The notes beneath the pieces were generated by a model. It saw only the letters and a program-made list of their open reading frames with translations. It was not told the DNA's origin and ran no database searches. The translations under genes and the position numbers were made by a program. A stretch of DNA of 64,000 nt from Candidatus Mycolicibacterium alkanivorans (GTDB lineage: Bacteria > Actinomycetota > Actinomycetes > Mycobacteriales > Mycobacteriaceae). The first letter of the stretch is position 1, and every line of letters starts with the position of its first letter. Shown here piece by piece: positions 1 to 64,000 of this stretch. The stretch is from the NCBI RefSeq assembly GCF_022760805.1, contig NZ_JAIVFL010000001.1:2976001-3040000 (forward strand), written 5' to 3'.

Positions 1-510
1 GTTGCCGGTGACGGCTTCGAAGATGGCGAGACCCGCGCCGATACCGTCGCCGATCACATGCGACCCGACCATGCTGATGGCGGTGGCGCCGTCGGTCAGG
101 GGCTGAACGACGAGATACCAGGTCGGCCCGTGCTCGGGGTCGATCGGCAGGCTGGCCAGTTCGTCCGCCCAGTCCAGCAACGCGGCGCGGGGCCGGGCCT
201 GCTCGTTGAACCTGATCTCCGACGGCGCGCTGGTTGGCTTGACCCACCGGGGTCGCCCGAAGGGCAGCGGCGAGCGTTCGATGTGCCTGCCGCCATGGGA
301 TTCGGCGAAGTTGCGATGAAAACGCCTGACCGCGTCGAAATCGAGCGGATGCTCGTAGACCCAGACGCACTGCATCAGCTGTCCGCGGCCGGTGGCGCGC
401 ATCAATTCGAACGCCGTCTGGTCGAGGAATTCCAGCCGGTGGTCGGCCACCGCGTCCGGCTGCGCTCTGCGTGCGAAAAGCCTTCGCTTGGCCTGTGATT
501 CAGTCGTCAT
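1..510 (-). CDS. Acyltransferase-like (condensation/WS-DGAT fold) protein, C-terminus cut by window edge
   Basis: The first 170 codons are visible and the gene runs off the left edge. An ATG at 510 lies 10 bp after the preceding gene's stop, so it is the fourth gene of the pks operon. The visible part has an HVIGDG sequence, the HxxxDG catalytic motif of PapA/WS-DGAT-type CoA-dependent acyltransferases. It is clearly paralogous to the next gene upstream: both carry WVY-HP, VRRFH and IERSP-PFGR-RWV blocks in the same order. By family and context it probably transfers or processes acyl chains made by the neighbouring polyketide synthase. The substrate cannot be read from the sequence, and wax-ester/triacylglycerol synthesis is an alternative. 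Confidence 0.8.
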   Translation of the reverse strand, partial: MTTESQAKRRLFARRAQPDAVADHRLEFLDQTAFELMRATGRGQLMQCVWVYEHPLDFDAVRRFHRNFAESHGGRHIERSPLPFGRPRWVKPTSAPSEIRFNEQARPRAALLDWADELASLPIDPEHGPTWYLVVQPLTDGATAISMVGSHVIGDGIGAGLAIFEAVTGN

Positions 511-520
511 AGCGCAAACC

Positions 521-1912
521 TCACTCGATCACGCCGGACAGATCGAACTGCGCCAGCGTCTGTCCGATCACCTCGCGCAGACTCGCGATCGTGTTCTCGG
601 CACCCGGCTGGTAGCTGATCACCGAGACCAGCATCTTGTCGGCCAGACGCGCCGAGATCACGGTCAGCAAGCCACCGCGGCGCTCCAGAACCGACCGCTT
701 GACGTTGCGGTCCACGCCGCGGAACCACATGGAGTCGGCGGGCGTCCCGTCGATGAGAAGCAGGTACTCGGGCACTTCTCCGAGGTTCGAGCAGGTGACC
801 GGCATATCGGAGGAGAAACCGAACGTCATGTCGGCCATCGCGCGCATCGCGCGCTTGGGCAGGAACGGGATCAGTGGAAGCAGTTCGACCATCTCGTCGG
901 GGGTCTCCCGGGCCGCGGCCAAGCCCTGCTTGATCGCCGTGCGGAGACCTGAGAGGTCTTTGGTGACCGGTTCCGGGTCGACGCGGATGTTGGCTATCGT
1001 CACCATGTTGCCGCCGGTGTCCTCGAGAGTGAACCGCTCACTGACCGGAACCATCAAGGTGGCCGCGCCATCCTCCGGACGAGTGCGTCCGAGGTTCTCG
1101 GCAAGCTTGCCCGCGAATCCCGCAACAAGCGAAAGCCGGTTTCCACCAAGGGTTTCCGCTCGTGAATCCCACTCGTCGATGTCGATGGCAGCGACCGCCG
1201 TCGGCAGCACCACTCGCTCATCACCGGCACTGGCCGGCACCGGCGGTTTCGGCCCGACCAGCTCGTGGCGGCGCGCAACCGCGACCTTGGCCGCCTTGAC
1301 CAGGGTGCGCGCCGTCTCCGGCAGGTCGGCGAGGGTCTGGTGGAGGTCTTCGATCACCGCACGGCGGCGAGGACGCGAGTGCGGCGCCGGATAGTCCAGG
1401 TTCTGCTCACCGCCGCTGATCGTGTCCAGGATGGAGAAGACCGCGGCGCCTCCGTCGGCCACAGCATGGGAGATGACCAGGCTGATGCCGGTAGTGCCGT
1501 CGGTGAACAACTGCACACCCATGCGCCAGCCTGGCCCGCGCTCCGGATCCAGCGGCAGCTCGACCTGATCGTCAGCCCACTGGTAGAACTCCTCGCGAGG
1601 TCGCGGGTGCTCGCCGACGTCGAGTGCGGTCTGCGGTCCCGGCACCGAGACCCAGCGGTGGCGGCCGAAAGGCACCGGCGAGCGTTCGATCAACCGGGCC
1701 ACGAGTCCGTGGCCGAGCGTCTGGTGGAACCGACGCACCCCGTCGAGGTCGACTGGGTGGCGGTAGACCCAGATCGCCTGCATGACGGCGGCTTGTTCGG
1801 CGCCACGCAGCGCCAGCAGGAGCGCCTGATCGGCGAAGGGCACCACGTTGTCCGGCAGTGGGCGCGGCGCACGGCGGCGAAAGCGCCGAAGCAGTCGGCG
1901 GTCGTCAGCCAC
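521..1912 (-). CDS. Acyltransferase-like (condensation/WS-DGAT fold) protein
   Basis: 463 residues from a GTG at 1912, only 5 bp after the papA stop. An HAVADGG sequence near residue 153 matches the HxxxDG acyltransferase motif. A C-terminal CSNLGE sequence sits where WS/DGAT-type proteins have their second conserved motif. No signal peptide or obvious membrane segment is seen, so it is probably cytoplasmic or peripheral. It is a tandem paralogue of the partial gene downstream. In LOS or acyltrehalose loci of rapid growers a Mas-like Pks gene is followed by papA and further acyltransferase-like genes, so a role in acylating a trehalose-type glycolipid is the best inference. The exact reaction is unknown. 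Confidence 0.85.
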   Translation of the reverse strand: MADDRRLLRRFRRRAPRPLPDNVVPFADQALLLALRGAEQAAVMQAIWVYRHPVDLDGVRRFHQTLGHGLVARLIERSPVPFGRHRWVSVPGPQTALDVGEHPRPREEFYQWADDQVELPLDPERGPGWRMGVQLFTDGTTGISLVISHAVADGGAAVFSILDTISGGEQNLDYPAPHSRPRRRAVIEDLHQTLADLPETARTLVKAAKVAVARRHELVGPKPPVPASAGDERVVLPTAVAAIDIDEWDSRAETLGGNRLSLVAGFAGKLAENLGRTRPEDGAATLMVPVSERFTLEDTGGNMVTIANIRVDPEPVTKDLSGLRTAIKQGLAAARETPDEMVELLPLIPFLPKRAMRAMADMTFGFSSDMPVTCSNLGEVPEYLLLIDGTPADSMWFRGVDRNVKRSVLERRGGLLTVISARLADKMLVSVISYQPGAENTIASLREVIGQTLAQFDLSGVIE

Positions 1913-1917
1913 GAAGA

Positions 1918-3354
1918 TCAGACCGTCGCTTTCGGCAGCCGGGGAGACGACACGGACTCGGCACGGCCCTCAGCCACCCGCAAATAGATGCACTTCAGCT
2001 GCTCGACGAACTCCGCCACCGACTCACGCGCGACGAGATTGTCGGGGTAGGCCACCGTGATGATGGTGCCCTCCGCACGCCGATTCACCCACATGCCAAC
2101 CTGATTGGCGGCACCGAGATCGGTGTAGACGTGGCCGTTGAGCCCGTGCCACTGCGAGACGATCAAGGGATTCAGCGGGGGCAGTCCGACGTCGAGATAC
2201 GACAGCATCGGCACGCCGGGACCCGGCGGGCGGATCCCGGGGATCGACTCGGCGAGCTCGAAGACACGCTCGATCGGAACGTTCGCAACCGGCATCCGCG
2301 AATCGAACGACGCCTGGGCGGCGCGCGCCACCTCCGCGAAGGACCGGGCCGCCACGGGAACCGACACCGGAACGAGCCCGGTGAACCACCCGGTCGTCAT
2401 GAATTCCGCGGGAGTGCTCCGGGTGGTGGTCGGTGTGATGACGTAGTAGTCGTCGTCACCGGTCAGCTCGCGATGTGCGATTGCGGCACAAGCGAATACC
2501 CCGCCGATGAACCGGACCCCGGCCGACGTGCACGCCGATTCGAAGCGGTCCGTCTCGTGGTCGTCCATCAACTGCACCGTCAGCAGGTCCCCGCTGCACG
2601 GCTCGGACGGATCACCCAGCGGAAGCGGGAAGGTCGGCAACGTGCCGCCGTTCTTCTCCAGGAACTCCACCCAGGTGCGGACATCGGGAGAATCTAAGGT
2701 CAGCCCAGCGGTGAACTCCCGCTGACGCAGGCAGTAATCGCTGTAGCTGCCCGCCTCCGGTAGCCGGATCGGGGCGCCGCCGCCGGCGACTGCCTCGTAG
2801 TTCATGTGCATCTCGACGAACAACGCCACCATGAACATGGCGTCGGCGTGCAAGTGGTCGATGCTGACGTAGAACGTGAAGTGGTCGGCGCGCTGGATGA
2901 CGCCGAACCGGAAGCAGTCCCACTGCAGCGGGCTCGGCGTGTCCAGGACGTGCTGACGCCACTGGCCGGAATTCATCTCGCCGTGCTTGGTGGCCACGAA
3001 CTGGATGGCCCCCGGGTCACTGATGGTGTGGCGGACGACGTCGTCGTCGTCGCCGAACTCGAACCAGCTGTGGTAGGTGTCGTGCCGGCGCAGGTAGGAG
3101 TTGATGACGTAGGTCATCGCGCGGATGTCGCAGCGGCCCGGCATGTTCCACGCCGGGATGAGCAACCGCGCCATCTCCAGCCCGTTGGCGGAGTGGTTGC
3201 GATAGCTGCGGATGTGCTGTTCCTGCTGATAGCTGGGCGGCACGTCGCTGATCGGAGCGTCTGACACCTTCGCCAGGCAGCCCGGCGAAGGTGTCCACGA
3301 CACGACCGTTCCCGGCGCATCAACCCAGTCATGGACTGCTGTGAGCGCAACCAC
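1918..3354 (-). CDS. PapA-family polyketide synthase-associated acyltransferase
   Basis: 478 residues, starting at a GTG 24 bp after the pks stop with a weak purine-rich upstream sequence. The protein carries HLHAD near residue 168, the HxxxD catalytic motif of PapA acyltransferases. Its overall layout (N-terminal QQEQH segment, C-terminal DLGAANQVGMW block in the DFGWG-like position) resembles PapA1-PapA4 of trehalose lipid clusters rather than PapA5. PapA proteins transfer polyketide-derived or fatty acyl groups from the synthase or CoA to trehalose or another acceptor on the cytoplasmic side. Tight spacing with the Mas-like synthase supports a shared product. Which PapA subclass it is, and hence the acceptor, needs phylogeny. 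Confidence 0.88.
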   Translation of the reverse strand: MVALTAVHDWVDAPGTVVSWTPSPGCLAKVSDAPISDVPPSYQQEQHIRSYRNHSANGLEMARLLIPAWNMPGRCDIRAMTYVINSYLRRHDTYHSWFEFGDDDDVVRHTISDPGAIQFVATKHGEMNSGQWRQHVLDTPSPLQWDCFRFGVIQRADHFTFYVSIDHLHADAMFMVALFVEMHMNYEAVAGGGAPIRLPEAGSYSDYCLRQREFTAGLTLDSPDVRTWVEFLEKNGGTLPTFPLPLGDPSEPCSGDLLTVQLMDDHETDRFESACTSAGVRFIGGVFACAAIAHRELTGDDDYYVITPTTTRSTPAEFMTTGWFTGLVPVSVPVAARSFAEVARAAQASFDSRMPVANVPIERVFELAESIPGIRPPGPGVPMLSYLDVGLPPLNPLIVSQWHGLNGHVYTDLGAANQVGMWVNRRAEGTIITVAYPDNLVARESVAEFVEQLKCIYLRVAEGRAESVSSPRLPKATV

Positions 3355-3378
3355 TCTCTAGTCCCCTATTCGCACCTG

Positions 3379-9660
<6,282 letters not shown>

Positions 9661-10726
9661 GTCCGGTCATCCTCACTCTTCATCAACTCTGAACATGGCC
9701 ACGAGGGTTGCTCTGGTTGCAGAACCATCAAACCAACGTTGCCAACATGATCGGTAGCTTAACCGCATTTTGTTACGGGGGCGACAAATGTTTTCCGATT
9801 TTGATTACAGAATCGCCGGTGTTACCGTGCAGTGCACGCCCTCTAGCGGCGTCTGTCGATATCTGGTAGCTGAGCTTTGCGCAACTTCAAGCAAAATGTC
9901 GACCGCGATATGGCGCCCGGATCCGGGAAAACATGGCCTGTACAGGGGATTTAACCTGACTGCGGGCACGAGTCGGCCAGCATCGCGGGCCCCGATGGGC
10001 ACTGGGCGGGCGTCGGGGGAAGTTGCAGTGGGTTTTCCACCGCAATCTTGGACCGAATTGCCGTCGGCGCGGCTAGCAAATAGCTAATCACCGGAATCAT
10101 CACTGGGGTAAATTCCGCGAGTGAATTACGCGCCCAGGCGGCTCATCTATTGGCTGCCAGTGATAATTGAGCCGCCGCACCACTGGGCCCAAACTAGACC
10201 TTCCTGAGAGTTTCCGCTATTGCCACTCAGGTTCTTGTCAGGCTGCCGCCTGGGGATTCCATTGGGCCAGGCACCATATGGCTACTGACCTGAGAATAGG
10301 TTAAGAGGGGTGTCTCAGGCACCTATCAGGTGCAGCCAAGAATAGATAAAGCCGCACCGAATCATGGCAGATACCCGCAAATTTCCGCCCACATCCAGCG
10401 GTCAGCAAATGTTATTGGATAAGCCCCAGGACAGCGGCCAGTAATTGGCGTAGTTGCGTCCTTCATTTCACTTCGAGGGGTCTAAATAATGCTTGCAGTG
10501 ACGCTAGTCACTGCCCAGATGGCCGAATCGAACCTTCGGCCGAAGTTAGCTGGAGCCCGCGTCAGGGGCCTGGCGAGGCGGTTGTCCGAGGGCCGGAGAA
10601 GGGCGACACGCCGACCACGCGCGACACGCCGAAACGTCCCGCAGGCGCGCTCGGACGAGGCACTGACCCGCGAAGAAGGCAGGGTGGTACGGGCGACCGC
10701 CGCCACGAAACCAGGCGCCGGGCTAA
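9661..10726. other. Long lower-GC intergenic region upstream of the polyketide operon
   Basis: No convincing gene was found on either strand in about 1.1 kb. The short open frames present have no family features. Base composition falls visibly from the high-GC norm, being close to even in stretches such as 10080-10460. The interval should hold the promoter of the minus-strand pks operon. A TAAGCT sequence (minus strand, 9761-9756) is a possible -10 box about 95 bp before the pks start, but no convincing -35 partner was seen. AT-rich intergenic DNA before glycolipid genes is a typical target of the silencer Lsr2 in mycobacteria; that role here is inference. Confidence 0.6.
10289..10333. promoter_or_regulatory. 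Cluster of inverted repeats (candidate regulator site)
   Basis: CCTGAGA at 10289-10295 is repeated inverted as TCTCAGG at 10313-10319. Immediately after, GCACCT-ATC-AGGTGC (10319-10333) is a perfect 6-bp-arm dyad. A further pair, GCCTGG (10248-10253) and CCAGGC (10267-10272), lies just before. Such clustering in a non-coding AT-rich stretch suggests protein binding or RNA structure; no regulator can be named. Confidence 0.35.
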
Positions 10727-10840
10727 TTAGAGCGCAATCACATCCGCCGCGTCGGGCGCAAACGGCGCTGCAAACTCCTCGACCGGCCGGAACCCGCGCC
10801 GGCGGGCCTCCGCGGCCCCGAGCCGGATCAGCGCAGCCAT
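10727..10840 (-). CDS. Short orphan reading frame, possibly a gene remnant
   Basis: An ATG at 10840 opens 37 codons ending in TAA, giving an Ala/Arg-rich peptide that includes RRRGFRPVEEFAAPF. The frame remains open upstream into the meaB stop region without another good start, and no Shine-Dalgarno sequence is obvious. Codon choice looks like normal high-GC coding DNA, in contrast to the AT-rich sequence beyond it. It may be the surviving tail of a deleted gene or chance coding appearance. No family is recognised. Confidence 0.2.
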   Translation of the reverse strand: MAALIRLGAAEARRRGFRPVEEFAAPFAPDAADVIAL

Positions 10841-10896
10841 GCCGATGAAGCCATCAGCGGCTGCGCGCGAGCGCTGTGGACAATGTTGCCGATCTG

Positions 10897-11885
10897 TTAA
10901 CTTCGCTGCTCAGCGGCTTCCAAGATCTGTTGGGCGGCCAGGGCCGGGGTGAGTTCGCCCTCGCGCACCTGCCGGTCGATCTCCGCCCTCATGGTCCGGA
11001 CCGCCGGGTGCGTGAGTACCCGGTCCAGTACCGCGTCACGGACCATCGACCACGTCCAGTCCACCTGCTGGGTCCGGCGCCTGGCGTCGAACTCACCGGC
11101 GGCGGTCAGCACCTCTCGGTGCTTCAACACGGTGTCCCACATCTCACTCAGACCCGTGCCGTCCAACGCGCTCATCGTCAAAACCGGCGGGCGCCACAGT
11201 GTTTCGCGCGGATAGATCAGACGGATCGCCGCCGAGAGCTCGCGGGCGGCGGCCTTGGCCTCGCTGAGGTGCTCGCCGTCGGCCTTGTTGACGACCACGA
11301 TGTCGGCCAGCTCCAGCACGCCCTTCTTGATGCCCTGCAGCTGATCGCCCGTGCGGGCCAGGGTCAGGAACACGAAGGTATCCACCATGTTGGCCACCGC
11401 AACCTCGGATTGTCCCACGCCCACGGTCTCCACCAGGATGACGTCGTAGCCGGCGGCCTCGAGCAGCACGATCGTCTCCCGGGTCGCCCTGGCGACCCCG
11501 CCCAGGGTTCCCGAGGTCGGCGACGGCCGGATGTAGGCGTCCGGATGCACGGCCAGCCGCGCCATCCGGGTCTTGTCGCCCAGGATGGAACCACCGGTAC
11601 GGGTGGAGGACGGGTCGACAGCCAGCACCGCGACGCGGTGCCCCTGATCGATCAGGTACATCCCCAGCGCCTCGATGGTGGTCGACTTCCCCACCCCGGG
11701 CACGCCGGTGATCCCGACGTGCAGGGCCTTGCCGGCGTCGGGCATCAGCTCCAGCAGCAGCCGCTGGGCCTGCTCGCGATGATCGGCCCGCGTCGACTCC
11801 ACCAGGGTGATGGCCCGGGCCAGCGCCGCGCGATCACCGGTGCGGATGGCCTCTGCCGGGGCTGCGACGTCGGGTCCGTCGGTCA

Positions 11886-11886
<1 letters not shown>
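10897..11886 (-). CDS. meaB: Methylmalonyl-CoA mutase-associated GTPase MeaB
   Basis: 329 residues of the G3E P-loop GTPase family. The Walker A motif GVPGVGKS is at 61-68, with a switch region around [18 protein letters not shown] and an NKAD base-recognition motif. MeaB proteins gate cobalamin delivery to methylmalonyl-CoA mutase and protect it from inactivation. The ATG (11884-11886) overlaps the mutB stop by one base, so translation is probably coupled. In M. tuberculosis a mazEF4 pair lies between mutB and meaB; here the two genes are directly joined. The true start is this internal ATG: a longer frame running back over mutB is a shadow of the mutase gene. Confidence 0.96.
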
Positions 11887-14141
<2,255 letters not shown>

Positions 14142-14143
14142 GA

Positions 14144-15982
14144 TCAGGCCCCCAATCGGGTGAGCAGGGACGAAAGCGCCTCGACCGCATCGATCTTCGC
14201 GGTCAGATAGCCGTCGGGACGGGCGTCGGCGGGCACGTCGGCGACGGCCCTTTCCGGACCGGCCAGCAGTACCTGTTCGACGCCCGCGGCGCGGGCAGCC
14301 TCGACGATCCCGGCGGCATCGGTGCCGTACCGGGCGTCGGTGCCGCAGATGACGGCCACCGAGGAACCGGCGGCGCGAACCGCGTCGGCCACCGCCCCGG
14401 CGTCGACGGTTCCGGGGTTGACGGCTTCGATTCCGCCGGACGCCAACAGATTCGCCGCGAACGTCGCCCTGATGTTGTGTTCGGCCAGCGGTCCCAGCGG
14501 CAGCAGCAGCACGGCGGGCCGGGCACCGGTGCGCTCCAGGTGCGCATCGGAGCGGTCGCGCAGCGCCTCGAAGCCGGCCGCGTAGCGGGCGACGGTGTCC
14601 GACGGCGCCGCAGCCAGTGGCGGTTCGGCGAGGTTCGGGAACTCGTTGACACCGGTGATCGCGGTGCGGCGGTGGGCGATGTCGTCGGCACGGCGCGCGC
14701 GCACCTGCTCGATCTGCTCGGCGACGTGGTCGCGCGCCTCAAGGAACCCGCCATCGGCCTCGATCGCCTGGAACTGCGACCAGGCTTGTGCGGCAAGGCT
14801 TTCGGTGAGGTCTTCGACGTACCAGGAGCCGCCGGCGGGGTCGAGCACCCGGCCGATGTGCGATTCCTCCAGCAGCAGCAGTTGCGTGTTACGCGCAATG
14901 CGACGGGAGAATCCCGCGCTGATGCCGGGGAAACCACCGGGAATCGCCACGTCGAACGGCAACACCTGGACGGTGTCGGCCCCCCCGACGCCCGCGCCGA
15001 AGGCGGCCAGTGTGGTGCGCAGCATGTTCACCCAGGGATCGCGCTGGGTCATCATCGGCACCGAGGTGACCGCGTGCAGCGTCGTCGTCCCGCTGTCAGG
15101 CTCCCCCAGCACATCGGCGACCCTGGCCCAGAGTTGGCGTGCGGCACGGAATTTCGCGATGGCCATGAACTGGTCGTCATCGGCGACCAGCCGGAAGCTG
15201 ATCTGGCGCAACGCCCCGGCGGCGCCCAGGCCGGCCTCGACCAGCAGCCGCACGTAGCTCACGGCGGCACCAAGCGCCCCGGCGAGCTCCCACGCCGCGT
15301 TGGCACCCCGGTTGTGGAATGCGGCACCGTCGACGGTCACCGCCCGCACCCCGGGCTTGCCGGCCAGGCTGGACGCCAGTGCCACCACCTCGTCGACGGC
15401 GGGCGCATCGCGGCCGCTGAGTGGCGCGGTCAGCGGGTCGGCACCGAGGTCGATCGACATCGAGGCGCGCGCGGAGTCCTCGGCGCCGGCCACCAGGGCC
15501 AGAATCGCCGTGGCGGCGGCCCCGAAGTCGGCGCCGGCGTCCACCAGCACCGGTGCCAGGTCCAGGTAGACACCCTCAAGAAGGCGGTCCAGGTCGGCGG
15601 GCGCCACACCGGTTGCACCCACCCGTAACACCAGCGCGCTGACCCCGTCTGCGAGCGCGCCCAGAACGACTGCGTTGCCGTCGGCCACCGCACCGGTGCA
15701 GTCCGGGGACGGGAACGCCTCGGCCACTTTCCATCCGGCGATCACGTCGCGGTGCGCGTCACCGCCGCGGATGAACGGCCAGGTGCCGGGCAGCGGCGGT
15801 TCGGGCAAGGCGTCGAGCGCGGTGTAGAGGGGCCGGATCGGAAAGCCTTCGTAGGTGGGCGAGTCGAGCAGGCGCTCCGGTTCCTCGCCCAGCTCGGCCG
15901 GATCACGGCGGCTGCTCTTGGCCAGCACACCGGCCACCGCGGCGCGCCAGCGGGCGCGCTCCTCCTCCGCCTCTACGGACAC
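14144..15982 (-). CDS. mutA: Methylmalonyl-CoA mutase small subunit
   Basis: 612 residues from a GTG at 15982, preceded by AGGAG (15993-15989) at 6-base spacing. An in-frame GTG at 16027 lacks such a site and would add 15 residues. The protein has the mutase barrel followed by a degenerate cobalamin-type domain without DxHxxG, as expected for the non-catalytic partner that heterodimerises with MutB. First gene of mutA-mutB-meaB. The divergent TVP38 gene starts about 150 bp away. Confidence 0.94.
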
Positions 15983-16122
15983 CGGCAACTCCTGTTGTCG
16001 CAGCTTGCAGCCTATGGGGCGATACACCGTCAGCTACTCAGGCTAAATGATGACCTCCGGCGAGTGCGGTCCGGCACTGCGGAAATTCGCTTTGCGTCCG
16101 CGGAGAGGTCACAAAGGGCCCG

Positions 16123-16128
16123 TAATCT
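16123..16128 (+). promoter_or_regulatory. -10 box (TAATCT) placing transcription start at a GTG
   Basis: TAATCT fits the mycobacterial TANNNT -10 consensus and ends 8 bases before a GTG at 16137. That spacing puts the transcription start at or next to the start codon, so the TVP38 gene is probably leaderless. This decides the choice of start. Confidence 0.5.
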
Positions 16129-16136
16129 TGGTAAAC

Positions 16137-16850
16137 GTGACGTCGAAGGCTCCCAGCGCGCTGCGCAACGTGGTCGCGGCGGTAGTGGCCACGGCTCGTC
16201 AGGTGCCCCGCAGACGCATCATCGCCGCCGCGGCTGCCGCTGTGATGCTCGTCGCGGTGGCGCTTCTGGTGCCCTTGCCCACCGCGGTGCAGCTGCGCGA
16301 TTGGGCCACGTCGGTCGGCCCGTGGTTCCCGCTGGCGTTCCTGGGTGCGCATGTCGTCGTCACGGTGTTCCCGTTTCCCCGCACCGCCTTCACCCTGGCG
16401 GCCGGTCTGCTGTTCGGCCCGGCGCCGGGCATCGCGATCGCCGTGGTGGCCTCCACGCTCAGCGCCGTCATCGCGCTGTTGCTGGTGCGCGCGCTGGGCT
16501 GGCGACTCAACGGGTTGGTCAGCCACCCCGCCGTCGAGTCGGTCGATGCGCGGCTACGGGCCCGCGGGTGGCCGGCGATCCTGTCGCTGCGGATGATCCC
16601 CGCGGTGCCGTTCTCGGTGCTCAACTACGCGGCCGGCGCCTCGGCGGTACGCCTGGTGCCCTACCTGCTGGCCACCCTGGTCGGTCTGCTGCCCGGCACC
16701 TCCGCGGTCGTCGTGCTCGGTGACGCGCTGACCGGCAACGTCAGCCCGCTGCTCGTCCTGGTGTCGCTGTGCACCGCCGCCTTGGGCGTCGCCGGCCTGG
16801 TCATCGAGGTGCGTCAGCACCGCCGTCACCACCGGCTGCGCACGCCCTAG
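16137..16850 (+). CDS. TVP38/TMEM64 (VTT-domain) membrane protein
   Basis: 237 residues from a leaderless GTG; an in-frame ATG at 16047 would add 30 residues lacking family character. Several hydrophobic segments flank the VTT/SNARE-associated core, with the conserved FPFPRTAFTLAAG and LRMIPAVPFSVLNY stretches typical of TVP38/DedA-related proteins. These integral membrane proteins are linked to lipid or polyprenyl scrambling in some families; the substrate in mycobacteria is not known. It occupies the position of Rv1491c, divergent from mutA, and converges on the stomatin gene with a 4-bp stop overlap. Confidence 0.85.
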   Translation: MTSKAPSALRNVVAAVVATARQVPRRRIIAAAAAAVMLVAVALLVPLPTAVQLRDWATSVGPWFPLAFLGAHVVVTVFPFPRTAFTLAAGLLFGPAPGIAIAVVASTLSAVIALLLVRALGWRLNGLVSHPAVESVDARLRARGWPAILSLRMIPAVPFSVLNYAAGASAVRLVPYLLATLVGLLPGTSAVVVLGDALTGNVSPLLVLVSLCTAALGVAGLVIEVRQHRRHHRLRTP

Positions 16851-18088
16851 CCCCCGGTCGAGCCGTGCCGCGGTGCCGACGGCGGCTGCGGTGCGTACTG
16901 CGACGGCGGAGCCTGTTGCTCGGTCAGCGGCGGATAGGCCATCACGGGCGGGAGGCTCACTTGGGTGGGCGGGGCGAGGTCGTCGACCGACGAACGCGCG
17001 TCGGCCACGGCGGCGGCCACCGCCTGCGCGATCTCCGGATCGGTCTGGGTGTTGAACCAGTCGGCGACCTCGGCGGAATCGTCCTCCGGTTTGGGCAGGT
17101 CCTCCTCGACCGGCGAGGGCTGGTAGCGGAACACCCCGTCCTCGCCCGGTGCGCCGAGCAGCTTGGTGAACCCCTGCAACGCCGACCCGAAGTCGCTGGG
17201 CACCAGCCACACCTTGTTGGCCTCGCCCTTCGCCATCTGCGGGAGGGTCTGCAGGTACTGGTAGGCGAGCATCTCCGGCGTCGGCCGCCCGGCCTTGATC
17301 GCGGCGAAAGTCTTCTCGATGGCCTTGGCCTGGCCCTGCGCCTGCAGGTACTGCGCGGCGCGCTCGCCCTGGGCCCGCAGGATCCGGGACTGCCGGTCGG
17401 CCTCGGCGGCCAGGATCGCGGCCTGCTTGGCCCCCTCGGCGGCCAGGATCTGTGCCTGCTTCTGGCCCTCGGCCTGTTTGATCGACGCCTCCCGGCTGCC
17501 CTCGGCGGTGAGGATCATCGCGCGCTTCTCGCGGTCGGCGCGCATCTGCTTCTCCATCGAGTCCTGGATCGACGGCGGCGGGTCAATGCTGCGCAGTTCG
17601 ACGCGGGCCACCCGAAGGCCCCAGCGGCCGGTGGCCTCATCGAGCACGCCGCGCAACTGCCCGTTGATCTGATCGCGTGAGGTCAGCGTCTGCTCCAGCG
17701 TCATGCCACCGACCACATTGCGCAGCGTGGTGGTGGTGAGCTGCTCCACACCCACGATGTAGTTGCTGATCTGGTAGACGGCCGCCTGCGGGTTGGTCAC
17801 CTGGAAGTAGACGACGGTGTCGATGTTGACGGTGAGGTTGTCCTCGGTGATCACCGGCTGAGGCGGGAAAGACACCACCCGCTCGCGCAGGTCTACCCGT
17901 GCGCGGATCTTATCGATGAACGGGATCAGGAGCGTCAGCTGCCCCGAGACCGTCTTGCTGTACCGGCCGAGCCGCTCGATCACGGCGGCCTCGGCCTGCG
18001 GGATCAGGGCGACGGACTTGGCGACGACGATGATGGCGAAGATCACCAGCACCGCCAGCAGCACCAGGCCGGCTATGGCACCGTCCAT
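16847..18088 (-). CDS. SPFH/band 7 (stomatin-like) membrane protein
   Basis: 413 residues. One N-terminal membrane segment (about 6-27) is followed by the SPFH domain, which includes RLGRYSKTVSGQLTLLIPFID and a DLRERVVSFPPQPVIT stretch. A long Ala/Gln/Glu coiled coil follows (about 190-260) and then a Pro/Gln-rich tail. Such proteins oligomerise into membrane microdomain scaffolds. Its partner, an NfeD-like protein, lies 34 bp upstream, the standard stomatin/NfeD pairing and equivalent to Rv1488/Rv1487. Lack of a signal cleavage site suggests the N-terminal helix is an anchor. Confidence 0.92.
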   Translation of the reverse strand: MDGAIAGLVLLAVLVIFAIIVVAKSVALIPQAEAAVIERLGRYSKTVSGQLTLLIPFIDKIRARVDLRERVVSFPPQPVITEDNLTVNIDTVVYFQVTNPQAAVYQISNYIVGVEQLTTTTLRNVVGGMTLEQTLTSRDQINGQLRGVLDEATGRWGLRVARVELRSIDPPPSIQDSMEKQMRADREKRAMILTAEGSREASIKQAEGQKQAQILAAEGAKQAAILAAEADRQSRILRAQGERAAQYLQAQGQAKAIEKTFAAIKAGRPTPEMLAYQYLQTLPQMAKGEANKVWLVPSDFGSALQGFTKLLGAPGEDGVFRYQPSPVEEDLPKPEDDSAEVADWFNTQTDPEIAQAVAAAVADARSSVDDLAPPTQVSLPPVMAYPPLTEQQAPPSQYAPQPPSAPRHGSTGG

Positions 18089-18122
18089 AACGGGTTCTCC
18101 TTAGCGGGTTGTGCCTGACTTC

Positions 18123-18557
18123 TCACTCGTTCTTCCAGACCACGGCGGTGGCGCCGTCGATGTGCATGACGGTGACCTGGTCGCCCGGTTCGTACACGTC
18201 GTTGTCGTTGTAGGGACGGGCCGTCCAGACCTCGCCGTCGAGCTTCACCTGGCCGTCATGCTGCGACACCCGGCCGAGCACCAGGGCGTGCTTGCCCTCC
18301 AGTGCCTTGACCGGCTCAGGCAGCCCCTTGCCCGCGGTGAGCTTGCGGCGCAGCGCCGGGCGGACGAGCACCAGCAGAAGCACCGAGACCACCAGGAACA
18401 CCGCGCCGTCGGCCCACACCGGCAAGTCCAGCAGCCAGCTCGACCCGGCGGCCGCCAGTGCGCCGCCGGAGAGCATCAACAGGAACATGTCGCCGGTCAG
18501 CGCCTCGGCACCGGCAAGACCCAGGGCGAACACTAGCCAGATCAGCGCCGCGGGCAT
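18123..18557 (-). CDS. NfeD-like membrane protein
   Basis: 144 residues with about three hydrophobic N-terminal segments (residues 1-70) followed by a soluble OB-fold domain (about 80-144: [21 protein letters not shown]). It is the short NfeD form without a serine protease domain. NfeD proteins act with SPFH proteins encoded beside them, and here the stomatin-like gene follows by 34 bp. The molecular role is not established; membrane-domain organisation is the family inference. Confidence 0.88.
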
Positions 18558-18620
18558 GTCGCCAGGATATCGCGGGAAACGCCGGTGCGGTTGCAGACGG
18601 CTGGTTCAGCCGAGAACTAC

Positions 18621-18626
18621 TACACT
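18621..18626 (+). promoter_or_regulatory. -10 box (TACACT) for the Rv1486c-like gene
   Basis: TACACT fits TANNNT and ends 9 bases before the ATG at 18636. A near-leaderless transcript is expected, and this supports the short start over the GTG/ATG frames further upstream. Confidence 0.45.
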
Positions 18627-18635
18627 GCGAGCATC

Positions 18636-19505
18636 ATGTGGTGCCCGAGTGCTTCGCTGTCGACGTGGGCCAACGCCTGGCTAGCTGGTCGGGCTGCGCC
18701 CGATGACGTCCTGGATGCGTTATCCGCCAGGGCGCCAACGCATTCCGTGACCGCTTACGATTCAGTGGCGGCCGGCCGCACCGGTCTGCCGTGGCCCGAT
18801 GTCGATGACGCGGGCGCGATGTCGCTGCTGCAGACGTTGCGTACCGCTGCGGGACGGCGGGCCGACATCGCCTGGCCTGCACGGCCCGGGATCGGGCTTG
18901 TGCTACCGGTTCCCGGCGACGTCCGGGGCCTGGCGGCGGGAACCCAGTTCCAGCGTGACGCGCTGAACTCCGGCGAGGCGATCATCATCACCGGTCCGGA
19001 CGCCGAAGCCGTCGGGCTGGTGCCGGATTTCGAGTACGACGACACCGACGACGAGCTCCCCGACGGCGACCGGGTTCCCGAACTGTGCGCGTTGTCGTGG
19101 ACGGTCTACTCGCTGCCCTCCACTCCGCTGCTGGACCATCTCGATCTCGGCGAGGCGGAGTACACGCTGCGTTCGGCGGTGCGCTCGGCCGCCGAGGCGC
19201 TGAGCGCTCTGCAGCTGGGCTCCTCGGGTGCAGTGGACGATCCGCGTGGACTTGTCGAGCAGGTGCTCGAGACGAACAGGCACCATCGCGCTCCCGACCA
19301 CGCGCCCGCCCGGGCGCTTCGCGTGCTGGAGAACGCTGCCCGTGTCGATGCGATCATCACGGTCAGTTCGGGGCTGATGCCGATCGGTACCCAGAGTGCC
19401 TCGGCGGCTCAGATCGCCGACGAGGCGCTGCGGCCACTGGCCGGTGTCGTGCGTTCGGCGCGGATTGCGGCGGTCAACGCGATCCTGGAGTCGGCCTGGC
19501 ACTAG
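18636..19505 (+). CDS. Conserved actinobacterial protein of unknown function (Rv1486c-like)
   Basis: 289 residues from an ATG next to a -10 box, matching the length remembered for the M. tuberculosis homologue in the same place. It begins [28 protein letters not shown] and is acidic in the middle. No catalytic motif, signal peptide or membrane segment is visible, so it is probably cytoplasmic. It is convergent with ferrochelatase, their 3' ends overlapping by about 30 bp. The function is unknown. Confidence 0.85.
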
Positions 19506-20553
19506 CAGCGGCAGCGGCGGTGGCCACGCACTCGGGCGTGCAGAACTGGCCGTTGACGCTGGAGCCGTAACCTGGAACGGGTTGGCCGCCGACCACTCTC
19601 AGCGGCACACCGCCGTCACGCAGTTCGTCGAGCAGGCCGAGCACCAGTCTGGCGAACCGGCGCTGAGCATTGGGCGTCGACGCCCTGGCCATCGCGATCC
19701 CGAGGTGCTCGGCGTGCTGGCGCAACTCGTTGTCGAGGTCCCAGACAACCTCGATGTGATCGGCGACGAAACCGACCGGGCAGACGATGACGGCTTTGGT
19801 GCCCGATTCGGCTAGATCCGAAAGATGTTCGGCCACATCGGGTTCCAGCCACGGCACCGGTGGCGGACCGGACCGCGACTGCCACACCTGGTCGTAGTCG
19901 CCGTAACCGGCCGCCGCGGCCACCAGACCCGCGGTGTAGCCGACCTGCCTGGAATACAGGTCCGGACCGCACCGGTTGGCCGCGCGCACCGGGATGGAAT
20001 GCGCGGTGAAAACCAGTCTTGCGCTGTCGCGCAACGGCTCCGGCAGCGTGGCGGCGGCATCGGTGACCGCTTCGGCCAACATCTCCACCAGCAGCGGATG
20101 GTCGAAGAACTGGCGCAGCTTGACCAGTTCGGGTGCGCCCTGGCCGACGGAAGCCCGGGCCCGGCTGATGTCTTCCTGGTACTGGGCGCACCCGGAGTAG
20201 CCGCCCCAGGCCGAGGTGGTGAACACCGCGGCGCGCCGAATCCCGTCGGAAGCCATGGCGGCGACGGCGTCTTCGACGAACGGGTGCCAGTTGCGGTTGC
20301 CGAAGTACACCGGCAGCGCTTCGCCGCGGTCGGCCAGTTCGGCGCGGATCTCGTCGATCAGCGCGCGGTTGATGCCGTTGATCGGCGAGACGCCACCGAA
20401 ATGCAGGTAGTGCTCGGCCACACCGGCCAGCCGCTCCGGCGGTATGCCGCGCCCCCGGGTGACGTTCTCCAGGAACGGCATCACCCGCTCGGGGCCTTCC
20501 GGTCCGCCGAACGACAGGACCAACAGCGCGTCGACCGGGCCGGGGGACATCAT
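19474..20553 (-). CDS. hemH: Ferrochelatase (coproporphyrin ferrochelatase type)
   Basis: 359 residues with the [12 protein letters not shown] start, the [15 protein letters not shown] region and the FTAHSIP motif carrying the catalytic His. In Actinobacteria this enzyme inserts iron into coproporphyrin III in the coproporphyrin-dependent heme pathway (alternative name cpfC). Cysteines at the C-terminus (CTPEC), with one in the YSGCAQY region, suit the [2Fe-2S] cluster reported for mycobacterial ferrochelatases. The inhA stop is immediately followed by two ATG codons (20553 and 20550), so hemH is the third gene of fabG1-inhA-hemH and likely coupled; either ATG could be used. Confidence 0.95.
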
Positions 20554-21363
20554 CTACAGCAGCTGCGTGCTGGCGCCACCGTCGGCGTAGATGACCGTTC
20601 CGGTGGTGGCGGGCAACCACTCCGACATCAGTGCGCAGACGGTCCTGGCCACCGGGGTCGGGTCCTTCATGTCCCAACCCAGCGGGGCGCGCTGATTCCA
20701 GCCCTCTTCCAACAGCTGCATCTGCGCGCCGGCCTCGTCGCCGAGCGCACCGCCGACGATCGCGCTCATCGCCAGCGTCCGGATCGGCCCTGCTGCAACG
20801 AGATTGGAGCGCACACCGTACTTGCCTGCCTCGCGCGCGACGAACCGGTTCACCGACTCCAGCGCGCTCTTGGCCACTGTCATCCAGTTGTAGGCCGGCA
20901 TCGCGCGGGTGGGGTCGAAGTCCATCCCGACGATCCCGCCGCCGCGGTTGATGATCGGCAGGGTGGCCTTGGCCAGCGAGGCGTAGGAATAGGCCGAGAT
21001 GTGGATGCCCTTGGAGACGTCCTCGTAGGGCGCGTCGAAGAACGGGTTGATGCCCATCCCGGTCTGCGGCATGAAACCGATGGAGTGCACCACACCGTCG
21101 AGCTTGTTGCCCTCACCGATCACCCCGGTGATGCGGTCGGCCAGGGTGTCGAGGTGCTCGGGGTTCTGCACGTCCAACTCGAGCAGCGGCGCCGGGCTGG
21201 GCAGCCGGTCGATGATCCGCTGGATCAGCCGCAGCCGATCGAATCCGGTGCAGACGATCTGCGCGCCCTGCTCCTGGGCGACGCGGGCGATGTGGAACGC
21301 GATGGACGAGTCGGTGATGATCCCCGTGACGAGGATCCGCTTACCTTCGAGAAGCCCTGCCAT
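20554..21363 (-). CDS. inhA: Enoyl-ACP reductase InhA (FAS-II)
   Basis: 269 residues, same length and numbering as M. tuberculosis InhA. It reduces trans-2-enoyl-AcpM with NADH during mycolic-acid chain elongation in the cytoplasm and is the target of activated isoniazid and ethionamide. Catalytic residues Phe149, Tyr158 and Lys165 are present. The cofactor-site positions linked to resistance (Ile21, Ser94, Ile95) are all wild type. It lies 52 bp downstream of fabG1 with hemH directly following. No separate inhA promoter is evident in the short gap. Confidence 0.99.
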
Positions 21364-21415
21364 ATCAGTCCTTGTCTCTACCAGTGGCGCTCAGTTCGTG
21401 GTGGCCAGCCGCTAG

Positions 21416-22198
<783 letters not shown>

Positions 22199-22208
22199 TC
22201 ACGTCGGC

Positions 22209-22242
22209 CGCGCCGAAATCGCCCATCGGCGATTTCGGCGCG
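22209..22242. terminator. Perfect 15-bp stem-loop upstream of fabG1
   Basis: CGCGCCGAAATCGCC (22209-22223), a CATC loop, then its exact complement (22228-22242). It lies 45 bp after the VWA gene stop and 28 bp before the fabG1 start, both on the minus strand. It could end the moxR1-DUF58-VWA transcript. There is no U-tract, as is common for mycobacterial terminator-like hairpins. Because it sits in the fabG1 leader/promoter zone, a regulatory role is also possible. Confidence 0.7.
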
Positions 22243-22287
22243 ATAACCGTCGCTGACCGAACGCAAGCGCGCCGAATCCACAAGAGA

Positions 22288-23295
22288 TCAGCCGGGCAGG
22301 CGGCGGTTGATCAGCAGCGCCGCCAGCGCGGCCAGCGCCAGCACCAGTGAACCCAGCCGCAGCCAGCCGGTGCTGGCTTCGCCCTTGATGGTCTCGTAGC
22401 CGATCTGGTTCTGCAGCGAGGTGAACACTTCCTTGAGCTGCTGCAGGCTGGAGGCGCTGTAGGCGTTGCCGCCGGAGAGCTCGGCGATCTTCTTGAGCAT
22501 CGCGTCGTCGACCGGCACCGGCTGGCGCTGGTCGTTGATGTCGACGTAGCCGTAGGGGGTGCCGAAGGACACCGTGGAGATCGGCACACCCTGGTCCTTG
22601 GCGGTGCGCGCGGCGGTGAAGGCGCCCTTGGGGTTGTCCGGGTTGGACGGCACAGTCTCCTTACCGTCCGACATCAGCACGATGCGCGCCGGCGGCGGGG
22701 TGTCCCCGCCGCCGATGACGGCGCCGACCGTGGCGATGGCCTGCAACGCGGTGAAGATCGCCTCGCCGGTGGCGGTGCGGTCGGCCAGCTGCAGCTTGTC
22801 GATCGCGGCCTTGGTGGCGTCGCGGTTGGTGGTGGGCGACACCAGCACGGTGGCCGTGCCGGCGTAGGCGATCAGACCGAGGTTGATGCCGGGGGTGAGC
22901 TGGTCGGCGAACTGCTTGGCGGCGTCCTGCGCGGCGGCCAGCCGGCTCGGCTCGACGTCGGTGGCGCGCATGGACTGCGAGACGTCGATCGTGAGCATGA
23001 CCACCGCGCGGTTACGCGGGATGCGCACGTCGTGGGTAGGCCCGGCCATGGCGACGGTCAACAACACCAGCGACGCGATCAGCAGGATCGCCGGCAGGTG
23101 TCGCCAGCGGTTGGGTCGTTTGGGCGCAACGCTTTCCAGCAGTTCCATGTTGGCGAACCGCAGGATCCGCTTCTGGCGGGCGAACTGGGCGATGATGTAC
23201 AGCCCGGCCAGCGCGGCCACGATCAGCAGGAACACGAAGAACCACGGATGTGCGAAGCCGGACAGCGTCATCGGCCCGAGCAACGGCAATGTCAT
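22288..23295 (-). CDS. VWA-domain membrane protein (Rv1481-like)
   Basis: 335 residues. There are two N-terminal membrane segments (about 12-34 and 66-84), then a VWA domain with the MIDAS motif DVSQS near residue 104 and a third membrane helix at the extreme C-terminus. Metal-binding VWA domains mediate protein-protein interaction. It follows moxR1 and the DUF58 gene by 25 bp, the usual MoxR AAA+ ATPase, DUF58 and VWA triad thought to act as a chaperone system for envelope or metal-enzyme maturation. The client is unknown. Confidence 0.93.
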
Positions 23296-23320
23296 AACAG
23301 ACCTGTCATTCTGGGTTGGC

Positions 23321-24265
23321 TTACTGGCTGCCCGCCAGGGCGCCGCGGCGACGCGAGGCGACGAACCGCACGATGTCGGCGATCCAGTCGCGGTCGGTCC
23401 GCAGGGTCATCAGGGGCGCTCCGCACCGGCGCAGCGTGCGCGCGACCTCCTCGCGGTGGGCCGCCGCGGCCCGGGCGAAGTCGTCGCGCAGCTGCTCGTC
23501 GATGGTGAATTCGCGGGTGACGCCGGACTCGGTGTCCTGCAGGATCACATCACCGACATCGGGCAGCTCGACGTCGCGGGGGTCCAGTACCTCGATACCG
23601 AGCACCTCGTGGCGTGCGGCGATCGCCCGCAGCGGACGCATCCAGTTGATCGGTCCGAGGAAGTCGCTGATCACCACCGCCATGCCGCGCCTGCGCTCGG
23701 GCCTGCGCAGTGCGTCGATGGCCGCAGCCAGGTCGCCGCGCACGCCCAGCGGGGCCCGCGGCGAGGTCGCGATGGCGCGCAGCAGGGTCTGCTCGTGCTG
23801 GCGACCGGACTTCGCCGGCACCCGAATGACCTGGTCACCGTTGGCGATCACGGCACCAATGCGGTTGCCGCCGCCGCTGTTGAGGTAGGCGATGGCCGCG
23901 GCGGCCGCCACGGCCAGATCGCGCTTTTCGCAGCCGGTAGTGCCGAAGTCGAGGCTGGCCGACATGTCGACCACCAGCCAGGTCTCCAGCTCGCGGTCGG
24001 CGATCATCTGCCTCACGTGCGGGTGGGTGGTGCGGGCGGTCACCGACCAGTCCATCCGCCGCACGTCGTCGCCGGGCTGGTAGAGCCGCGACTCCCCCGG
24101 CTCCGAGCCGGGGCCGGGGATCAGGCCGAGATGGTTGCCATGCAGGACCCCGTCGAGCTTGCGTTTGACGGTCAGCTCGAGGGTCCGCAGCGCGGCCGAC
24201 AGCTTGGCGTCACCGATCTCACCGCGCTCAAACGACGGCGGGTGGACGGTCTCGGACTCACTCAC
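23321..24265 (-). CDS. DUF58 protein (MoxR-associated, Rv1480-like)
   Basis: 314 residues. The [25 protein letters not shown] block is the signature of DUF58 proteins, followed by a VWA-like region that begins [13 protein letters not shown]. No membrane segments are seen. The start overlaps the moxR1 stop by 4 bp, indicating coupled translation, and the VWA gene follows. The role is inferred from the triad: a partner of the MoxR ATPase. The biochemical function is unknown. Confidence 0.92.
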
Positions 24266-25380
24266 CGACCGTTGTTACCTGCCGCGGCGGGAACTACGGG
24301 GGGAACCGAATGTCCCTGCTGCGGAACAGCATTCACCTGAGGCAGCGCGACGGTCTGCATGATGCGGTTGATCACCGTCTCGGCCTTGACGTCGTCGGCC
24401 AGCGCGTCGTATGTCAGCACCAACCGGTGGCGCAGCACGTCGGGGATCACGTCGATGACGTCCTGCGGGATGACGTAGTCGCGCCCGCGCACCAGCGCCA
24501 GCGCGCGGGCGGCGGCGATGATGCCCAGCGAGGCGCGCGGAGAGGCGCCGAATGCCACCCAGGACTTGACGTCGCTCATGCCGAACTGCTCGGGGCGGCG
24601 GGTGGCGGTCACGACGCGCACCACGTAGTCGACCAGCGCGTGGTGGACGAAATTGTTGGCGGCCACCCCCTGCAGGCGCTGCAGGTCGCCGGTGTCGAGG
24701 ATCTGCTTGGGCTCCGGCGGCGTGACACCCATCCGGTAGATGATCTCGCGCTCTTCCTCCGGCGTCGGGTAGTCGACGTTGATCTTGAACAGGAAGCGGT
24801 CGCGCTGCGCCTCGGGCAGCGGGTAGACGCCCTCGTTCTCGATCGGGTTCTGAGTCGCCATCACGAGGAACGGCTTGGGCAGCGGGTAGTCCTTGCCGCC
24901 GATGGAGATCTTGCGCTCGGCCATGACCTCAAGCAGGGCGGACTGAACCTTTGCCGGGGCGCGGTTGATCTCGTCGGCGAGCAGGAAGTTGACCATCACC
25001 GGACCGAACTCGGTGTCGAACTCCTCGCGGCCCTGGCGGTAGATGCGCGTACCGATGATGTCGGTGGGCACCAGGTCGGGCGTGAACTGGATGCGGGCGA
25101 AGGTGCCACCCACGACGCGGGCGAAGGTTTCCACGGCCAGCGTCTTGGCCACGCCGGGCACGCCTTCGAGCAGCACGTGGCCCTTGGCCAGCAGTCCGAC
25201 GAGGATACGTTCGACGAGCAGATCCTGGCCGACGATGATGCGCTTGACCTCGAAGATCGCGCGTTCCAGGGTGTGGACCTCACCGGCCAGCCCGTTACCG
25301 CCGGACGGCGGTGGCACTGGGGCTCCGCTCGGGCCGGCAAAACCCCCGGGGCCCGCGGGTGACCCACCTGGTGACGTCAT
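24262..25380 (-). CDS. moxR1: MoxR-family AAA+ ATPase
   Basis: 372 residues. A Gly/Pro-rich N-terminal tail (about 1-30) precedes the AAA+ core with Walker A GVPGVAKT, Walker B LLADEINRAP and sensor ATQNPIENEG motifs typical of MoxR. It is a hexameric chaperone-like ATPase, first in the moxR1-DUF58-VWA operon. The 5' flank holds three 56-bp tandem repeats before ripB. An ATG at 25380 opens the gene, with no strong Shine-Dalgarno sequence visible. Confidence 0.95.
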   Translation of the reverse strand: MTSPGGSPAGPGGFAGPSGAPVPPPSGGNGLAGEVHTLERAIFEVKRIIVGQDLLVERILVGLLAKGHVLLEGVPGVAKTLAVETFARVVGGTFARIQFTPDLVPTDIIGTRIYRQGREEFDTEFGPVMVNFLLADEINRAPAKVQSALLEVMAERKISIGGKDYPLPKPFLVMATQNPIENEGVYPLPEAQRDRFLFKINVDYPTPEEEREIIYRMGVTPPEPKQILDTGDLQRLQGVAANNFVHHALVDYVVRVVTATRRPEQFGMSDVKSWVAFGASPRASLGIIAAARALALVRGRDYVIPQDVIDVIPDVLRHRLVLTYDALADDVKAETVINRIMQTVALPQVNAVPQQGHSVPPVVPAAAGNNGR

Positions 25381-25520
25381 CGACTTCCTCCACAGCTGTT
25401 GGATTCCTCGGGCTGCGCCGTCGCACCGGGCCCGCCCTCACACAACTATTCCAGGCGTTCCGGAATCCGTCGACGTGCCCCGTTCGCTGGCGCGTCGGGA
25501 GCCTAGGGCTCGGGTAGCCG

Positions 25521-25680
25521 TGTCTCGCTCCTCCTCCACCGCTGCGCGGCGGCATCGTCGACTCGACGCGTGGAACTGTCTCGCTCCTCCTCCACCGCTG
25601 CGCGGCGGCATCGTCGACTCGACGCGTGGAACTGTCTCGCTCCTCCTCCACCGCTGCGCGGCGGCATCGTCGACTCGACG
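25521..25680. repeat. Three tandem 56-bp repeats (VNTR/MIRU-like)
   Basis: Copies start at 25521, 25577 and 25633; the third is cut after 48 bases at the ripB stop. Units are essentially identical and contain TCTCGCTCCTCCTCCACCG, GCTGCGCGGCGGC and a GTCGACTCGACG segment. The period is not a multiple of three, so it is not a coding repeat. It occupies the ripB-moxR1 gap, both genes reading on the minus strand. The rest of the gap (25381-25520) shows no gene. Confidence 0.9.
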
Positions 25681-26379
25681 TTAGGTCTCGATGACGCGGG
25701 TCAGGTAGGGCGTCATGCCCGCGGTGCGGACCGGGCTCACGGTCACCTGGCCGGCCGCCGACGACGCCTCGAGCATCTGCCCGTTACCCAGGTAGATCGT
25801 GACGTGCTGGGTGCCGCCGGGCCCGTAGAAGATCAGATCGCCGCGCTTGGCCTGCGAGGGCGGCACGTGCCGGCCGGCGTTGTACTGGTCGCCGGAGTAC
25901 TTGGGCAGCAGCACGCCGACACCGGCGAAGGCGTAGCGGGTGAAGCCCGAGCAGTCATAGCCCAGCTTGCCGGCGTCCTCGTCCACACCTGCGCTGGGGC
26001 CGTTGACCGCGCCACCGCCCCACGAGTAGGGCACGCCGCGCTGGGACGCGCCGCGGGCGATCACGTACTCGATGGCCTGCGGTCCGCTGACCCGGCCCCC
26101 GGGCAGTGCCATGCGCGACCCGCTGCCGCCGATCCCGAGACCGGCCAGGAACTTGCGGCCCATGTCCACGGTGGCCTGGGCGGCTTGGGTGGTCGCCTGC
26201 AGCGAGGCGTTGGCGATGGCGACGGGGTCGCCAGGCGCGCCTGCGCTCAGGACCTTGGGCAGCGTCGGATCCCACTCGCCGGGGTCGGCGCTCGCCGGAC
26301 TGGCGAAACCCAACGCCAGTACCAGTGCGGTCAGGACCGTCCCGACCGCGCGGAGCCGTCGAGAAGCATTGCGGGACAT
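25681..26379 (-). CDS. ripB: NlpC/P60 peptidoglycan endopeptidase RipB
   Basis: 232 residues. A basic start and hydrophobic stretch ending ASPASA-D (about residue 31) form a Sec signal peptide. The C-terminal NlpC/P60 domain carries Cys143 (GYDCSG), His192 and Glu204 as the expected catalytic triad for cleaving D-Glu/meso-DAP stem-peptide bonds. It lacks the long coiled coil of RipA, as in known RipB. It starts 16 bp after the ripA stop, so the pair is co-transcribed. Confidence 0.95.
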   Translation of the reverse strand: MSRNASRRLRAVGTVLTALVLALGFASPASADPGEWDPTLPKVLSAGAPGDPVAIANASLQATTQAAQATVDMGRKFLAGLGIGGSGSRMALPGGRVSGPQAIEYVIARGASQRGVPYSWGGGAVNGPSAGVDEDAGKLGYDCSGFTRYAFAGVGVLLPKYSGDQYNAGRHVPPSQAKRGDLIFYGPGGTQHVTIYLGNGQMLEASSAAGQVTVSPVRTAGMTPYLTRVIET

Positions 26380-26395
26380 GGAAACAGCTCCGTCG

Positions 26396-27847
26396 CTAGT
26401 TGATGTAGCGGACGACGAATGGTGTCATGCCGCTGGTGCGCACCGGCGAAACCTTCACCGTCGAGCCGGTGTAGGGGGCTTCGAGCATCTGGCCGTTGCC
26501 CAGGTAGAGGGTCACGTGCTGGCTGCCGCCCGGGCCGTAGAAGATCACGTCACCGCGGCGCATCTGCGACGTCGGGATCTTGGTGCCCATGTTGTACTGC
26601 GAGCCCGAGTAATGCGGCAGCTTGATGCCGACCCCGGCGAACGCGTAGAGGATCAGCCCGGAGCAGTCGAACCCGACCGTTCCGGCTCCGCTGTCGATGC
26701 CGTTGCTGGGGCCGGCCGCGGTGCCACCGCCCCAGGAGTACGGCACGCCGATCTGTGACATGCCCCGCTTGATGACGTACTCGACGGCCGTCGAGCCGTA
26801 GACGAACGGGATCGCACCGTTGGTGATCCCGGTGTCGGTGGGCTTCAGGATGCCGAGCTGCTGCAGGAAGCTCTTGCCGAGCTGCTGGGTGACCTGCATC
26901 GAGCTCGACGCGATCTGAAGGACCGCGTTGATGATCTGGATCGGGTCACCGGAGACAAAAGCGCTCGGCACCGCGGGCAGGGTCAGGTCCCATTCGGAGG
27001 CCTTGCCGTAGGGCACCTTGGCGTCCCCCGGCGCGGCACTGGCGCCGGGGGCGGCCGGATCCCAGCGGTCCCCCGACGTGCCGGCGCCGGCCGCGGCGGA
27101 CTGCGGCACGGCGGCGGGGCCGCCGGCCGGAGCCGACCACTCGCGCGCGGCGTCGAGCTTCTGCTGGGCGGTCTTGCGCTCGGCGGCGAGCCGGTCGATC
27201 TGGGCCTGCTGGTCCCGGAACGTCTTCTGCGCCTCGGTCAGTGCCGAGACGGCCGAGTTCTGGCTGGCTTCGGCGGCGACGACGGCGTCATCGGCCTTCT
27301 GCTTGGCCAGCCGGGCCGCGGATTCCTTATTGACCTGTTCGGTACGCGCCCGTCGCAGGTCGGTCATCACCTGCTCGGCGCTGACCGCCAGGGTCTGGCC
27401 GGCTGTCGCGGTGGAGATGATCTCGTCGGGATTGGTGGCCATCACCAGCGCGCCCGCCGGACCGTTGACGTAGGTGGCCGCTGCGAAGGTGTCGAACCGC
27501 TTCTGCGCCGCGGTGATGGCCGCGTCGGCGTCCTTGACGGCCTGGCCGCTGGCATCGACCTGCTGCCGGGCGGTGGCGGCGACATCGCGCGCCTCCTGCA
27601 CCTCGACGAGCGCCTTGTTGACGGCCTCCTGCTCGGCCTGGACCTTGGCGCCCACGTCCTGCAGGCGCTGATTGGCTTCGGCGACGTCAGCGACGAGTGC
27701 CGCGAGGGTGTTCGGTGCGGGCTGCGGCTCGGCGAGCGCCAGCCCCGGCGTGCTCAGGATGACGGCGACGGTGAGCACCAACGGGCACATCGGCTTGGCG
27801 ATTCGGCGGGCCGGTTGGAAAAGAGAGCCGCGATCGGAACTTCTCAT
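26396..27847 (-). CDS. ripA: NlpC/P60 peptidoglycan endopeptidase RipA
   Basis: 483 residues from the ATG at 27847; an AAAGGGG stretch about 10 bases upstream supports it over a start nine codons earlier. Domains: signal peptide (cleavage near ALAEP, about 40), long alpha-helical coiled-coil autoinhibitory region (about 45-245), linker rich in Ala/Gly/Pro, then NlpC/P60 with Cys395, His444 and Glu456, equivalent to Cys383/His432/Glu444 of the M. tuberculosis enzyme. It cuts peptidoglycan stem peptides at the septum for daughter-cell separation and partners with RpfB in known systems. The upstream region has repeats resembling MtrA sites. Confidence 0.97.
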   Translation of the reverse strand: MRSSDRGSLFQPARRIAKPMCPLVLTVAVILSTPGLALAEPQPAPNTLAALVADVAEANQRLQDVGAKVQAEQEAVNKALVEVQEARDVAATARQQVDASGQAVKDADAAITAAQKRFDTFAAATYVNGPAGALVMATNPDEIISTATAGQTLAVSAEQVMTDLRRARTEQVNKESAARLAKQKADDAVVAAEASQNSAVSALTEAQKTFRDQQAQIDRLAAERKTAQQKLDAAREWSAPAGGPAAVPQSAAAGAGTSGDRWDPAAPGASAAPGDAKVPYGKASEWDLTLPAVPSAFVSGDPIQIINAVLQIASSSMQVTQQLGKSFLQQLGILKPTDTGITNGAIPFVYGSTAVEYVIKRGMSQIGVPYSWGGGTAAGPSNGIDSGAGTVGFDCSGLILYAFAGVGIKLPHYSGSQYNMGTKIPTSQMRRGDVIFYGPGGSQHVTLYLGNGQMLEAPYTGSTVKVSPVRTSGMTPFVVRYIN

Positions 27848-27892
27848 TCGACTCTGGTCCCCTTTGCTTGACACATACAGTCACGCCCATTC

Positions 27893-27916
27893 ACTGATGT
27901 CACATCAGTCACATCA
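27893..27916. promoter_or_regulatory. MtrA-like direct repeats and dyad upstream of ripA
   Basis: GTCACATCA occurs twice in direct tandem (27899-27907 and 27908-27916), and ACTGATGTCACATCAGT (27893-27909) is a perfect 17-bp palindrome overlapping them. A third GTCACA lies at 27944-27949. The essential response regulator MtrA is reported to bind direct repeats of GTCACA-type 9-mers and to control ripA in mycobacteria. The site lies 46-69 bp before the ripA start. Confidence 0.55.
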
Positions 27917-28040
27917 ATACCAGTGGCGTCATTTGCACCGTACGTCACACTTGTCGCAGAGGAAACTACAGGCGAGAATTACATGTTTGTCATTTACGGG
28001 ATGTTGCCGAATAGTAATCTTATTGATTTGCCAAAATAGG

Positions 28041-28604
28041 CTATTTGACCAGCTCGGTAGCGGTTTTACTATTTCGTGATCGCTTCGCCTTCAGCTGCAG
28101 AACTCGCGCCAATACCGCCGCTGATGCGACCCCGAGGACGAGCGCAATGGTTAGTCCCATCCAGGGAAAGTCGGGCGTTTGCAACTGGTCGACGAATGCC
28201 TGCGCCCCGACCACCGGGGTGGGGGCGGTTTTGGCCACGTCCTGGCCGGCCTCGAGCAGCACCCGGTCGTAGGTCGTGCTGTAGGTGCCGGCCCAACCGG
28301 GACTGAGCACCAGCACCGTCGAACCCGGATTGGCGTGGCCGATCTCGGTGGCCACATCGCGCAGCGGAGTGTCGATCGGCGGGCTCTTCTCCATCACGAC
28401 GACCTTGAGGTCGATGCCGTGCGCCCTGGCTCCCTCGACCACCTTCTGCAGTCCGGCGACATCGGCGGCCGGCGCGGCGACGCCGTCCCTGGCCACGTCG
28501 GCCTGGACCGTGTTCATGCACTGATCCAGCGGCGTCGCCGGGTCGAGGCCGACGCTGCTGCACACCTCCACCGGGACGAAGATCGGCGCGTGCGGAATCG
28601 TCAC
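28041..28604 (-). CDS. Conserved membrane protein of unknown function (Rv1476-like)
   Basis: 187 residues. A soluble N-terminal domain (about 1-145), beginning IPHAPIFVPVEVCSSVGLDP, is followed by one hydrophobic helix (about 149-170) and a short basic tail KAKRSRNSK. The topology could be N-terminal outside or a tail anchor; no cleavable signal is seen. It sits between ripA and acn as in M. tuberculosis. The function is unknown. The 193-bp gap to ripA is AT-rich and holds the ripA control region. Confidence 0.85.
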   Translation of the reverse strand: MTIPHAPIFVPVEVCSSVGLDPATPLDQCMNTVQADVARDGVAAPAADVAGLQKVVEGARAHGIDLKVVVMEKSPPIDTPLRDVATEIGHANPGSTVLVLSPGWAGTYSTTYDRVLLEAGQDVAKTAPTPVVGAQAFVDQLQTPDFPWMGLTIALVLGVASAAVLARVLQLKAKRSRNSKTATELVK

Positions 28605-28714
28605 GATCCCAGACCGTACCGCGCACCGCGACCGGGGGTGGCACCGCGCGCCGAGGAAGACAAGACTGGACAGCCGGGACCGCCGCCGGGTTCGGACGCG
28701 GACCGCCCGCTTAG

Positions 28715-31620
<2,906 letters not shown>

Positions 31621-31640
31621 CCGGACGCGATCGAAAGGAC

Positions 31641-32207
31641 ATGCCCCGGGTCAGCGAGGATCATCTGGCGGCCCGCCGCCGCCAGATCCTCGACGGCGCA
31701 CGGCGCTGCTTCGCCCAGTACGGGTACGACAAGGCGACCGTTCGCCGGCTCGAGCAGACCATCGGTTTGTCGCGTGGTGCGATCTTCCACCACTTCCGCG
31801 ACAAGGACACGCTGTTCTTCGAGTTGGCCCGGGAGGACGCCGAGCGGATGGCCGAGGTCGCCTCCCGTGAGGGTCTGATCCAGGTGATGCGCGACTTGCT
31901 GGCCGCACCCGACCAATTCGACTGGCTGGCCACGCGATTGGAGATCGCCCGCAAGTTGCGCAACGACCCGGCGTTCCACCGCGGGTGGGCCGAGCGTTCA
32001 GCGGAGCTGTCGGCGGCAACCAGTGACCGGCTGCTGCGCCAGAAGCAGGCGGGCCGGCTGCGCGACGACGTGCCAAGCGACGTGCTGCAGTGCTATCTCG
32101 ACCTAGTGCTCGACGGGCTGGTGGCTCGGCTGGCCGCAGGCGATGATCCCAGACGGCTGTCTGCGGTCCTCGACGTCGTCGAGGAATCGGTGCGCCAGCG
32201 CCAATAG
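31641..32207 (+). CDS. acnR: TetR-family repressor AcnR
   Basis: 188 residues. The N-terminal TetR helix-turn-helix (about 10-55) contains YDKATVRRLEQTIGLSRG and FHHFRDKDTLF; a ligand-binding helical domain follows. It lies 20 bp after acn, as AcnR does in C. glutamicum and Rv1474c in M. tuberculosis. The matching operator upstream of acn makes negative control of aconitase the confident inference. An AAAGGA stretch sits just before the ATG at 31641. It converges with the ABC-F gene. Confidence 0.92.
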   Translation: MPRVSEDHLAARRRQILDGARRCFAQYGYDKATVRRLEQTIGLSRGAIFHHFRDKDTLFFELAREDAERMAEVASREGLIQVMRDLLAAPDQFDWLATRLEIARKLRNDPAFHRGWAERSAELSAATSDRLLRQKQAGRLRDDVPSDVLQCYLDLVLDGLVARLAAGDDPRRLSAVLDVVEESVRQRQ

Positions 32208-32256
32208 TCAGGCGAGGTCAATCAGATCGCCGAACTCAGGCGAGTTCAATGAGATC
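32208..32256 (-). repeat. Duplicated 3' end of the ABC-F gene
   Basis: The final 21 bases of the ABC-F gene (DLIELA plus stop, 32236-32256) are repeated 28 bp downstream with two mismatches (32208-32228, DLIDLA plus stop, in another frame). The copies abut the acnR stop. It looks like a small tandem duplication at the convergent gene end. Confidence 0.6.
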
Positions 32257-33864
32257 CCGGTAGTCCTCTGACCAGTGATCCTCGGTCCCGTCCGGCAGCA
32301 GCACGACACGCTGCGGCTCCAGGGCCTCGGCGGCGCCGGGATCGTGGGTGACCAGCACCACCGCACCGAGGTAGCTGCGCAGCGCGTCGAGAACCTGCTC
32401 ACGGGAGGCGGGGTCGAGGTTGTTGGTCGGCTCGTCGAGCAGCAGCACGTTGGCCGTCGAGGCCACCAGCCCGGCCAGCGCCAGCCGGGTCTTCTCACCG
32501 CCGGACAGCGTGCCGGCCGGCTGGTCGAGCTGCGGACCGCTGAACATGAACGCGCCCAGCAGGCTGCGCAACTCCTGCTCGCCGGTGTCGGGGGCGGCGT
32601 GGCGGATGTTCTCCCACACCGTCGCGAGGTTGTCGAGGGTGTCGTGTTCCTGTGCGAAATAACCGATCTTCAGACCGTGCCCGGGTTCCAGGCCCCCGGC
32701 GTCGGGGGTTTCGGCGCCGGCCAGCAGCCGCAGCAGGGTGGTCTTGCCCGCGCCGTTGAGACCGAGGACCACCACGCGTGAACCGCGGTCGATCGCCAGG
32801 TCCACCCCGGTGAACACCTCCAGCGAGCCGTAGTTCTTGGTCAGTCCCTTGACCACCAGCGGGGTGCGCCCGCACGGGGCGGGTGTCGGAAAGCGGATCT
32901 TGGCGACCTTGTCGGCAACCCGCTCATCGTCGAGAGACGCCATCATCCGCTCCGCGCGGCGCAACATGTTCTGGGCGGCAACGGCTTTGGTGGCCTTGGC
33001 CCCCATCTTGGCGGCCTGGACACGTAACGCCGACGCCTTCTTCTCGGCGTTGGCGCGCTCGCGGCGGCGGCGTTGCTCGTCGGTGGCTCGCGCGTCGAGG
33101 TACTTCTGCCAGCCCATGTTGTAGACGTCGACCTCGCCGCGCACGGCGTCGAGGAACCACACCCGGTTGACGACCTCGGCCAGCAGTTCGACGTTGTGGC
33201 TGATGATCACCAGACCGCCGGTGTGCGCCTTGAGGAAGTCACGAAGCCAGCCGATCGAGTCGGCGTCGAGATGATTGGTCGGCTCGTCGAGCAGCAGCGT
33301 CGTGGCCGATCCAGCGCCGGTGTCGCTGGCGGCGAACAGGATCCGAGCCAGCTCGACCCGCCTGCGCTGACCACCGGACAGGGTGCGCAGCGCCTGGGTC
33401 AGCACCCGGTCGGGCAGGCCCAGGCTGGCGCAGATGCGGCTGGCCTCGCTCTCGGCGGCGTAGCCGCCCAGAGCGGCGAAGCGCTCCTCGAGCTGGCCGT
33501 AACGGCGCACCGCCTTGTCGCGAGCGGCGTCGTCGACCACCTCGGCCATCAGCACCTGCTGCTTCTCCAGGTCGGCCAGCAGGGTGTCCAGACCGCGCGC
33601 CGAGAGTACCCGGTCGCGGGCGAGGACATCGAGGTCGCCCTCGCGTGGATCCTGCGGCAGATAGCCGACGTCGCCGCTGCGAATCACCGTTCCGGCGAAG
33701 GGCTCACCCTCACCGGCCAGGATCCGCATGGTGGTGGTCTTGCCTGCGCCGTTGCGTCCGACCAGACCGATGCGGTCGCCGGGCTGGATCCGCAGCGCAG
33801 GACCTTCCGCAAGCAGCAGCGTGCGCGCCCCGGCGCGGACCTCGAGGTCCGTTGCGGTTATCAC
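32236..33864 (-). CDS. ABC-F family ATPase (Rv1473-like)
   Basis: 542 residues from a GTG preceded by AGGAG. Two ABC domains: the first with GRNGAGKTT near residue 36 and LSGGQRRRVELAR, the second with GLNGAGKTT near 370 and LSGGEKTRLALAG. A charged linker rich in Arg/Lys/Ala joins them (about 245-320). There are no membrane segments. ABC-F proteins act on the ribosome as translation factors or antibiotic-resistance proteins rather than as transporters; which applies here cannot be told from sequence. Confidence 0.93.
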   Translation of the reverse strand: MITATDLEVRAGARTLLLAEGPALRIQPGDRIGLVGRNGAGKTTTMRILAGEGEPFAGTVIRSGDVGYLPQDPREGDLDVLARDRVLSARGLDTLLADLEKQQVLMAEVVDDAARDKAVRRYGQLEERFAALGGYAAESEASRICASLGLPDRVLTQALRTLSGGQRRRVELARILFAASDTGAGSATTLLLDEPTNHLDADSIGWLRDFLKAHTGGLVIISHNVELLAEVVNRVWFLDAVRGEVDVYNMGWQKYLDARATDEQRRRRERANAEKKASALRVQAAKMGAKATKAVAAQNMLRRAERMMASLDDERVADKVAKIRFPTPAPCGRTPLVVKGLTKNYGSLEVFTGVDLAIDRGSRVVVLGLNGAGKTTLLRLLAGAETPDAGGLEPGHGLKIGYFAQEHDTLDNLATVWENIRHAAPDTGEQELRSLLGAFMFSGPQLDQPAGTLSGGEKTRLALAGLVASTANVLLLDEPTNNLDPASREQVLDALRSYLGAVVLVTHDPGAAEALEPQRVVLLPDGTEDHWSEDYRDLIELA

Positions 33865-33882
33865 GGCGCTGCTCTCCTGTGG

Positions 33883-34196
33883 CTATTTGTCGTCGATGAA
33901 GACCGGACGCGCTTCCCGGCACGCGCGGCGACCGCCTCTTCGAAATTGGCGGTAGGCAGGCGCACGTAGAGCTGCCCGAGGCCCTCGGCCTGCATATGCC
34001 CCTCCAGGGTACTGGCGTCCAACCCGCTCCACAGCGTCCGCTTGGTCAATTCGGTCCCGGGGCGCGAGAACGCCGCGATGCGTGCGGCCATCTCAGAGCA
34101 GCCCGGAAGCAGGTCCTCGGCCGGAACCTGCCGCGACACCAGACCGATCCGTTCGGCTTCCACGGCGTCGACGATGAAACCAGAGTCTCGAATCAC
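33883..34196 (-). pseudogene. echA12: Decayed echA12 fragment (enoyl-CoA hydratase/isomerase C-terminus)
   Basis: Only the C-terminal third of an enoyl-CoA hydratase is left: DAVEAERIGLVSRQVPAEDL and the SRPGTELTKRTLW region match the EchA12 family, whose full length is about 285 residues. The N-terminal crotonase core with the oxyanion-hole residues is absent. Near the end the frame shifts after VAARAGKR: restoring it would give PVFIDDK and a TAG at 33883, while the actual frame runs on into the ABC-F start at 33861. Truncation plus frameshift indicates a pseudogene. In M. tuberculosis intact echA12 sits between thioredoxin and ABC-F genes, the same place. Confidence 0.8.
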
Positions 34197-34200
34197 CGTT

Positions 34201-34216
34201 GCACGCTATCGCGTGC
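34201..34216 (-). terminator. Short hairpin after trxA
   Basis: GCACGC-TATC-GCGTGC forms a perfect 6-bp stem starting 7 bases after the thioredoxin stop on the minus strand. There is no clear U-tract, so termination is likely but not certain. Confidence 0.4.
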
Positions 34217-34222
34217 GGGCCC

Positions 34223-34588
34223 TCAGACGTCTTCGGCGTGGGATTGAGAGGCGATCGCCGCGTCGACGTCGAAGTCCTTGACCTGCCGGATCAGATCCTC
34301 CAGCGCGGCGGGCGGAAGCGCGCCGGCCTGGTTGAAGACCAGCGTGCCCTTCTTGAAGGCCATCAGGGTCGGGATGGACCGGATCTCCGCGGCGGCCGCG
34401 AGCTGCTGCTCGGCCTCGGTGTCGACCTTGCCGAACACGACATCGGGGTGCTTCTCCGAGGAGGCGGTGAAGGTCGGCGCGAAGGCGCGGCACGGACCGC
34501 ACCAGGACGCCCAGAAGTCGACCAGCACGATGTCGTTGCCAGTGACGGTGTCGTTGAAGTCCGCTGCGGAGAGGTCTCGAATAGCCAC
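34223..34588 (-). CDS. trxA: Thioredoxin
   Basis: 121 residues from a GTG at 34588. Longer frames to 34696 run through the promoter and are unlikely. The active site WCGPC has Cys30 and Cys33, followed by the usual RSIPTLMAFKKG stretch with the cis-Pro. It is a cytoplasmic dithiol-disulfide carrier for reductases and peroxidases, the counterpart of Rv1471 (trxB1). A GGGAACA-N17-GTT promoter ends about 10 bases before the start, suggesting induction by an oxidative or envelope-stress ECF sigma factor. It lies downstream of an ECF sigma/anti-sigma pair. Confidence 0.95.
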   Translation of the reverse strand: MAIRDLSAADFNDTVTGNDIVLVDFWASWCGPCRAFAPTFTASSEKHPDVVFGKVDTEAEQQLAAAAEIRSIPTLMAFKKGTLVFNQAGALPPAALEDLIRQVKDFDVDAAIASQSHAEDV

Positions 34589-34597
34589 GAAAATGCT

Positions 34598-34624
34598 AAC
34601 GTCGGGGTCAGCCGGTGTGTTCCC
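34598..34624 (-). promoter_or_regulatory. ECF-sigma-type promoter of trxA (GGGAACA-N17-GTT)
   Basis: GGGAACA (34624-34618) and GTT (34600-34598) are separated by exactly 17 bases, the SigH/SigE-class consensus of mycobacteria. The predicted start falls within a few bases of the trxA GTG, so the message is leaderless or nearly so. The downstream GTTAGCAT octamer is repeated before the ECF sigma gene. Confidence 0.65.
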
Positions 34625-34708
34625 GGCCTGGGTCAGGACAAACGGGACAGGGTGGTGACCGCGGGCCAGCCCCCGCAGCACCTCGGCACCGCCCACCTGA
34701 TTCCCCGC

Positions 34709-34951
34709 TCAGTCCCGGAAGTCGCGGAAGGCGTCGAGCAGCCGATTGCGGAAGTCCGGGTCGAGGTCGGATTCCTCGATTCTGCCCAGGGTACGCACCG
34801 TGCTGCGGAACTGCTCCAGGTAGTTCTCGCAGCCGTCACACTCGGCAAGGTGCAGGTCGAAGCGTTCCCGGGTGTCGAGGTCGAGTGCGCCGTCGAGGTA
34901 GGCGGTCACCAACTCGACGAGCTCGTTGCAGTCCAGGGTTCTCATGCGCAT
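34709..34951 (-). CDS. Zinc-finger (ZAS) anti-sigma factor
   Basis: 80 residues, soluble. His34, Cys38 and Cys41 form the H-x3-C-x2-C zinc-binding anti-sigma signature (HLAECDGC), with Cys8 near the N-terminus. It overlaps the sigma gene by about 10 bp, the normal arrangement for a cognate inhibitor. With no membrane segment it is a cytoplasmic sensor like RshA, possibly redox-responsive through its cysteines. Two ATG starts (34951, 34945) are possible. Confidence 0.9.
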   Translation of the reverse strand: MRMRTLDCNELVELVTAYLDGALDLDTRERFDLHLAECDGCENYLEQFRSTVRTLGRIEESDLDPDFRNRLLDAFRDFRD

Positions 34952-35574
34952 CCCGCCAGATAGTCTTCCAGCGCCTTGCGCACCGCGGCGCGGCCCCGGT
35001 GCAGCAACACCCGCTGGTTGGCCACGCTGATGTCCAGCAGTTCACACACCTCGCCGGAGTCGAATCCCAGCATGTCTCGCATGGTCACCACCTGCCGTTG
35101 CCGCTCGGGCAGCTTGTCCAGTTCGGCGCGCGCGACGTCGACGAGTTCGCGCCCCAACACCGACCCCTCCGGGGTGTCGGGAAATGGCGAGGGCTGCTCA
35201 CTGCTCTTCCAGTGCCCGGCCCACCGCTGCCCGGCCGGGCGGAACCGTGCCGGGTCAACGGTACCGCCGGTGAACGCTGCGATCTCGGCGTCGTCGCCGC
35301 GACGCTCCCGGACGCCGCGCGTCTTGGCGATGTTGATCATCACCGTGAAAAGCCAAGTGCGCAAAGATGATCGGCCCTCGAACTTGTCGATACCCTTAAG
35401 CAGCGCGATCCATGTCTCCTGCACCACTTCCTCGGCGATCTCGCGGCTGGAGACATATCCCCGCGCCACCCGCAACAGCGCCGGCGAGTGTTGATCGACG
35501 AGTTGGGCGAACACCGCTTCGTCGCGTGCGCGCAGCGCCGCGATCAAGGCCGTCTCGTCCGGAGCAGCTGCCAT
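34942..35574 (-). CDS. ECF RNA polymerase sigma factor
   Basis: 210 residues. Region 2 (about 20-90: FAQLVDQHSPALLRVARGYV, REIAEEVVQETWIALLKG) and region 4 (about 150-205: LDKLPERQRQVVTMRDM, VANQRVLLHRGR) are clear; region 3 is missing, as in ECF factors. The sequence does not match SigH, SigE or other named factors remembered from M. tuberculosis. The anti-sigma gene overlaps its end. Its upstream region carries GTTAGCAT, shared with the trxA promoter, which hints at autoregulation and a common regulon. Start ATG at 35574. Confidence 0.93.
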   Translation of the reverse strand: MAAAPDETALIAALRARDEAVFAQLVDQHSPALLRVARGYVSSREIAEEVVQETWIALLKGIDKFEGRSSLRTWLFTVMINIAKTRGVRERRGDDAEIAAFTGGTVDPARFRPAGQRWAGHWKSSEQPSPFPDTPEGSVLGRELVDVARAELDKLPERQRQVVTMRDMLGFDSGEVCELLDISVANQRVLLHRGRAAVRKALEDYLAGCA

Positions 35575-35660
35575 CGACTGCAGATGCTAACCGCCGCACC
35601 TACAGACGTGCCCGGACGCGGCCGAGGAAGTCCGCGATTCCTGACGTCCGGCGATCCGGC

Positions 35661-36800
35661 TCAGCACTGGTTGTTGACGAAGCAGTCCAACAGCAGTTTG
35701 GTGACAGCGTAGCCGGGGGCCTGGGTCTTCTTCACGGTGTGCGTCGGGGGCACGGTCACGCCGGGAAAGATCTGTTCGACAACCCTTGTGCCGGAACGGA
35801 ATCCGTACCGCTTCCAGGCGATATCCTGAATGGCGTCGTCTTGCACCGCCGGAATCAATCCCCGCCCGGCCGGTGTCAGGGCAAGGATCGGGTGATCGTT
35901 GAAGATCGTCGGCTCGGGGTAGAGCGTGACGATCCCCGGCGGGACGGCGCCGCCGTTGCGGGTCGTGATCCAGTTCAGCAGCTGGTTCTCGTAACCGGCG
36001 AGTAACCCGCCCGTCTGCTGGATGACCCATTGCTCGAACGCGCTGTCCGAACCGGTCCGCATCAGCCCCTGGGCTTCGATGAGCGCCTTGACCTTCCCGA
36101 GGGCGGCGCCGGCCTGCGCGGTGCTCGCGGGTTGGTACGGATTCCCCGATGCGACGGTAGCGAGTTCGAGCTGCGCCAGCGTCATGCCCGAGTTCGACGT
36201 CGCCGGATCGCTGCTGTTGATCAGCACGGGCCCGGCCGGCAGCGACACACCGAGATCCGACCATGACTTGCCGGGCAGCAGGTAGTCCTCGAGCAGGCGT
36301 CGGAAATCGACGATGTAATCGACGTTGTCGCGTTCCTCGACGATCCGGCTCCGCTTCAGGCCGTCGGCCGCCTCCTGGTTGGCGTACAGCACCTCCGGAG
36401 ACTGCAGCACGGATGCCGCTTCGTAATCGTTGCCGAAAGCCTTGCTGTAGCCGGACCCTTCGAAGATCGCTTGGGCGCTGGCCGAGGACGGCCACAGGCA
36501 ATCGATCTTGTTCGACTTGAGCTCGTCGGGCGGAATCTGCACCTGCTTGTAGGACCCCTTGGGTATGAAGTCGACCTCGAGGCGGTACTTGTCGGCCAGG
36601 ATCTTCTTGACCTCGGGGTCGTTGATGAAATCCCCTTTTTCGGATCCGCCGTAGCAGGTGATCCGGGTGGCGCCCTCACCCGATCCCGAGGTGCCACCCG
36701 ATCCGCCGCCCCTGCCCATGGTGATCAGCACGATGGCCACCACCACGACGGTGATGATCCCGGCGATCCCGAGATAGAACAGACCCTTGGACTTCTTCAT
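35661..36800 (-). CDS. Membrane-anchored solute-binding-like protein, orphan cassette gene 3
   Basis: 379 residues. One N-terminal helix (about 8-28) without a clear cleavage site is followed by a Gly/Ser linker (30-43) and a periplasmic-binding-protein-like domain (about 45-375). Features include ITCYGGSEKGDF, FIPKGSYKQVQIP and TSNSG at 201-205 within an INSSDPATSNSG stretch that parallels ITNPTQSNSG in the VWA lipoprotein of the same operon. No permease or ABC ATPase is nearby. It starts 10 bp after the XpaC-like gene. The ligand and role are unknown; a sensing or scaffold role is possible. Confidence 0.75.
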   Translation of the reverse strand: MKKSKGLFYLGIAGIITVVVVAIVLITMGRGGGSGGTSGSGEGATRITCYGGSEKGDFINDPEVKKILADKYRLEVDFIPKGSYKQVQIPPDELKSNKIDCLWPSSASAQAIFEGSGYSKAFGNDYEAASVLQSPEVLYANQEAADGLKRSRIVEERDNVDYIVDFRRLLEDYLLPGKSWSDLGVSLPAGPVLINSSDPATSNSGMTLAQLELATVASGNPYQPASTAQAGAALGKVKALIEAQGLMRTGSDSAFEQWVIQQTGGLLAGYENQLLNWITTRNGGAVPPGIVTLYPEPTIFNDHPILALTPAGRGLIPAVQDDAIQDIAWKRYGFRSGTRVVEQIFPGVTVPPTHTVKKTQAPGYAVTKLLLDCFVNNQC

Positions 36801-36810
36801 AGCCGCGGGC

Positions 36811-37380
36811 TCACGACAGCTCCGGTGGCGGGTTGAGGTTGAGCGCAGTGAGCGAGTTGATGTACTCGTCCATCTGTCGCGCCGACAGGTCCTTGTCGGG
36901 CTGGGAGGTGAAGTCCACCAACCGTTTCAACTCCTCGCGGCCCAGCCGCAGATATTCGGGGTCACCACTGTGCTGGACGTCGACGTAGTCGTCGAGCGCG
37001 CCGGCAACGTTCGTGACGTAAGCCAGACTGCGCTGCGCCAACGGCAGGGCCACCCGAACATCGCGCTGACGGATCAGCTCGACCATGCGCGGTATCCCGT
37101 CGCAGCCGGACTGCAGCGCAGCCGCTGTTGCCCGGTCGCTGACTCGCAAACTCAGCGCCCGGATGCGGGCGGCGGTCTTGTCGATCTGCCGGAAGCAGTC
37201 GTTGAGCTCGCCTTCGGTGTCAGAGGGAGTCAGGTAGCCGAGCGCGAACCACACCGACAGCGCCAGCCCAGCCCCGAGTCCTGCCGCCAGCGGCCATCCG
37301 ACGCCGAGGGCGAACAGGACGACGAAGCCCACCGCTCCGGCGGCGAGCGCGGCGAGCACGGTCTGCTGCGAAGGCATCAT
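36811..37380 (-). CDS. XpaC-like membrane protein, orphan cassette gene 2
   Basis: 189 residues. Two adjacent hydrophobic segments (about 8-27 and 30-50) are followed by a helical cytoplasmic-looking domain with ALSLRVSDRATAAALQ and RSLAYVTNVAGALDDYVD stretches. The pattern resembles the XpaC family (5-bromo-4-chloroindolyl phosphate hydrolysis protein), usually found next to TelA toxic-anion-resistance proteins. No telA is present here. It is 10 bp from both neighbours, so all three genes form one operon. Assignment to XpaC rests on overall pattern and is moderate. Confidence 0.6.
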   Translation of the reverse strand: MMPSQQTVLAALAAGAVGFVVLFALGVGWPLAAGLGAGLALSVWFALGYLTPSDTEGELNDCFRQIDKTAARIRALSLRVSDRATAAALQSGCDGIPRMVELIRQRDVRVALPLAQRSLAYVTNVAGALDDYVDVQHSGDPEYLRLGREELKRLVDFTSQPDKDLSARQMDEYINSLTALNLNPPPELS

Positions 37381-37390
37381 CGGCTGAGCC

Positions 37391-39025
37391 TCAACGGAAT
37401 CCCGCAGCGTCGCGCAGTGCTCCGACGACGCTGTCCTTGTGGATGTACGTGCCGCCGGTGCCGGCGGCGATGACGTCGCGCAGATCGTGTTCGTCGACGT
37501 CGCCGAACCCGATCGCGATCACCGGTATGCCCATCTGCGCCAGTTCCTCGATGGCGGTGTTGTCGTCACCGCCGTCCTGTCCGTCGGTCATCAGCACCAC
37601 GGCCTTCTTGCGGCCGTCGTCGCCGTAGCTGCCGAACACGTCGACGGCGTGCTGCAGGCAGCCGCGGATGTTCGTGCCGCCGCCGGGGCTGCTGTCGGTA
37701 ATGTCTTTGCGCAGCCCGAGCAGATCGTCCTTGCGGTTTCCGTTCACCGTCCATGGACCGCCCTTGATGCCGTCATCGAAGACGAACACCGTTGTGCTGT
37801 CCTTGGGATTGGCCAGCAGCATGTATCTTCGCGCGGTGTCGGGGTCGAAGAGGATGTCGGCGGCCTGCTGTACTCCGTTCCAGCCGTCCCCCTGCATGCT
37901 CCCCGAGCCGTCGAGGCAGTAGACGAAGTTGCCGGGCTGGCGATATTCGACGTTGTAGTTGTACAAGGCGTTTTGGATGACCGACGCAGCCGGGAACCGG
38001 ATCGGCTGCTCTTGGCGGTCGGTCACGATGCCCCAGTCCGGCCGGAACACCGTGTTGCGGAGATCCTGCGGCAGATTGGGCAACGACAGTCCGCTGCTGT
38101 TGACGGGCCGTCGGCCCAGCAGCAGCAACGCCTGCTGCGCCTCCGGGCTGAGCAGATACGTCTGGAGCTTGACGAAGTTGGCCTGCTTCTCGGAATTGTC
38201 GCCGTGCGGCAAGAAGCCCAGTGGCGAATCGGCGAAGGCGAGCGATCCCTGCGGGTACACCACCGTCATCGGTTCTTCGCCTTTGGGTACGCGGTCGCGG
38301 TTGGTCTCGATGACCAGCGCCTCGTAGGTGAATACGGCCTCGCAGCGGTCCGGTGCGGCGATGCAGTCGTCCATCAGCGTCTTCGTCGACGGCGGCGTGT
38401 GATCGAACTTGCTCATCAACCGTGTGATGCCGCTGCGCACCGGCTCCGAATCGAGCTGTTCCTGGGTGAGCGCTTTTCCGGGCGGGTTTCCGGCGAAGTA
38501 GTTCAAGAAGCCGAAGAACGCCGTCGCACCGGAGTTTGACTGCGTCGGGTTGGTGATCCAGACCTTGGCCTTGCCCGCTTCCACCACGTCTAAAATCTGC
38601 TGGATCGAGGTGTTGCTGCCGGGCGTGAAACCCAATCGATCCATGACATGGCGCCACCCAGCGAACACCACCGGTGAGGAGAACATCGGCTTGGAGTCGA
38701 CCAGCTTGCCGCACCGCTCGTTGCCGATCTGCTCGAATACCGTCGAGGCGAACCAGAACACGTCATACGGAGGCAGGTTCGAACAGTCCTCGCTGAGCAG
38801 GTTCGCCTGATCTACCGACCCCAGTTCCTTTGGGGTGCAGGTGAGTCCGTTCTTCTCACACCACGGCCGTACGATCTGGTCGAAAACCAGATGCTGTTCG
38901 GAGCCCATCACGATGCTAAGCACCTTGGGGTCGCTGCTGTAGCCACCGGGGGCGGTGGTCGTCCCGCTCGAACAGCCGGCCACGAACACGAGGGCCGCGA
39001 GAACCGCCGCATAGGCCTTGCGCAT
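37391..39025 (-). CDS. Lipoprotein with solute-binding domain fused to a VWA domain, orphan cassette gene 1
   Basis: 544 residues. A signal peptide with lipobox VAGC places lipidated Cys18 at the outer face of the membrane. Residues about 35-330 form an extracellular solute-binding-like domain (VITNP-type motif ITNPTQSNSG at 158-166 region, YPQGSLAFADSPLGF, LLSPEAQQALLLLG). Residues about 365-544 are a VWA domain with an intact MIDAS: DGSGS 372-376, Thr451 and TDGQD 480-484. A TAGGGT -10 box ends 5-6 bases before the ATG, suggesting a leaderless transcript. It leads the three-gene operon. A metal-dependent extracellular interaction triggered by ligand is an inference; no function is known. 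Confidence 0.8.
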   Translation of the reverse strand: MRKAYAAVLAALVFVAGCSSGTTTAPGGYSSDPKVLSIVMGSEQHLVFDQIVRPWCEKNGLTCTPKELGSVDQANLLSEDCSNLPPYDVFWFASTVFEQIGNERCGKLVDSKPMFSSPVVFAGWRHVMDRLGFTPGSNTSIQQILDVVEAGKAKVWITNPTQSNSGATAFFGFLNYFAGNPPGKALTQEQLDSEPVRSGITRLMSKFDHTPPSTKTLMDDCIAAPDRCEAVFTYEALVIETNRDRVPKGEEPMTVVYPQGSLAFADSPLGFLPHGDNSEKQANFVKLQTYLLSPEAQQALLLLGRRPVNSSGLSLPNLPQDLRNTVFRPDWGIVTDRQEQPIRFPAASVIQNALYNYNVEYRQPGNFVYCLDGSGSMQGDGWNGVQQAADILFDPDTARRYMLLANPKDSTTVFVFDDGIKGGPWTVNGNRKDDLLGLRKDITDSSPGGGTNIRGCLQHAVDVFGSYGDDGRKKAVVLMTDGQDGGDDNTAIEELAQMGIPVIAIGFGDVDEHDLRDVIAAGTGGTYIHKDSVVGALRDAAGFR

Positions 39026-39093
39026 GCCTCACCCTAATCGACGGGTGCGTCACCGACTTTTGACGAAGTGAACACCCAGAAAACGGTAGGCCG

Positions 39094-39471
39094 CTAGACG
39101 GTGAACCCGAGTGCGCGCAGTTGCTCGCGGCCGTCCTCGGTGATCTTGTCCGGCCCCCACGGCGGATTCCACACCCAGTTGATCTTGGCCTCGTTGACCA
39201 GTCCGGCACCGACCAGCGCGTTGAGCGTCTGGTCCTCGATCACGTCAGTCAGCGGGCAGGCGGCCGAGGTCAGCGTCATGTCGACGAAGGCCACCGTGCC
39301 GGTGTCGCTCTTCTCGACGTTCACGCCGTACACCAGGCCGAGGTCGACGACGTTGATGCCGAGTTCGGGATCGACCACGTCACGCATTGCGTCCTCGATG
39401 TCGGCCAGAAGTTCCTCCGGCTGTGCCAATTCCCGGGTCGCTTCGCTCCTGACCGTCGGTGTCTCGCTCAC
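39094..39471 (-). CDS. sufT: MIP18/DUF59-family Fe-S assembly protein SufT
   Basis: 125 residues from a GTG overlapping the sufU stop (GTGA). It has the DPELGINVVDLGLVYGV motif and the TSAACPLTDVI segment with the reactive Cys of the MIP18 (DUF59) family. SufT helps mature Fe-S proteins, especially aconitase and lipoate synthase in other bacteria. Last gene of the suf operon (Rv1466 position). A longer in-frame start at 39549 lies inside sufU and is not needed. Confidence 0.92.
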   Translation of the reverse strand: MSETPTVRSEATRELAQPEELLADIEDAMRDVVDPELGINVVDLGLVYGVNVEKSDTGTVAFVDMTLTSAACPLTDVIEDQTLNALVGAGLVNEAKINWVWNPPWGPDKITEDGREQLRALGFTV

Positions 39472-39932
39472 TTCTTGTCCTCCAAGTCTTTTCGATGCGA
39501 TGCCTGAGCCAGGGCATCTTTGAAAGCCAGCCAGCCCAGCAACCCGCATTTCACTCGCGCGGGATACTTCGCCACCCCGGCGAAGGCCACCCCGTCGCCG
39601 AGCACATCCTCGTCACCCTCGATCGTCCCCCGCGATGAGACCATCTCGGAGAACGCCGCAACGATCTTGAGCGCATCCCCCACCGTCTGGCCGATCACCT
39701 GATCGGTGAGCACGGATGTGGCGGCCTGGCTGATCGAGCAGCCCTGACCGTCGTATGAGATGTCCTCGACACGCTCGCCGTCCTCGGACAGCGCCACCCG
39801 CAGCGTCACCTCGTCACCACAGGTCGGGTTGACGTGGTGGACCTCGGCGCCGAACGGCTCCCGCAGCCCGCGATGGTGTGGGTGTTTGTAGTGGTCCAGG
39901 ATCACTTCCTGGTACATCTGCTCCAACCGCAT
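39468..39932 (-). CDS. sufU: SufU zinc-dependent sulfurtransferase/IscU-like protein
   Basis: 154 residues. Cys38, Asp40, Cys65 and Cys129 are the zinc/sulfur ligands, and the extra segment around 100-120 is typical of SufU rather than scaffold IscU. SufU accepts persulfide sulfur from SufS and passes it to SufBCD. It starts 2 bp after sufS and its stop overlaps the sufT GTG. Confidence 0.95.
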   Translation of the reverse strand: MRLEQMYQEVILDHYKHPHHRGLREPFGAEVHHVNPTCGDEVTLRVALSEDGERVEDISYDGQGCSISQAATSVLTDQVIGQTVGDALKIVAAFSEMVSSRGTIEGDEDVLGDGVAFAGVAKYPARVKCGLLGWLAFKDALAQASHRKDLEDKK

Positions 39933-39934
39933 GT

Positions 39935-41953
<2,019 letters not shown>

Positions 41954-41957
<4 letters not shown>

Positions 41958-43138
41958 TGTGTTCTCTCTTCGGTGATGGCCAGTTCGTGTTCGATGGCAG
42001 CGGTCAGGCGTTCCCGGACGTCCGGCACGGCGATCTTGGAGATGATCTCGCCGAAGAACCCGCGCACCACCAGGCGGCGGGCTTGCTTCTCGGGGATGCC
42101 GCGGGCCTGGAGGTAGAACAGCTGCTCGTCGTCGAAGCGTCCGGTTGCGCTGGCGTGGCCGGCGCCGACGATCTCGCCGGTCTCGATCTCCAGGTTGGGC
42201 ACCGAGTCGGCGCGGGCGCCGTCGGTGAGCACCAGGTTGCGGTTCACCTCAAAGGTGTCGGTGCCGGTTGCCTCGGCGCGGATCAGCACGTCGCCCACCC
42301 ACACGGTGTGCGCGTCGGGCTTCTTCGAGTCCGGATCGCCCTGCAGCGCGCCCTTGTACAGCACATTGGACTTGCAGTTGGGCTGCGCATGATCCACCAG
42401 CAGCCGGGACTCGAGGTGCTGGCCCTCGTCGGCGAAGTACAGGCCGAGAAGCTCAGCATCACCACCGGGGGCGTCGTAGCGGACGGTCGCCGACATCCGG
42501 ACCACCTCGCCACCGAGGGTCACCGCCACGTGGCGCAGCACAGCGTCCTTACCCAGCCGGGCGTGCTGGGCGCTGACGTGCACCGTGTCGTCGGCCCAGT
42601 CGGCGATCCACACGACGGTCAGCCGGGCGGCGTTCCCGACGACGAACTCGACGTTGTCGGCGTAGGTTCCGCTGCCATGGTGATCGATGACCACGACGGC
42701 CTCGGCCAGTTCCTCGGCGCGGATCTGCAGGTGGCCGTAGGCGGTGGCACCCTGCCCCGGTCCAGTGAGGGTGATTTCGACCGGGGCCTCGAGGTGGCTC
42801 GCGCGGGCGACGGTGACGACGGTCGCCTCGTTGAACGACGAGAATGCCTGCGCGGCAACACGATCAGCGGGCACACCGCCCTGGCCGAGGCGCTCGTCAC
42901 CGCGGCGCACTGTCTCCACGGTCACTCCGGGCTGCTCCGAGACGCCGATCCGGGCGCTGCCGGTGGCAGGTGCCGAGCCGTCGTGCAGACCGCGCAGCCG
43001 CTTGAGCGGGGTGAACCGCCAGAGCTCGTCGCGACCGCCGGGGATTTCGAAGGCATCGACGTCGAAGGAGGCGAACTGCTCGCCCTTGTTGAAGGCGGCC
43101 GGGCGTGAACCTTCGACCGCCTTGGTGAGATTGGTCAT
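41954..43138 (-). CDS. sufD: SufD scaffold subunit
   Basis: 394 residues from the ATG at 43138, whose first base is also the last base of the sufB stop. The beta-helix core and C-terminal helical domain (DDEQLFYLQARGIPEKQARRL) are typical. It pairs with SufB and SufC to assemble Fe-S clusters. Longer open frame upstream overlaps sufB and is a shadow. Confidence 0.96.
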
Positions 43139-45714
43139 CAGCCGACTGCGCCTTCCATCTGCAGCTCGATGAGCCGGTTGAGCTCGAGCGCGTACTCCAT
43201 CGGCAGCTCCTTGGCGATCGGCTCGACGAAGCCGCGCACCACCATCGCCATCGCCTCGTCCTCGGTCATGCCACGGCTCATCAGGTAGAACAACTGGTCG
43301 GCGCTGACCTTCGACACGGTGGCCTCGTGACCCATCGTGACGTCGTCCTCGCGGATGTCGACGTAGGGGTAGGTGTCGCTGCGGCTGACCGTATCGACCA
43401 GCAGCGCATCGCATTTCACGCTCGAACGCGACCCGTGCGCTCCCTTGTTCACCTGGACCAGGCCGCGGTAGGAGGCGCGTCCGCCGCCGCGGGCCACCGA
43501 CTTGGAGACGATGTTGCTGCTGGTGTTCGGGGCCAGGTGCAGCATCTTGGCACCGGTGTCCTGGTGCTGCCCCGCGCCGGCGAACGCCACCGAGAGCACC
43601 TCGCCCTTGGCGTGCTCGCCGGTCATCCAGACCGCCGGGTACTTCATGGTGACCTTGGAGCCGATGTTGCCGTCGACCCACTCCATGGTGGCGCCGGCCT
43701 CGGCGCGGGCCCGCTTGGTGACCAGGTTGTAGACGTTGTTCGACCAGTTCTGGATCGTCGTGTAGCGAACGCGCGCGCCGGGTTTGACGATGATCTCCAC
43801 GACGGCGGAGTGCAGCGAGTCGCTCTTGTAGATGGGAGCGGTGCACCCTTCCACGTAGTGGATGTAGGAGCCCTCGTCGGCGATGATCAGCGTGCGCTCG
43901 AACTGGCCCATGTTCTCGGTGTTGATCCGGAAGTAGGCCTGCAGCGGGATGTCGACGTGCACGCCCGGCGGCACGTAGATGAACGAGCCACCCGACCACA
44001 CCGCGGTGTTGAGCGCGGAGAACTTGTTGTCCCCGGCCGGGATCACGGTGCCGAAGTACTGCTTGAAGATCTCCGGGTGTTCCCGCAGACCGCTGTCGGT
44101 GTCGAGGAAGATGACGCCCTGGGCCTCGAGATCCTCGCGGATCTGGTGGTAAACCACCTCTGAGTTGTGCGCGACGAGGCCTTCGGCGACAAAGTTGTGC
44201 GGACCGTCCACCTCGATGTCGTACACCGGCTCGACAGCGAATGGCTCCACCGACTTAACCGGTTCGAATCCCAGCCAGTCGTTGCAGTGGACGCGAATCG
44301 TGGTGCCGTGCGCACCGTTCGAGGAGTGCGAGCAGCGGCGGCGGCCGAACCGAGCAGTCCGCTTGGGGTTGCGACATCCGAGCTTCTCGAACTCGCTGGT
44401 GATTCCGAGCCGCCACGCGGTCTGTATGCGCTCCGGCGCGTGGCGATAGGGCTGGGTGAAGGACCACGGCCCAGCAGCCCGAAGGCCCGACAGTTCGGCG
44501 AGTTCTCGAGCTTGCCGGATGAGCGGTTCATCGGCCGAGGTCAACATGATCGAGCCGCTTCGATCGGGCTGGACGTCGCCGTCCGCGTCGACCCAGCCGC
44601 CGAGGAACGCCAGCCGCTGATCGACGGGAAGCGCATAGACCCAATCCGGAACACGCTTGGTGAGCGACAGTCCGTCGAAACCAAGCTCGACGATCCACTC
44701 GGTCAGCGCCTTCGAGTTCGCCACGACGCGGTACTGGTCGGCCTCGATGCAGCGCAGTCCGAACAACTCACCGACGACGCGGGTCAGTTCAGCCCGCAGT
44801 TCGACGTCGGTGTCCGGAATCGCGAACTGAACGCGATGGGTCTTGTGCGACAGGTGCAGATTGCCGTCGCCGAGGTAGAGACCCAGCAGCCACATCAGGT
44901 CGACAGTGCTCGTCGCCGGGGCATGTAGACCCGCGACCGCCGGAAGTTCGGCAGCCTCACCGAACACCGGGATTTGGCGGGGCACGGCGATGAAGTCACC
45001 CGGCTGGATCTCGCCGACGGTCACCCAGCGACGGGCATAACGGGCCCGCTGCCGGCCCGGCTTGCGTTCGTCGCGCAACACAAGCATCGGGTGGTTGTCG
45101 GTGGCACGCAGGCTGCGCCGGGTCGTGCGAACGGTGTAGGTCTGCCGGGTATCTGTCTGCGCTGCGGCTTTGACGGGTACCACGACGAACCGCTCGGCAT
45201 CCTCGTCGTAGGCGAAAACCCGATCGCCGTAGACGATCTCCTTGATCGGCACCTGTCCCCGATTGGCGGTCCACACCAGAGTGTCCCCGGCGAGGCATTC
45301 GTACTGTGCGGCGACACCAGACACCAGGCGCTGCTTCTCGGCCTCCGGGATGCCCAGCCGGTCGTAGGTGTTGCGGATCTCCTCGGGCAGGTCGTCCCAG
45401 GTCGCCGCCTGCTTCTCGGTGGAGCGCACGAAGTACTTGATGTTGTCGAAGTCGATGCCCCCGAGGTTGGAACCCCAGTTCGGCATCGGCTTCTTCTCGA
45501 ACGTGCGAAGCGCCTTGAGGCGGATGTCGAGCATCCACTCGGGCTCACTCTTCTTGGCCGAGATGTCGCGCACCACCGCTTCGGACAGACCGCGCTGCGC
45601 GCTGGCGCCCGCGACGTCGGAGTCCGCCCAGCCGTAGCCGTACCGGCCCAGCGAGGCGATCGCCTCCTCCTGACTGAGCGGCTCGGCCGACTTGGTGTCC
45701 GGTGTGAGTGTCAT
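43138..45714 (-). CDS. sufB: SufB scaffold subunit with an intein
   Basis: 858 residues as a precursor: N-extein 1-139, intein 140-517 (378 residues) and C-extein 518-858, giving a 480-residue mature SufB. The extein parts join at AAQYE and [10 protein letters not shown], restoring the conserved SufB core. SufB is the site of nascent Fe-S cluster assembly, so it is inactive until the intein leaves. First structural gene of sufB-D-C-S-U-T and 64 bp downstream of sufR. An intein in SufB is known in M. tuberculosis. Confidence 0.97.
44164..45297 (-). other. SufB intein with LAGLIDADG homing endonuclease
   Basis: In-frame within sufB. Cys1 begins CLAGDTLVW, block B is TDNHP (67-70), and the C-terminal end is [13 protein letters not shown] followed by VAHN with the terminal Asn and a Ser at +1, so all splicing residues are present. 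The central region has two LAGLIDADG helices, LLGLYLGDG (137-145) and [10 protein letters not shown] (231-240), with both acidic residues kept, so the endonuclease may be active. Cys183, Cys308, Cys322 and Cys338 could add redox sensitivity. Confidence 0.95.
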
Positions 45715-45778
45715 GGCGACGCTCCTTAGGCGGTCGTGGTGGCTCCGGCGCGGGCTGTGCGTCGAAGATGTCGTGGCG

Positions 45779-46471
45779 CTAGGGGTGTACCGGGTTCAGG
45801 GGTACGTGGGTGGTGCATGCGCAGTCGCCGTTGGCGATCGTCGCCAACCGCTGCACGTGGGTGCCGAGGATTTCCGACATGGCCTGCTGCTCGGTCTCGC
45901 AGAGCTCCGGAAACTCTTCTGCCACATGCGAAACCGGGCAGTGGTGCTGGCAGATCTGGATGCCCTGGATGGGGCCGCGAACGGTAGTCGTGGCCGTCGC
46001 GTACCCGGCTTTCGTCAGCGCGTCGGCCACCCGCTCGGCCGTCGACTCGACATCGTGCGGGCCGTCGGTGACCCCGGCCAAAATGGTATCGATCCGGCGC
46101 CGGGCGAAGGCCCGCACCGCCTCGTCACCCCCGATCTCGCGCAGCTGGCGAATGGCCGCCGAGGCCAGGTCGTCATAGGTGTGCTCGAGTTTGGCGCGCC
46201 CGGCGGGGGTCAGTCGGTAGCGCTTGGCGGGCCTGCCGCGGCCGACCTGCTGCCATGCCGCCGCTGCGCTGGCCTCGGCGTCACCGGCCTCGATGAGGGC
46301 GTCGAGATGACGCCGAACACCGGCGGCGGAGATGCCCAGCCGGCGTCCGATCTCGGCGGCGGTGATCGGTCCCGACTCCAGCAGCAGGCGCACGATGGCG
46401 CGGCGCGTCGGACCGTCATGCGCGACCGGGCCCGGAGCGGGCACCGAATAAACGTCTGACGGGATTTTCAC
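45779..46471 (-). CDS. sufR: Fe-S-dependent repressor SufR
   Basis: 230 residues from a GTG at 46471, chosen because it lies 6 bases after a possible -10 (CACACT) and inside the SufR operator; a TTG six codons earlier is less likely. The N-terminal winged helix-turn-helix (about 25-85) contains [21 protein letters not shown]. Cys174, Cys178, Cys191, Cys217 and Cys219 are candidate [4Fe-4S] ligands. It represses its own suf operon when its cluster is loaded. sufB follows after 64 bp. Confidence 0.93.
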
Positions 46472-46482
46472 AACACCAGTGT
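46468..46482 (-). promoter_or_regulatory. SufR operator overlapping the sufR start
   Basis: On the minus strand ACACT-GGTGT-TGTGA exactly fits the ACACT-N5-TGTGA palindrome reported for mycobacterial SufR. It spans the last bases before and including the GTG start, so repressor would cover the transcription start. Confidence 0.75.
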
Positions 46483-46560
46483 GACGCAATTCCCCGGGCG
46501 ATGTCCAGTAAGGGCAGCCTCAGCGGCGGCGGCAGGCCCCGCTGCGGCGGTTAGAGTGCT

Positions 46561-48273
46561 GTGGTGGCAGCCCGCCAACTCTCCTTGAGTTCGTCGATCG
46601 CCCGTCTGCACGGCGACGAACGCACCGTGGGCTCACCCCTCAACGACGCCGAAGCTCGCGCGCTGCGGCGCACCCGCCTGTTCGGCGCCACCGGAACCGT
46701 GCTGATGGGTATCGGCGCCCTGGGCGCCGGGGCCAGGCCGGTGGTCCAGGACCCCACGTTCGGGGTGCGGCTGCTGAACCTGCCGTCGCGCATCCAGACC
46801 GTCTCGCTGACGATGACCACCACCGGCGCGGTGATGATGGCGCTGGCGTGGCTGATGCTGGGCCGCTTCACGCTGGGCCCGCGCCGCTTGTCGCGCAGCC
46901 AGCTCGACCACACCCTGCTGCTGTGGATGGTGCCGCTGCTGCTCGCGCCACCGATGTACAGCAAGGACGTGTACTCCTACCTTGCGCAGAGCCAGATCTC
47001 ACGGATCGGGCTCAACCCCTACAAGGTCGGCCCTGCTCCGGGGCTGGGGCTCGACCACGTGTTCACGCTCTCGGTGCCCAGCCTGTGGCGCGAGACACCC
47101 GCGCCGTACGGACCGCTGTTCCTGTGGATCGGCCGCGGCGTCTCCGCACTGACCGGCGAGAACATCGTCGCGGCCGTACTCAGCCATCGCATCGTGGTGC
47201 TGATCGGCGTCGGACTGATCGTGTGGGCCGTGCCCCGGCTGGCCCGCCGCTGCGGGGTGGCCGAGGTCAGCGCCCTGTGGCTGGGCGCGGCCAACCCCCT
47301 GCTACTGATGCACCTGGTGGCGGGCATCCACAACGAGGCCCTGATGCTGGGGCTGATGCTGACCGGAACCGAGTTCGCGCTGCGCGGAATCGACTCGGCC
47401 GGCCCGCTGCGGCCGCACCCGCTTCGGTGGCCGCGCGGGCGTGACGAGTGGGCGCCCTGGCTACCGCTGGGCATGCTGATCGCCGGGGCCGTACTGATCA
47501 CGATGTCCTCGCAGGTCAAGCTGCCCGGGCTGCTCGCGCTGGGATTCGTGGCCATGGCGCTGGCCCATCGCTGGGGCGGCACGATCAAGCCCTTCCTTGC
47601 GGCCAGCCTGCTGATGATGAGCATCGCGCTGGTGGTGATGGCGCTGATCGGCTGGGCCAGCAGGCTGGGCTTCGGCTGGATCTTCACGCTGGGCACCGCC
47701 AACGTGGTTCGCAGCTGGATGTCCCCGCCCACGCTGCTCGCGTTGGGCACCGGACAGGTGGGCATTCTACTGGGCCTCGGCGATCACACCACCGCTGTGC
47801 TGTCGCTGACTCGCGCCATGGGCGTGCTGATCATCACCATCACCGTGAGCTGGCTGCTGCTGGCCGTGCTGCGGGGCCGGTTGCATCCGGTCGGCGGCCT
47901 GGGTGTCGCCCTGGGCGCAACGGTCCTGCTGTTCCCCGTCGTGCAGCCGTGGTATCTGCTGTGGGCGATCATCCCGCTGGCCGCCTGGGCCACTCGGCCG
48001 GGATTCCGTATCGCGACGATCGCGGTGACCCTCATCGTCGGCATCTTCGGCCCGACCGCCAACGGCGACCGCTTCGCACTGTTCCAGATCATCGACGCCA
48101 CCCTGGCCAGCACGGTGATCGTGCTGCTGCTGATCGCGCTGACCCTCAACCGGCTGCCGTGGCGCAACGTGCCGGGCACCACCGAGACCTTCAGCGGCCA
48201 GGAGCCCGCCCCCGCGCCGACCGAGCCGCCCACGCCGCGCCCGGCGGCGGACGCCTACGCTGAGTCCCCGTGA
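46561..48273 (+). CDS. mptB: Alpha-(1->6)-mannosyltransferase, MptB-like (GT-C)
   Basis: 570 residues with about a dozen hydrophobic helices and a Pro/Ala-rich C-terminal tail. The loop MYSKDVYSYLAQ carries the acidic motif used by polyprenyl-phosphate mannose-dependent GT-C enzymes. MptB extends the mannan core of lipomannan and lipoarabinomannan on the periplasmic side. TAGAGT (46552-46557) is a -10 box just before two GTG codons (46561, 46564), so the gene is probably leaderless and either codon may be used. Its stop overlaps the ABC ATPase start by 4 bp. Confidence 0.88.
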   Translation: MVAARQLSLSSSIARLHGDERTVGSPLNDAEARALRRTRLFGATGTVLMGIGALGAGARPVVQDPTFGVRLLNLPSRIQTVSLTMTTTGAVMMALAWLMLGRFTLGPRRLSRSQLDHTLLLWMVPLLLAPPMYSKDVYSYLAQSQISRIGLNPYKVGPAPGLGLDHVFTLSVPSLWRETPAPYGPLFLWIGRGVSALTGENIVAAVLSHRIVVLIGVGLIVWAVPRLARRCGVAEVSALWLGAANPLLLMHLVAGIHNEALMLGLMLTGTEFALRGIDSAGPLRPHPLRWPRGRDEWAPWLPLGMLIAGAVLITMSSQVKLPGLLALGFVAMALAHRWGGTIKPFLAASLLMMSIALVVMALIGWASRLGFGWIFTLGTANVVRSWMSPPTLLALGTGQVGILLGLGDHTTAVLSLTRAMGVLIITITVSWLLLAVLRGRLHPVGGLGVALGATVLLFPVVQPWYLLWAIIPLAAWATRPGFRIATIAVTLIVGIFGPTANGDRFALFQIIDATLASTVIVLLLIALTLNRLPWRNVPGTTETFSGQEPAPAPTEPPTPRPAADAYAESP

Positions 48274-49202
48274 GTCCTGGCTCCGATACCCCCGTGCGGC
48301 TGCGCGGGGTCACCAAGCGCTACGGGTCGACAACGGCAGTGTCGGACCTGGATCTCGACGTGCACGCCGCCGAGGTGCTGGCGTTGCTCGGCCCGAACGG
48401 GGCCGGCAAGACCACGACGGTCGAGATGTGCGAGGGATTCGTGCGGCCCGACTCCGGCACCATCGAGGTGTTGGGCCTGGACCCGGTGGCCGACAATGCC
48501 CGCGTCCGCGAACGGATTGGCGTCATGCTGCAGGGCGGCGGCGGGTACCCGGCGGCCCGCGCCGGCGAAATGCTCAAGCTGGTCGCCTCCTATGCCGCCA
48601 ACCCGCTCGACCCGGCCTGGCTGCTGGAAACCCTCGGACTCACCGACGCCGCCCGCACCACCTACCGCCGGCTGTCGGGCGGACAGCAGCAGCGCCTTGC
48701 CCTGGCGTGCGCGCTGGTCGGCCGGCCGGAGCTGGTGTTCCTTGACGAGCCGACCGCGGGTATGGACGCCCATGCGCGGCTGGTGGTCTGGGAGCTGATC
48801 GACGCGCTGCGCCGTGACGGTGTGACGGTGGTACTGACCACCCACCAACTCAAGGAGGCCGAGGAACTGGCCGACCGGATCGTCATCATCGACCACGGCT
48901 CCTCGGTCGCAGCCGGCACACCCGCGGAGCTGATGCACAACGGGGCGGAAGGTCAGCTGCGGTTCAGCGCGCCGCGGCGGCTGGACCTGTCGCTGTTGAT
49001 CTCCGCACTGCCGGAGAACTACTCGGCCAAAGAAGCTTCGCCGGGCGAGTACCTGGTCGAGGGTCAGATCGACCCGCAGGTGCTGGCGACGGTGACGGCC
49101 TGGTGCGCCCGGCTCAACGTGCTGACCACCGAGGTCCGGGTCGAGCAGCGCAGCCTCGAGGATGTGTTCCTGGACCTGACGGGCAAGGAGCTGCGGCCAT
49201 GA
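48270..49202 (+). CDS. ABC transporter ATP-binding protein
   Basis: 310 residues. Walker A GPNGAGKTT near residue 37, signature LSGGQQQRLALA and Walker B LVFLDEPTAGMD, followed by a regulatory C-terminal segment typical of drug/lipid ABC-2 exporters. GTG start overlaps the mptB stop, and the stop overlaps the permease start, so the three genes are coupled. It is the Rv1458c counterpart. The substrate is unknown; linkage to mannosyltransferase and heme-oxidase genes does not decide it. Confidence 0.94.
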   Translation: MSPGSDTPVRLRGVTKRYGSTTAVSDLDLDVHAAEVLALLGPNGAGKTTTVEMCEGFVRPDSGTIEVLGLDPVADNARVRERIGVMLQGGGGYPAARAGEMLKLVASYAANPLDPAWLLETLGLTDAARTTYRRLSGGQQQRLALACALVGRPELVFLDEPTAGMDAHARLVVWELIDALRRDGVTVVLTTHQLKEAEELADRIVIIDHGSSVAAGTPAELMHNGAEGQLRFSAPRRLDLSLLISALPENYSAKEASPGEYLVEGQIDPQVLATVTAWCARLNVLTTEVRVEQRSLEDVFLDLTGKELRP

Positions 49203-49972
49203 CGGAGCTCTTCCCCGCGGGCACCTTCCGCCCCGATCCGCGACCCAACAGCGTGCCGCGGATGCTGGCGGCCCAGTACGGCCTGGAGCTGAGGCTGTTG
49301 CTGCGCAACGGCGAACAGTTGCTGCTGACGATGTTCATCCCGATCACGCTGCTGATCGGGCTCACGCTGCTGCCGCTGGGCTCGTTCGGCGAGCATCGCG
49401 TCGGGGTGTTCGTACCGGCCATCATGGCGCTGGCCGTCATCTCCACTGCGCTCACCGGGCAGGCCATCGCCGTCGCGTTCGACCGCCGATACGGCGCGCT
49501 CAAACGCCTGGGCGCCACCGCCCTGCCGGTGTGGGGCATCATCGCCGGCAAGTCGCTCGCGGTGGTGACGGTGGTGTTCCTGCAGGCGCTGCTGCTCGGC
49601 GGCATCGGCCTTGCCCTGGGTTGGCGGCCCCATCCGGCAGGGCTTCTGCTCGGCGCGGTGATCATCGCGCTGGGCACCGCGGGATTCGCCGCGATGGGCC
49701 TGCTGCTCGGCGGAACCCTGCGTGCCGAGATCGTGCTCGCGGTCGCCAACCTGCTGTGGTTCGTGTTCGCCGGGCTGGGCGCGCTGACGCTGGAGACGGG
49801 CGCGATCCCGCGCGGGGTGTCGTGGGTGGCGCGGCTGACGCCGTCGGGGGCATTGACCGAGGCGCTGTCGCAGGCGATGGCCTTGTCGGTCGACTGGTTC
49901 GGCATCGCGGTGCTCGCGGTCTGGGGTGGGCTGTCGGCGCTGGCCGCGCTGCGCTGGTTCCGCTTCACCTGA
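49199..49972 (+). CDS. ABC-2 type permease
   Basis: 257 residues from an ATG at 49199, overlapping the ATPase stop by 4 bp. Six hydrophobic segments are visible, starting near residue 44 (LLLTMFIPITLLIGLTL), with the conserved AVAFDRRYGALKRLGATALP ABC-2 loop between helices 2 and 3. It forms an export system with the preceding ATPase. A hairpin follows 12 bp after the stop. Confidence 0.93.
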   Translation: MTELFPAGTFRPDPRPNSVPRMLAAQYGLELRLLLRNGEQLLLTMFIPITLLIGLTLLPLGSFGEHRVGVFVPAIMALAVISTALTGQAIAVAFDRRYGALKRLGATALPVWGIIAGKSLAVVTVVFLQALLLGGIGLALGWRPHPAGLLLGAVIIALGTAGFAAMGLLLGGTLRAEIVLAVANLLWFVFAGLGALTLETGAIPRGVSWVARLTPSGALTEALSQAMALSVDWFGIAVLAVWGGLSALAALRWFRFT

Positions 49973-49984
49973 GGGGTTCCGATC

Positions 49985-50009
49985 GCCCAACTACGGGGCG
50001 TAGTTGGGC
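49985..50009 (+). terminator. Perfect 11-bp stem-loop after the ABC permease
   Basis: GCCCAACTACG, a GGG loop and the exact complement. It ends the mptB-ABC operon just before the ctaA promoter. No U-tract follows. Confidence 0.7.
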
Positions 50010-50015
50010 GTCCTC

Positions 50016-50021
50016 TACGAT
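50016..50021 (+). promoter_or_regulatory. -10 box (TACGAT) of ctaA
   Basis: TACGAT fits TANNNT and ends 6 bases before the GTG at 50028, so ctaA is probably leaderless. The box lies only 6 bases after the terminator hairpin. Confidence 0.5.
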
Positions 50022-50027
50022 CGGGCC

Positions 50028-50984
50028 GTGCCCGTCGGACGGTTTTTCCAGCGGTTGGTGGACCTGCTTCCGTTGCCGAGCCTGCGCACGCAGCGCATCA
50101 TCGCCGCGGCGGTCATTCTCACCCAGGCCGGAATCGCGGTCACCGGCTCGATCGTCCGGGTGACGTCCTCCGGCCTCGGTTGCCCGACCTGGCCGCAGTG
50201 CTTCCCCGGCAGCTTCACCCCCGTCCCGCACGCCGAAGTCCCCCGAATCCACCAGGCCGTCGAGTTCGGCAACCGGATGATCACCTTTCTCGTCGTGATC
50301 ACCGCGATCCTCGCGGTGCTGGCCGTCACGCGGGCGGGCCGGCGCCGCGAGGTGCTCGTCTACGCGTGGCTGATGCCGGCCTCGACCGTGCTGCAGGCGG
50401 TGATCGGCGGCGTCACCGTGCTCACCGGCCTGCTGTGGTGGACGGTCGCCGTGCACCTGCTGGCCTCGATGCTGATGGTCTGGCTGGCCACCCTGCTCTA
50501 CGTCAAGATCGGCGAACCCGACGACGGCATCCCGACGGCGCTGGTGCCGAAACCCTTGCGGCACTTGACCTTACTGAGCGCGCTCGCGCTGTCCGCGACC
50601 CTGGTCACGGGGACCACGGTGACGGGCGCGGGCCCGCACGCCGGCGACAAGAGCCCGCAGCGGATCGTGCCGCGTCTCGAGGTGGAGATCCTCACGCTGG
50701 TGCACGCGCACTCCGCGTTCCTGTTCATCTATCTGTCGCTGCTGATCGGTCTGGGCGCCGGCCTGCTGGCCGTTTACGCACCACGGCTGATCATGCGCCG
50801 GCTCTCGGTGCTGGTCGTCGTGGTGATCGCCCAGGGCTTGCTCGGGGCTGTCCAGTTCTTCACCGGGGTGCCGGCCGTGCTGGTGGCCTTCCACGTCGCC
50901 GGTGCGGCGGCCTGTACCGCGGCGACCGCGGCGCTATGGGCGTCGATGCGACAGCGGACCGAGCCCAAGACGCTCCAGAGCTGA
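50028..50984 (+). CDS. ctaA: Heme A synthase CtaA (COX15 family)
   Basis: 318 residues from a leaderless GTG. About eight membrane helices; conserved QAGIAVTGSIVRVTSSGLGCPTWPQC with two Cys, PRIHQAVEFGNRM with a heme-ligand His, and later HAHSAF and FHVAGA histidines. It oxidises heme O to heme A for aa3-type cytochrome c oxidase. ctaB, making heme O, is close by on the other strand. The 3' end overlaps the convergent ATP-grasp gene by about 50 bp. Confidence 0.95.
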   Translation: MPVGRFFQRLVDLLPLPSLRTQRIIAAAVILTQAGIAVTGSIVRVTSSGLGCPTWPQCFPGSFTPVPHAEVPRIHQAVEFGNRMITFLVVITAILAVLAVTRAGRRREVLVYAWLMPASTVLQAVIGGVTVLTGLLWWTVAVHLLASMLMVWLATLLYVKIGEPDDGIPTALVPKPLRHLTLLSALALSATLVTGTTVTGAGPHAGDKSPQRIVPRLEVEILTLVHAHSAFLFIYLSLLIGLGAGLLAVYAPRLIMRRLSVLVVVVIAQGLLGAVQFFTGVPAVLVAFHVAGAAACTAATAALWASMRQRTEPKTLQS

Positions 50985-51872
50985 CTCGACACACAACGCG
51001 AACTGTCGCTGCTGTGACTCCCGGGCGTTCTCGTCGAGTTGGCGCCAGCCCAGCGACGGTTCGATCAGCTCGAGTTCCAGAAGTAGCGGGTCGTCGGCGC
51101 CCCCGATGAGATCGACCCGTGCGTACAGCAGCTCGTCGATGGCAAGCCCGAGGTGTCCGGCGGCGGCTTCCAACGCGGCGTGGGCGACCTCCCACATCTC
51201 GAAGTCCGGGTCGGCCGGCGTCAGCGACTCCTCGGCGAAGGTGCCGGACTCGTCGAGCTCGGGCAGCCTGCCCTCCGGGGGCAGCATCGGCCCCTTGGTG
51301 AAGGCGTGCGACTGTGCACCGCCGAGGAAGACCAGCGCGGTCTCCCCCGCCTCCACGCGCGCGTCGTAGGGCTGCACCAGCACGGTGCGCCCGCTGTCCT
51401 GCAGGGCGGCGGCATGTTCGCGGGCGGCCGCACGGTCGGTGAACCGGCGGGTGTCGACCGAGCCGGCACCGATCGCCGGCTTGACGACGATCTCGCCCCG
51501 GGGCAGGCGAACCTTCTCCCCCGGTGCGAAGAAGTACGACGGCAGGGTCGGCACACCGGCGGCGGCCAGGTCGTCGAGGTAGCGCTTGTCGCTGTTCCAG
51601 GCCACTACCTGCGGCGCGTTGAGCAGGTTGCGCACCCGCGCGGCCCAGGCCAGGAACTCTTCGCGCCGCGCGGCGTAGTCCCACGTCGCCCGCAGGATCA
51701 CCAGATCCGCGGCTTCGGTCTGCGGGTCGTCCCACGACAGCCACCGCGCGTGCAGCCCGCGCCGGCGCAGCGCATCGACGAGGCCGGCGTCGTCGCCGTC
51801 GCCGTCCACCAGCTGCGGGCAGCCGGCCAGAACGATCCTGGGATGGAACACATCGGGGCGGGCCAGCTTCAT
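50934..51872 (-). CDS. ATP-grasp-like protein of unknown function
   Basis: 312 residues from the ATG at 51872; a longer start at 51911 would overlap the divergent qor start. The layout fits ATP-grasp ligases: a pre-grasp Rossmann-like part with LVILRATWDYAARREEFL, then EIVVKPAIGAGSVDTRRF (nucleotide-binding) and ARVDLIGGADDPLLLELELIEPSLG (metal/ATP acidic residues). The substrate is unknown. It sits in the Rv1455 position. Its promoter region is shared with qor: TATCAT (minus, 51896-51891) is a possible -10. Confidence 0.8.
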   Translation of the reverse strand: MKLARPDVFHPRIVLAGCPQLVDGDGDDAGLVDALRRRGLHARWLSWDDPQTEAADLVILRATWDYAARREEFLAWAARVRNLLNAPQVVAWNSDKRYLDDLAAAGVPTLPSYFFAPGEKVRLPRGEIVVKPAIGAGSVDTRRFTDRAAAREHAAALQDSGRTVLVQPYDARVEAGETALVFLGGAQSHAFTKGPMLPPEGRLPELDESGTFAEESLTPADPDFEMWEVAHAALEAAAGHLGLAIDELLYARVDLIGGADDPLLLELELIEPSLGWRQLDENARESQQRQFALCVESALERLGLGPLSHRRP

Positions 51873-51901
51873 GCCGTTCTCACACCGGGGATGATAATGA
51901 C

Positions 51902-52876
51902 ATGCACGCAATCGAAATCGCCCAGACAGGCGGTCCGGAGGTCCTCAGCTACGTCGAGAAGCCGAAACCCGAACCGGGCCCGGGCGAGGTGCTCATCGAG
52001 GCCGACGCCATCGGCGTCAACTACATCGACACCTACTTCCGGTCTGGCCTGTACCCGCGCGAAGTCCCGTTCGTGGTCGGCACGGAGGTGTGCGGGACGG
52101 TCGCGGCGGTGGGCGACGACGTCGCGGCGATCAAGCCCGGCGATCGGGTGGTCACCGCGAACGCCTCCGGCGCCTACGCCGAATTCTGCACGGCACCAGC
52201 GGATTTCGTTGCCTACGTGCCCGATGCCGTGCAGTCCGACGAGGTTGCCTCGGCACTGCTCAAGGGTATGACGGCGCACTATCTGATCAAGTCGGTCTAC
52301 GCCGTGCAGGCCCGCGACTTCCTGCTCGTGCACGCCGGCGCCGGCGGCGTCGGGCTGATCCTCACCCAGTGGGCCACCAGCCTGGGCGCGCGGGTGATCA
52401 CCACGGCTTCCACGCCCGACAAGGCGGAGCTGTCGCGGCGGGCGGGTGCCGTCGAGGTGCTCGACTACCCCGAGAACACCGCCGAGTTCGCCGCCAAGAT
52501 CCGGGATCTGACCAATGGTCGCGGTGTCGCCGCGGTCTACGACGGGGTCGGCAAGACCACGTTCGACGCCAGCCTGGCCAGCTTGGCGGTCCGCGGCACG
52601 CTGGCGTTGTTCGGTGCGTCCAGTGGACCGGTGCCGCCGGTGGACCCGCAGCGACTCAACGCGGCCGGCTCGGTCTACCTGACCCGGCCCAACCTCGCGC
52701 ACTTCACCCGGACGGCCGACGAGTTCGCCTGGCGTGCAGGCGAAGTGCTTGATGCCATTGCCGACGGCTCGATCACGATCACCATCGGCGGGCACTACCC
52801 GCTGGCCGATGCGGCACAAGCCCACCGCGACCTGCAAGGCCGCAAGACGACCGGTTCGATCGTGTTGGTGCCCTAG
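51902..52876 (+). CDS. qor: Quinone oxidoreductase (zeta-crystallin-like MDR)
   Basis: 324 residues of the zinc-independent medium-chain dehydrogenase/reductase family. The NADPH loop is [15 protein letters not shown], and [14 protein letters not shown] is the typical Qor motif. It reduces quinones with NADPH in the cytoplasm (Rv1454c counterpart). It is divergent from the ATP-grasp gene with about 30 bp between starts, so the promoters overlap. Its stop overlaps the ctaB stop by 4 bp. Confidence 0.93.
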
Positions 52877-53802
52877 GGGAAGATCGTGGGCAGGGCGATC
52901 GCCGAGTCGACCGCGAGAGCGACGAACACCACGGCCAGGTAGTTGTTCGACTGCAGGAACAGTCGCAGCGGCTTGACGGACTCACCGCGGCGTACACCCG
53001 CATGCAGACGATGGGCCATCACCAGGAACCACGCCCCGGCCAGGGTGGCCACCGACGCGTACAGCCATCCGGCGCCCGGGATCAGCGCCAGCGTGGCGAG
53101 AACCGTCAGCCAGGTGTAGATCACGATCTGCTTGGTCACCTGCTGCTCGGTGGCGACCACGGGCAGCATCGGCACGCCGGCGGCGCGGTAGTCGTCCTTG
53201 TACTTCATGGCCAGCGCCCAGGTGTGCGGCGGCGTCCAGAAGAAGATGATCGCGAACATCACCAGCGCCTGCCAGCCGATGGTGCCGGTCACCGCCGACC
53301 AGCCGATCATCACCGGCATGCAGCCCGCGGCCCCACCCCACACCACGTTCTGCGAGGTGCGGCGCTTGAGCACCAGCGTGTAGATGAGCACGTAGAAGGC
53401 GATTGTGGCGGCGGCCAGATGCGCCGAGAGCATGTTGGTGGTCCACCACAGCCAGAAGAACGAGGCGACCGAGAGTGCCAGCCCGAACACCAGCGCATGG
53501 CTGCGCGGCACCGTGGCCCGGGCCAACGGCCGACGCTCGGTGCGCTTCATCAGCTTGTCGATGTCGGCATCGGCCACACAGTTCAGCGCGTTAGCGCCTG
53601 CTGCGGCGAGCATCCCACCGAACAAGGTGTTGAGGATCAGCAGCGGGTCGACGCTGCCCCGGTGGGCCAGCAGCATGGCCGGGATGGTGGTGACGAGCAG
53701 CAGCTCGATCACCCGCGGTTTGGTCAGGGCTAGATAGCCCAGCATCCGGTCGCGGAATCGAACGGGCGCGCCCTCGACGAGGTGCACTTCACGAACTCTC
53801 AC
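52873..53802 (-). CDS. ctaB: Protoheme IX farnesyltransferase CtaB (heme O synthase)
   Basis: 309 residues from a GTG at 53802 with AGGAG 8 bases upstream; this matches the usual length, while the frame extends 44 codons further without support. UbiA-family protein with about nine helices; [14 protein letters not shown] and [13 protein letters not shown] are the two Asp-rich prenyl-diphosphate motifs. It attaches farnesyl to heme b to make heme O for CtaA. Confidence 0.95.
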
Positions 53803-53992
53803 GCAGCTGACTCCTGACACGCGGCGGCGAAGCCGACGATCTACTACATACGATGGTAGACCGGCCGGCCCCAGACCGGAGCCGAAGGGTCGATTCACGG
53901 CGATTCCACCTCGGTGATGCGCTGGGACCCGCAAAGCTTCACCTGCGGGTCACGCTGCTGGGAGCACACTGCAATAGCACCCCATCCGGCAC

Positions 53993-53998
53993 TAGGGT
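53993..53998 (+). promoter_or_regulatory. Candidate -10 box (TAGGGT) of the tkt operon
   Basis: TAGGGT fits TANNNT. A start near 54005 would give a leader of about 43 bases with AGGAG (54036-54040) 7 bases before the tkt GTG. The rest of the 245-bp ctaB-tkt gap shows no gene. Confidence 0.4.
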
Positions 53999-54047
53999 GA
54001 AGACGACCCCAGCTTGCCAGCACTCTGACGACGCCAGGAGTGAGTTA

Positions 54048-56141
54048 GTGACCACACTCGAACAGATTTCCGCGCTGACCCAGCCACACCATCCGGACGA
54101 CTGGAGCGGTATCGACTCGCTGGCCGTCGATACGGTGCGGGTTTTGGCCGCCGATGCGGTCCAGAAGGTGGGCAACGGACACCCCGGCACGGCGATGAGC
54201 CTGGCGCCGTTGGCCTACACGCTGTTCCAGCGGGTGATGCGGCACGACCCCAGCGACACCCACTGGCTGGGTCGCGACCGCTTCATCCTGTCCTGCGGGC
54301 ACAGCAGCCTCACGTTGTACTTACAGCTGTACCTCGGCGGATTCGGCCTCGAACTCTCCGACATCGAGTCGCTGCGCACCTGGGGTTCCAAGACGCCGGG
54401 CCACCCGGAATTCCGGCACACCCTCGGCGTGGAGATCACCACCGGTCCGCTTGGACAGGGCCTGTCCTCCGCGGTCGGGATGGCGATGGCCGCCCGCTAC
54501 GAGCGCGGCCTGTTCGACCCGGACGCTCCGGCCGGCACCAGCCCGTTCGACCACTACATCTATGTGATCGCCTCCGACGGTGACATCGAGGAGGGCGTCA
54601 CCAGCGAGGCCTCGTCGCTGGCGGGCACTCAGCAGCTGGGCAACCTGATCGTCTTCTACGACCGCAATCAGATCTCCATCGAGCACGACACCAACATCGC
54701 GCTGTCCGAGGACACCCTCGAGCGCTACCGCGCCTACGGCTGGCACGTCCAGGAAGTCGAGGGCGGTGAGAACGTCGTCGGCGTCGAGAAGGCGATCGCC
54801 GAAGCCAAGAAGGTCACCGACAAACCGTCGTTCATCTCGGTGCGCACGATCATCGGCTATCCGGCGCCGACGAAGATGAACACCGGCGGTGTGCACGGCT
54901 CGGCACTGGGCGAGGAGGAGGTGGCCGCCACCAAGAGGGTGCTCGGCTTCGACCCGGACAAGACGTTCGAGGTGCGCCCCGAGGTCATCGAGCACACCCG
55001 CAAGCTCGTCGACCGCGGCCGGGAGGCCCGTGAGAAGTGGCAGGGCGACTTCGACGCCTGGGCGCAGCGCGAACCGGAACGCAAGGCGCTGCTGGACCGG
55101 CTGACGGCCCGGGAGCTGCCCGACGGGTGGGACGCCGACATCACCTACTGGGAGCCGGGCTCCAAGGCGGTGGCCACCCGGGCGGCCTTCGGTCAGGTGC
55201 TCAACGACGTCGCGCCGAAACTGCCCGAATTGTGGGGTGGCTCAGCGGATCTCGCGGGCAGCAACAACACCACCATCAAGGGTGTGAAGTCGTTCGGGCC
55301 GCCGTCGATCTCCACGGCGGACTTCACCGCCGACTGGTATGGCCGGGTGCTGCACTTCGGTATTCGCGAACACGCGATGGGCTCGATCCTGTCCGGCATC
55401 GTGCTGCACGGACCGACCCGCGCGTTCGGCGGCACGTTCCTGCAGTTCGCCGATTACATGCGGCCCGCGGTGCGACTGGCGTCGCTGATGGACATCGACA
55501 CCATCTACATCTGGACGCACGACTCGATCGGGCTCGGCGAGGACGGCCCCACCCACCAGCCGATCGAACACCTGGCGGCGCTGCGCGCGATCCCGAAGCT
55601 CTCGGTGGTGCGTCCCGGCGATCCCAACGAGACCGCATATGCCTGGCGCTCGATCATCGCCCGCGCCAACGGCAGCGGCCCGGTCGGTTTCATCCTGACC
55701 CGCCAGGGCGTCCCGGTTCTGGAGGGCACCAGCGCCGAGGGCGTCGCCCGCGGGGGCTATGTGCTGGGTGGCGGCAGTCCGGCCGATGACGCCGACGTGA
55801 TCATCATTGCCACCGGCTCTGAGCTCCAGCTGGCGGTGGAAGCGCAGAAGATGTTGGCGGACAAGGACATCCGCGCCTACGTGGTGTCGATGCCCTGTGT
55901 GGAATGGTTCGAGTCTCAGCCGCAGGAGTACCGCGACAGGGTGCTGCCGCCGGACGTGTCGGCCCGGGTCGCGGTGGAGGCCGGGATCGCCCAGAGTTGG
56001 TACAAGTTCGTCGGCGACACCGGCGAGATCATCTCCATCGAGCACTACGGCGAGTCCGCCGACGACAAGACGCTCTTCCGCGAGTTCGGCTTCACTCCCG
56101 AGGCCGTCGCCGCGGCTGCCGAACGCGCAATCGACAACTGA
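54048..56141 (+). CDS. tkt: Transketolase
   Basis: 697 residues from a GTG with AGGAG at 7-base spacing. TPP motif SDGDIEEGV (with the downstream Asn in FYDRN), [15 protein letters not shown] at the N-terminus and [12 protein letters not shown] in the middle are diagnostic. It moves two-carbon units between sugar phosphates in the non-oxidative pentose-phosphate pathway. First gene of tkt-tal-zwf-opcA-pgl; tal follows by 19 bp. An upstream in-frame start at 53853 is not supported. Confidence 0.98.
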
Positions 56142-56160
56142 CCTACAGAAGGGTACCGAC

Positions 56161-57288
56161 ATGGCACAGAATCCCAACCTCGCGGCGCTGTCCGCCGCGG
56201 GCGTCTCCGTCTGGCTCGACGACCTGTCCCGCGAGCGGTTGCAGTCGGGCAGCCTGCAGGAGCTGATCGACACCCGCAGCGTCGTCGGCGTCACCACCAA
56301 CCCGTCGATCTTCCAGGCCGCCCTGTCCACGGGCACCGCCTATAACGCCCAAGTCGCCGAGCTCGCCGAGCGAGGAGCCGACGTCGACGCCACCATCCGC
56401 ACCGTGACCACGGACGACGTCCGCAACGCCTGCGATGTGCTGCGGCCGCAGTGGGAGGCCTCCGGCGGTGTCGACGGTCGAGTGTCGATCGAGGTCGATC
56501 CGCGGCTGGCCCACGACACCGACAAGACCATCCTGCAGGCCATCGAATTGTGGAAGATCGTCGACCGGCCCAACCTGCTGATCAAGATCCCGGCCACCGA
56601 GGCGGGCCTGCCCGCCATCACGGCCGTTCTGGCCGAAGGCATTTCGGTCAACGTCACGCTCATCTTCTCCGTCGAGCGCCACCGAGCGGTGATGGATGCC
56701 TACCTTGCCGGGTTGGAAGCCGCCGAGAAGGCCGGCCACGACCTGAACACCATCCATTCGGTTGCCTCGTTCTTCGTCTCCAGGGTGGACACCGAGATCG
56801 ACAAGCGACTGGAGGCCATCGGGTCCGACGAGGCGCTCGCACTGCGCGGCAAAGCCGGGGTGGCCAACGCCCGTCTCGCCTACGCCGCCTACGAGGAGGT
56901 GTTCGTCGGCGGCAAGCGGTTCGCACCCCTGGCCGAGGCCGGCGCGTGGGTGCAGCGTCCGCTGTGGGCGTCGACCGGGGTGAAGAACCCCGACTACTCC
57001 GACACCCTGTACGTCACCGAACTGGTGGCGCCCAACACGGTCAACACAATGCCGGAAAAGACCCTCGACGCGGTCGCCGACCACGGCGTGGTCACCGGGG
57101 ACACGATCACCGGCACGGCCGCCGAGGCGCAAGGGGTGTTCGACAAGCTCGACGCCATCGGCATCGACTTGCGCGACGTCTTCCTGGTCCTCGAGGACGA
57201 GGGCGTGGAGAAGTTCGAGAAGTCCTGGCAGCAGCTGCTGGACGCTACTCAGGGCCAGCTCGACGCCGCCGCCAGATGGTCGCGGTAG
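56161..57288 (+). CDS. tal: Transaldolase
   Basis: 375 residues from an ATG with GAAGGG upstream. Lys142 in [10 protein letters not shown] is the Schiff-base lysine; VTTNPSIF and [11 protein letters not shown] are further family motifs. It moves three-carbon units in the pentose-phosphate pathway. The zwf start lies within its last 13 bases. Confidence 0.97.
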
Positions 57289-58847
57289 ACGAGCCCGTAC
57301 CCGGGGTGGTGGCTCCGGCCCCGGCGAGTTATCGCAACCCGCTGCGCGACAAGCGGGACAAGCGGATGCCCCGGATCGCCGGCCCGTGCGGCGTGGTGAT
57401 CTTCGGCGTCACCGGAGATCTCGCCCGCAAGAAGTTGATGCCTGCGATCTACGACCTGGCCAACCGGGGACTGTTGCCGCCCTCGTTCTCATTGGTCGGG
57501 TTCGCCCGGCGGGACTGGGCCGACGAGGATTTCGGGCAGATCGTTTACGAGGCGGTTAAACAACACGCCCGCACGCCGTTTCGCCAGGAGGTGTGGGACC
57601 GCCTCGCCGAGGGCGTCCGGTTCGTCTGCGGCACATTCGACGACGACGCCTCCTTCACCCGGCTGGCCGAGACGCTGGAGAAGCTGGATGTGGACCGCGG
57701 TACGGGCGGCAATCACGCCTTCTATCTGTCGGTCCCGCCGAAGGCGTTCCCGGTGGTCTGCGAACAGCTCAAAAAGTCCGGGCTGGCCCGCCGGCAGGAG
57801 GGCCGCTGGAGCCGGGTGGTGATCGAAAAGCCGTTCGGCCACGACTTGGAGAGCGCGATCGAGCTGAACAAGGTCGTCAACAGCGTCTTCCCGGAGGAGT
57901 CGGTGTTCCGCATCGACCACTACCTCGGCAAGGAGACGGTGCAGAACATCTTGGCGCTGCGGTTCGCCAATGAGCTCTACGAACCGATCTGGAACAGCCA
58001 CTACGTCGACAGCGTCCAGATCACCATGGCCGAGGACATCGGTCTGGGCGGGCGGGCCGGTTACTACGACGGCATCGGGGCGGCCCGCGACGTCGTCCAG
58101 AATCACCTGTTGCAGCTGCTGGCGCTGACCGCGATGGAGGAGCCGGTCAGCTTCCACCCGCGCGAAGTCCGAGCCGAGAAGATCAAGGTGCTCTCGGCCA
58201 CCGCACTGGCGCTGCCGCTGGACCTGACCACCTCGCGTGGGCAGTACACCACGGGTTGGCAGGGCGGTGAGAAGGTCGTCGGGCTGCTCGACGAGGAGGG
58301 GTTCTCCAAGGACTCGACCACCGAGACGTTCGCCGCGATCGAACTCGAGGTCGACACCCGACGGTGGGCCGGGGTGCCGTTCTATCTGCGGACCGGAAAA
58401 CGATTGGGCCGCAGGGTCACCGAGATCGCGTTGGTGTTCAAGCGTGCTCCGCATTTGCCGTTCGACGCGACGATGACCGAGGACCTCGGGACCAACGCGC
58501 TGGTGATCCGCGTCCAGCCGGACGAGGGCATCACGCTGCGCTTCGGCTCGAAGGTGCCCGGCAGTGCGATGGAGGTCCGCGACGTCAACATGGACTTCTC
58601 GTACGGTTCGGCTTTCGCCGAAGACTCGCCGGAGGCCTACGAGCGGCTCATCCTCGACGTCCTGCTGGGTGAGCCCTCACTGTTCCCCAGCAACGCCGAG
58701 GTCGAAATGTCCTGGGAGATATTGGATCCCGTCCTGGATTACTGGGCCGAGGGCGGCAAGCCGGACCCGTACGAGTCGGGCACCTGGGGTCCGGAGTCGG
58801 CGTTCGAGATGTTGCGGCGCTCGGGACGTGAATGGAGGCGTCCCTAG
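57276..58847 (+). CDS. zwf: Glucose-6-phosphate dehydrogenase
   Basis: 523 residues from an ATG 13 bp inside the end of tal. NADP-binding [10 protein letters not shown] at 44-53 and catalytic RIDHYLGKE at 212-220 with His215. It performs the first, NADPH-producing step of the oxidative pentose-phosphate pathway. In Actinobacteria its activity depends on OpcA, encoded next. Repeat DNA begins 2 bp after its stop. Confidence 0.97.
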
Positions 58848-58849
58848 CG

Positions 58850-59065
58850 ATGAGCGTCAGCGAAGAACGGAGACGGCAGCCCGTGATGAGCGTCAGCGAA
58901 GAACGGCGACGGCTTCCCGTGATGAGCGTCAGCGAAGAACGGCGACGGCTTCCCGTGATGAGCGTCAGCGAAGAACGGAGACGGCTTCCCGTGATGAGCG
59001 TCAGCGAAGAACGGCGACGGCTTCCCGTGATGAGCGTCAGCGAAGAACGGCGACGGCAGAAGTGA
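58850..59065 (+). repeat. Six tandem 36-bp repeats between zwf and opcA
   Basis: Units start at 58850, 58886, 58922, 58958, 58994 and 59030. Each begins ATGAGCGTCAGCGAAGAACG and ends CCCGTG, except the last, which ends GCAGAAGTGA and merges into the opcA start. Units differ at only one or two positions (A/C at one, CAG/CTT at another). The period is 12 codons. Confidence 0.95.
58850..59065 (+). CDS. Repeat-encoded small ORF (12-residue repeats), coupled to opcA
   Basis: 71 codons made of six copies of MSVSEERRRLPV (Q for L in the first and last; the last ends QK). It begins 2 bp after the zwf stop and ends in a TGA that overlaps the opcA GTG (GTGA), so ribosomes translating it could pass directly to opcA. 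Every unit also offers an ATG or GTG start. The predicted peptide is very basic and charged. Whether the peptide is made or only acts as a translational bridge is unknown; MIRU elements in M. tuberculosis have the same coupling design. Confidence 0.5.
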   Translation: MSVSEERRRQPVMSVSEERRRLPVMSVSEERRRLPVMSVSEERRRLPVMSVSEERRRLPVMSVSEERRRQK

Positions 59066-59973
59066 TTGTCGATTTGCCGGACACCACGACCAACCAGCTG
59101 AACAAGAAGATCACCGCAGTGCGCGAGGAAGGCGGTGCGATCACACTGGGCCGGGTTCTGACGTTGGTGATCGCGCCGGACAGCTTGGACCTCGTCGAGG
59201 ACGCTATCGACGCCGCCACATCGGCCAGCCGTGAACACCCCTGCCGCATCATCGTCGTGGTGCCCGACGACCGGCTGGCCACCGACCCTCGGCTGGACGG
59301 CCAGTTGCGGGTCGGCGGCGACGCCGGGGCCGGCGAGGTGGTGGTCCTGAAGATCTCCGGGCCACTGTCGGCGCACGCCAGCAGCGTGGTGCTGCCGTTC
59401 CTGCTGCCCGACACCCCCGTGGTGGCCTGGTGGCCCGGCGTGCCCCCGGCGGTTCCGGCACAGGATCCGTTGGGCCGCTTGGCACTTCGACGGATCACCG
59501 ATGCCACCGGTGCAGCGGATCCGCTGGCCTCGATCAAGGACCGGCTCAACGGGTACACCGCCGGCGACACCGACCTGGCCTGGAGCCGGATCACCTACTG
59601 GCGGGCACTGCTGGCCTCCGCGCTGGATCAGCCACCGTATGAGCCGGTGACCTCGGCGCTGGTGTCGGGTCTGAAGAACGAACCGGCGCTCGACATTCTG
59701 GCGGGCTGGCTGGCCAGCCGGATCGACGGACAGGTCCGGCGGACCACGGGAGCACTCAAGGTCGAACTGGTGCGTCCCTCCGAGACCGTGACGTTGAGCC
59801 GTCCGCAAGACGGGGTCACCGCCACCCTGAGCCGTACCGCCCGGCCCGACGCCCTGCTGCCACTGCCCCGCCGGGAAACCCGCGAGTGCCTGGCCGAGGA
59901 TCTGCGCCGGCTCGACGCAGACGAGATTTATCGCGAGGCATTGGCGGGTATCGACGAGGTGCAGTACGTGTGA
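59062..59973 (+). CDS. opcA: Glucose-6-phosphate dehydrogenase assembly protein OpcA
   Basis: 303 residues from a GTG at 59062, the expected length; in-frame sequence before it belongs to the repeats. It starts [17 protein letters not shown] and contains [21 protein letters not shown], typical of actinobacterial OpcA. It is needed for full activity or assembly of Zwf. pgl follows by 19 bp. Confidence 0.95.
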
Positions 59974-59992
59974 CGGACAAGAAGGGGCGGAC

Positions 59993-60736
59993 GTGAGCGT
60001 TGTGGTCGAAACCTATCCGGACACCTCCGCACTGGTCGCCGCCGCCGGGGACCGCCTGGTCGAGGCGATCACCGGTGCCATCGCAGCCCGCGGCAGGGCG
60101 CTGATCGTCCTGACCGGCGGCGGCACCGGCATCGGCCTGCTCGAGCACGTCCGTACCCACGACGCCGGAGTGGACTGGTCCAAGGTGCACTTGTTGTGGG
60201 GCGACGAGCGTTTCGTGCCGGCCGCCGATGACGAGCGCAACGAGAAGCAGGCCCGCGAGGCCCTCATCGACCACATCGCGATCCCGGCCGACAACGTGCA
60301 CCCGATGGCCCCCAGCGACGGTGAGTTCGGCGACGATCTCGACGCCGCCGCCGCCGACTATGCCAAGGTGCTGGCCGATTGTGCCGAATCCGGCGCAGAT
60401 GCACCGACTTTCGACGTCCACCTGCTCGGGATGGGCGGCGAGGGACACGTCAACTCGCTGTTTCCGCACTCCCCCGCCACGCTGGAGACCGAGCGGCTGG
60501 TCGTCGGCGTAGCGGACTCCCCCAAGCCTCCGCCGCGGCGGATCACACTGACACTGCCCGCCGTCCAGCGCTCCCGCGAAGTGTGGCTGGTGGTCTCCGG
60601 GGACGCCAAGGCCGATGCCGTGGCGGCCGCCATCGGCGGGGCCAGCCCCGCCGATGTCCCCGCGGCCGGCGGTGTGGGACGCGAAGCCACGGTGTGGCTT
60701 CTCGACGCCGCCGCGGCCGGCAAGCTGACCGACTGA
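59993..60736 (+). CDS. pgl: 6-phosphogluconolactonase
   Basis: 247 residues from a GTG with GAAGGGG 5 bases upstream. The [14 protein letters not shown] and [15 protein letters not shown] motifs and the [15 protein letters not shown] segment (catalytic His) are those of the DevB/NagB-like family. It hydrolyses 6-phosphogluconolactone, the step after Zwf. Last gene of the operon. Confidence 0.96.
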
Positions 60737-60821
60737 CGTCCATCGTGGACACGACACCGCCGCTGCTAGTGTCCCCCGTCAGCCATCACCGCGGCGCAGC
60801 GATCGCGGCGTCCAGCAAAAC

Positions 60822-60947
60822 CTACCACCAGGGCTCAGCCGGGTCGGCGATCGACCAGTCACCCAGGACGGGCGGCGCCACGGGCGGCAGCGGCCCGATG
60901 AGTTCGGCGGTGTTGGCCATAGATACCTGGTGTTCGGGTTGCGTCAT
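60822..60947 (-). CDS. Candidate small protein downstream of ppc
   Basis: An ATG at 60947 opens 41 codons to a TAG. The peptide contains ELIGPLPPVAPPVLGDW and ends PAEPWW, Pro-rich with three Trp; a second Met at residue 10 could also start it. It lies 37 bp after the ppc stop on the same strand and fills the ppc-pgl gap. There is no clear Shine-Dalgarno sequence. The composition is unlike chance high-GC frames. No family is recognised. Confidence 0.4.
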   Translation of the reverse strand: MTQPEHQVSMANTAELIGPLPPVAPPVLGDWSIADPAEPWW

Positions 60948-60984
60948 ATCCGTTAGGACGCCGCCGCGTCGGTGGCAGTTCCAC

Positions 60985-63780
60985 TCAACCGCTGTTTCGC
61001 AGCGCGGAGGCCAGCCCGCTCATGGTGAGCAGGATGCCGCGCTGCACCGACTCGTCGGTGTCCCCGGACCGGTACCGGCGCAACAGTTCGACCTGAAGGT
61101 GGTTCAGTGGCTCGAGGTACGGGAAGCGGTTGAACACCGAGCGGGCCAGAGCAGGGTTGTCAGCCAGCAGGTCGTCGTGACCCGTGATGAGTTTGTGCAT
61201 GCGGATGGTGCGGTCGTGCTCGGCGACGATCTTGTCGAACACCCGATGGCGCAGTTCGGAATCGGCGACCAGCTCGGCGTAGCGGGCCGCCAGTCCCATG
61301 TCGGACTTGGACAGCACCTGCGCCATGTTGGACAGCACCGTGGCGAAGAACGGCCATCTGACGTATAGGTCCTGCAGCACCTCGAGTCGGCCGTCCCCCT
61401 CTCTGATCCACTCCTCGAAGGCGGTGCCGGTGCCGTACCAGCCGGGCAGCATCACCCGCGACTGGCTCCAGGCCAGCACCCACGGGATCGCACGCAGGTC
61501 CGAGATCGAGGTGGTGGGCTTGCGGGAGGCGGGCCGGCTGCCGATGTTCAGCGAGCCGATCTCGCTGACCGGAGTGGAGGCCGTGAAGTAGTCCACGAAA
61601 CCCGGTGTCTCGTGGACCAATTCGGCGTAGGCGCGCTGGGCGCGGGCGGCGAGGTCATCGAGCACCTCGTAGGCCGGTCCTGCCGCATCACCGAGACCCT
61701 CGACGTCGAGCAGGGTGGACTCCAGCGTCGCCGCCAACAGGGTTTCGAGGTTTCGGTGGGCGATCCGCGGCTCGGCGTACTTGGCCGCGATCACCTCGCC
61801 CTGTTCGGTCAGCCGCAGTGATCCGTTCACCGCACCGGGTGGCTGGGCCAGGATCGCGTCGTAACTGGGGCCGCCGCCGCGGCCGACCGTCCCGCCGCGG
61901 CCGTGGAAAAGGCGCAGCCGGATACCGGTCTTGCGGGCTGACTCCACCAGGTCGAGCTCGGCTCGGTACAGAGCCCAATTGGCGGCCAGGTACCCGCCGT
62001 CCTTGTTGGAGTCGGAGTAGCCGAGCATGACTTCCTGGCTCTCCCCGCGGGCGTGCACCATCGCCCGGTAGACCGGCAGGTCCAAGACGGACTCCAGGAT
62101 CGACGAGCCGCGCTGTAGGTCGTCGATCGTCTCGAACAACGGCACGATACCGATCGGTGCGTACCCGTCGCCACCCGAAACATCTAGCAGCCCAGCTTCT
62201 TTCAGCAGGATCGCGGCTTCAAGCAGGTCCGACACCGACTGGCACATCGAGATGATGTAGTTGGGCACCGCCTGCGGCCCGAACACCCGGACTGCCCGCG
62301 CTGCCGCGAACACGATGTCGAGTTCCTTGCGGGCGAGCTCCGAGAGTTCGGCGTCGTCGCGGATCAGCGGCCGGCGGGTGGACAGTTCGGCCACCAGGAC
62401 CTCCACTCGCTCGGGCTCCGGCAGCCCCGCGTAGTCCGGATGCACACCGGCCCAGGCCAGCAGTTCGGCGACCACCTCCTCGTGCACGTCGGAGTTCTGC
62501 CGCATGTCCAGCCCGCTCAGGTGGAAGCCGAACACGTCCACGGCGTCGCGCAGCCGGGCCAGCCGGTCGTCGGCGAGCAGCGCGCTGCCGTTGGCACGCA
62601 ACGATGTGTCGATGACGTCGAGGTCGGCCAGCAGTTCGTCGGGGGCAGCGTACGGCGCCATACCGATCTCGAGGACGTGTTCGGGCCTGCGGTCCAAAAT
62701 CTCAGCCGCGGTGGCGGTCAGCCTGCCGTGCACCACCCGCAGCGCCCGGCGATACGGCTCGTCGGCGCGGGCCGGCTCGTCGCACGGATCTGCCAGGTCG
62801 ATCAGCTCAGGTGTGGTCCTGACCAACCGGGCCGACATCGAGAGCTCCCGCTCGAGCTTGGTCAGCGCGGCGAAGTAGTGCGCCAGCGCGGTGTATGCGG
62901 CGCTCCCGGTGGCCAGTCGGACCACGTCGGCGGTGACGTTCGGGTTGCCGTCGCGGTCACCGCCGATCCACGATCCCGGCCGCAGGATCGGCTCCGCCAG
63001 CACGTCGGTCCCGGGCCAGCGGGACCGCAGTGCGTCGCGCACCTCGGCGTTGACCTTCGGGATCACCTCGAAGAAGGCCGCCGGGTAGTAGCGCAGACCC
63101 ACTTCGATCTCGTCTTGAATCTTCAAGCGGGACAACCTGATCAGCGCCGTCTGCCACAGCGTCAGGATCTGCCGGCGCAGCTCGGTCTCGACCGAACGGC
63201 CGTCCTCGGTTTCGTTCTGCCCGTGCAGGCGCAGCCGCATGAGCTGCGTGATGCGGTGCTGGGTGTCGAACACCGTGCGGCGGCGGGTCTCGGTGGGATG
63301 GGCGGTGATCACCGGCGACACCAGGGCACCGCGCAGGGCGTCGGCCACGGTATCGGCGTCGATCTCCGCGGCGTCCAGCTTGTGGTAGGTGGCGGCCAGT
63401 GTGCTGTCCTGCGGCGGTTCACCCGCGGCGACATGGGCAGCGCGCCTGCGCTCACGGTGGATGTCCTCGGCGACGTTGGCCAGCAGCGCGAAGTGGGTGA
63501 AGGCGCGGATCACCGGGATCGCCTGATGGATGTCGATGCCGTCGAACATCCGGGCCATCTCGGCGCGGTCGATCTCCGAGCGCCGGACCCGGAACGACTC
63601 GACCCGGGCCCGTTCGACGAGGTCGAAGACCTGCTCGCCGTTCTGCTCGCGCACCGTGTCGCCAAGGATCGTGCCCAGCAGCCTGATGTCCTCCCGCATC
63701 GGCTCGGTGGCCTCGCGCCCCACCTGGGTGCGGCGGACGGCGCCGAACGGTGCCAGCGTCACGTCGGAGAGCTCAGCCAT
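60985..63780 (-). CDS. ppc: Phosphoenolpyruvate carboxylase
   Basis: 931 residues from the ATG at 63780; the frame runs on upstream without family sequence. Catalytic His161 in VITAHPTET, then [14 protein letters not shown] and the Arg-rich [15 protein letters not shown] loop. It carboxylates PEP to oxaloacetate as an anaplerotic step. The C-terminus ends in NSG, close to the usual NTG. The 220 bp upstream to the window end hold no clear minus-strand gene. Confidence 0.97.
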
Positions 63781-63909
63781 GTCTCCAGTATCGGTGGGTA
63801 TCGGGCAGCCCGCACGACGAGGATGGCGTACCCGCGGGTTTCCCTGCGGCGCCCTGAGGCATCCACAGTCCTTCGAGTCCGGCCCGACATCGACCAAGGG
63901 AGCCGATCC

Positions 63910-63957
63910 ATGCCCGCCGACCGCGGCGTCAACCGCTGGGAGCTGTGGACGTGGTGA
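63910..63957 (+). CDS. Candidate Trp-rich leader peptide mini-ORF
   Basis: AAGGGAG (63896-63902) lies 7 bases before an ATG that encodes the 15-residue [15 protein letters not shown] and a TGA. Three of the last six codons are TGG. The Shine-Dalgarno match is strong, and Trp clustering at the end resembles attenuator leader peptides. It is divergent from ppc, and whatever it precedes lies outside the window. Confidence 0.3.
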
Positions 63958-64000
63958 GCAGCTCCTCGATCTGGAGCGCGCCACCGCGGCTGTCTGAGTT

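Follow-up and report, generated by a model that had tools for sequence, protein, structure and literature searches.

A conserved gene module for a VWA-fused solute-binding lipoprotein, an XpaC-like protein and an anchored solute-binding protein lacks TelA in a Mycobacterium/Nocardia clade

The DNA stretch of 64,000 nucleotides from Candidatus Mycolicibacterium alkanivorans analysed here (the window) contains a cassette of three genes on the minus strand. The genes are separated by gaps of 10 bp and 10 bp, the exact spacing described in the initial annotation. The first gene (37391..39025) encodes a lipoprotein of 544 aa with the lipobox VAGC (Cys 18), a solute-binding protein (SBP) domain at residues ~35-361 and a VWA domain at ~365-541 with an intact MIDAS. 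The second gene (36811..37380) encodes an XpaC-like membrane protein of 189 aa. Its hydrophobic N-terminus, residues 4-41, has room for two helices according to hydropathy, probably as a two-helix hairpin, and is followed by a C-terminal domain. The product of the third gene (35661..36800) is a membrane-anchored SBP of 379 aa with a single N-terminal helix (residues 6-28) and an SBP domain (~43-379). The large domains of the first and third proteins are predicted to lie outside. The SufT/PaaD-like gene directly upstream (39094..39549, minus strand; Pfam FeS_assembly_P) is the end of a SUF stretch. On the other side, and outside of the conserved module, lie an ECF sigma factor gene recognised by Pfam (34942..35574, minus strand) and a probable zinc-finger anti-sigma factor gene (~34709..34951, minus strand; 80 aa with the motif HxxxCxxC, translation judged by eye), so that the adjoining pair noticed earlier is indeed present. 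The open reading frames at 33.0-42.5 kb, inspected by eye and with six proteins scanned against Pfam, showed neither an ABC permease nor an importer ATPase nor TelA; this agrees with the initial annotation. The same interval encodes SufC and an ABC-F protein, neither of which is part of an importer. The stretch presumably breaks synteny with M. tuberculosis.

The fusion of an SBP domain to a VWA domain is evident from the Pfam matches of the lipoprotein to SBP_bac_11 (39.8 bits, cut-off 25) and VWA (51 bits, cut-off 23.8). The metal-site residues of the MIDAS (DxSxS, T and D), namely D372, S374, S376, T451 and D481, are identical in 34 of the 34 rows of the protein alignment A6, window included. 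The AlphaFold model of this protein has a pLDDT of 92.1 and a pTM of 0.89. The anchored SBP shows just a SecG match below the cut-off in Pfam, and a clear SBP fold in its structure model. Both binding domains are predicted to adopt the class II SBP fold, in which two lobes extend over the domain, and the nearest matches of both in the fold comparison are transport SBPs. This supports the earlier reading of both domains as solute-binding folds. The top matches lie close together, and therefore the ligand class cannot be named. The sulfate-binding proteins Sbp and SubI share 12-17% identity with the SBPs of the cassette, which in contrast to them has no cognate permease. The two SBP domains are paralogues. 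The SNSG region proposed to be common to both was found at residues 163-166 of the lipoprotein, where it is invariant in alignment A6, and at residues 202-205 of the anchored SBP, where three of the four residues are invariant and N203 is nearly so (alignment A5, 38 rows).

The product of the middle gene has no match of its own in Pfam or NCBIfam, and a search of the genome with PF10112 (XpaC, Halogen_Hydrol) matched nothing at the cassette locus. Its relationship to XpaC is supported through relatives. Comparison by hhalign with XpaC-type proteins encoded at the same gene position, in a profile that includes the copy from locus L044, gave a probability of 98.5 and an E value of 2.9e-15, and the hydrophobic N-terminus and C-terminal domain correspond to the XpaC architecture. 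At this position PF10112 itself detects the proteins of L044 (108.8 bits) and L030 (32.1 bits), while those of L010, L037 and L083 score 25.0, 24.5 and 22.5 bits, below the cut-off of 29.8. The earlier XpaC-like designation thus holds by profile comparison.

The initial annotation regarded the cassette as an orphan. This is not the case: the three genes occur in the same order and on the same strand in 39 of the 42 loci fetched, and these 39 span Mycobacterium, Nocardia, Micromonosporaceae, Propionibacteriaceae and Chloroflexota (L005, labelled as an uncultured actinobacterium, was assigned to the Mycobacterium clade from the tree). The three loci outside this count contain the VWA-SBP gene alone (L043) or are partial (L045 and L046). 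The middle gene was recognised in all 39, in 33 by a mycobacterial profile, in L044 by Pfam and in five by other profiles. The 42 loci were found by two short peptide patterns, which miss the types represented by L083-L087. The VWA profile detects L086, which was absent from its training set, and the A5 profile detects L085-L087. Within the genus the cassette was found in 2 of 148 genomes, own included, as expected for the accessory system suggested earlier; the genus, class and phylum counts may be low, since they come from a loose first pass in which part of the candidates was scored at E<=1e-60. No recurrent specific extra neighbour was found around the fetched loci. Flanking clusters shared between several genera belong to very common superfamilies (ABC-type ATPases at 6 loci, a kinase at 4, others at 3-4) or are XpaC itself, and among 136 of the 148 listed flanking proteins, derived from naive gene calls, no Pfam family occurs in more than 4.

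One feature adds to the initial annotation: outside the Mycobacterium/Nocardia clade the unit usually has TelA as its fourth gene, and no examined member of that clade has it. TelA follows the three genes in 24 of the 39 loci. It was confirmed by PF05816 (cut-off 30 bits) in L015, L021, L030 and L037 (64-104 bits) and L044 (376 bits), as well as in L083, L085 and L087 (232-303 bits), and identified in the remaining loci by a profile built from the confirmed copies. L085 and L087 have all four gene kinds in a changed order; their XpaC-like genes were called by size, hydrophobic start and position, Pfam finding nothing. None of the 13 loci from the Mycobacterium/Nocardia clade has TelA beside the cassette. 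It is also undetectable anywhere in 14 genome entries of this clade (probably 13 genomes), which include the window's own and leave out that of L005. In the window's genome, PF05816 gave no match at E<=0.1 and the TelA profile A4 none at E<=0.01, so that neither the operon nor the genome holds the TelA of a TelA-XpaC stress system. For L006, which ends 42 bp past the SBP stop codon, the lack of TelA is taken from the genome search; the sequence of L025 ends at the SBP gene and is uninformative in this respect. In a tree that omitted L025 and L042, the clade has an ultrafast bootstrap of 96 and is nested among TelA-bearing copies, and TelA was therefore probably lost in it. The dN/dS values of all three genes in four mycobacterial copies are 0.10-0.31, highest for XpaC. 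This indicates purifying selection and thus a working variant and not a relic.

Among the three proteins XpaC shows the weakest conservation, and its divergence was considered as a mark of TelA loss. The median ratio of XpaC to VWA normalised scores is 0.35 between Mycobacterium and Nocardia, none of which has TelA, and 0.72 between Micromonosporaceae and Propionibacteriaceae, all with TelA except L035 and the cut L025. However, it is also low (0.37) between Chloroflexota and Micromonosporaceae, which all have TelA. The ratio therefore does not discriminate TelA loss, and this idea was rejected.

The closest known systems are the XpaC-TelA operons (xpaC-yaaN, yceGH; TelA PF05816, XpaC PF10112). 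An XpaC-type membrane protein is common to these and the cassette, and TelA belongs to the parental module; the cassette differs in the lack of TelA and in its two surface binding proteins, one of them with a VWA domain. In Actinomycetota, Ter-type TelA/TerD clusters (such as L091 and L097) combine TelA with a short XpaC-like protein, and have TerD-like genes, both judged by eye, where the cassette has SBPs. Flanks of ~1.5 kb a side around TelA gave no match to the SBP or VWA-SBP profiles at 10 of 10 loci of the order, sampled from 42 TelA-bearing genomes. TelA in Actinomycetota also has contexts other than the cassette, a point against the reading proposed below. The SBP 6lkg, which we take to be HptA of the HptRSA system, is a sensor without a transporter; in the cassette no histidine kinase was seen, and XpaC occupies the membrane position. 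To our knowledge, the stimulus and mechanism of XpaC and TelA are poorly understood. No literature on a unit of VWA/SBP and TelA (toxic anion resistance) was found among open-licence papers, and an earlier mention is possible. The accessible sections of several papers on distant relatives place XpaC/TelA genes in envelope-stress regulons: that of sigma-W in B. subtilis (PMC3498285), that affected in an Enterococcus liaR mutant (PMC10269926), and those of LiaRS and nisin resistance in Listeria (PMC8865564; PMC12791056). In these sections XpaC is not shown to transduce a signal.

We propose, with a probability of roughly 0.55, that the cassette represents a conserved VWA-SBP/XpaC/SBP/TelA unit in the form it takes in Mycobacterium/Nocardia, without TelA, and acts as a surface ligand sensor of the envelope-stress kind. 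What the sequences and models show is the gene set and its order, both SBP folds, the intact MIDAS, the membrane anchors, the absence of TelA from the clade and purifying selection on the three genes. The lipoprotein and the anchored SBP would be neighbours at the outer surface of the cytoplasmic membrane, where each may close upon binding a small molecule; an oxyanion is one candidate, a phosphorylated or sulfonated compound another. Closure, together with a metal-dependent contact of the VWA domain, would alter the complex with XpaC, and the cytoplasmic domain of the latter could pass this change on to the cell interior as a signal of envelope stress or of nutrients. TelA, where present, is the likely cytoplasmic receiver; in the TelA-less clade XpaC would act alone or via another protein. 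The pairing of XpaC/TelA with two surface binding proteins suggests an entry point for the signal. The SBPs are proteins open to ligand screening, and the naturally TelA-less clade separates the role of XpaC and the receptors from that of TelA. A more specific version is put forward tentatively: a two-receptor signalling complex without a transporter, in which the paralogous SBPs, one with a metal-dependent VWA switch, signal the binding of an oxyanion or a phosphorylated compound via XpaC, rewired without TelA in Mycobacterium/Nocardia through another cytoplasmic partner.

The initial annotation favoured sensing, adhesion or envelope assembly over uptake. Sensing is indeed preferred to uptake here, and adhesion and assembly are retained as a lesser rival. 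The VWA domain might bind an extracellular protein or a cell-wall polymer, with the SBPs as holders of cell-wall ligands and not receptors. VWA domains with a MIDAS often serve in adhesion, and the predicted outside position of the two large domains would suit such a role, but the conserved pairing with XpaC, and elsewhere with TelA, points to cytoplasmic coupling and makes this role unlikely.

It is rather improbable that the SBPs feed a distant ABC permease, for example of a phosphate or sulfate importer, with the VWA and XpaC parts being accessory. The folds are closest to transport SBPs, phosphate importer genes (PstS or PstC) are divergently adjacent to the module in two lineages (L007 and L022/L023), and a sulfonate/taurine-type ABC transporter adjoins it in L087. 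These neighbours may point to a transport link and weigh against the sensor reading. Nevertheless, the neighbourhood survey revealed no conserved permease/ATPase pair beside the homologues: permease families occur in only 4 of 136 flanking proteins at three loci (one in L007, one in L022 and two in L023), and none was seen next to the window's copy. Moreover, the ABC systems of L007, L022 and L087 each have their own SBP gene, and the conserved partners of the module are XpaC and, elsewhere, TelA. The earlier view that the two surface binding proteins have no transporter of their own is thus supported.

It is very improbable that the module serves the neighbouring ECF sigma/anti-sigma pair as a sensor or as its output, and the proposed coupling was not confirmed. 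It would fit with the common strand, with the distance of 86 bp from the SBP stop to the sigma start, and with B. subtilis xpaC being a sigma-W target in the accessible part of PMC3498285. However, at E<=1e-40 a relative of this sigma factor was found in 25 of 60 genomes of the genus, counting the window's own, as against 2 of 148 for the cassette. The genome of L050 has suf-paaD-sigma without the cassette, with paaD bordering the empty site, and the sigma factor therefore looks like an independent neighbour. Besides the window's own, only L050 (paaD, sufU, sufS) and L053 (trx, echA12) among the fetched sigma loci share surroundings with the window, and in many of the 25 genomes the relatives may be sited elsewhere. 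No relative was found at the other fetched cassette loci by tblastn at E<=1e-8, with short flanks in L006, L009 and L025; sigma-70 domains occur in 2 of the 136 flanking proteins. Least credible is the decay of genes left behind after TelA loss, for which the missing TelA, the weak conservation and highest dN/dS of XpaC, and a VWA-SBP match that is divided between two reading frames in the Nocardia copy L042 might speak, and which is largely refuted by the low dN/dS of all three genes and by MIDAS and SNSG motifs that are invariant or nearly so.

The cassette described in the initial annotation is right and real: three genes lie on the minus strand with gaps of 10 bp each. The gene at 37391-39025, single-copy in this genome, encodes a lipoprotein whose solute-binding (SBP_bac_11) and VWA domains both exceed the Pfam cut-off. 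The MIDAS of the VWA domain is intact, as had been noted, and all 34 alignment rows share its residues without exception. The gene at 36811-37380 encodes a protein whose N-terminal part is hydrophobic over 38 residues and which gave no match to the Pfam and NCBIfam family models. The product of the third gene, 35661-36800, is a solute-binding protein (SBP) with a single N-terminal membrane helix, and its family matches are all below cut-off.

The proposed XpaC-like nature of the middle protein is supported without a direct Pfam match, by profile comparison through its relatives. The mycobacterial profile matches that of Nocardia (E 4.1e-17) and that of the other middle proteins (E 2.9e-15), and the latter two match each other (E 2.7e-23), each aligned across most of the length. 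At the same gene position, one locus (L044) reaches 108.8 bits to the XpaC family PF10112 and Ktedonobacter 32.1 bits (cut-off 29.8); locus L037 and Nocardia locus L010 stay below, with 24.5 and 25.0 bits. This chain supports XpaC kinship of the window's protein.

A pattern scan of 84,980 species genomes yielded 42 loci. In 39 of them the VWA-SBP gene is followed by an SBP gene on the same strand, and an XpaC-like gene lies between the two in 39/39, recognised by the mycobacterial profile (E<=0.001) in 33, by Pfam in L044 and by other profiles of the family in L008, L028, L035, L037 and L039. A TelA gene (PF05816) stands downstream of the SBP gene in 24 of these 39 loci. As a conserved unit, the cassette is not the orphan it was taken for. 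It is the TelA-less form of a four-gene unit and belongs to a kind of system already known, not to a categorically new one; no earlier description of that unit was found in the open-licence literature searched.

The 15 loci without TelA comprise 13 of the Mycobacterium/Nocardia clade, L025, whose contig stops at the SBP gene, and L035 from a Propionibacteriaceae MAG. TelA profile searches of 14 genome handles of the clade (probably 13 genomes) and of the MAG returned nothing; both controls were found. The MAG copy (L035:10167-13823) is followed by 2526 bases of flank with no TelA. Among 200 sampled genomes of the order 42 carry TelA, none of them from the window's family. A tree built from both binding proteins groups the copies of Mycobacterium and Nocardia into a single clade (ultrafast bootstrap 96). 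With the root at the midpoint, this clade sits inside the TelA-bearing copies, and L035 falls elsewhere. The simplest history would be one loss in this clade and a second apparent loss in L035. More distant actinobacterial copies retain TelA, in the same gene order (L083, L084) or in others (L085, L087, where the XpaC-like gene was assigned from size, hydrophobic start and position only); TelA scores 232-303 bits to PF05816 in L083, L085 and L087 and was recognised by profile in L084. The Nocardia harenae copy (L008:1500-4845) groups with Mycobacterium, apart from other Nocardia, possibly through horizontal transfer.

Few of the genomes sampled carry the cassette: it was found in 2/148 genomes of the genus, 1/296 of the class and 7/396 of the phylum, own included each time, in searches whose first-look filter may miss some copies. 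Its surroundings vary, with SUF genes in the window and L006, another site in L005 and a phosphate importer in L007, and the flanks of the fetched loci held no recurrent specific gene family. In Nocardia abscessus, SUF genes start on the opposite strand about 4.3 kb (L010:15673-17600) and about 0.8 kb (L013:12089-15064) past the SBP gene, an arrangement that may hint at an old SUF neighbourhood.

XpaC and TelA genes are reported as members of envelope-stress regulons (PMC3498285; PMC10269926; PMC12791056): the Bacillus subtilis sigma-W regulon is given as including xpaC-yaaN and yceGH (PMC3498285), and an Enterococcus liaR mutant is given as showing a roughly sevenfold rise in xpaC (PMC10269926). 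The cassette is of interest because it gives this biology testable candidate receptors. In the likely mechanism, a small ligand would be bound by the lipoprotein and the anchored SBP on the outer side of the membrane, partner contact would change through the metal site of the VWA domain, and XpaC would pass this on to the cell interior, to TelA in copies that have it. Fold matches, together with genes for phosphate and sulfonate-type transporters next to a small number of copies, prompt the guess that the ligand might be an oxyanion or a phosphorylated compound.

The same neighbours keep a link to transport as a rival. In two separate lineages the module has divergently oriented genes of a phosphate importer next to it, which may point to a phosphate link: PstS and PstC in Mycolicibacterium iranicum (L007:5783-7773) and Catellatospora (L022:3922-7569), and PstC and PstA in a further Catellatospora locus (L023:5481-7557). 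Directly before the four-gene copy of L087, on the same strand, lies an ABC transporter equipped with a binding protein of its own (L087:9410-12085) and with weak matches of sulfonate/taurine type. The module may thus be linked to transport. Counted against an envelope sensor is also that TelA in Actinomycetota is at times accompanied by TerD-like genes (TerD read by eye) instead. In L091 and L097, from other families of the order, the neighbours of TelA are TerD-like genes together with a short protein resembling XpaC, both read by eye. XpaC divergence did not discriminate TelA loss, being equally large between Chloroflexota and Micromonosporaceae, where TelA is present on both sides.

Coupling to the adjacent ECF sigma gene (34942..35574, minus strand), suggested in the initial annotation, finds no support as a trait of the module, since relatives of this sigma factor occur in 25/60 genus genomes and genome G009 offers a natural empty site (L050:2122-2173), where suf and paaD directly precede the sigma gene without a cassette and 52 bases separate the aligned parts of paaD and sigma. 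The only other fetched sigma locus sharing window neighbours was L053 (trx, echA12). That the cassette is a relic is argued against by low dN/dS between four mycobacterial copies (0.11-0.21 for VWA-SBP, 0.17-0.31 for XpaC, 0.10-0.23 for SBP), in keeping with purifying selection on genes that still function. In Nocardia crassostreae (L042:7890-9516) the VWA-SBP match is split across two overlapping frames, either a sequencing error or a broken gene.
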